From a virus: a stretch of DNA of 32,126 nucleotides. Below are positions 1 to 32,126 of this stretch, one piece after another; the first letter of the stretch is position 1, and the number at the start of each line of letters is the position of its first letter. The stretch spans positions 1-32,126 of the IMG/VR virus record IMGVR_UViG_3300046791_000230; one strand, 5' to 3'. The notes below the pieces were generated by a model. It saw only the letters and a program-made list of their open reading frames with translations. It searched no databases and was not told the DNA's origin. The translations under genes were made by a program, and so were the position numbers.

Positions 1-2
1 TC

Positions 3-236
3 AGAGCCAAAGAGCATGAGCGCGACAGTATGTATCTAAATTTAAAATCAACGCGCGACTCATTGAAGATAGCGTTCAACACAATAACAGTCGCTCACAA
101 CGAGACCGACCAGGCAAAGAAGGATAAACTAAAAGCAATAAAATACTATGAGAGCATTATTTACGTTCGTTTTGCTAATGACACTCTGCGTGGAAGGGCT
201 ATCACAGACCTTTACCCTTCCTACGGTCATCCTTGA
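3..236 (+). CDS. 3' end of an unknown gene (partial)
   Basis: This is the only forward frame open from the left edge; the other two stop within the first 40 bases. The visible part is a hydrophilic, Lys- and Asp-rich, helix-prone segment without a recognisable domain. An internal ATG at position 30 could also be a start. The frame runs 89 bases into the next gene, whose signal peptide looks genuine. An overlap this long is unusual here, because other neighbours overlap by 1 to 11 bases. Either the overlap is real, the upstream gene is decaying at its end, or the frame is open by chance. Function unknown. Confidence 0.4.
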   Translation, partial: RAKEHERDSMYLNLKSTRDSLKIAFNTITVAHNETDQAKKDKLKAIKYYESIIYVRFANDTLRGRAITDLYPSYGHP

Positions 237-534
237 TTCGATGATCTTTGAAGTAAGGAAAGGACGTGCGTGTGATACAGTCATGCATAAGCAAGAAGTA
301 GAACTTCAAAAACTGGGCGCTGAGTTACTTGCAAACGGAAAAGCAATCATTCTACTCACGAAAGAGTCTTCTGAGCTTAGCGGGTTGTTAAAGAATTGCG
401 AGGAACTTGGAGCCTTAGCGGTAAAAGAGTTTAGGCTTGAAAAAAGAAAACTACTCGTTAAAATCAGGAAATTAATTCGAGTCGTGATTCTTGAAGGTGG
501 TGTAATTGTAGTGATGATAATATTATTAGTTTAA
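148..534 (+). CDS. Secreted or membrane-tethered coiled-coil protein, spanin-like parts
   Basis: This 128-residue protein starts with a typical signal peptide (hydrophobic core about residues 4-14, possible cleavage near Ser19-Gln20). A Lys/Glu/Leu-rich stretch follows (about 49-105) that should form a long helix or coiled coil. It ends in a hydrophobic segment (about 110-128) that can span a membrane and reaches the C-terminus. Export plus a helical rod plus a membrane anchor recalls proteins that bridge envelope layers during lysis (spanins). Classical inner-membrane spanins, however, have the anchor at the N-terminus. No endolysin or holin was recognised beside it, so the lysis role is inference. 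The next gene begins 3 bases after its stop. Confidence 0.65.
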   Translation: MRALFTFVLLMTLCVEGLSQTFTLPTVILDSMIFEVRKGRACDTVMHKQEVELQKLGAELLANGKAIILLTKESSELSGLLKNCEELGALAVKEFRLEKRKLLVKIRKLIRVVILEGGVIVVMIILLV

Positions 535-537
535 AAT

Positions 538-768
538 ATGAACGACCCGTACAAAAACGAACCGAATCTTAAAAAAGCACTCGAAGATTTTCCTAAGCGT
601 TTCGATAACCCAAAAGGTGAGTCTAAATGTGATGGCGATGACTGTAACAACTTATTGAAGTTAGATACCTTCAATGTCTTAGTCACACCTACCGAGCATA
701 AGGTTTTAATCCTATGCTCTCAGTGCCTTCCTAAACTTGCTAAAAAGTATAACATCAGATTCCAATGA
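538..768 (+). CDS. Small Cys4 (zinc-ribbon-like) protein
   Basis: A soluble 76-residue protein of unknown family. It has two cysteine pairs, Cys31-x4-Cys36 and Cys60-x2-Cys63, separated by a short beta-prone stretch. That spacing fits a small treble-clef or zinc-ribbon fold, so metal binding is likely. The N-terminal 30 residues are polar and probably disordered. The gene starts 3 bases after the upstream stop, and its own stop overlaps the next start (ATGA), which suggests translational coupling. No function can be assigned. Confidence 0.65.
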   Translation: MNDPYKNEPNLKKALEDFPKRFDNPKGESKCDGDDCNNLLKLDTFNVLVTPTEHKVLILCSQCLPKLAKKYNIRFQ

Positions 769-1034
769 ACGAACTTGTTTGTATTTCAGCGGAAACCCAT
801 GCTTGGGAAATATTTTGTGCGTCAATGGGGGGCTTCCTTGTCTCTACACTCGTCCTAAAATATTATTTTTCCCGTAGACGCGCGCGCAAGATGAGCCCAG
901 CCCAAGCGGACTTAATGCGATTGGCTGACTACATTACACAGAAGCATCCAGACTATGTGCAACCAGGAGGCCAAATGGTGGATAACGTCATTCGATTACT
1001 AGATGTGCTCCATAATCAAAAGTCAGCTTTATGA
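765..1034 (+). CDS. Small single-pass membrane protein
   Basis: An 89-residue protein with one hydrophobic segment at about residues 17-35, followed directly by a strongly basic stretch (Arg-Arg-Arg-Ala-Arg-Lys). By the positive-inside rule the C-terminal 50 residues should lie in the cytoplasm. That tail is soluble and helix-prone. It is coupled by ATGA overlaps both to the Cys4 gene upstream and to the helicase gene downstream. A holin or membrane tether is possible from size alone, but no family was recognised. Confidence 0.6.
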   Translation: MNELVCISAETHAWEIFCASMGGFLVSTLVLKYYFSRRRARKMSPAQADLMRLADYITQKHPDYVQPGGQMVDNVIRLLDVLHNQKSAL

Positions 1035-2293
1035 TACTCCGGCCAGAGCAACGTACTACCGTAGATGCGGGTAAGATTATTCTAAAAAGATACAATCTTC
1101 TTTACATGGCATGTGAAGTTCGTGTCGGAAAGACAATCATGTCTATTACGATTGTGCATGAGCTCGGGTTTAAACATCCATGCTTCATCACAAAAAAGAT
1201 GGCGCTATCGAGTGTTGAAGGTGACTACGCAAAATCAGGATTACAATTCAGTTCATTCAAAGCCACAAACTTTGAACAGGTTCCTAACCTTCATCCTGTC
1301 CATGATGTTTACATTATCGATGAGGCTGTATCGTGTGGGGCATACCCAAAGCCAGGAAAGTACACCAAGGATTTAAAGCAACTGATTGGGAAGAAGCCGA
1401 TTATTTTAATGTGTGGATCCCCTACGCCTGAATCTCCGAGTCAGATATTCCATCAATTCTGGCTTAGTGAATATTCACCATTCTCAGTTCATAAGAACTT
1501 TTATTTTTGGGCGAAAGAATATGTGAACGTAAAGAAGAAATTCGTGCATGGATTTCAGATTAACGACTACTCAAATGCCAACGAAGCGAAGATAAAGGAG
1601 GTCACCAAGCATTACATGGTTACACTCTCTCAGGAAGAGGCTGGCTTTACATCCATGGTTGAGGAAGATATTTTATGGGTGCCGATCAATAATCAAATCT
1701 ATCAGTTAATGGATAGACTTAAAAAGGATAAGGTTTACAAACTTAAATCCGGAGATCATATCCTTTGCGACACACCGGTTAAGATGCAAAGCGTCTTCCA
1801 TCAGTTAAGTAGCGGCACGATCAAAATTGAGGAGAAAAGAATTGTTTTGGATGAGTCGAAAGCGTGGTTCATCAAGACGAAATTCGCAGGACAGAAGATT
1901 GCAATTTTTTACTGCTTCATAGCAGAAGGTGAGTTGCTAAGAAAACACTTCCCGATGCATACCGATGACCCCGAGTTATTCAACAAGAGCAATCAATACA
2001 CATTCATCTGTCAAGTCATCAGCGGACGTATGGGTATCAATCTAGCAACTGCAGATTGTCTTGTGATGTATAATATTGGATTCAGCGCAACAAGCTATTT
2101 CCAATCACGTGCGCGCATGCAGTCACAGGCTAGAAAAACAGCAAGTAAGTTGTATTGGATATTCAGCGAACACGGGATCGAGAAGTTTGTGTACAAGGCC
2201 GTGAGTAAGAAAATGGATTTTACCATTAACTACTTCAAGAAGTTTTTGAAAGAAGAGAGTGAGCAGGTAACAATGTTCGAAAATGGCGGCTGA
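1031..2293 (+). CDS. SNF2/superfamily 2 DNA helicase
   Basis: A 420-residue ATP-dependent DNA translocase of the compact phage SNF2-like type. Motifs appear in order: a Walker A loop ending GKT at residues 33-35 (preceded by Glu-Val-Arg-Val, as is common in phage members), a Walker B Asp97-Glu98-Ala99-Val, motif III Gly-Ser-Pro-Thr-Pro at 129-133, and a C-terminal motif VI with Gln358 and the arginines up to about 368. The Trp-Ile-Phe-Ser segment just after motif VI is also typical. No extra DNA-binding domain is seen. The last 11 bases overlap a VRR-NUC nuclease gene, so the two probably act together in phage replication, recombination or DNA processing. The ATG overlaps the upstream stop. 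Confidence 0.88.
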   Translation: MILRPEQRTTVDAGKIILKRYNLLYMACEVRVGKTIMSITIVHELGFKHPCFITKKMALSSVEGDYAKSGLQFSSFKATNFEQVPNLHPVHDVYIIDEAVSCGAYPKPGKYTKDLKQLIGKKPIILMCGSPTPESPSQIFHQFWLSEYSPFSVHKNFYFWAKEYVNVKKKFVHGFQINDYSNANEAKIKEVTKHYMVTLSQEEAGFTSMVEEDILWVPINNQIYQLMDRLKKDKVYKLKSGDHILCDTPVKMQSVFHQLSSGTIKIEEKRIVLDESKAWFIKTKFAGQKIAIFYCFIAEGELLRKHFPMHTDDPELFNKSNQYTFICQVISGRMGINLATADCLVMYNIGFSATSYFQSRARMQSQARKTASKLYWIFSEHGIEKFVYKAVSKKMDFTINYFKKFLKEESEQVTMFENGG

Positions 2294-2549
2294 GTCAAAA
2301 CTTCAGAGAAAAATTATCAACTCACTAAAGCGAAAAAAATGGCTTGTCACAAAGATTATGTTAAGTAGCATGAACGGATGGCCGGACGTTGAGGCAATAA
2401 AAAACGGCAGAACGATCAGGTTGGAATTAAAAGCACCTGGGGAAGATGCCGAACCACTTCAAAAATACGTCCATTCACTGATAAAAAGCCACGGTGGCGA
2501 GGTGTACAAGATTGACAGTTGGGAAGGCTACCAAAAATTAAAGCTCTAA
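2283..2549 (+). CDS. VRR-NUC domain nuclease
   Basis: An 88-residue stand-alone VRR-NUC domain (PD-(D/E)XK superfamily). The visible active site is Asp35 in a Gly-Trp-Pro-Asp motif, Glu48 and Lys50 in Leu-Glu-Leu-Lys, and Gln60 in the following helix. Single-domain phage VRR-NUC proteins are known as structure-selective endonucleases, and larger members include the FAN1 repair nucleases. The start overlaps the helicase 3' end by 11 bases, implying coupled translation and a joint role on branched or replicating DNA. The length is normal for stand-alone phage members. The exact substrate cannot be read from the sequence. Confidence 0.88.
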   Translation: MAAESKLQRKIINSLKRKKWLVTKIMLSSMNGWPDVEAIKNGRTIRLELKAPGEDAEPLQKYVHSLIKSHGGEVYKIDSWEGYQKLKL

Positions 2550-2552
2550 AAT

Positions 2553-2583
2553 TTGGATGTTAAAAACTTTTAACATAGTTTTA
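2553..2583 (+). promoter_or_regulatory. Candidate Bacteroidota promoter with palindromic spacer
   Basis: TTTG at 2553-2556 lies 19 bases before TAGTTTTA (2576-2583), which matches the Bacteroidota -7 box TAnnTTTG at all but the last base. The spacer contains a perfect 8+8 inverted repeat, TGTTAAAAACTTTTAACA (2558-2575), a plausible operator. Transcription would start close to the ATG at 2589, giving a very short or no leader. Proposed from pattern only. Confidence 0.35.
2560..2575 (+). repeat. 16-base repeat, copy 1
   Basis: TTAAAAACTTTTAACA occurs here and again, identically, at 14398-14413. Both copies lie just upstream of a start codon. The core is an inverted repeat with arms TTAAAA and TTTTAA around AC. 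A related leader, GTTAAAAATTTTATAC, precedes the start at 2994. Confidence 0.6.
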
Positions 2584-2588
2584 ATCCC

Positions 2589-2918
2589 ATGAAGAAAGCG
2601 CTCTTGTCACTTATCGCAATTAGTTGCCTTATCGTGACCGCCAGTTATTCTAATTCTGGTGTCATCAAAGAGACTCCGCAGTATGCGGTGAGTATGGTTG
2701 AAATCGCTCCGGTGGTTAGCCCCGCTGAAGTTGTTTTAAACAATGCTACCGCTACACCAGCGTATGTAGAACTTCAGACAATTGCTGTAACAGCAATAAC
2801 TGATAGTGAAGCACCGCCTGGTAAATGGAGCCAAAAATTAGGTGAGGTTAACCGAGTCACGTACCAAAAGAAATTCTTTGAGTATAGTTTGGGGCTTAGG
2901 TGGCCCTCACTGACATAG
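2589..2918 (+). CDS. Secreted protein of unknown function
   Basis: A 109-residue protein with an N-terminal signal peptide: Met-Lys-Lys, then a hydrophobic core to about residue 19. A Cys at position 13 sits inside the core rather than in a good lipobox, so ordinary signal-peptidase processing is more likely than lipidation. The rest is Ala/Val/Thr-rich and beta-prone without a known motif. It has its own candidate promoter upstream and a strong terminator downstream, so it may be a separate transcription unit, perhaps an envelope-acting accessory or superinfection factor. That role is a guess from location and export alone. Confidence 0.6.
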   Translation: MKKALLSLIAISCLIVTASYSNSGVIKETPQYAVSMVEIAPVVSPAEVVLNNATATPAYVELQTIAVTAITDSEAPPGKWSQKLGEVNRVTYQKKFFEYSLGLRWPSLT

Positions 2919-2936
2919 ACAATAAAGAAACATTGC

Positions 2937-2966
2937 AAGCCCCGAGTTAATCGCTCGGGGTTTCAT
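2937..2966 (+). terminator. Intrinsic terminator after the secreted protein
   Basis: The stem CCCCGAG (2940-2946) pairs with CTCGGGG (2954-2960) around a 7-base loop. It can be extended by a G-T and two A-T pairs and runs into TTT. It lies in the gap between the stop at 2918 and the next start at 2994, as expected for a rho-independent terminator closing the first gene block. Confidence 0.8.
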
Positions 2967-2993
2967 TGCCACAAGAAGTTAAAAATTTTATAC

Positions 2994-3302
2994 ATGAATC
3001 AGCAATTAAAAAAGAGGGTTAGAAAACTTATCCGCGAACATTTTGAGGAGAAATTCAAAATGACTTATGAGCAGAAGAAAGATATGTATCGGTTCTTCTC
3101 GATCATCGATGAGGTGATTGAAAAGGTTGAGGTTCTTGATTTAGTGGCTCAAAGTGATATTGATCGCGCAAGGATAGTTGATTCTTTGGTTGACGGATTT
3201 AAAGACCTGAGTAAAAAGGTTGGGATGATGGAGTTTTTTCCACTTAACCAAAATAGTGAGAAGTACACAATTAAAATATCATACGAAAAAGCTGAAAAAT
3301 GA
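2994..3302 (+). CDS. Hypothetical charged helical protein
   Basis: A 102-residue soluble protein, rich in Lys, Glu and Asp, and mostly helix-prone. It has no cysteines, signal peptide or recognised motif. It is the first gene after the terminator at about 2950, preceded by the A/T-rich leader GTTAAAAATTTTATAC, and its stop overlaps the next start (ATGA). That overlap suggests it is made together with the ASCH-like protein. Function unknown. Confidence 0.6.
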   Translation: MNQQLKKRVRKLIREHFEEKFKMTYEQKKDMYRFFSIIDEVIEKVEVLDLVAQSDIDRARIVDSLVDGFKDLSKKVGMMEFFPLNQNSEKYTIKISYEKAEK

Positions 3303-3862
3303 TTTTAGGTTTCAAAGAATTTTTTGACGCTAAGAAAACACAACCGACTTATTTTCGGGATAAGATTCGTGCGCCTTATTTTAAGGTTTATCCTAACAGC
3401 ACTCAACCACCAGTAATAGAAATATATTATAAACCAAAACTCCACACATTCAGACTTGATCCACACGATCGCTGGAAGGCAGGCATGAGTATCCAGATGG
3501 TTTATCGTGGCCCGAAGTATAGCATCAAAGATCATTTCAATAAAGGCATTCCGGAATTAGAGAGGTGTAAGTCTACTCAGAAAGTAGAGATTAAGTGGTA
3601 TAAGGATAAAAGTTGGATTTCGGAAGCGGCTACTTTAGCTGGGATTAAATCCAAAAATGTAAAGATTAGTATTGATGGGAAGGAGTGTATTCATGTAAGT
3701 TTTAATGAAGTCGGTTTTTCTTGTGCTGGCGTTAACTATGATAGACTTATCCATGGCGACTTATTTCAGAATGATGGGTTTTATGGGGTATATGAATTTT
3801 TCAAATGGTTCAACAATGACTGGAAGGGCAAAATTATTCACTGGACAGATTTAAGATATTGA
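3299..3862 (+). CDS. ASCH-like (PUA-superfamily) phage protein
   Basis: A 187-residue protein resembling a group of Bacteroidota phage proteins that begin Met-Ile-Leu-Gly-Phe-Lys and end in a Gly-Lys-Ile-Ile-His-Trp-Thr-Asp-Leu-Arg-Tyr tail; both ends are present here. In the middle it keeps the Phe-Arg-Leu-Asp, Arg-Trp-Lys-x-Gly and Asn-Asp-Gly-Phe...Phe-Phe-x-Trp-Phe signatures. I recall this group as related to ASCH domains, which bind nucleic acid or nucleotides. The N-terminal half is longer and more divergent than the short members. It sits between an unknown helical protein and a YopX-like protein, both common phage accessory types. The biochemical activity is unknown. Confidence 0.6.
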   Translation: MILGFKEFFDAKKTQPTYFRDKIRAPYFKVYPNSTQPPVIEIYYKPKLHTFRLDPHDRWKAGMSIQMVYRGPKYSIKDHFNKGIPELERCKSTQKVEIKWYKDKSWISEAATLAGIKSKNVKISIDGKECIHVSFNEVGFSCAGVNYDRLIHGDLFQNDGFYGVYEFFKWFNNDWKGKIIHWTDLRY

Positions 3863-3864
3863 TT

Positions 3865-4242
3865 ATGGAAATTAAACTAAGAGCATTTTTAAAGTCAACA
3901 AAAAAATTCGTTCATACTAACGACTGGGCTCAGTTAGGACTTTACGGATGGAATTCATTCTTAAAGGTTTTGAGTGAAGAGCACGGATATACCCCTAAAT
4001 TAGAGTTATGGACAGGGCAAGTAGATAAAAACAAGAATGATATTTACGAGGGCGACTTACTATTACTTTCTTCTTTTAATCTCGGTACACATATAGTAAT
4101 ATTTGATAACGGTATGTTTGGAGTTAGAGAGAGAGGTTACTTCCATAGTTTTCTTGATGAGGAAATGTGGAGCATGAATATTGAGATTGTTGGTAACATA
4201 TATAAAAACACAAAACCCCCGGAGAGCAATCCGAGGGCTTGA
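3865..4242 (+). CDS. YopX-like phage protein
   Basis: I chose the ATG at 3865, 2 bases after the upstream stop, over an in-frame TTG at 3859, giving 125 residues. The pattern matches the YopX family: an N-terminal Ile-Lys-Leu-Arg-Ala-Phe, a central Leu-Trp-Thr-Gly-Gln-Val-Asp-Lys-Asn then Ile-Tyr-Glu-Gly-Asp-Leu, and a C-terminal Glu-Ile-Val-Gly-Asn-Ile-Tyr. YopX-like proteins are widespread small phage and prophage proteins of unsettled function. The last codons encode a Pro-rich tail that coincides with an RNA hairpin, so the 3' end of the gene may double as a terminator. Confidence 0.85.
   Translation: MEIKLRAFLKSTKKFVHTNDWAQLGLYGWNSFLKVLSEEHGYTPKLELWTGQVDKNKNDIYEGDLLLLSSFNLGTHIVIFDNGMFGVRERGYFHSFLDEEMWSMNIEIVGNIYKNTKPPESNPRA
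4214..4242 (+). terminator. Candidate terminator hairpin inside the end of the YopX-like gene
   Basis: CCCCCGG (4216-4222) pairs with CCGAGGG (4231-4237) around an 8-base loop, with one C-A mismatch. No good T-run follows, so it is weaker than the terminator near 2950. It may be a degenerate terminator or only a stabilising 3' hairpin. Confidence 0.4.
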
Positions 4243-4301
4243 GAGTTCAGTTCATTCACGGTTGCCTGCCCATGAAAAGGAACGGAATACAACAAAAATA
4301 G

Positions 4302-4637
4302 ATGAAAAAATTAATATTCATATTACTGCTCATCCCCTCAGTAGCCTTTACTCAGGATTTTTACGGCCGACTCAATCGTGTGCGGATAGAAAATAACCTG
4401 CCTCCGCTTGAGGTTGACAAGAAGCTACAGCGCCAATCCGCTAAATGGCTAGAACATATCAGCCAATATCCTGGACTTGTTCACGATACGAATGTTAACG
4501 AAGTGTTATGTGAGAATGTAGAGCCGCTTCAGGCATGGTTGGCCAGCAAGGGGCACAGAAGAATACTACTCAGTAAAAAGTTTACAAAGATTGGACTAGC
4601 CAAGAATGGCAATCGTTATTGCGCGAGGTTAAAGTAA
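4302..4637 (+). CDS. Secreted CAP/SCP-like (YkwD-type) domain protein
   Basis: A 111-residue protein with a signal peptide (Met-Lys-Lys, hydrophobic core to about residue 16, then Phe-Thr-Gln). Next comes a short CAP domain: an Asn-Arg-x-Arg...Leu-Pro-Pro-Leu opening, a helix with Gln-x-Ser-Ala-Lys-Trp, a Leu-Val-His, a Cys-Glu-Asn-Val in place of the usual Gly-Glu-Asn, then Gly-His-Arg-Arg-Ile-Leu and Phe-Thr-Lys-Ile-Gly-Leu-Ala. Bacterial CAP proteins are exported and mostly of unknown activity. The domain is compact compared with many bacterial members, which have longer loops. It lies 5 bases upstream of the Thg1-like gene. Possible roles are envelope interaction, adhesion or exclusion of other phages. 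Confidence 0.78.
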   Translation: MKKLIFILLLIPSVAFTQDFYGRLNRVRIENNLPPLEVDKKLQRQSAKWLEHISQYPGLVHDTNVNEVLCENVEPLQAWLASKGHRRILLSKKFTKIGLAKNGNRYCARLK

Positions 4638-4642
4638 AAGTT

Positions 4643-5356
4643 ATGAAAGATTCACTAGGAGATAGAATGAAGGCTAATTATGAGGATAGGACTCGTATTT
4701 TCTTGCCTCGCAGAACATATACAATCATCAGGATTGACGGTAAGGCTTTCCACACCTACACCAAAGGGTTGACAAGACCATTCGATGATAAACTCATGGA
4801 AGATATGGATTCCACCGCGGCTTACCTGTGTAAGAATATTCAGGGTGCAAAATTTGCTTTTGTTCAGTCTGATGAAATTTCAGTTCTATTGACTGACTTT
4901 GATGAAATCACTACCGAAGGATGGTATGATGGAAATATTCAAAAGATGGTAAGTGTATCAGCAAGTTTAGCTACCGGAGTGTTTAATGAACTACGTCCAG
5001 GCAAACTAGCCTTCTTTGATAGTCGTGTGTTTACTATCCCGAGTAAAACTGAGGTGGAAAATTATTTCATTTGGAGACAACAGGACACCACCAGAAATAG
5101 CATTTCATCGGTAGCGCAATCGTTATATAGCCCAAAGCAATTGGAGGGGAAGAACTCTGATCAAAAGCAGGAATTAATTTTTCAAAAGGGAATTAACTGG
5201 AATGATTATGATCCAAAATATAAACGAGGTAGACTGATTGTTAAAAAAGGCTATCTAAAAGATACCGTTGAAAGAACTAAGTGGGCAATGGATGAACCAC
5301 CAGTGTTCACACAAGAGAGATACGTTTTAGGAGCGCTGATACCTGATAATGGCTAG
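4643..5356 (+). CDS. Thg1-like 3'-5' nucleotidyltransferase (tRNAHis guanylyltransferase family)
   Basis: I chose the ATG at 4643, 5 bases after the upstream stop, over the in-frame TTG at 4619; the 237-residue product then begins as bacterial homologues do. Thg1 and Thg1-like proteins add nucleotides to RNA 5' ends in the 3'-to-5' direction. They make the G-1 of tRNAHis or repair 5'-truncated tRNAs. Both metal-binding motifs are intact: Arg-Ile-Asp32-Gly-Lys-Ala-Phe, and Gln-Ser-Asp77-Glu78-Ile-Ser. The downstream Arg-Asn-Ser-Ile-Ser-Ser-Val-Ala-Gln segment also fits the family. The length is near normal. It may repair host or phage tRNAs damaged by anticodon or acceptor nucleases, or work on another RNA. 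No tRNA gene lies nearby. The TAG stop overlaps the opposing gene's stop. Confidence 0.9.
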   Translation: MKDSLGDRMKANYEDRTRIFLPRRTYTIIRIDGKAFHTYTKGLTRPFDDKLMEDMDSTAAYLCKNIQGAKFAFVQSDEISVLLTDFDEITTEGWYDGNIQKMVSVSASLATGVFNELRPGKLAFFDSRVFTIPSKTEVENYFIWRQQDTTRNSISSVAQSLYSPKQLEGKNSDQKQELIFQKGINWNDYDPKYKRGRLIVKKGYLKDTVERTKWAMDEPPVFTQERYVLGALIPDNG

Positions 5357-5871
5357 TACCCTGACTTTGATTTTTTTCTACCACGCTCCTGAGAGATACC
5401 ACCCTTTGCATCTTTGTTTCTCAAGTAATCCACTCGGATTAATTTACGCTTCGGCTGATCTCCGCCTTTCTGCCTGATTTCTTCTGCAGACATTGTAGGC
5501 TTCACCGACTTAACCGCAGGCACAATTCTTATTTTAGTTTTGGTGATTCCGATTTTGTCAGGCGTTTTTGTTTCGGTAGTTACGCCAGCGCGGTATGGCT
5601 TACCCTCTTTGTCGTAAGCAATCTCTTGCTTCTTTTTTCTTGCCTCCTCAATAAATGCAGCATCTTTTTTACTCGGGTCTTCCTTGCCATATGCAGGATG
5701 GCCGGTGTGGACACGTTTTGCTTCGTAAGATTTTGTAGTCTTCCCGCGCTCGAAAGTAAGTTCGTGCTTACCTACTTGTTCGACCTTAAATGGACGAACA
5801 GTACCTACATCAGCGGTTGCTGATTTCTTTTTCTTTTTCGGTTTTGCTAAGTTTGTTGAAACGGTTGCCAT
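5353..5871 (-). CDS. Lys-rich basic protein on the opposite strand
   Basis: This is the only convincing minus-strand gene in the window. I favour the ATG at 5871 (172 residues); an upstream ATG at 5904 would add 11 residues but run 35 bases into the next gene. The product has no Cys and is rich in Lys, Glu, Thr and Pro, with a basic run (Pro-Lys-Lys-Lys-Lys-Lys) near residues 11-16 and a Lys/Arg-rich C-terminus. It looks largely disordered and could bind nucleic acid, for example as a histone-like, packaging or early regulatory protein; this is inference. Its stop overlaps the Thg1 stop within CTAG, and its start overlaps the next gene's start within CATG. Confidence 0.65.
   Translation of the reverse strand: MATVSTNLAKPKKKKKSATADVGTVRPFKVEQVGKHELTFERGKTTKSYEAKRVHTGHPAYGKEDPSKKDAAFIEEARKKKQEIAYDKEGKPYRAGVTTETKTPDKIGITKTKIRIVPAVKSVKPTMSAEEIRQKGGDQPKRKLIRVDYLRNKDAKGGISQERGRKKSKSGY
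5848..5855 (+). promoter_or_regulatory. Candidate -7 promoter box for the packaging operon
   Basis: TAAGTTTG is a full match to the Bacteroidota -7 consensus TAnnTTTG and lies 14 bases before the presumed small terminase ATG at 5870. No TTG is found at the ideal -33 distance, and a T-rich tract precedes it instead. It falls inside the 5' end of the opposing Lys-rich gene, the only place a promoter for the packaging genes could sit. Confidence 0.35.
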
Positions 5872-6385
5872 GGCGTTGTCATTTAAAGATTGGGATATTT
5901 GCAAGAATTTCTCTCATAAAGATAAGGGAAAAATACTTTCGACCATCGATTTGCTTTTTAACAAGAAATCGGAACTCAACAAAATCCAGAACTTCGATGA
6001 GAGAAAAAAGCAGGCTTGCATACAGGCTGGACTAAAATCTATTGATTTGCTAGAGGAAGAGAAGGTAAAAGACCTTATTTTCAACTACCTGAGCTACTAC
6101 CAGAACTCGAACGAGTTCCAACTACTGATCAACGACCAGCAACTATTTTGGAATCTGCAACGGGAAATGATGAGACCATTCCCAACAGAAAATGATGAAA
6201 TTGAGGACGCATCGGATTATAAATTAAAGATATCCAAGCAATCGGCTGAATTATTAGCCAGGATAAAAGTAAGGTTTGCCGAATTATACAATACCGAGCA
6301 GATTGGGCCAGAAACGGTTGAGTTGATTGAGACCAAAATAAGGGTATTGCGCCCAGAAGATAGGGTAACGAAACAGAGCCCGTAA
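5870..6385 (+). CDS. Presumed terminase small subunit
   Basis: A 171-residue soluble, mainly helical, charged protein without a motif I can name. The assignment is by position: it sits directly upstream of the large terminase, with a TAATG stop-start overlap (one base shared), where tailed phages usually place the DNA-recognition small subunit. Size and helical content fit. The ATG at 5870 overlaps the start codon of the opposite-strand gene. Alternatives are a packaging accessory or unknown early gene fused to the operon. Confidence 0.5.
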   Translation: MALSFKDWDICKNFSHKDKGKILSTIDLLFNKKSELNKIQNFDERKKQACIQAGLKSIDLLEEEKVKDLIFNYLSYYQNSNEFQLLINDQQLFWNLQREMMRPFPTENDEIEDASDYKLKISKQSAELLARIKVRFAELYNTEQIGPETVELIETKIRVLRPEDRVTKQSP

Positions 6386-8592
6386 TGTTCACGCCCACCA
6401 CCAACGAATATGTTTTTAAGTATTTAGTAACCGGTATTAGCGGGCTGGGCATGCATCATGTCTATTTACCCGAGCAACCGCCAGAAGAACAAATATTATT
6501 CAAGGAGGAACAAAAGTTTGTTCGTCCTGAGATGGAGGACTACCTAAAGAAGGCCACAAGGATACTTTATCAAAAGAGTAATGCGGCACACCCAAGCTAT
6601 GACCAATCATTTATAAGCCCATATGCAAAGCAAATTCAAGACTGGGTTGACAGGGAGTGGAAGCGTACTGAGGAAGGAATTTGGTTTTGGAACAACGGAA
6701 CAGCGACTTATGTAACGCCATTTTATTATTTCTACCTGTGCGCCTGGACACCATATTTTGGGAAGCCAGATTATAGGGAAACTGACAAGGAAATATCATA
6801 TGCGATTGCCTATGTAGAAAATGATCCTGATTCGTTCGGGATTCTATTCAACTCCCTCAGACGTTACGGTAAGTCGGCCATCATGGGTGCTTGGATTATT
6901 TACAGGACCATCCGGAATAAAATGCACTTCTCTGGGATGCAGGGAGAAACGGATCCTAAAATCGGAGCCTTCTACGACTTACACATTTTAAAGCCATTCA
7001 GTAAACTTGAACCGTACTACCAACCAGACTACAATACAAATACACTTCTTACCGATGGGATTAAGTTCACCTACTCCCCAAAACGCGGTAAGAAACTAAA
7101 TGCGATCGACATCGAAGATTTTGACTTTTTGGAGTCAGAGTTGGACTATCGCCCATCAGGGGAAGGTGCTTATGACCAAGCTGTGCTGCACTCGTACCTC
7201 ATGGAGGAGCCAGGGAAAACCTTGGTTGCAAACGTAAATGAGCGGTGGAAGACTGTAAAGCCATGTTTGAAGCGCGGGCGATTCATCCGTGGAAAGGCCT
7301 TTTTAGCCACAACTGTTGAATTTATGGATACCGCCAAGCGAGGTGGTAAGGCCTATAAAAAATTATTTTTTGAGTCGGACTTCGACAAACGTAACCCAGA
7401 CGGTAGAACAAAATCAGGGCTTTATGTTATTTTTCTTCCTGCAGATTGCGGACTAGAAGGATTTTTTGATGAGTGGGGTCATCCGGTTCGTGAGAAAGCG
7501 CGCGAGTTCATTATGAATGAACGCTCAGCATCAGAAGATGACCCGAAGGATTACGCGGATATCATCCGGAAGTACCCGTTAAGTATTTCTGAAATTTTCT
7601 ACGTCAACACCGTTCATTGCGAGTTTAATGCAAAAATCCTTCAGGACCGCAAAGCAGAGATCGACATGAGTGTGGAGCCCATGTTTTCAAAGTTCGAATT
7701 GAAGTGGGAAAATAATGTAAGGTTCTCAAAGATCGTTGCCACCCATAACCCAACAACAGGTTGGCTGAAAGCAGCCTGGCTACCGACTGATCCAGCAAAA
7801 GATTGCAATCTTGTCGATGTGCAATATGCAGGAGGAGAAAAAAATTACATTCCGCTGAATGATCTTAAAATAGCCATTGGGATGGACCCGATTGACCACG
7901 GTATGGTTGTCGAGGATGGCGATAGTTCAGATGATGAGTTTGTGAGCGTGAAGCGATCGCGGCCAGTCGTTACCGTGAAACTCAAGTGGGATTCTTCAGT
8001 AGATGGCGCTATTGATCAGGATGAACTTATCCGGAGAGCCAAGAAAGGCAGGATGGATGGCGACACGTGGGTTTTGGATGAAAACGGAAAGAAATACCAG
8101 TGGAAAACTAACCGGTATGTGTGCATGATGGATGTTCGTCCGTATGACCCGAATGTGCTTTACGAGCGCGCATTAATGATTTGCTGGTATTTTGGAGCAT
8201 CACTGCATGCGGAAAGTAACAAACCTGGGGTTATCCGGTATTTCAATGAACACGGGTGCGGGGCTTTCATTCTGAATAAATTTATTCCTTTAGAGAAAAA
8301 ACGAGTAAATCCATACGATGAAGGAACGCCAGCCAGTACATTAATCATCAGTGAGTACACTGGGGAAATTTCTACTTACGTGGAATACTTCGGGCACACG
8401 ATTCCATTCCTGGAAATTGTGGAAGACTTACTTCATTTCAAACCAAATAAAACTCGGGAGCATGACTATACGGTATCCGTTGGCTTTACAGAATTGGCCT
8501 GTAAAATGAAACCAAAAAATCAACCGAAGACGTATATTGACATCAGCGAAATCATGCCTCTTTTTGATGGTCGCGGAAATGTCATAAATTGA
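6385..8592 (+). CDS. terL: Terminase large subunit (packaging ATPase-nuclease)
   Basis: A 735-residue motor protein that cuts concatemeric DNA and pumps it through the portal. The N-terminal ATPase part shows a Walker A-like loop Arg-Arg-Tyr-Gly-Lys-Ser with the Gly at 162, and a likely Walker B region around Leu-Met-Glu274-Glu275-Pro-Gly-Lys. The C-terminal RuvC-like nuclease part opens with Ala-Ile-Gly-Met-Asp501-Pro, and a late acidic residue, about Asp694 in His-Asp-Tyr-Thr, is in the right place for the third metal ligand. The length is long, as in crAss-like and other Bacteroidota podoviruses. It is followed by the portal gene after a 31-base gap. Assignment of Walker B and the last acidic residue is by eye. 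Confidence 0.88.
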   Translation: MFTPTTNEYVFKYLVTGISGLGMHHVYLPEQPPEEQILFKEEQKFVRPEMEDYLKKATRILYQKSNAAHPSYDQSFISPYAKQIQDWVDREWKRTEEGIWFWNNGTATYVTPFYYFYLCAWTPYFGKPDYRETDKEISYAIAYVENDPDSFGILFNSLRRYGKSAIMGAWIIYRTIRNKMHFSGMQGETDPKIGAFYDLHILKPFSKLEPYYQPDYNTNTLLTDGIKFTYSPKRGKKLNAIDIEDFDFLESELDYRPSGEGAYDQAVLHSYLMEEPGKTLVANVNERWKTVKPCLKRGRFIRGKAFLATTVEFMDTAKRGGKAYKKLFFESDFDKRNPDGRTKSGLYVIFLPADCGLEGFFDEWGHPVREKAREFIMNERSASEDDPKDYADIIRKYPLSISEIFYVNTVHCEFNAKILQDRKAEIDMSVEPMFSKFELKWENNVRFSKIVATHNPTTGWLKAAWLPTDPAKDCNLVDVQYAGGEKNYIPLNDLKIAIGMDPIDHGMVVEDGDSSDDEFVSVKRSRPVVTVKLKWDSSVDGAIDQDELIRRAKKGRMDGDTWVLDENGKKYQWKTNRYVCMMDVRPYDPNVLYERALMICWYFGASLHAESNKPGVIRYFNEHGCGAFILNKFIPLEKKRVNPYDEGTPASTLIISEYTGEISTYVEYFGHTIPFLEIVEDLLHFKPNKTREHDYTVSVGFTELACKMKPKNQPKTYIDISEIMPLFDGRGNVIN

Positions 8593-8623
8593 TGTTATTT
8601 TTGCTTGAACTCACCAATACCAG

Positions 8624-11005
8624 ATGGCATCAGGAACATTTCCTCAAGAGTATATTAGCCCCAAGGAAAAAGAGAAAGAATGGTATGGGCTCGAGTACGC
8701 GAAAGCGATGTATTATACCAATAATCGCTACGGTCCACAGTTATTTTACGATGATTCTGAGTTTACAGCACTGAGCGAAATAGCGCAAGGAAGGCAGTCT
8801 GTTGACAATCTCCGGAAGTTATTTGGGTTTTTAAGAACCAATCCAGGCGATGATGGAGCCGGAAGTTTAGCGTACATCGATATACAGGTTTTAAATTTAG
8901 CACCGAAGTATATTAATCGCGCGGTCGCAAAGATGCAGCGCATAAAGTACGACATCACACTATCTGCAGTCGATCCGGTTTCAGTAGATCAACAAAAAAA
9001 CTTAGAGAGTCAGGTTAAAGCGATTTACGAACTGAAAGATTGGTTCGATAAAATTAAACTTGATCCTCAGCAATTCTTCCCGGAATTAAATCTTGCTGAA
9101 TTACCACAGCACTCAGACGAACTTCTTTACCAGTTATACACCAACCCGAAACTTCAAAAAGTAATTGATGGGGAGTTATCCATCAAGCTACTGCATTCAA
9201 TTAACGACTTCAATCAGAAGATGCGTGAAGTTGATTGGAACATTGTGGTGTTTGGTCGTGCACACTTGGAGATTTATTTTGATCAGAATGGGGTGCCAAG
9301 GCCGAGAGTCATTGAGACTAACAAGTATATTGGTAGTTATGTAGAGAACGAAAATTATGACAATCAGGAATATGCTGGTTATTATGATATCATTACTGTT
9401 AATCAATTTATCAAGGAAGCATCGGAACACTTACCATGGGATAAAATCCAAGAAGTAATTCAAAACCATGCGTTAAAAAATTCTTCTGAAAGATCATTCT
9501 ACCTCGATCGCGCTGACGCAAAATTTGATGGACTTGATTACATACCGGTTGTGAGATTTTATTTCAAGAGTCAGGATGAGCGTAAGTATGTAGTTAAGAA
9601 GACTCAGTACAATAATAAAATAATGGTGGAGAAGGCTTACAATTATTCTCCTCCAAAAGAAAAGGAACATCGCTATGGCAAGGGCGGAGATAGCCGCATC
9701 ATCGGCAATACATACACAAGCATTTACGGTGGAACTTGGGTAATCGACAGTGAGTGCGTTTATGATTATGGACGTAAGGATTATCCGAAATTGAATCTTG
9801 TAGAGGCCACATTGCCGATTATAAGTTTTGCTCCAAACATGAAGGATGGCCGAGTGGTGAGCTTCACCTCTCAGATCATTGAGCCACTATTCATGATCAA
9901 CGTAGCCTGGAATAAAATAAAGCAAATTCTTGCCAGAGGTTGGATGGGGATACGTGAATTAGACTTCAATCAGCTTGAAAATGTGGCTTTAGGTAAAGGA
10001 GGAGCCGTATGGAGCGCGCGTCAGGTTTACGAACATATGATGCAATCCGATACGCTTGTTAAGCGTGGACAGCCAAATAAATACGATCAAAACAGGGGCT
10101 CAGCACTTGAAAGTAACCCTACTGGGTTAACGCTGGCTGACTACTTCACAACCTTCACAACAAGTATTCAGATACTTGAGCAGATGACTGGAACAACGGT
10201 TGCTGAAAGTTCTGAATCTAAAAAACGTGTTGCCGCAACAGCCATCAAGGCCAGTGAATTTGCAGGCGATCTTGACATGGAGTATTTGTATAATGCTCAC
10301 GAAAAAATGTATCAGAAGGCAAGCCATCAGTTATTGCTATTGATGCAGCAAGCCAAGAAAAATAAAGTAAAAATTCAAGGCTTCATTCCGGCACTCGGGA
10401 AAGGAAATACGCAATACTACGAGGTGCCGGATGAATTGGCGTACTGCGAGTATGGAATTATGCTTGAGCGCCAGCCGACAGAACAAGAGTGGATTGCTTT
10501 CTATCAGGATGTATCCGCGGCACTCGGAGCAGGACTTCAAGGAATGCCAGGCGGAATAACTATTGCTGATAGCGCACTGTTGCGCGAACTTGATAATTTA
10601 AAACAGGCTCGTCAGATAATGGCCATCCGTCAGCAAATCTATGAGCGTAAAGCTCAGGAGACTAAAGTTCAGGATCAGCAAATGCAAATGGAGGCTAATG
10701 CACAGTCAGCACAAATGGCGGCAGATGCAGAACTTAATACCATTGATGCGCAGATGAAGGCCGACATGGAACTTGCGAAATTAAACGGGATGATTGCCGA
10801 GAAGCTGCAAAATGACAAGTACCAGATGGAAGCTGAGATTTCAGGCGTAACCAATATGGTTAAGGAGAAAATTTCTAAGCAGGTGAGTGTGGATGAGATT
10901 TATAAGCAAGCTCTGAAAAACTTGCCGGAAAAAACCAAAGCTGCAGCAGCAATGTTAACTGCGACAAAGCCAGAACCACCAAAGTCGCCAGCGAAAACTA
11001 AATGA
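8624..11005 (+). CDS. Portal protein
   Basis: A 793-residue protein placed exactly where portals lie, between large terminase and scaffold/capsid. The large central part resembles the long portals of crAss-like phages. It opens with a Tyr-rich segment (Glu-Trp-Tyr-Gly...Tyr-Tyr-Thr-Asn-Asn-Arg), followed by a region on membership in the ring body with repeated Asn/Tyr/Asp loops. The last 150 residues are a Gln/Met/Ala/Lys-rich helix (about 650-760), expected for the barrel or crown, and then a Pro/Lys tail. It would form the dodecameric ring at the unique vertex. No small upstream adaptor or protease fusion is seen. The start ATG lacks a Shine-Dalgarno sequence, as elsewhere. Confidence 0.82.
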   Translation: MASGTFPQEYISPKEKEKEWYGLEYAKAMYYTNNRYGPQLFYDDSEFTALSEIAQGRQSVDNLRKLFGFLRTNPGDDGAGSLAYIDIQVLNLAPKYINRAVAKMQRIKYDITLSAVDPVSVDQQKNLESQVKAIYELKDWFDKIKLDPQQFFPELNLAELPQHSDELLYQLYTNPKLQKVIDGELSIKLLHSINDFNQKMREVDWNIVVFGRAHLEIYFDQNGVPRPRVIETNKYIGSYVENENYDNQEYAGYYDIITVNQFIKEASEHLPWDKIQEVIQNHALKNSSERSFYLDRADAKFDGLDYIPVVRFYFKSQDERKYVVKKTQYNNKIMVEKAYNYSPPKEKEHRYGKGGDSRIIGNTYTSIYGGTWVIDSECVYDYGRKDYPKLNLVEATLPIISFAPNMKDGRVVSFTSQIIEPLFMINVAWNKIKQILARGWMGIRELDFNQLENVALGKGGAVWSARQVYEHMMQSDTLVKRGQPNKYDQNRGSALESNPTGLTLADYFTTFTTSIQILEQMTGTTVAESSESKKRVAATAIKASEFAGDLDMEYLYNAHEKMYQKASHQLLLLMQQAKKNKVKIQGFIPALGKGNTQYYEVPDELAYCEYGIMLERQPTEQEWIAFYQDVSAALGAGLQGMPGGITIADSALLRELDNLKQARQIMAIRQQIYERKAQETKVQDQQMQMEANAQSAQMAADAELNTIDAQMKADMELAKLNGMIAEKLQNDKYQMEAEISGVTNMVKEKISKQVSVDEIYKQALKNLPEKTKAAAAMLTATKPEPPKSPAKTK

Positions 11006-11006
11006 A

Positions 11007-11432
11007 ATGCCAACTCTACAACAACTCGAAGCGGAGTTTATAAAATACGAAAAAGGTATTGCGGATGAGTATCACGGTAGGCCACAGCCTGATGGAACAA
11101 TGCAGTATGGCGGATTTGAAATAAATGTTCTTAAAATCGTTGAAAATATAGCCGAGGCGCAAGGAATTAATTTTTTATGTCCGTTGTGCTTTGTTAAAAA
11201 TAATGGCTCAGCCGGGACACATACAGTAAGTATTTCATTTTCAAATCGTGGAGTTACTGATGAGCAAGGGTCACGCAACGATAAAGGAGAACCGTCAAGA
11301 TGGGATATCATAGCTGGCACTGGATTAAGTGATTTACAACTATCTCCATCCATTCATCTTACCAATCCAAAAGGATGTGGATGGCATGGATTTGTTGGGT
11401 CTTCAGGTGTGCCTGCGGGACACGCTCAGTAG
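11007..11432 (+). CDS. DUF6527-like zinc-binding phage protein
   Basis: A 141-residue protein that begins one base after the portal stop. Residues 56-129 carry Cys58-x2-Cys61, a Gly-Thr-His72, an Arg-Trp and Leu-x-Leu-x-Pro-Ser-Ile motif, and a closing Cys124-Gly-Trp-His127-Gly-Phe. This pattern of Cys, His and a Pro-Ser-Ile strand recalls the small metal-binding family often labelled DUF6527 in phages, whose function is unknown. The N-terminal 50 residues form an extra helical arm. Lying between portal and scaffold genes, it may be a minor head or assembly protein, but many phages carry the family outside structural modules. Confidence 0.6.
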   Translation: MPTLQQLEAEFIKYEKGIADEYHGRPQPDGTMQYGGFEINVLKIVENIAEAQGINFLCPLCFVKNNGSAGTHTVSISFSNRGVTDEQGSRNDKGEPSRWDIIAGTGLSDLQLSPSIHLTNPKGCGWHGFVGSSGVPAGHAQ

Positions 11433-11491
11433 TGTCGTTTTGATTTTCAAATAATTTTTTCCGACATTCGATATAAATAAGAGCAAATATT

Positions 11492-12817
11492 ATGTCAACA
11501 GAATCACAAGCGCCTGCCAAAGAAGTAATTGACTTCTCCGAAACTATGCAATCGGGAGTCATTACCCACGTGAAAAAAGAAGAACCGACTGATGAGGCTA
11601 AAAAAGCTGAACAGGAGAAAATTATAGCAGATGCCGCGGCAGCAAAAGCCGCAGAGGAAGCTAAAAAGGCTGAAGAGGAGGAGGAAGAAGAGGAGGAAGA
11701 GGAGGAAGACGATAAACTTTCTGACGAAGAGAAAAAAGCCAAGGAAGCTGAAGCGAAGGCAAAAGAAAAGCCTGAGGATAAAAAAAAGGATGATCAGCCT
11801 GAGGACGAAACGCTTGACGTTGATGATTTTGTAAAAGAAGAATACTTCGAGAAATACGAAGTTGAAAATAAAGAGCAGTTGGACGAACTGCTTGAAACCG
11901 CGATCGAGGTTGTTAATGAGAACAAAAAACTCAAAAAGCAGATTGAAGAACTCGGTGACGGTAAGCCTAAATTTGCAGACGATCATGAGGCGAAAGCCTT
12001 TGAACTCGTAAAGTCTTTTTCAAACCTGACTGATGGAGCAACAGCATTTGCAACGCTCATCGGAATGGACGTTGAGAAAGCAGACCCTAAAAGTCGCCTG
12101 GAACTTCAATACGTATTGGAGCATCCGGAGATTACCGCAGATAAGGCAAAGGAGCAATTTGAACGGGCTTACAGACGTAAGTATACCGTAAAAGATAAGG
12201 ACAAATTCGATTCTGAAGCAGATTTCGAAGATGCCAAAAAGGATGCGGAGACCGATTTAGAAATAGACGGTGCCCGCGCCAAGAAGTTTTTGAAGGCCAA
12301 ACAAGAGGAGGTTCGAACGAAACCTCAAGAAAAGCCGGAATCAAAAGAAGAAAAAGTCCCAGAAGTAGTTCTAAAAGGCATCGAACGTAATGCCGCAGAA
12401 CTTACCAAGTACGCTGACGGGTTCTCAGAACTCACATTCAGCCCAACGGACGATGAATCAGATGATTTCACCTTCAAATTAAAACCGGAGCAAGTAAAGG
12501 CTGTTAAAAATGCAAGTCTGGGCTGGGTGAAAAATCCAGGTCAGTACGATGAAAAAGGCAAATTCATTCAAAATTTTGACCCTGAAGATGTCCTAAAACG
12601 CAGCACTTACGCGATGTTCGGAGATGAAGTTTTCGGAGGATTGGTTGATCACCTGAACACGCTTGTAAACATCAAACGTGCAGATCAGGTGGCCAAAGTT
12701 AAGTCAACCGAGAAGAGTAAGAGCAAAGGCGATGTGAGTAACCTGAACGAATATGATCAGGCCGAGCATTTAGCCAAAAAGAAAAAAGCCGAAAGGCAGA
12801 GAGTTTCATTGAGTTAG
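11492..12817 (+). CDS. Presumed capsid scaffolding protein
   Basis: A 441-residue, highly charged protein directly upstream of the major capsid gene, the standard site for a scaffold. The first 115 residues are disordered and acidic, with Ala/Lys/Glu repeats and a run of 12 Glu at residues 61-72. A helical, coiled-coil-like part (about 115-160) and a mixed domain follow. The C-terminus is strongly basic (Lys/Arg from about 400), a usual capsid-binding tail of scaffolds. No protease motif was noticed. The acidic front could also keep space for DNA inside the prohead. It is followed by a 63-base leader before the capsid gene. Confidence 0.7.
   Translation: MSTESQAPAKEVIDFSETMQSGVITHVKKEEPTDEAKKAEQEKIIADAAAAKAAEEAKKAEEEEEEEEEEEEDDKLSDEEKKAKEAEAKAKEKPEDKKKDDQPEDETLDVDDFVKEEYFEKYEVENKEQLDELLETAIEVVNENKKLKKQIEELGDGKPKFADDHEAKAFELVKSFSNLTDGATAFATLIGMDVEKADPKSRLELQYVLEHPEITADKAKEQFERAYRRKYTVKDKDKFDSEADFEDAKKDAETDLEIDGARAKKFLKAKQEEVRTKPQEKPESKEEKVPEVVLKGIERNAAELTKYADGFSELTFSPTDDESDDFTFKLKPEQVKAVKNASLGWVKNPGQYDEKGKFIQNFDPEDVLKRSTYAMFGDEVFGGLVDHLNTLVNIKRADQVAKVKSTEKSKSKGDVSNLNEYDQAEHLAKKKKAERQRVSLS
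11672..11709 (+). repeat. Purine-only tract (poly-Glu codons)
   Basis: 38 consecutive purines made of GAG and GAA codons encode the Glu12 run in the scaffold-like protein. Such a tract is prone to slippage and leaves the antisense strand free of stops, which explains long false reading frames opposite it. Confidence 0.85.
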
Positions 12818-12880
12818 AGTTGCCAAAGAGCCCATTGGAGAGAGAAGGTTAAAATCGTTTAAACCTTAAACTCTTGTAAA

Positions 12881-14320
12881 ATGGCAGAAGTAAATACCTA
12901 TAACGACTTTTCGGTCGCAGCCCAGGAGAAATACCCGCTGATCTCGAATATGTCGTTCATGCTCAAACCACAGGTTGGAGCAGATTTGTTTGACGTCAAT
13001 CCTTTAGAATCTGACATCGGTGAGATGATGAAGATGGGATTGATGAAGGAAGTGAAGGGTGAAGAAATCATCCACCACGAAGCTAATAAGCGGTTCGATG
13101 CTCCGCTTGTGAACAGTAGCGAAACTGTTGGTAACGTCTATGGCGTTGCAGCATCACCGGTTGACCCTGCGGCTTATTCAGGTCTTGATTACGTACAAAT
13201 CTCAGGCTTTAGCCATAGTCCACAGACTGGCGCAGAGGCTTTGAAGTATTCTTACCCTCGCGTAGGTAACTTGATTCAATTCAAGAACCTCTCTACATGG
13301 CGTATTGCCGGAAAGAGAGAAACCGTAGCGGGAGCCCACAGAATTTACCTTACACCTGTAAATGCGGCCCAGCCATCACTGGCTAATACCATTCCGCTAT
13401 CAGGTGGTGTGTATGGTGGTGTTCAATTCAGCGTGTTCACAAACGCGTTCGAAGAAGCTACATTTGGAATGCAAAAAGGTATCGTTCCTACAACTAAGAC
13501 TTTCACAAACTACGTGCAAATCTTCAGTGAATTCTACGATGTGACAAACATCCAAGAGCAGAACGAGACTTATCCATTAAAGTGGCATGATGATGTCATC
13601 AACTTTCTCTACGAGAAAGGTATACCTGATACTGAATTGCGCTTTGCAATGCAGGAAGACATGGGTGTATTCATCACTCCAAAAGATGATGGAACAATGA
13701 ACGCTTATGATACTTCTGGAAACACTTCCAAAGTAACAACTACTCAAGGTTACCTCCCTAACTTGGAACTTAACGCTCCAAAAGTATACTGGGATAATAA
13801 CCCTACAGTGGCGTTGTTCGAACAATTGATCCGCTTACGTAGAAAACTACACCAAGGAAAGGATTGTATCCTGAACTATGGATATGAATTCGGCTTACGC
13901 GCGAAAGACATCATCACTCAGTTTGGAGTAAACGGAGGAATGACTTACAACCGTAAGGATGTTGACCTGAACATTGATAAGATCAGAATCGGTGGATTTA
14001 CCTTCAACATGAAGGAATTACAAATCCTTAACCACCCTGATTTGACTGCAATTCCAGGATTCCCTTATCCTTACTACTTCATCATTGCTCCTATGGACAA
14101 GATGAAGGATCCTAAGACCAACATCATGCGTGATGCTTTCTGTATCATGTTTAAGAAGCAAGTTGGAAAGGGTGCACGTGGACACTATAAGATTTGGGCA
14201 ACTGGCGCGAACTCACCTGATGGCAATGATTCGCAGATGGTTCGTAGAATTCACTTAGCTTCTCAAAAGGGAATGCAAGTAGTCGGAGCCAGCAAATTTA
14301 TTTTCGGTAAGAAAATATAG
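12881..14320 (+). CDS. Major capsid protein
   Basis: A 479-residue protein placed after the scaffold and followed by a strong terminator, as expected for the most abundant virion protein. It is soluble and of mixed composition, with no signal peptide or transmembrane segment. It opens Asn-Asp-Phe-Ser-Val-Ala-Ala-Gln-Glu-Lys-Tyr-Pro and soon has an acidic Asn-Pro-Leu-Glu-Ser-Asp stretch, as I recall for crAss-like capsid proteins of similar length. An HK97-type fold is expected but cannot be shown by eye. The 63-base leader upstream holds GGTTAAAATCGTTTAAACC, an imperfect inverted repeat close to the 16-base repeat found elsewhere. Confidence 0.82.
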   Translation: MAEVNTYNDFSVAAQEKYPLISNMSFMLKPQVGADLFDVNPLESDIGEMMKMGLMKEVKGEEIIHHEANKRFDAPLVNSSETVGNVYGVAASPVDPAAYSGLDYVQISGFSHSPQTGAEALKYSYPRVGNLIQFKNLSTWRIAGKRETVAGAHRIYLTPVNAAQPSLANTIPLSGGVYGGVQFSVFTNAFEEATFGMQKGIVPTTKTFTNYVQIFSEFYDVTNIQEQNETYPLKWHDDVINFLYEKGIPDTELRFAMQEDMGVFITPKDDGTMNAYDTSGNTSKVTTTQGYLPNLELNAPKVYWDNNPTVALFEQLIRLRRKLHQGKDCILNYGYEFGLRAKDIITQFGVNGGMTYNRKDVDLNIDKIRIGGFTFNMKELQILNHPDLTAIPGFPYPYYFIIAPMDKMKDPKTNIMRDAFCIMFKKQVGKGARGHYKIWATGANSPDGNDSQMVRRIHLASQKGMQVVGASKFIFGKKI

Positions 14321-14326
14321 CGTTTT

Positions 14327-14358
14327 AAAGAAGGATGGCTTAACCGCCATTCTTTTTT
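14327..14358 (+). terminator. Strong intrinsic terminator after the capsid gene
   Basis: AAAGAAGGATGGC (14327-14339) pairs with GCCATTCTTTTTT (14346-14358) around the loop TTAACC, with two G-T pairs and a run of six T. It begins 6 bases after the capsid stop, so it should end most capsid transcripts and set the ratio of capsid to downstream proteins. Confidence 0.88.
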
Positions 14359-14397
14359 GCACTGAATGATAAAAATTATTAACGGAAAAAATAAACA

Positions 14398-14413
14398 TTA
14401 AAAACTTTTAACA
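14398..14413 (+). repeat. 16-base repeat, copy 2
   Basis: TTAAAAACTTTTAACA is identical to 2560-2575. Here it ends 2 bases before the ATG at 14416, inside the 95-base gap behind the capsid terminator, where a new promoter or operator would be needed. Confidence 0.6.
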
Positions 14414-14415
14414 CT

Positions 14416-15369
14416 ATGTCACTTTTAAACTTAGAGACAACTAACGAATTCGATACTCCTGGCACGAAGACAGTAACGCACAGGAATCCAGACCGGAAGA
14501 ACAGCAAGCAAAGAATTATTACTCACGTTCTGAGTAAGGAAATGCTTCCGCCAGTAACCAAAAGAAAGGTTGCTGTCTATCAGGTTATCAATGCTTATCG
14601 TAAGGACCCATTGTTAGCTGGGAATGCAACAGGTGATGATATCCTTCCTTTTGATGTAGTTATTCCGGGAACGTATATGATTTACGATCCATTTGAAATG
14701 AATATAACTCAGCGTCAGAAGATGATGAAAAATGTAACACGTCCAGGTATTGAGATTAGGGATGGTAAGCAAATTTCAACTGAGGTTGTTGAGGATGTTG
14801 TTTTATTTAAAGGGTTACTGGAAGTTAACCAAGAAAGCGCGTATCCGCTTTATGTATTGATGGAATTACACCCACTGAATGGGTCGAATAAACGCAGAAA
14901 CAAGGACGTACAGCCTGTTTTTGAGCGTGTTGATATGAAGTACAGATCGGTTGCCAGCCTTGATGCTCTTGAAGATTTAGCAGAAGAAGCATCTCGTACA
15001 ATTAAGGATTTGAAGATTGATGATGTTATGGGATTCTTAGCTACACTCAAATTGCCTACTGCAGGAATTCGTGCGGATGACGCTCGTTACAATTTGAGAA
15101 TGTATGCCAAGCAGAATCCGCTTGCATTCTTCAAATTAAACCCAAGTAGCACAGAAATGATTAAAATAAACTTTCTGGATGCTATCGAATTAGGGTTCGT
15201 TGAGTATGATTTGGATAAGAAGGGTTATCGATTCGCCACTGATAACAGAGTATTTTTTGCCCACGCTATTGGGGAGGAGCCAGTAATGGCTACCGTTAAA
15301 TACTTGTCATCAAAAGATGGTATCGATAATTATAACCTGATCACCCAATATCTCGGATTCTGGGAATGA
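14416..15369 (+). CDS. Structural-type protein of unknown function (317 residues)
   Basis: A soluble 317-residue protein flanked by terminators on both sides, so it is a one-gene unit unless the capsid terminator is leaky. The first 30 residues are polar and basic (Arg/Lys/Asn), then comes a mixed domain with Phe-Asp-Val-Val-Ile-Pro-Gly and Asp-Pro-Phe-Glu-Met-Asn motifs. A helical middle (about 185-215) and a C-terminal domain follow. I know no function. Its place between capsid and fibre genes suggests a virion or head-completion protein such as a decoration protein or capsid-associated factor; that is inference. Confidence 0.6.
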   Translation: MSLLNLETTNEFDTPGTKTVTHRNPDRKNSKQRIITHVLSKEMLPPVTKRKVAVYQVINAYRKDPLLAGNATGDDILPFDVVIPGTYMIYDPFEMNITQRQKMMKNVTRPGIEIRDGKQISTEVVEDVVLFKGLLEVNQESAYPLYVLMELHPLNGSNKRRNKDVQPVFERVDMKYRSVASLDALEDLAEEASRTIKDLKIDDVMGFLATLKLPTAGIRADDARYNLRMYAKQNPLAFFKLNPSSTEMIKINFLDAIELGFVEYDLDKKGYRFATDNRVFFAHAIGEEPVMATVKYLSSKDGIDNYNLITQYLGFWE

Positions 15370-15370
15370 T

Positions 15371-15394
15371 AAAAGATTCTGCTATCTTTTTATT
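15371..15394 (+). terminator. First of two tandem terminators
   Basis: AAAAGAT (15371-15377) pairs with ATCTTTT (15384-15390) around TCTGCT and is followed by further T and A/T bases. It starts one base after the stop of the 317-residue gene. The stem is A/T-rich and weak alone, but a stronger hairpin follows 10 bases later. Confidence 0.6.
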
Positions 15395-15399
15395 AAATT

Positions 15400-15430
15400 G
15401 GCCTCTGAATTCAGGGGCCTTTTAATTTTA
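15400..15430 (+). terminator. Second, stronger tandem terminator
   Basis: GGCCTCTG (15400-15407) pairs with CAGGGGCC (15412-15419) around AATT, with one T-G pair, then TTTTAATTTTA. This is a classical rho-independent terminator. Only 8 bases separate its T-tract from the next ATG at 15438. Confidence 0.87.
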
Positions 15431-15437
15431 CTACACT

Positions 15438-16115
15438 ATGCCACTAGCACCGAGCTTCACAGTCGTACAAGATAATGGCGGGCTCCTTGCCACAGCCACA
15501 AACACCACAACCTACGGAGGCGCAAATCAAGATCGAAATGAAGCGGCCGAATATGTATTGTGGTCAAAGACCGACAAGGACGGTAATCGTGTCTTCACAA
15601 ACCCAGATCAGGGTGATGTGCTCACCAAATTAATTTACAGTGTATCCGCTGCGGTAAGTGGACTCTATGAATTGATATGGTTACGATTCCAATTTTATGA
15701 TGCAGGAACCCCTTATGTAGAAGAACAAACCTCTGGTGGTAACATTACTCAGTATGCAAGTGTTTTTTATTACGGCACAACAGGTAAAGTTTATAAAGCT
15801 ATTGTGCCATCAACCGGGCAGAATCCAGAAGACACAAATTATTTTGTAGAAGTCCCTCTTGCGAGTTTATATACACTCCTTGGTAATACAAATCTTGAGC
15901 AATACATTAAAAATTTCGATGGGCTTTACGCTATCAACAAGTGTATAACAGGAAGACTTGCTGGTGAAGGATGTAATTGCGAAAGTTCTGATAAAGAATA
16001 CAACATGGATTTATTCAGTAAATACTTATCAGCAACATCAAATTTCAACGCTGGTAATATTTACGAGTTTCAAGCACTGATCGAAGAACTTAACACCGCT
16101 TGTGTCGAATGCTAA
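15438..16115 (+). CDS. Virion-type protein upstream of the fibre
   Basis: A 225-residue protein, Tyr-, Thr- and Gly-rich and mostly beta-prone in its first 130 residues. The segment Gly-Lys-Val-Tyr-Lys-Ala-Ile...Asn-Tyr-Phe-Val-Glu-Val resembles small surface-binding beta modules. The C-terminal 90 residues are more helical and end in Cys-Val-Glu-Cys, with a further Cys-Asn-Cys at about 178. Paired cysteines are rare in this window, so metal binding or a disulfide is possible. It starts right behind the tandem terminators and overlaps the fibre gene by 7 bases. It may be a tail hub, fibre attachment or head-fibre protein; I cannot choose. Confidence 0.6.
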   Translation: MPLAPSFTVVQDNGGLLATATNTTTYGGANQDRNEAAEYVLWSKTDKDGNRVFTNPDQGDVLTKLIYSVSAAVSGLYELIWLRFQFYDAGTPYVEEQTSGGNITQYASVFYYGTTGKVYKAIVPSTGQNPEDTNYFVEVPLASLYTLLGNTNLEQYIKNFDGLYAINKCITGRLAGEGCNCESSDKEYNMDLFSKYLSATSNFNAGNIYEFQALIEELNTACVEC

Positions 16116-19100
16116 TAAAGGAAGCCTTATCGATACTCACGGCCACCAATCAACGGATACAGGAGATTGGGTTCGAAATAGTTTCGCCTGAGCTTCAGGG
16201 CTCCCCGAAACAGCCGCGATTACAAACTCAGCTTAATGCTCTCGCGATGCGGTATACCATGCTGTTACAGCATATTATACTTAACGATGATGGTGATGAG
16301 ATTTTAGGAACCATTGGCGAGAATGATGCAGACATAAATGCAATTCTTATTGATCTGCAGAAACTTGCTGATCTTAATGATATCCCTGGACTTCCGATAC
16401 CAAGAGTTGTATACACAACAAATGATGATGGTAATTTACCTGCCGGAAATGCACTTGGAGACTTACTTTATTTTGATGGCACAGAATGGTTACCGTTTGC
16501 GCGCGGAGCATCAGGAGAAGTTCTTGTATCAACACCAACCACCATTCAATGGCAAAGTGTTATTGGTAATGGTATTCCTTCAGGCGGATCGACCGGACAA
16601 TTTTTAAAGAAGAATACAAATACTTCCTACGATGTTGTTTGGGATGACATAACCTTACCTGATTTAGGAGTTACGGCATCGGCCGCTGAGTTGAATATAA
16701 TGGATGGAGTGATAGTCTCCACCGCAGAAATAAATTTTCTTGATGGTGTTAATTCGCTACTGGTTGATCAACTGGCAGCTAAATTATCAACATCATTATC
16801 AGCTTCAAATATTTATATAGGTAGTCCGGGTGGACTTGCTACGCAGGTAAACACTGCGTCCGTAGGAGACATTCAAGGAGATACTACTAATGGGTTATTT
16901 ATTAAGTCTGGGGTAATTGTAAATGCGGATATCAGCCCATCGGCTGCTATCATGCGTAACAAAATAGCTACAGGATCCTCTAACAGAGTTGTAATAAACG
17001 ACAACACTGGTGCGATGAGTTTAGCTAGCGCCATCACAGCGGATAGAGTTCTTGTTTCAAATTCAAGTGGTATACCAATTCATAGTGTAGTAACTACTAC
17101 AACACTTGGATATTTAGACGCGACATCATCAGTTCAGACACAACTTAACGATCGACTATCATTCTCTTCAGCGATTATTCCTGCGCAAGGAGATGTTATT
17201 TATTTCAACGGAGCAACATGGGTTAATCTTGGGATAGGAACAAACGGTCAGTTGTTATCTTCTGACGGAACAGTTCCAGTATGGGTAAGTGATCCACCAG
17301 CCGGATTACCAGTTGGGGGTAGTACCGATCAAATTCTACGTAAGATTGATGGCACAGATTATAATACAGAATGGCATACACTCGTTGCCGCTGATCTCAG
17401 TGATGTAACCGCAACTTATTCAGAGTTAAATGTTTTATCTGGGGTTACGGTTACGTCCACAAAAATTAATTTTCTAGCAGACGTAACTGGGCTTATACAA
17501 GCTCAGATTGACAATAAAGTAAACAACAGCCTTGCTTACAATGCGATATTTGTTGGAACGGCCGCAAACCAAATGGGTCAGCTTAATCCAGGCTCAAACG
17601 GTCAGGTACTTACAATTATTGGGGCGGCACCAGTATGGACAACGCCAGCAACTCCAGGAGATGTGTCGGGTCCAGGACTTGGTAACTCTACTGACAATGC
17701 GGTAGTAAGATGGAATACAACATCTGGTACAGCAATTCAAAATTCAACCGTCATCCTCGGTGATGATGGCATTTATACATTTCCATCTGCAGGAGGAATA
17801 CAAACGGGAACGTCAGCCGGTAATACTGTTTTAGTTAAAGCATACGATGTTGATGGTGTTACATATACCACATTCATCACCATCACTGCTAACAATACTC
17901 CGACAATGGATTTGAACAGCACTACAACTGTCGGTAGTGATGTTATTTACAGACATCTTTCCGGATATCCATTAGCACAACCAACAGTTACAGAAGATGG
18001 GTATACCATTTTATGGGATAATGGAACATTGACTTGGATATACGCAGCTAGCGGAGGAGGAGGACATGTTATTCAAGAAGACGGTACACCAGTTCCTCAG
18101 GAGGACAATCTTAATTTTGTTACCAACTTTACAATCACTGATGACCCTGGTAACCTAGCAACAAAAGTTGCTTTAAAGCCAAATCTTACTTTAATTGATA
18201 CTATCACTTTAAATAATGGTGGTAGAATCAGAACTGGGATAACTGCCGCTGATACAGTTTTATTTCAAGCATACGACAACAACACTGGTCCTGCATATGT
18301 AACATTCGCAACACTTACCGCTGGGAATACTCCAACATTCGATTTATCTGACTCCGTAACAAAATCAGGCGCATACATTTATCGCGCAGGTGGTACTGAT
18401 GTGGCGTTAGCTGATGGTGGTACTGGCGCTTCGCTTGCTGACCCGAATGCAGACAGAATTTTATTCTGGGATGATAGCGCAGGCGCAATAACGTGGTTAA
18501 CTGTTGGTACTGGACTTGCCATTACAACAACAACAATCGCTATTGATGATGAAGGTGTTCAGGATGCAGTAGGTAGTATATTGATGGACTCAGCAAACAT
18601 CAGCTTAACGTATAATGATGGTACCCCGAGTATAATCGCTGATATTATTGATGTTGAGTTATTAGCCATCGCAGGATTAGTAAGTGCCGCTAATAAAATA
18701 CCATACTTTACAGGATCCGGATCAGCTTCAATGCTCGACCGTGATACCGATGGAACATTAGCGGCAAATAGCGACACCTCAATCGCTACACAAAAAGCTG
18801 TTAAGACTTATGTTGATACTAGAATTGCCGCGAACGCTAATTTTGGTGCGACATTCGATGGCCAGGGTAGCGTTGTTCTGGTAAATACAAAAGTTTATTT
18901 CAGGATACCTCGTTCTGGTACAATAACCGCTTGGAGTATTGTGGCAGAAGGAACAAACCCTACCTGTACTATTGATATTTGGAAAGTTGCAACAGGCACT
19001 ACATTACCAGTAGTTGGGAATTCAATTATGGGAACCAAGCCAGCACTTGCAACCGGAAACGCCATCAAGTCAACAAATCTAACTGGATGGGGCACTTCAT

Positions 19101-19180
19101 TCACAGCCGATGATATCTTCTGTATAAACATTGATGCATGTTCAGCGGCTACTAAAATTAGCTTCCTGATATATGTGTAA
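16109..19180 (+). CDS. Modular tail fibre protein
   Basis: I chose the ATG at 16109 over a TTG at 16100; the product has 1023 residues. The N-terminal 90 residues are helical and probably dock to the virion. The shaft is built of duplicated modules: a Gly-Gly-Ser-Thr-x-Gln-x-Leu block followed by Glu-Leu-Asn and Ile-Asn-Phe-Leu units begins near 155 and again near 399, and a Gly-x-Thr...Thr-Val-Leu...Ala-Tyr-Asp block begins near 561 and again near 703. Such Glu-Leu-Asn repeats are typical of trimeric phage fibres. A Ser-Ile-Ala-Thr-Gln-Lys-Ala-Val-Lys-Thr-Tyr-Val-Asp linker leads to a C-terminal beta domain (about 907-1023) likely to bind the receptor. Confidence 0.85.
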   Translation: MLIKEALSILTATNQRIQEIGFEIVSPELQGSPKQPRLQTQLNALAMRYTMLLQHIILNDDGDEILGTIGENDADINAILIDLQKLADLNDIPGLPIPRVVYTTNDDGNLPAGNALGDLLYFDGTEWLPFARGASGEVLVSTPTTIQWQSVIGNGIPSGGSTGQFLKKNTNTSYDVVWDDITLPDLGVTASAAELNIMDGVIVSTAEINFLDGVNSLLVDQLAAKLSTSLSASNIYIGSPGGLATQVNTASVGDIQGDTTNGLFIKSGVIVNADISPSAAIMRNKIATGSSNRVVINDNTGAMSLASAITADRVLVSNSSGIPIHSVVTTTTLGYLDATSSVQTQLNDRLSFSSAIIPAQGDVIYFNGATWVNLGIGTNGQLLSSDGTVPVWVSDPPAGLPVGGSTDQILRKIDGTDYNTEWHTLVAADLSDVTATYSELNVLSGVTVTSTKINFLADVTGLIQAQIDNKVNNSLAYNAIFVGTAANQMGQLNPGSNGQVLTIIGAAPVWTTPATPGDVSGPGLGNSTDNAVVRWNTTSGTAIQNSTVILGDDGIYTFPSAGGIQTGTSAGNTVLVKAYDVDGVTYTTFITITANNTPTMDLNSTTTVGSDVIYRHLSGYPLAQPTVTEDGYTILWDNGTLTWIYAASGGGGHVIQEDGTPVPQEDNLNFVTNFTITDDPGNLATKVALKPNLTLIDTITLNNGGRIRTGITAADTVLFQAYDNNTGPAYVTFATLTAGNTPTFDLSDSVTKSGAYIYRAGGTDVALADGGTGASLADPNADRILFWDDSAGAITWLTVGTGLAITTTTIAIDDEGVQDAVGSILMDSANISLTYNDGTPSIIADIIDVELLAIAGLVSAANKIPYFTGSGSASMLDRDTDGTLAANSDTSIATQKAVKTYVDTRIAANANFGATFDGQGSVVLVNTKVYFRIPRSGTITAWSIVAEGTNPTCTIDIWKVATGTTLPVVGNSIMGTKPALATGNAIKSTNLTGWGTSFTADDIFCINIDACSAATKISFLIYV

Positions 19181-19364
19181 GCCACTCTTTTGCGATACAG
19201 CCCATCACAGAATGATCATACCGAAGTGGGTATTGAATACTAATATTAAAACCGAAAAAGGTTTTATCAATCTTCAGTGCACACGCCCAGGATGTAAAGG
19301 GAAGGCTAAATTCTATCTACCAAAACCAGAAGTAAAAGAAGAACAACATGCTGATCCAATTTGA
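19173..19364 (+). CDS. Small Cys-pair protein
   Basis: A 63-residue protein between the fibre and a carbohydrate-binding-like protein, overlapping the first by 8 bases and the second by 17. Cys2-x4-Cys7 and Cys36-x4-Cys41, with His11 and His12 nearby, could bind a zinc ion. The C-terminal 15 residues are charged and flexible. Overlap on both sides supports it as a true gene. It may be a fibre chaperone or small virion part, but no family was recognised. Confidence 0.55.
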   Translation: MCKPLFCDTAHHRMIIPKWVLNTNIKTEKGFINLQCTRPGCKGKAKFYLPKPEVKEEQHADPI

Positions 19365-19956
19365 AATACCAAAAGAGCAGGAGGCTAGAATACTATCCTC
19401 GGCTGAATTTCATGGATTCGTTTATGATCCGATGAATACCGCTACCGAAGAACAGCAGAAGTGGGATTTCTTTATTACAAGAACCAGAGCAGGATGGGAC
19501 AGTGACCTTTTCAATTATGAGAGATCATTAGCCATTGCAAATGAACCCAACGATACAGCGGCAGAACAAGCAAAGAGGTATGAAGCAGTAGAGAATAAAA
19601 TTATCAGTGACAATGAGAAGCCGTGGACAGAAGGTGAGGCTTTATCAATAGGAATGGTTCGCACAGAAGGGGATAAGGTTTATGTGGTTACACAAGATCA
19701 CGTTACGGAAGCTGGTAAAGAACCATCTGCTGACCCGACAATGTATGTTGAGAAGCCATCGGAGAAAGAGACTTTAGAGTGGAGCCCTAAAACTGTTTAC
19801 TATATGGATGATAAAGTGCTGTATGGTAAACAAACATGGATCTGTATAGCCGAGAAGACGATGAACGAGCCGAGTGTCTCTAAAGACTGGATTGTTTTTG
19901 ATGGTAAAGTAGATGGAGAGATAATGCCAGCGGAAATTGTTCCGGTAGGTAAATAG
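19348..19956 (+). CDS. Protein with tandem carbohydrate-binding-like modules
   Basis: A 202-residue protein. Residues 1-85 are a helical, charged N-terminal part. Two short beta modules follow: one near 90-135 (Ser-Ile-Gly-Met-Val...Val-Tyr-Val-Val-Thr-Gln-Asp-His...Pro-Ser-Ala-Asp) and one near 144-185 (Trp-Ser-Pro...Val-Tyr-Tyr-Met-Asp-Asp-Lys-Val...Trp-Ile-Cys-Ile-Ala...Pro-Ser...Asp-Trp). Their order of aromatic residues recalls the chitin-binding CBM5/12 type often attached to phage fibres and lysins. It probably sits on or helps assemble the fibre and touches surface glycans. A fibre-assembly chaperone with a helical N-terminus is an alternative. Confidence 0.6.
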   Translation: MLIQFEIPKEQEARILSSAEFHGFVYDPMNTATEEQQKWDFFITRTRAGWDSDLFNYERSLAIANEPNDTAAEQAKRYEAVENKIISDNEKPWTEGEALSIGMVRTEGDKVYVVTQDHVTEAGKEPSADPTMYVEKPSEKETLEWSPKTVYYMDDKVLYGKQTWICIAEKTMNEPSVSKDWIVFDGKVDGEIMPAEIVPVGK

Positions 19957-19980
19957 GTATTAACATCAAGTGTGAGTTAA

Positions 19981-21504
19981 ATGGCAGTAAACAGGTTCAC
20001 AAATGGAGCGGGAGGAAATACTTGGGGCACAGCAGGAAACTGGTCTCAAGGCACTATTCCTACGGCAAGTGATGGACATGTGACTACGTTTGATGCAAGT
20101 AGTCCTAATTGTACAGTTAACGCCTCCGGTAGAGTTGCAAACAATATAGATTTTACTGGTTATACTAACACTATTACCATGACTAATACAATTGCGGTCA
20201 GCGGCAATGTAACGCTAGATGCAGGTATGGTGATCAGCGGAAGCGCTGCATTGTTAATCAATGCAGCCTCCACAATCACTAGCGGTGGGAAGACATGGCC
20301 TAATGCGGTGACTTGGAGTGGAACAAACACCCAAACATTAGTTGGTAATTTTCAAGTGAATGGCCTTGTTACAGTATCCGCATCTACTACTTTCAACAAG
20401 ACATCGGCTGAAAAGATAATTATTAATGGAGGTGTAACTACAGGAATTGGGTCTAAAATTCTTGGGACTTTAGATTTTGAATGGACTGGCGGTACTTGGG
20501 CAAGCGGTGGTGGTTCCGGTATAGAGTTTTCAAATAATCTAACGATAGCTGGTAATGTCACATATAATATCATTGATAAATCAGGAGGGACGATTACGTA
20601 TACATCTGGCACAGTTTCATCTACAGGGTTTGCCATTCTAAGACCATCTACCAGCATTACCATAAACACAAATGGAATGACTTGGGTTAATATTACAACG
20701 TCAGGAACTACACCAACTATAACCTTAACATCAAATTTATCCTGTTCTGGTTTATTTACTTTTGGGGCCAGCAGTAGTATCACAATCAATAAGACCGCAT
20801 CGGAGACATTAACAATATCTGGTGGGATGGCAGTAAACTCAGTTACCCTTGGTACCGCGAAAATCATTTTAACAGGTGGCACTTGGTCAGGCACAAACGT
20901 AACTGGACTTGCTAATGATTTGGATTTACAGGGAACAATAACTGTTTCAGGTAACGTATACTACAGAACAGGAATCTTGACTTGGGTTTCTGGTGTTGTT
21001 ACAGTGACATCTTCAACACTTAACTTAACAGGATCATGTACTCTCGCAACAAACGGAATGTCATGGAATGACATCACTCTATCCAACACAACGGCATTTA
21101 CATACACGATAAACTCATTACTTACAGCATCGGCAACGCTTACCATTGGAACCGGAGCAGTGCAAACATTTGCAGGGACAGCAGGATTTACAGTCGGAAC
21201 TTTGTCTGTGCCATCAATAACAGCAATTACTATTAATTTTAAAGAATCCATCACCTACACGGTAACCACATCACTACTATGTAAAGACTCACGTACTGGA
21301 AGTATAGTATTATTCACTTCCTCTCACGCATCAACAAAAGCAATACTAACACTGAGTAACGGAGCATCTAATAATGTACTCGCAGCTTTTACGCGTATTG
21401 ATGCAAGCGGTGGCAGACCGATTCGTCCGTTTATGGGGGTCATCACGGATTGCTCAAATATTGAAAATCAAAATGATTTAGCAACGGTCGCTAGTGCGGC
21501 CTAA
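19981..21504 (+). CDS. Repeat-rich beta-structured virion protein A (2 units)
   Basis: A 507-residue, Thr/Ser/Gly/Asn-rich protein, probably a beta-solenoid or string of beta domains. The N-terminus (Asn-Arg-Phe-Thr-Asn-Gly...Trp-Gly-Thr-Ala-Gly-Asn-Trp) is of a type common in Bacteroidota phage surface proteins. Two internal units, each marked by a Gly-Gly-Thr-Trp core (170-173 and 299-302), are spaced 129 residues apart. A C-terminal domain of about 110 residues (Asn-Phe-Lys-Glu-Ser-Ile-Thr-Tyr...Arg-Ile-Asp-Ala-Ser-Gly-Gly) is shared with the next protein. It likely forms a head or tail appendage. Very few Lys and a stop-poor antisense strand follow from its composition. Confidence 0.75.
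   Translation: MAVNRFTNGAGGNTWGTAGNWSQGTIPTASDGHVTTFDASSPNCTVNASGRVANNIDFTGYTNTITMTNTIAVSGNVTLDAGMVISGSAALLINAASTITSGGKTWPNAVTWSGTNTQTLVGNFQVNGLVTVSASTTFNKTSAEKIIINGGVTTGIGSKILGTLDFEWTGGTWASGGGSGIEFSNNLTIAGNVTYNIIDKSGGTITYTSGTVSSTGFAILRPSTSITINTNGMTWVNITTSGTTPTITLTSNLSCSGLFTFGASSSITINKTASETLTISGGMAVNSVTLGTAKIILTGGTWSGTNVTGLANDLDLQGTITVSGNVYYRTGILTWVSGVVTVTSSTLNLTGSCTLATNGMSWNDITLSNTTAFTYTINSLLTASATLTIGTGAVQTFAGTAGFTVGTLSVPSITAITINFKESITYTVTTSLLCKDSRTGSIVLFTSSHASTKAILTLSNGASNNVLAAFTRIDASGGRPIRPFMGVITDCSNIENQNDLATVASAA
20440..21100 (+). repeat. Two tandem coding repeats of about 129 codons
   Basis: Units recognised by the Thr-Gly-Gly-Thr-Trp core at 20485 and 20872 and by following Leu-x-Ile/Leu-Gln-Gly/Ala-Asn-Val-Thr and Ile-Thr-Asn-Gly-Met-Thr/Ser-Trp-like blocks. 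DNA copies are diverged. Borders are approximate. Confidence 0.6.
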
Positions 21505-21510
21505 GAGAAT

Positions 21511-23862
21511 ATGGCAGCAAGATATTGGTCAGGAGCAGCAACGGCAACAAATAGTAACTGGAATGCTAACGTAGCAGGGGTTACTAATTGGGGAACTGCG
21601 TCTGGGGTTGCCGATAATGCTGCTATACCAACTTCTACTGATACTGTATTTTTTGATGGAGTTGGTGTACTAGCAAACTCAAATTCCATTATTAGTGCAA
21701 CAATCACAATTACATCACTGACTATTACGGCTGGGTATACGCAAACCATGACCCATAATGCTGTTCTAACTATCGCACAGGGGAACTGGACTTATGCAAA
21801 CTCTTTTACTATTGCTGGTAGTTCTGCCGTAATACTTGTTTTGTCCACAACAACTACCGTAACAAGTAACGGGAAAACATTTCCTAACGCGGTATCAATT
21901 CAAAGCGGAACGGGTAGTAATTCTGTTGGGTCTATTGGGACACTGACCTTGGTTGGTGATTGGACAATATCAGGGCAATTTGCAACAGGTGGTTCATTTT
22001 TAGTTAAGATGAACAAAACAACCGCTGAGGTATTTAATACAGGTGGATTGAATAATGGTATAAACATGGATACCACCGGAACGCTTCCTCTTTATATTAA
22101 GTCAGGGACTTGGCAAGGAAGTGCTGGTGTTAACTTTTCAAATCCATTATATCTTGATGGGAATGTAACGATTAGTGGCGCAGTTGGTTTTAGAACATCT
22201 ACGATAACTTGGGTATCAGGTACCATAACAACGACAGGATCAACATTAACATTAGCCACCGCCAATTGTACGCTGAATACAAATGGAATGACATGGGCTA
22301 ACATCACCATAAACGGTGTAACTGTTACCCTTAGTTCTAATTTATTAATGAATGGGCTTTTACTAGCCACAGCGGTAGCAGGTGTTTTAAACGCAACAAC
22401 ATCAGAAACACTTACAACGTCTGGTGGGATGACCATCAATATATTATTTAGCGGTACGGCTAAAATAATTTTAACAGGTGGTACGTGGTCAGGCTCGAAC
22501 GTTTCTGGGCCAGCTAATAATGTTGATATACAAGGCAACGTAACGATTAGCGGAACTATTTATTATAGAAACGGGACTCTGAAGTATGTGAGTGGAACTG
22601 TTACGACTACTTCATCTACGTTAACAATTTCAAACTCCTGCACACTGGACACGAACGGTATCACTTGGAACAATGTTTCAACATCCAATACAATAACTTT
22701 AACCTCTAATTTTACTGCCACTGGATCAACAACTGTTTCGGGGGCGACAGTCCTAACAAAAACGATAGCAGAAACTTGGTCTACGGCTGGCCTCGCTGTA
22801 TCCGCTGGAATTATTTCAGGCACTGCAAAAATTATACTTACAGGCGGCACTTGGTCAACAAGTGGAGTTAGGACTGTAGCTAATGATCTTGAGTTTGCTG
22901 GAACATCAACTGTCTCTGGCGTAAATTATTATTTAACTGGTACCATGACGTATACATCAGGTACTATAACTACCACAAGTTCTACATTAAATTTTAACGG
23001 ATCGGCTACAGTAAATACTAACGGAATTACATGGAATAACGTATCATTTCAAGTGATAAATGCTGTGATAACCTTAACATCAAATTTTGCATGTTCTGGT
23101 TTATTAAGCACTGCAAATAATGGAGCTACATTTAATAAAACAGTAGCGGAGACGGTTACCGCTTCTGGCGGGTTAACAGTAAATGCTACAATGGGAGGCA
23201 CTGCGAAGATTATCCTCACTGGGGGTACATGGTCAGGATCAAGCACTACTGGTATTTCAAACAATATTGATTTGCAAGGTAACGTTACTATCTCCGGAAA
23301 CATCTACTACGGCACTAATACGTTAAATTATGTCTCTGGTACAGTAACTACAACTTCTTCTACATTAAATCTAGTAAGTTCATGTACAACAACAACCGCT
23401 GGAGTTACATGGAATAACATTACCCTATCAAATACAGCTAGTCAGACGTACACTATTAATTCAACGCTAACAGCGTCAGGTACTCTAACTACAGGAACCG
23501 CTTTAGTCGCTACATTCGCAGGAACCGCGGGGTTCAATGTCGCTACATTTTTATGCTCTAATGTCTCAGCAATTACTTTTAATTTTAAAGAGTCAATTAC
23601 CTATACCATTACGGCATTATTCTCTTGTTCGGCTTCTAGGGTAGGGTCTATTATAACATTCACATCAAGCCACGCTTCGACAAGAGCAAATATTGTAATG
23701 ACAAACAACGGCTCTAATGTATGCAACGTACTTGCTTCTTTCACCCGTATAGACGCAAGCGGGGGGAGGACGATAAATAGTTTCAATGGGACGATCACGG
23801 ATTGTATAAATATTAGAGAATCTCACGATAAACAGATTGGTGGGGGGGCGATAGCTGTTTAA
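21511..23862 (+). CDS. Repeat-rich beta-structured virion protein B (4 units)
   Basis: A 783-residue paralogue of the protein before it, starting 6 bases after that gene's stop. It opens Ala-Arg-Tyr-Trp-Ser-Gly, a form often seen at the start of Bacteroidota phage appendage proteins. Four units follow with (Gly/Ser)-Gly-Thr-Trp cores near 198, 323, 445 and 571, so the spacing is 122-126 residues. Each unit repeats an Ala-Lys-Ile-Ile-Leu-Thr start, an Asn-Val-Thr-Ile-Ser strand, a Tyr-Tyr, a Val-Ser-Gly-Thr-Val/Ile-Thr-Thr-Thr-Ser-Ser-Thr-Leu strand and a Gly-Ile/Val-Thr-Trp-Asn-Asn close. The C-terminal domain matches protein A. The two extra units account for most of the 276-residue length difference. 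Likely a surface fibre or head appendage. Confidence 0.78.
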   Translation: MAARYWSGAATATNSNWNANVAGVTNWGTASGVADNAAIPTSTDTVFFDGVGVLANSNSIISATITITSLTITAGYTQTMTHNAVLTIAQGNWTYANSFTIAGSSAVILVLSTTTTVTSNGKTFPNAVSIQSGTGSNSVGSIGTLTLVGDWTISGQFATGGSFLVKMNKTTAEVFNTGGLNNGINMDTTGTLPLYIKSGTWQGSAGVNFSNPLYLDGNVTISGAVGFRTSTITWVSGTITTTGSTLTLATANCTLNTNGMTWANITINGVTVTLSSNLLMNGLLLATAVAGVLNATTSETLTTSGGMTINILFSGTAKIILTGGTWSGSNVSGPANNVDIQGNVTISGTIYYRNGTLKYVSGTVTTTSSTLTISNSCTLDTNGITWNNVSTSNTITLTSNFTATGSTTVSGATVLTKTIAETWSTAGLAVSAGIISGTAKIILTGGTWSTSGVRTVANDLEFAGTSTVSGVNYYLTGTMTYTSGTITTTSSTLNFNGSATVNTNGITWNNVSFQVINAVITLTSNFACSGLLSTANNGATFNKTVAETVTASGGLTVNATMGGTAKIILTGGTWSGSSTTGISNNIDLQGNVTISGNIYYGTNTLNYVSGTVTTTSSTLNLVSSCTTTTAGVTWNNITLSNTASQTYTINSTLTASGTLTTGTALVATFAGTAGFNVATFLCSNVSAITFNFKESITYTITALFSCSASRVGSIITFTSSHASTRANIVMTNNGSNVCNVLASFTRIDASGGRTINSFNGTITDCINIRESHDKQIGGGAIAV
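22020..23450 (+). repeat. Four tandem coding repeats of about 122-126 codons
   Basis: Cores at 22102, 22477, 22843 and 23221. The first unit is the most divergent (Ser-Gly-Thr-Trp-Gln-Gly). Units are similar in protein but differ at many codon positions, so they are old or have been kept apart by selection. Borders are approximate. Confidence 0.65.
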
Positions 23863-23906
23863 AAACAAAAAAAAATTATCTTTATAAAAACTAACCGTTA
23901 ACGATC

Positions 23907-24314
23907 ATGAAAAAAACCGTAACCTACTCTCAAATCAACCTTTTCCGTGCCAACGCACAGAATTATTTAGCTCAGAAAGGGCTTGAAATGTCTAAATTAA
24001 CCTGGGCGCTTAATAAAATGCTTCAAAAGACCGAAACGGTCCATGGTGAGTATAAAGACAAAGAGCAGATTATACGGGTTGATTTAGCTGAGGCTGAGAA
24101 AGGAACCGGTGTTTTGATGGTTAACGGGAATAATAATTATTCCTACAACAAGGTAAACGCAAAAGCGCTCACCACTCAGTTACGGGAATTAGGGAATACT
24201 TCTATTGAAATTGAGACTCATACTATAACACCCCCATCATCATTGGAGCCAATATGGTATGCGTTTTTTGTGCCGTTTGTAATTGATGAACCCACGGAAG
24301 AGTCAAAAGAATAA
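23907..24314 (+). CDS. Unknown small structural-type protein
   Basis: A 135-residue soluble protein. The first 60 residues are helical and basic, and the middle is mixed with Asn-Gly-Asn-Asn-Asn-Tyr. The C-terminal 45 residues carry Pro-Pro-Ser-Ser-Leu-Glu-Pro-Ile-Trp-Tyr-Ala and an acidic tail. It follows a 44-base, very A-rich leader and opens the tail module, 6 bases ahead of the first ring-like gene. Possible roles are tail assembly chaperone, minor virion protein or decoration. No family recognised. Confidence 0.6.
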   Translation: MKKTVTYSQINLFRANAQNYLAQKGLEMSKLTWALNKMLQKTETVHGEYKDKEQIIRVDLAEAEKGTGVLMVNGNNNYSYNKVNAKALTTQLRELGNTSIEIETHTITPPSSLEPIWYAFFVPFVIDEPTEESKE

Positions 24315-24320
24315 TTATAG

Positions 24321-24992
24321 ATGCTAACCATAGATTCCATTTATAAACTCGTACTTTTTGCAACCAACAAGGAGCAAAGGGGGGATATTCCACCAGCTAA
24401 GTTCAATAACCTTGCTGTCATCGCGCAGATGGAGGTTATCAGTGAGTTGCTTGGTAATAACGAGGCGTTAAATGAGCGCGGTGTTCCGCCATATGGTTAT
24501 CGTGCGAATAGAAAAACGAATGAGTCTCTTCGTCCGTTACTCAAGGGGCCAGAAACAATAAATATCAGAACGTCAGGAGAGTTTGATTATCCATATGGAT
24601 TTATTTGGCCTGATGCTTTCAGTAAATCAGATTTTAATCCGATAACTGAGCTCCAAGAGGATGAGTATCCTTTCAGAAAGCATAGTCATATTACACCACC
24701 AACAAGCGATTACCCAGTTCTTATATTCAGGAATCCTTACGGGTTTATCGATCCGTACAACATTGGTACATTCAAACTGAGTTACCTTCAAAGACCACCA
24801 GACCCGACATGGGCTTATACGGTGGTTAATGATGAGCCTATTTATAACGCTGGCGCATCAGTTCAGTTTACATTGAGTGAAGACTTTGCCCTCATCCGGG
24901 TAGCAATGAAGATACTGCAATATGTTGGTGTAAATTTGGACGCGGCTCAAGTTGCGGAATTAGCGCTTCTAAAAGAAAGTAAAGGCACATGA
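24321..24992 (+). CDS. Head-tail ring/adaptor protein 1 (crAss-like type)
   Basis: A 223-residue protein recalling a family very common in Bacteroidota podoviruses next to the tail gene cluster: an N-terminal Ile-Tyr-Lys-Leu-Val-Leu-Phe-x-x-Asn-Lys-Glu-Gln, a Pro-x-x-Phe-Asn helix, a Tyr-Leu-Gln-Arg-Pro-Pro-Asp-Pro...Trp-Ala-Tyr motif near residues 155-170, and a final helix (Ile-Leu-Gln-Tyr-Val-Gly-Val-Asn-Leu). In the crAss-like virion such small proteins stack as rings between portal and muzzle. The next gene's ATG overlaps its end by 4 bases, so the ring genes are translationally coupled. The exact ring position is not decided by sequence alone. Confidence 0.72.
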   Translation: MLTIDSIYKLVLFATNKEQRGDIPPAKFNNLAVIAQMEVISELLGNNEALNERGVPPYGYRANRKTNESLRPLLKGPETINIRTSGEFDYPYGFIWPDAFSKSDFNPITELQEDEYPFRKHSHITPPTSDYPVLIFRNPYGFIDPYNIGTFKLSYLQRPPDPTWAYTVVNDEPIYNAGASVQFTLSEDFALIRVAMKILQYVGVNLDAAQVAELALLKESKGT

Positions 24993-25648
24993 GAACTAAA
25001 AGATTCTATGCTGAACGCGTAAAGGATGGTATTCTAAACCAATACCAGAATAGCGACCTAAAAATAGACGAGCGCCTTATTTTTGTTGCTCTTGATTCTG
25101 CGGTTAATTCTCTTGCTCGAGCAAACTATTTTGCAAACTGGAAGTTAGTAGGAGGCCGCGTTGATTCTCAATTTATTACTTACTGGGATGGCGAAGACGC
25201 GATAACTGTTACGGATTTACAAGACGGTAAGCCTTCATATTTTGATTTACCTGTAAACTATGCCGCACTTCCACGCAATGGTGGTATTGAAGAGATATGG
25301 ATGCAGAAGTATGGTAAGTCAAATCACTCTGTTGTTATTATTGATCATCGTGATGTGAGGTTATATTCATCGAACATGGCTAGTAATGTTCAGGGTAGAA
25401 TCTCCGGTTATGTACAGGGCACAAGATTTTATTTTAACAACCCAGATAGTGGTTGTAAGATCAAAGCTAAATACGGAAATGTTGGGCTTTCTTTAGTTGT
25501 GAGAGATTCAACAGACATAGCCATAGACGCCCCTTATCCAATTCCTGCAGACATGGAAGATGAGGTGATTAAGAAGACCATTGAATTCTATATAGGCAAA
25601 CGACTTATGCCCGTTGATAAAATTAGAGACACTAATGATCAGCCATGA
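24989..25648 (+). CDS. Head-tail ring/tail stabilisation protein 2
   Basis: A 219-residue protein, second of three similarly sized genes joined by ATGA overlaps. The N-terminal 45 residues are helical (Arg-Leu-Ile-Phe-Val-Ala-Leu-Asp-Ser-Ala-Val-Asn-Ser-Leu), then a beta-rich centre (Phe-Asp-Leu-Pro-Val-Asn-Tyr) and a C-terminal helix with Pro-Ala-Asp-Met-Glu-Asp-Glu-Val-Ile-Lys-Lys. This layout of helices framing a small beta domain is that of adaptor or ring proteins, but I cannot place it in one family with certainty. Assigned mainly from neighbours: a ring-like protein upstream and a muzzle-like protein downstream. Confidence 0.65.
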   Translation: MRTKRFYAERVKDGILNQYQNSDLKIDERLIFVALDSAVNSLARANYFANWKLVGGRVDSQFITYWDGEDAITVTDLQDGKPSYFDLPVNYAALPRNGGIEEIWMQKYGKSNHSVVIIDHRDVRLYSSNMASNVQGRISGYVQGTRFYFNNPDSGCKIKAKYGNVGLSLVVRDSTDIAIDAPYPIPADMEDEVIKKTIEFYIGKRLMPVDKIRDTNDQP

Positions 25649-26412
25649 TTGAGGATAGTAAATATTACAAAATATCATCTGTTGTTGACCAGTTCGTCAT
25701 TGATAAGGACTTGTCTTCAGGCTGGCACATTAAAGCATTATCGTGGGCTTTATGGGGTCTTCGTGAACTTAAACTTGACTCCTTCCAGGATGTTAAAACA
25801 TTATTGCTCGATGTAACTGATAGAAAAACAGTAACTCTTCCGGGCGACTTTGTGGACTACGTAAAAGTGGGTGTAAGAATTGGTCAGTATGTTGTAACAC
25901 TTGCGGTCAATGATGACCTTAATTTACTTCCACGCACAACTTCATCAGAAGTGGTTAGTGGGCTTCTTTCTCAACACCTACCTAATGGTGTAAATGCAGA
26001 CGACTACACGGGATATATGTTCTCAAACTTTGGTGGAAGTACATTCCCCTCATTAGGCACAGGCTTACCAAGCAAAGGACATTTTAAAGTGCATAATACA
26101 GGTACTTGTAAGGAGCTACTGATCGATTACGATTACGGATTCTCACAGGTTTATCTTGAATATATCACTGATGGATTTGATCCATGTAGTGAAACGGTGT
26201 TGCATCCATACTACGTTGACTACATTCTTAAATATATCGAGGCAAAGTATGAGGAGAACAACAATCCTAATCGCAACGAATCAAGTATTTATCGGAAGTG
26301 GGAAGATGTTCATTGGGCAGAAAAGAAAGTTCGTTCACGTAGAAATGATCTTGACCCTCGCACTTTGTTAACGATAACTCGGGCAAATACACGACTTACA
26401 CTTAAAAGTTAG
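25645..26412 (+). CDS. Head-tail ring/tail stabilisation protein 3
   Basis: A 255-residue protein, third of the coupled set. Near residues 26-60 it has Trp-His-Ile-Lys-Ala-Leu-Ser-Trp-Ala-Leu-Trp-Gly-Leu-Arg-Glu-Leu, then Leu-Pro-Gly-Asp-Phe-Val-Asp-Tyr-Val-Lys-Val-Gly-Val-Arg-Ile-Gly near 70-85. I recognise this pairing from crAss-like ring proteins. The C-terminal third has His-Pro-Tyr-Tyr-Val-Asp-Tyr-Ile-Leu-Lys-Tyr-Ile-Glu and a Trp/Lys/Arg-rich end. It is followed 4 bases later by a small charged protein. Function: part of the short tail collar through which DNA passes. Confidence 0.72.
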   Translation: MIEDSKYYKISSVVDQFVIDKDLSSGWHIKALSWALWGLRELKLDSFQDVKTLLLDVTDRKTVTLPGDFVDYVKVGVRIGQYVVTLAVNDDLNLLPRTTSSEVVSGLLSQHLPNGVNADDYTGYMFSNFGGSTFPSLGTGLPSKGHFKVHNTGTCKELLIDYDYGFSQVYLEYITDGFDPCSETVLHPYYVDYILKYIEAKYEENNNPNRNESSIYRKWEDVHWAEKKVRSRRNDLDPRTLLTITRANTRLTLKS

Positions 26413-26416
26413 CGCT

Positions 26417-26653
26417 ATGGCAAAAATAAAAACCAATAAGGCTAAAAAAACTACCAAAACCGTAAAAACCGATTATCCGGTAGAAGGTAAGCCCGCGGAA
26501 ACTAAACCTTCTTACAGAGCGGAGCCAATTAAGAATGGATGGATTGTTGAGAAAACATGGACTGACAAAGATGGTAAATATCAATGTGAGAAGATGTACC
26601 ACGAACAGAATCCATTTGATGAGGATCCAATGGAGAAGGAGGAAGAAGATTAA
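26417..26653 (+). CDS. Small charged protein beside the muzzle gene
   Basis: A 78-residue protein with an extremely Lys/Thr-rich first 25 residues and an acidic Glu/Asp tail, with a short central Gly-Trp-Ile-Val-Glu-Lys-Thr-Trp stretch. It has no known domain and is probably disordered outside the centre. Its fixed position between the third ring protein and the muzzle-like protein (gaps of 4 and 5 bases) suggests a virion linker or small partner that folds on binding. crAss-like virions are known to contain small peptides bound to the muzzle, which would fit but is not shown here. Confidence 0.55.
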   Translation: MAKIKTNKAKKTTKTVKTDYPVEGKPAETKPSYRAEPIKNGWIVEKTWTDKDGKYQCEKMYHEQNPFDEDPMEKEEED

Positions 26654-26658
26654 CATTT

Positions 26659-29600
26659 ATGGCCGAAAAGAAACAAGTCTTCACTCCCGCTGGGGGACTG
26701 AATCAAGATGACTCAATTGTTTGCCCAAGCAGGGATACCGCTGGGCGTTCTCTTTTTGGTCTTGGTGATTACAGATATGCACTCAATAGCCGTATCGGTT
26801 CCAGTCGATCAGATAATTTTGGTGACCTTGAAACTATAAAAGCAACTCAAGAAGTAACTAATTATCTAAGAAAAACTCAAGTATTCACCAATCCATATTT
26901 TGAAGGTTCACTATCACCATGGACCCAATTGGATGATGGCCCAGGATTTACACCATGGACATGGAGTGGTGGATATGCAATATTTACTGTTACAAGTTTA
27001 GCCGCATTTACCACAAAAGTTTTATATCAAACACCACTAACTTTAATTGCTGGTAGTACGGCTACTATCAAAATAAAATATGAGGTTCTATTCCCTCCTG
27101 ATGGAGCAACTTTCAAAATTGTTTTCTTAAATGGGGCATCGGTAATTTCAGAGGAAACAATCAAATCTGGAACTATCGTTTCTTTTGAAGAGACAGTAAG
27201 TTTAGTCATCCCCGCGACCTGCGATGGTATTGGTATTAGAATGTCTGGCACTAATCCAAACGGCATCCTCTCATTTGTTGGCGCTGTTAAATTCGCCTTA
27301 GCCACTGTTTGGTCTACAGGTACGGCACCGGTTGGGACTGAGAAGACTATCGGAAAATTAGAGGATAAAGAGTTTTTAAAAAAATACTATTGTAATTGGA
27401 ACAGCAATGGTGATCACACTTTAAGAGTATACGATTACTCTACAGATACTATTTATGAATTGATGAGATGGAGCGGATTTGGGTGGAGTTCAACCAGCTT
27501 CGTTAAGATGGCCAAATTAGATAATTGGCTCGGGATGACAGATCGTGAGAATCCACCACGATTGATTGATGTAGATACAATCGCTGATTTATTTACAACT
27601 CTTGATACTGATTTCCGTGAATTCCATATTTCATTTTGTAAATGGGCTCCGGCCGCACCTCCAATACCAAGAGTTTATTACGACAACGTGACTAACAATT
27701 GGGAGAAGCTGAAGAATAAAACAGTTCAATTCTCTTTCCGTTATGTATACAACGGAAATTTAAAGTCAACATGGTCTCCAATAAGTAAGGCGGCAGTAAC
27801 TCCTGGTTCATCTGGAAGTTTTTATGCATCGCGTACCATCACTGCTATCGAAGTAGAGATACGGGGAAGTATTCTTGATGACCCAGGCGCATCGGTAGAG
27901 TACAATTACTTTGGACATGATGACATTAAATTTTTAAGTGCCGTACAATACATTGAGGTTGCTTTCCGTGAAGGAGAACTTGATGTGTGGAGATTGTGGA
28001 AGCGGGTTTATCAAGGTAATGGAACATTTGCGGCTTTACATTATTTTAATGGTGATTATGATGGCAGACCAATTTCAGATGAAGACTTTAATCAGCCTTT
28101 TGATACGGTCCCTTTTTTAGCTGGGACAATTGAGGCTATTGATAATCGTTTTGTATTTGGTGATTGCCTTGACGAATTAGAACAAGCTGAAGGTGTTGAT
28201 GTAGATGACGTGGATAATGTCACGGACCCTATTGTTGACTGGTCGTCATCAAGTCCAGGTCAATTTCCGCAATTTGCCGCAACGCCAAGGAATAAGTTAT
28301 TACGATTAAATGCATTAAGCAGGTTTAATCTAAAAGCCAGAGGTAAGTATAAAGCCGGGATTATTTTCCAGCACCATACTGGCTTTAGAAGTCTGGTGTA
28401 TACTCCTGATAACTTTATTTTTGAGATTGACCCAACTAGTCCGTATAGATTAAATGCATTGACATTTTCTATCCCAGAAAGTTTTGTTCCTCCATCGTGG
28501 GCTACTTCATATCAGATTGTTCGTACCAATGTTTTGAATATTGATTACTTCATGGTTGGTATGGCTAACAAATTTTATCCTCTACTAGATAACCCTAATC
28601 AATTAATTGGATTAACCAACTTACCAACTAATGTAAAGGACAGGTTGAATAGTTCTTTTCAGAACACAAACCTTGTTAATGGTTATGAGGTTGCTGCCTC
28701 AATTGAGAAGGCGCAAAAACCAAAAATACATCAAGCGATATTGAAATTTCTTCCTAAAGAACAGAGGGATAAATTAAATAAAGGTTTTTTTGATGATACG
28801 CTGAATATCTCAGGTATGCCAAAATCCATGGCTGACCGTTTAAAAAGATTTCCTCAGGTATCTTCATTGTTGAACGAATTGAGAGAAACAACTCAGTCGG
28901 TCTTAGCTAATTCAGCTAGGATTTATATTGATCTTAATAACTGGTTTAATGCAGCAAAATCTTCTCCTACTGTAGATAGGAAAATCAGCAAACTTTACTA
29001 TAATTTCAGACAGGGGGATCGTGTAAGGTTTTATGGTAGCACATCAGCATCTCCGTCAAGTTCTTCACAATTACAAATTTATGATGTAGAGATACTTGAA
29101 TTTACTGGAACAGGATTGATCATTGAAAAACCAGAAGGTATACTATCAATTCCAACTGAAGTATCGCCATATAATGTTAGTGGTTTTGACATTGAGATAT
29201 ACACACCAAAAATATCCGGTGTTTCTGATTTCCTTTTTTACGAGGTTGGTGAATGGTATCCAATTCTTTATCCTGGCACTGACGATAGAGACTTTGCTAA
29301 ACGTGATTGGGTATACACAAATAATGCGGCAATTACACTTAGTCAGTATGGGCCATTTGATGTATTCCATAAAATGCCACTGTTTTACGGTGACTGTTTT
29401 AATGTTAATAAACCAGCTATCTATAGAGATTTTACTCCACTTCAGTCAAGTGTACCGGTAAGTATGAGCCCTGATCCTAATTATACCTACGGATTCTGGG
29501 AGACAAATGTTGGTCGTCCATCTATTGCTTACTTTGATTTACCGGTGAGTAGATTCAAGCCAACGATGGCAAGATTTGGAGGAAAGATTTTAGAAGAGTC

Positions 29601-30672
29601 TAATGTAAATGCCATTAACAGATTCCGGGATTCAGATCAGAAAGTTTTCCCTTCTGAGTATGGAAGAATACGAGATTTAGTAAATACTTCAAATGCTCAG
29701 GTGGAGAGTGTTGGTTCTATTCTACTAGCCATCGGTGAACGTGAGGCTTGGAGTATTTATGTTAATCGAACGACACTTGAAGACCTAAGTGGTAACACTC
29801 AAGTTAGTGTCAGTGATCAAGTATTGGGTTCTTATAACACATTGCTAGGCTCACACGGCACATTAAATCCAGAGAGTATTTCATTTGAACGTGGACGTGT
29901 TTACTGGTGGGATGCTATTGACGGTACTTGGGTCCGGTATGGAAGAGATGGCCTGACTGAAATATCAGGTTATAAAATGAGAAATTGGTTCCGTGAATTG
30001 GCCGCATTATTATCCCCTGCATATGCAACAGATGTGAAGCCTACTGTAATCAGTGGATATGATACATACAATGATGAGTTGGTAATATTTTTAGACCATT
30101 CTACTTTACCAAGTACATTCCGTGATTACGCAAATTATAAGGGCGCAATGTTCAGTGAGGAAGATACACGTTGGAAGAGTATCCATAATTACACACCTGA
30201 ATTATTTGGAAAGGTTGGTACACTATTGCTGTCATTCAGAGGCGGTAAACTTTACAAGCATGAGCAAGGTTCGAGTTATACTACCTTCTACGATGTGAAG
30301 TATGACGCTTATATAGAACCGATATTTAATGAAGAGGCTGTGAATATTAAATCATGGCAAGATATCGCCATCACTGCGACCGATGGATGGAGCGTAGAGC
30401 GTGTACTTAGTGAGTACAGGGGGTTAAGAACAAAGCAATCAAGCAGAATACCATTAGCTTCATTCGATGTAAAGGAAGACACGTATTACGCTCAGTTTAA
30501 GAATAATTTGAATTCAGTTAATGTTAATGATCCGATTGTAAATGGTGAAAAAATGAGAAGTAAGGCTATTCAGGTTCTTTTGAAATTAGACCCAGCCGTT
30601 GTCACTTTGAGCCTTTTGCACTATGTAACAATCGGAAGTATAGATTCTCCTAAAAATCCTGTTAATTTGTAG
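26659..30672 (+). CDS. Muzzle-like giant tail protein
   Basis: A 1337-residue protein, the largest in the window. It begins with a Gly-Gly-Leu-Asn-Gln-Asp-Asp motif at 12-18 and then Gly-Asp-Tyr-Arg-Tyr-Ala-Leu-Asn-x-Arg-Ile-Gly-Ser-Ser near 36-50, the usual opening of large tail-tip proteins of Bacteroidota podoviruses, including the crAss-like muzzle. The middle holds beta-rich segments with many Trp, Tyr and Pro and a helical insertion near 680-760. It probably forms the tubular end of the short tail that opens on the host. A head start directly after the small linker gene and no separate tail-tube gene support the podovirus plan. Confidence 0.82.
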   Translation: MAEKKQVFTPAGGLNQDDSIVCPSRDTAGRSLFGLGDYRYALNSRIGSSRSDNFGDLETIKATQEVTNYLRKTQVFTNPYFEGSLSPWTQLDDGPGFTPWTWSGGYAIFTVTSLAAFTTKVLYQTPLTLIAGSTATIKIKYEVLFPPDGATFKIVFLNGASVISEETIKSGTIVSFEETVSLVIPATCDGIGIRMSGTNPNGILSFVGAVKFALATVWSTGTAPVGTEKTIGKLEDKEFLKKYYCNWNSNGDHTLRVYDYSTDTIYELMRWSGFGWSSTSFVKMAKLDNWLGMTDRENPPRLIDVDTIADLFTTLDTDFREFHISFCKWAPAAPPIPRVYYDNVTNNWEKLKNKTVQFSFRYVYNGNLKSTWSPISKAAVTPGSSGSFYASRTITAIEVEIRGSILDDPGASVEYNYFGHDDIKFLSAVQYIEVAFREGELDVWRLWKRVYQGNGTFAALHYFNGDYDGRPISDEDFNQPFDTVPFLAGTIEAIDNRFVFGDCLDELEQAEGVDVDDVDNVTDPIVDWSSSSPGQFPQFAATPRNKLLRLNALSRFNLKARGKYKAGIIFQHHTGFRSLVYTPDNFIFEIDPTSPYRLNALTFSIPESFVPPSWATSYQIVRTNVLNIDYFMVGMANKFYPLLDNPNQLIGLTNLPTNVKDRLNSSFQNTNLVNGYEVAASIEKAQKPKIHQAILKFLPKEQRDKLNKGFFDDTLNISGMPKSMADRLKRFPQVSSLLNELRETTQSVLANSARIYIDLNNWFNAAKSSPTVDRKISKLYYNFRQGDRVRFYGSTSASPSSSSQLQIYDVEILEFTGTGLIIEKPEGILSIPTEVSPYNVSGFDIEIYTPKISGVSDFLFYEVGEWYPILYPGTDDRDFAKRDWVYTNNAAITLSQYGPFDVFHKMPLFYGDCFNVNKPAIYRDFTPLQSSVPVSMSPDPNYTYGFWETNVGRPSIAYFDLPVSRFKPTMARFGGKILEESNVNAINRFRDSDQKVFPSEYGRIRDLVNTSNAQVESVGSILLAIGEREAWSIYVNRTTLEDLSGNTQVSVSDQVLGSYNTLLGSHGTLNPESISFERGRVYWWDAIDGTWVRYGRDGLTEISGYKMRNWFRELAALLSPAYATDVKPTVISGYDTYNDELVIFLDHSTLPSTFRDYANYKGAMFSEEDTRWKSIHNYTPELFGKVGTLLLSFRGGKLYKHEQGSSYTTFYDVKYDAYIEPIFNEEAVNIKSWQDIAITATDGWSVERVLSEYRGLRTKQSSRIPLASFDVKEDTYYAQFKNNLNSVNVNDPIVNGEKMRSKAIQVLLKLDPAVVTLSLLHYVTIGSIDSPKNPVNL

Positions 30673-30687
30673 TAAACCACCATTGTT

Positions 30688-31215
30688 ATGAGCCTTAACA
30701 AGAAGATACGCAGGCAGATCAAGAAGATGCCGAAGTATAAAATAAACCAGGAGGTTTTTGATACACAGAATTTAGCCAGAAGTCGTGCTTTCGGGCGCGA
30801 TCGCTCTATTCAAATGGCTGATGAGGCTCTTGATGAGCAAGCGGCTGGTGACCTGACAACAGCAAGTGAATTATCGTCTAGCACTTCTAGCTTACTGGCT
30901 ACTATTGCGGCTATAAACGCTAATAAAACTGGTGGTAAACGTGCGTTAGCGCAAGATGAGGCTACTATTCAGGCTAATAATGTTAAAGATTTATATGGCG
31001 CAAATGCAATGGTTGGTGAGGAGAAAGATAAAGCATGGCGTCAAAATGTATTTGCTCCATGGGAAGCAAAACTTGGGGCATTACAGCAACAGAAGGCAAA
31101 CAGAAATCAATTTTGGAGTAGCGTAACTGGTGGGCTTCTTACAGCCATTGGCGCACAAGGTGATAAAATATTTGGAATGGGTTCTAAGGCTGCAGGTGCC
31201 GCAGCGGCAGCTTAA
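30688..31215 (+). CDS. Ala-rich internal or ejection protein
   Basis: A 175-residue protein: a basic N-terminal 20 residues (Lys/Arg), a helical Ala/Ser/Thr/Glu-rich body (about 40-150) and an Ala-rich hydrophobic tail (Gly-Leu-Leu-Thr-Ala-Ile near 145 and a final run of alanines). The layout resembles small podovirus ejection proteins, such as the first of the internal proteins of T7- or P22-type phages, which can insert in membranes. It follows the muzzle gene by 15 bases and precedes a large helical protein, the typical place of ejected proteins. No sequence family was recognised. Confidence 0.6.
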   Translation: MSLNKKIRRQIKKMPKYKINQEVFDTQNLARSRAFGRDRSIQMADEALDEQAAGDLTTASELSSSTSSLLATIAAINANKTGGKRALAQDEATIQANNVKDLYGANAMVGEEKDKAWRQNVFAPWEAKLGALQQQKANRNQFWSSVTGGLLTAIGAQGDKIFGMGSKAAGAAAAA

Positions 31216-31225
31216 AAGTTAACCG

Positions 31226-32126
31226 ATGGCCTACCGCGAATTTTATCAAAAAGACCCAATTATCCAGACTGATTACAGTCCAATTGAACGTGGAATTTCC
31301 AATCTTTTTAGCGGGATAACTCAACGTCAAAAAGAACAGAGGGACGCGGCTGAAAAATTCAACTATGAATTGAAGGCAGGCTTCGAGAGTGACCAAAAAA
31401 TATTAACAGAACTTGCTAAAAGTGTTGTTGACAAAGTAGTGAGATTAGGCGGTAAGGCTAACCTTGACACTAAAAAAACGATGCTTGAAGGTAAGGGCTT
31501 TGCTGAGCAGAGTCAACTCCAACAAAAGCGCGCAGAGGAATTGAATAAAAGGATTGATGATTTCGCCACAAAGAATCCTTATTACGATCCAACCACTGAT
31601 TATAAATCACTTCAATTAGTTTCTGACCCAGATGTTGATTTTAGAACTAGGGGAAAATTAGAGGATCAGGTTGAGCAAAATTTAGGCAATGCTAAGAATT
31701 TCAGAAAGGAAAAGTATCTATCCGATTTCGTTAAGGGTCGCCAGCGTAGTTTCAAAGAAAAAACCACTGGTAATCCAGATACAAAAAATACGAAGTATGA
31801 TGAGTCTACTTTCTGGGATGAAAAAACCGGAAAGCCAGGCGTTACCGATGATCATGCTATTGACCTACTGAAGAGTAATCAGATGCTTGATGAGCAGTAT
31901 GATTTAGAATTGAATGATCAGCTTCTCGATGAGATAGGAAAAATGAAAGCTAGTGGTAATCCGCAGAATGAGTGGATGAAGGGCTTGTCTGATGCTGAAA
32001 TTCAAAATGAGCTCATTAATAATCCCTCAAAGAATACTATTAATAAAAAAGCATTTGGTGAAAGGAAGCGTGAATTAGCAAAGCGTGACCTCACTACACA
32101 TAATGCAATTGACAGTAAAGTAAGCT
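31226..32126 (+). CDS. Large internal/cargo protein, 5' part (partial)
   Basis: The frame opens with ATG at 31226, 10 bases after the upstream stop, and stays open to the window edge, giving the first 300 residues. These are highly charged and helical (Lys, Glu, Gln, Asn), with no Cys, no signal peptide and no enzyme motif, for example a Gln-Arg-Gln-Lys-Glu-Gln-Arg-Asp stretch at about 31-40. Position after the muzzle and an Ala-rich protein fits a cargo or ejection protein; crAss-like phages carry very long ones here, some with an RNA polymerase. The 3' end is outside the window, so the size and any enzyme domain are unknown. Confidence 0.7.
   Translation, partial: MAYREFYQKDPIIQTDYSPIERGISNLFSGITQRQKEQRDAAEKFNYELKAGFESDQKILTELAKSVVDKVVRLGGKANLDTKKTMLEGKGFAEQSQLQQKRAEELNKRIDDFATKNPYYDPTTDYKSLQLVSDPDVDFRTRGKLEDQVEQNLGNAKNFRKEKYLSDFVKGRQRSFKEKTTGNPDTKNTKYDESTFWDEKTGKPGVTDDHAIDLLKSNQMLDEQYDLELNDQLLDEIGKMKASGNPQNEWMKGLSDAEIQNELINNPSKNTINKKAFGERKRELAKRDLTTHNAIDSKVS

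What the first reader, a model, noticed from the sequence alone, without database searches (positions are those of the whole stretch)
4643..5356. Phage-encoded Thg1-like 3'-5' polymerase with intact metal site
The gene keeps both carboxylate motifs (Asp32; Asp77/Glu78) and the full family length. Thg1 family members extend RNA 5' ends in reverse direction and can repair truncated tRNAs. In a phage it could counter a host defence that damages tRNAs, restore tRNAHis during host shut-off, or act on a phage RNA. No tRNA gene is nearby, so the substrate must come from the host or from elsewhere in the genome. It sits beside a PUA/ASCH-like gene and a CAP gene in an accessory block, typical of counter-defence cargo.
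Basis: partly seen in the sequence, partly recalled or inferred. Interest (0 to 1): 0.65.

Follow-up and report, generated by a model that had tools for sequence, protein, structure and literature searches.

The report
Phage tRNA 5'-end repair polymerase
This virus of a Bacteroidota bacterium carries an intact member of a rare enzyme family that adds nucleotides to the front end of RNA, most likely to mend damaged host tRNAs; many other phages carry relatives, so it is a new example of a known kind.

Summary
Window 4643-5356 (+) encodes a 237-aa Thg1-like protein (TLP) with Asp32, Asp77 and Glu78 intact. It matches Pfam Thg1 (E=1.6e-25), PHROG 4717 (2.6e-85) and the Bacillus thuringiensis TLP structure (1e-65); its predicted fold matches that structure at TM about 0.9. 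It is not new in kind: 127 phage records hold relatives, and tRNA repair by phage Thg1 has been proposed in print (2010, 2021).

What I add. (1) It is accessory cargo: a colinear 77-kb relative has the same flanking genes with no TLP between them. (2) It lacks the eukaryotic HINNLYN motif used to recognise tRNAHis, and TLPs occur in only 5 of 395 Bacteroidota genomes, so tRNAHis maturation is unlikely. (3) Its nearest relatives lie in cellular RNA-repair islands (RNA ligases, RtcB, KptA, Ro60/TROVE, macro, tRNA arrays). One phage relative overlaps RlaP, which overlaps a CCA-adding-like gene. (4) RNA ligases occur in 25/36 large TLP+ viral contigs against 7/27 TLP- ones (p=9e-4).

Best reading: a template-dependent polymerase that rebuilds 5'-shortened tRNAs, here the host's, because the 32-kb record has no tRNA gene. 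The 'PUA/ASCH' neighbour is YopX. Substrate and in vivo role remain untested.

The parts
4643..5356 (+). Thg1-like protein (TLP), 237 aa; metal-site residues D32, D77, E78; R30, S76, K101, R128 at the ScThg1 R27, S75, K96, R133 positions; R45 at the ScThg1 K44 / BtTLP K43 position
4302..4637 (+). CAP-domain gene (probable signal peptide), 5 nt upstream of the TLP start; present in the TLP-less relative L494, so a core gene of this phage group; left border of the insertion
5353..5904 (-). Convergent ORF of unknown function overlapping the TLP stop by 4 nt; its homologue in L494 (2725-3213) directly follows CAP; right border of the insertion
5870..6385 (+). Conserved gene just before the large terminase (42% identical in L494)
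3859..4242 (+).
6385..8592 (+). Large terminase; relatives in Flavobacterium and Cellulophaga phages (27% identity) and in L494 (52%)

Best explanation
The gene encodes a catalytically competent bacterial-type Thg1-like protein, carried as accessory cargo by a tailed phage of a Bacteroidota host. It most likely repairs tRNAs during infection. It activates the 5' end of a 5'-shortened tRNA with ATP or GTP, then adds the missing nucleotides in the 3'-5' direction, using the intact 3' strand of the acceptor stem as template, so that damaged host tRNAs work again. In other phages and in some Bacteroidota this enzyme is the 5'-end member of a tRNA-mending toolkit: RNA ligases seal breaks, and RlaP and CCA-adding enzymes restore lost 3' nucleotides. 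Shown here: identity, fold, metal site, accessory position, and the RNA-repair context of its closest relatives. Inferred: activity, substrate, host tRNAs as target, and counter-defence as the selective reason.
For: Family, fold and metal site. Bacterial and archaeal TLPs tested so far prefer 5'-truncated tRNAs over full-length tRNAHis (review PMC6471195); the window protein lacks the eukaryotic HINNLYN motif (DTTRNSIS in its place), so it is of that class. In the tree it groups (91/84, short of the starred level) with four Bacteroidota TLPs, L078-L081. L078 lies in an island with TROVE/Ro60, a DRB0094-type and a T4 Rnl1-type RNA ligase, macro, RtcB, ADP-ribosylglycohydrolase, KptA and 11 tRNA genes. 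In L079 and L080 an RNA ligase starts about 40-130 nt downstream of the TLP, followed by tRNA arrays. Viral relatives: L007 carries CCA-adding-like, RlaP and TLP genes, each overlapping the next by 4 nt; in L003 a ligase abuts TLP; L012/14/15/16/20/83 have an RNA ligase within 1.4 kb upstream. RNA ligases (PF09414 or PF09511 over cut-off) in 25/36 TLP+ against 7/27 TLP- viral contigs over 59 kb, Fisher p=9e-4; for PF09414 alone the length-adjusted odds ratio is 6.5, p=0.002. tRNA genes in 26/36 against 11/27, p=0.02.
Against: No RNA ligase, RlaP, PNK or tRNA gene was recognised in the window, though it is a 32-kb fragment; the 77-kb relative has no tRNA either. Most TLP loci, and most of the eight named phages inspected, have no repair gene directly beside TLP. 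Six of 36 large TLP+ contigs showed neither a tRNA gene nor a PF09414 ligase; one of these has a PF09511 ligase. I know of no phage-defence nuclease that trims tRNA 5' ends. ScThg1 K44 / BtTLP K43, used for ATP-dependent activation, is Arg here (also in about 60% of relatives), so activation may differ.
Confidence: 0.68

Rival explanations
1. tRNAHis maturase: the phage enzyme adds or restores G-1 on tRNAHis, keeping histidine charging going during host shut-off.
For: Family name and annotation in phage records. BtTLP can add nucleotides at -1 and supports a yeast thg1 deletion (PMC6471195). One TLP+ viral contig (L062) has a tRNAHis gene with C73 and no encoded G-1.
Against: The tRNAHis-recognition motif HINNLYN is absent. 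8 of 11 tRNAHis genes in TLP+ loci encode G-1. TLP occurs in only 5/395 sampled Bacteroidota genomes, so hosts of this phylum do not normally need it. No tRNAHis gene is in the window.
Confidence: 0.1
2. Editing enzyme for mis-encoded tRNA 5' ends, as in Dictyostelium and other protist mitochondria: it replaces mismatched acceptor-stem 5' nucleotides of phage or host tRNAs.
For: Mechanistically within TLP ability; tRNA arrays lie near several relatives; the tRNAHis of L056 has a 1:72 mismatch.
Against: In 157 tRNAs found in TLP+ loci, mismatches are not enriched at the 5' end: 7 at positions 1-3 against 12 at positions 5-7. Neither the window nor its relative L494 has tRNAs.
Confidence: 0.05
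3. It acts on another RNA or makes activated 5' ends (App-RNA or Gpp-RNA), for example priming RNA ends for ligation or protecting a phage transcript.
For: Thg1 enzymes form 5'-adenylylated intermediates; Anantharaman et al. 2010 (PMC2904730) proposed ligation through a 5' App. RNA ligases are genetic neighbours of relatives.
Against: No structured RNA family was found in the window; characterised TLPs act on tRNA-like substrates (PMC6471195).
Confidence: 0.12
4. Passenger gene: picked up recently from a Bacteroidota repair island or another phage and of little use to this phage.
For: Absent from the colinear relative; GC3 of 0.36 against 0.42-0.49 in core genes.
Against: Full length with no stop, catalytic residues kept, high-confidence fold. 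The family recurs in 127 phage records and in 2/29 randomly sampled large viral contigs.
Confidence: 0.05

Closest known systems
Bacillus thuringiensis TLP (PDB 4KGK / 4KGM)
   Same: Same length and fold (TM about 0.9, about 46% identity in the structural alignment), same metal-site residues, same absence of HINNLYN
   Different: Arg45 in place of BtTLP Lys43 (the residue linked to ATP activation); carried by a phage of a Bacteroidota host
PHROG 4717 phage 'tRNA-His guanylyltransferase' (Bacillus phages Eldridge, BM15, FADO; Xanthomonas phage XacN1; Bacillus phage G)
   Same: Same family, full-length similarity at 47-53% identity
   Different: Those phages are large (150-500 kb; XacN1 has 56 tRNA genes, PMC5852040); the window belongs to a smaller, apparently tRNA-less phage group (relative L494, 77 kb)
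TLP of Bacteroidota RNA-repair islands (Xanthocytophaga flavus L078 and relatives L079-L081)
   Same: About 73% identical, nearest group in the tree
   Different: Those are cellular, next to RNA ligases, RtcB, KptA, TROVE and tRNA arrays; the window gene sits alone between CAP and a convergent ORF
Phage tRNA-repair genes (T4 Pnkp/Rnl1 against PrrC; RNA ligases and RlaP of jumbo phages)
   Same: Same proposed purpose: mending tRNAs damaged during infection
   Different: Acts on 5' ends by reverse polymerisation, not by sealing anticodon-loop breaks; no defence nuclease is known for it
Eukaryotic Thg1 (human, yeast, Candida)
   Same: Same superfamily and catalytic core (TM 0.68-0.81)
   Different: Window protein lacks HINNLYN; about 20-27% identity

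Membership tests
Thg1/TLP superfamily of 3'-5' polymerases | Thg1 catalytic domain by profile | tested here: met
   PF04446 90 bits (cut-off 29.2) and PF14413 27 bits (cut-off 26.3)
Thg1/TLP superfamily of 3'-5' polymerases | Two-metal carboxylate site (ScThg1 D29, D76, E77) | tested here: met
   D32, D77, E78 aligned to them
Thg1/TLP superfamily of 3'-5' polymerases | Activation and transfer residues (ScThg1 R27, K44, S75, K96, R133) | tested here: inconclusive
   R30, S76, K101, R128 present in nearly all relatives; the K44 position is Arg45. The K96 and R133 correspondences were read from the alignment, not tested
Thg1/TLP superfamily of 3'-5' polymerases | Fold of solved Thg1/TLP structures | tested here: met
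   Top 32 PDB matches are all Thg1/TLP, best TM 0.90-0.93
Thg1/TLP superfamily of 3'-5' polymerases | 3'-5' nucleotide addition activity | not testable with these tools
   Needs a purified protein assay
Bona fide eukaryotic Thg1 (tRNAHis guanylyltransferase) | HINNLYN motif for tRNAHis recognition | tested here: not met
   Residues 148-155 are DTTRNSIS; no relative has the His
Bacterial-type TLP | Closest to BtTLP, no HINNLYN | tested here: met
   4kgk is the best PDB sequence match (1e-65) and the 4kgm/4kgk chains are the best fold matches
Bacterial-type TLP | Preference for 5'-truncated tRNA repair | not testable with these tools
   Known for tested TLPs (PMC6471195); not assayed for this protein
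Phage RNA-repair system | Repair partner genes (ligase, RlaP, CCA enzyme, PNK) in the same genome | tested here: inconclusive
   None recognised in the 32-kb window, which is probably a fragment; enriched in relatives

The most novel reading that the evidence does not exclude
The TLP is the 5'-end arm of a modular phage tRNA-rebuilding kit (CCA-adding enzyme for the 3' end, RlaP plus ligase for internal breaks, TLP for the 5' end). It exists because some Bacteroidota defence, not yet described, removes nucleotides from tRNA 5' ends.
Probability: 0.2. Interest if true: 0.65.

Novelty: new member of a known kind. Interest (0 to 1): 0.35.

Why it matters
The natural substrates of bacterial TLPs are unknown (PMC6471195). 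A single-gene TLP insertion in a phage with no detected tRNA gene, next to a natural relative that lacks it, gives a clean deletion/complementation test of what TLPs do in cells and whether tRNA 5' ends are attacked during phage infection.

Tried and rejected
Encoded 5'-mismatch editing: tested on 157 tRNAs in TLP+ loci, no 5' excess of acceptor-stem mismatches. G-1 addition as the main role: disfavoured by motif, host distribution and encoded G-1, but L062, L056 and L065 tRNAHis genes are exceptions. PUA/ASCH neighbour: not supported, it is YopX. CAP as accessory cargo: not supported, it is in the TLP-less relative. A terminase scan for close relatives in viral contigs found none; the capsid scan found two. 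The NCBIfam search gave no hit. The Burroughs and Aravind 2016 paper, relevant prior work, is not held in the library, so it was not read.

Full report
What is there. The ORF 4643-5356 (+) is a 237-aa Thg1-like protein. It matches Pfam Thg1 (E=1.6e-25) and Thg1C, PHROG 4717 'tRNA-His guanylyltransferase' (2.6e-85) and the B. thuringiensis TLP of PDB 4kgk (1e-65). The metal-site residues Asp32, Asp77 and Glu78 are present and conserved in 87/88, 88/88 and 88/88 aligned sequences. The AlphaFold model (pLDDT 94.3) matches 4kgm/4kgk at TM about 0.9, and the 32 best PDB matches are all Thg1/TLP.

It is not a new kind. 127 of 50,697 public phage records hold a relative, and 2 of 29 large viral contigs sampled by random short words do too. 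Anantharaman, Iyer and Aravind (PMC2904730) noted a phage Thg1 and its neighbourhood with PNK, macro and RNA ligase genes, and proposed RNA repair. Iyer et al. 2021 (PMC7824862) list Thg1 among jumbo-phage RNA-repair genes. Bacterial TLPs in vitro prefer 5'-truncated tRNAs (review PMC6471195).

Position. The window is one whole 32,126-bp virus record whose terminase is related to Flavobacterium and Cellulophaga phages. A colinear relative, L494 (77 kb; capsid 64%, terminase 52%, portal 52%), has CAP, then a convergent ORF overlapping the CAP stop, then the homologue of 5870-6385, then terminase. In the window TLP lies exactly between CAP and the homologous convergent ORF. L494 has no TLP and no tRNA elsewhere. 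TLP has GC3 0.36 against 0.42-0.49 for core genes. The other neighbour is YopX, not PUA/ASCH.

Relatives point to RNA repair. In a tree the window protein groups (91/84, not at the starred level) with four Bacteroidota TLPs. One, in Xanthocytophaga flavus (L078), lies in an island with TROVE/Ro60, two ATP-type RNA ligases, macro, RtcB, ADP-ribosylglycohydrolase, KptA and 11 tRNA genes. In L079 and L080 a DRB0094-type RNA ligase follows TLP closely and tRNA arrays come next. In viral L007 a CCA-adding-like gene, an RlaP gene and TLP overlap by 4 nt each. In viral L003 an RNA ligase abuts TLP. A second ligase type lies upstream in a group of six loci.

Size-matched comparison. Among viral contigs over 59 kb, RNA ligases (PF09414 or PF09511) occur in 25/36 TLP+ and 7/27 TLP- records (p=9e-4). 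For PF09414 alone, adjusting for contig length, the odds ratio is 6.5 (p=0.002). tRNA genes occur in 26/36 against 11/27 (p=0.02), median 6 against 0. Caveats: the TLP+ set was retrieved by similarity to this protein, related contigs are not independent, and contigs may be incomplete.

Against other roles. The eukaryotic HINNLYN motif is missing. TLP occurs in 5 of 395 sampled Bacteroidota genomes, so hosts rarely have it. Of 11 tRNAHis genes in TLP+ loci, 8 encode G-1; L062 (C73, no G-1), L056 (1:72 mismatch) and L065 do not. Acceptor-stem mismatches are not concentrated at the 5' end: 7 at positions 1-3, 12 at positions 5-7 in 157 tRNAs. General G-1 addition or mitochondrial-type editing is therefore unlikely.

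Mechanism proposed. The 5' end of a shortened tRNA is activated with ATP or GTP and extended 3'-5' against the 3' strand of the acceptor stem. In this phage the targets would be host tRNAs, since no tRNA gene was found. Shown: identity, fold, metal site, accessory position, and repair context in relatives. Inferred: activity, substrate and the counter-defence purpose. Weak points: no repair partner was recognised in the window, adjacency to repair genes is a minority pattern in named phages, no 5'-trimming defence is known to me, and Arg45 replaces the lysine used for ATP activation in BtTLP.

Noticed in passing
L078:588-15410 (Xanthocytophaga flavus contig): Dense cellular RNA-repair island: TROVE/Ro60, 11 tRNA genes, two ATP-type RNA ligases, an unknown 265-aa gene also next to TLP in L081, macro, TLP, RtcB, ADP-ribosylglycohydrolase, DUF1152, KptA.
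   Followed up: partly
L079:12055-13077 and L080:12017-18540: tRNA arrays (7 and 17 genes) near TLP, an RNA ligase and a WYL regulator in Bacteroidota genomes; L080 also has TROVE and an SPFH gene.
   Followed up: partly
L007:640-3808: Viral CCA-adding-like, RlaP and TLP genes, each overlapping the next by 4 nt: three nucleotidyltransferases in one apparent operon.
   Followed up: yes
L017, L029, L031-L033, L052, L063, L070, L075 and related viral contigs: TLP of a group of large phages lies near a NAMPT-like gene, a PRPP-synthetase-like gene, a macro-like gene and, in some, NADAR, that is, NAD-related genes.
   Followed up: partly
L062:12703-12777; L056:18336-18412; L065:13713-13786: tRNAHis genes without encoded G-1 (L062 has C73) or with a 1:72 mismatch (L056) in TLP+ viral contigs: candidate substrates for G-1 addition or 5' editing.
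   Followed up: no
L058 TLP, position aligned to Asp32: One viral relative has Gly in place of the first metal-site Asp; it may be inactive or misaligned.
   Followed up: no
L011:1625-10942: 24 tRNA genes around TLP in a 223-kb viral contig, including two that ARAGORN calls tRNA-SeC with anticodon TCA (possible suppressors or miscalls).
   Followed up: no
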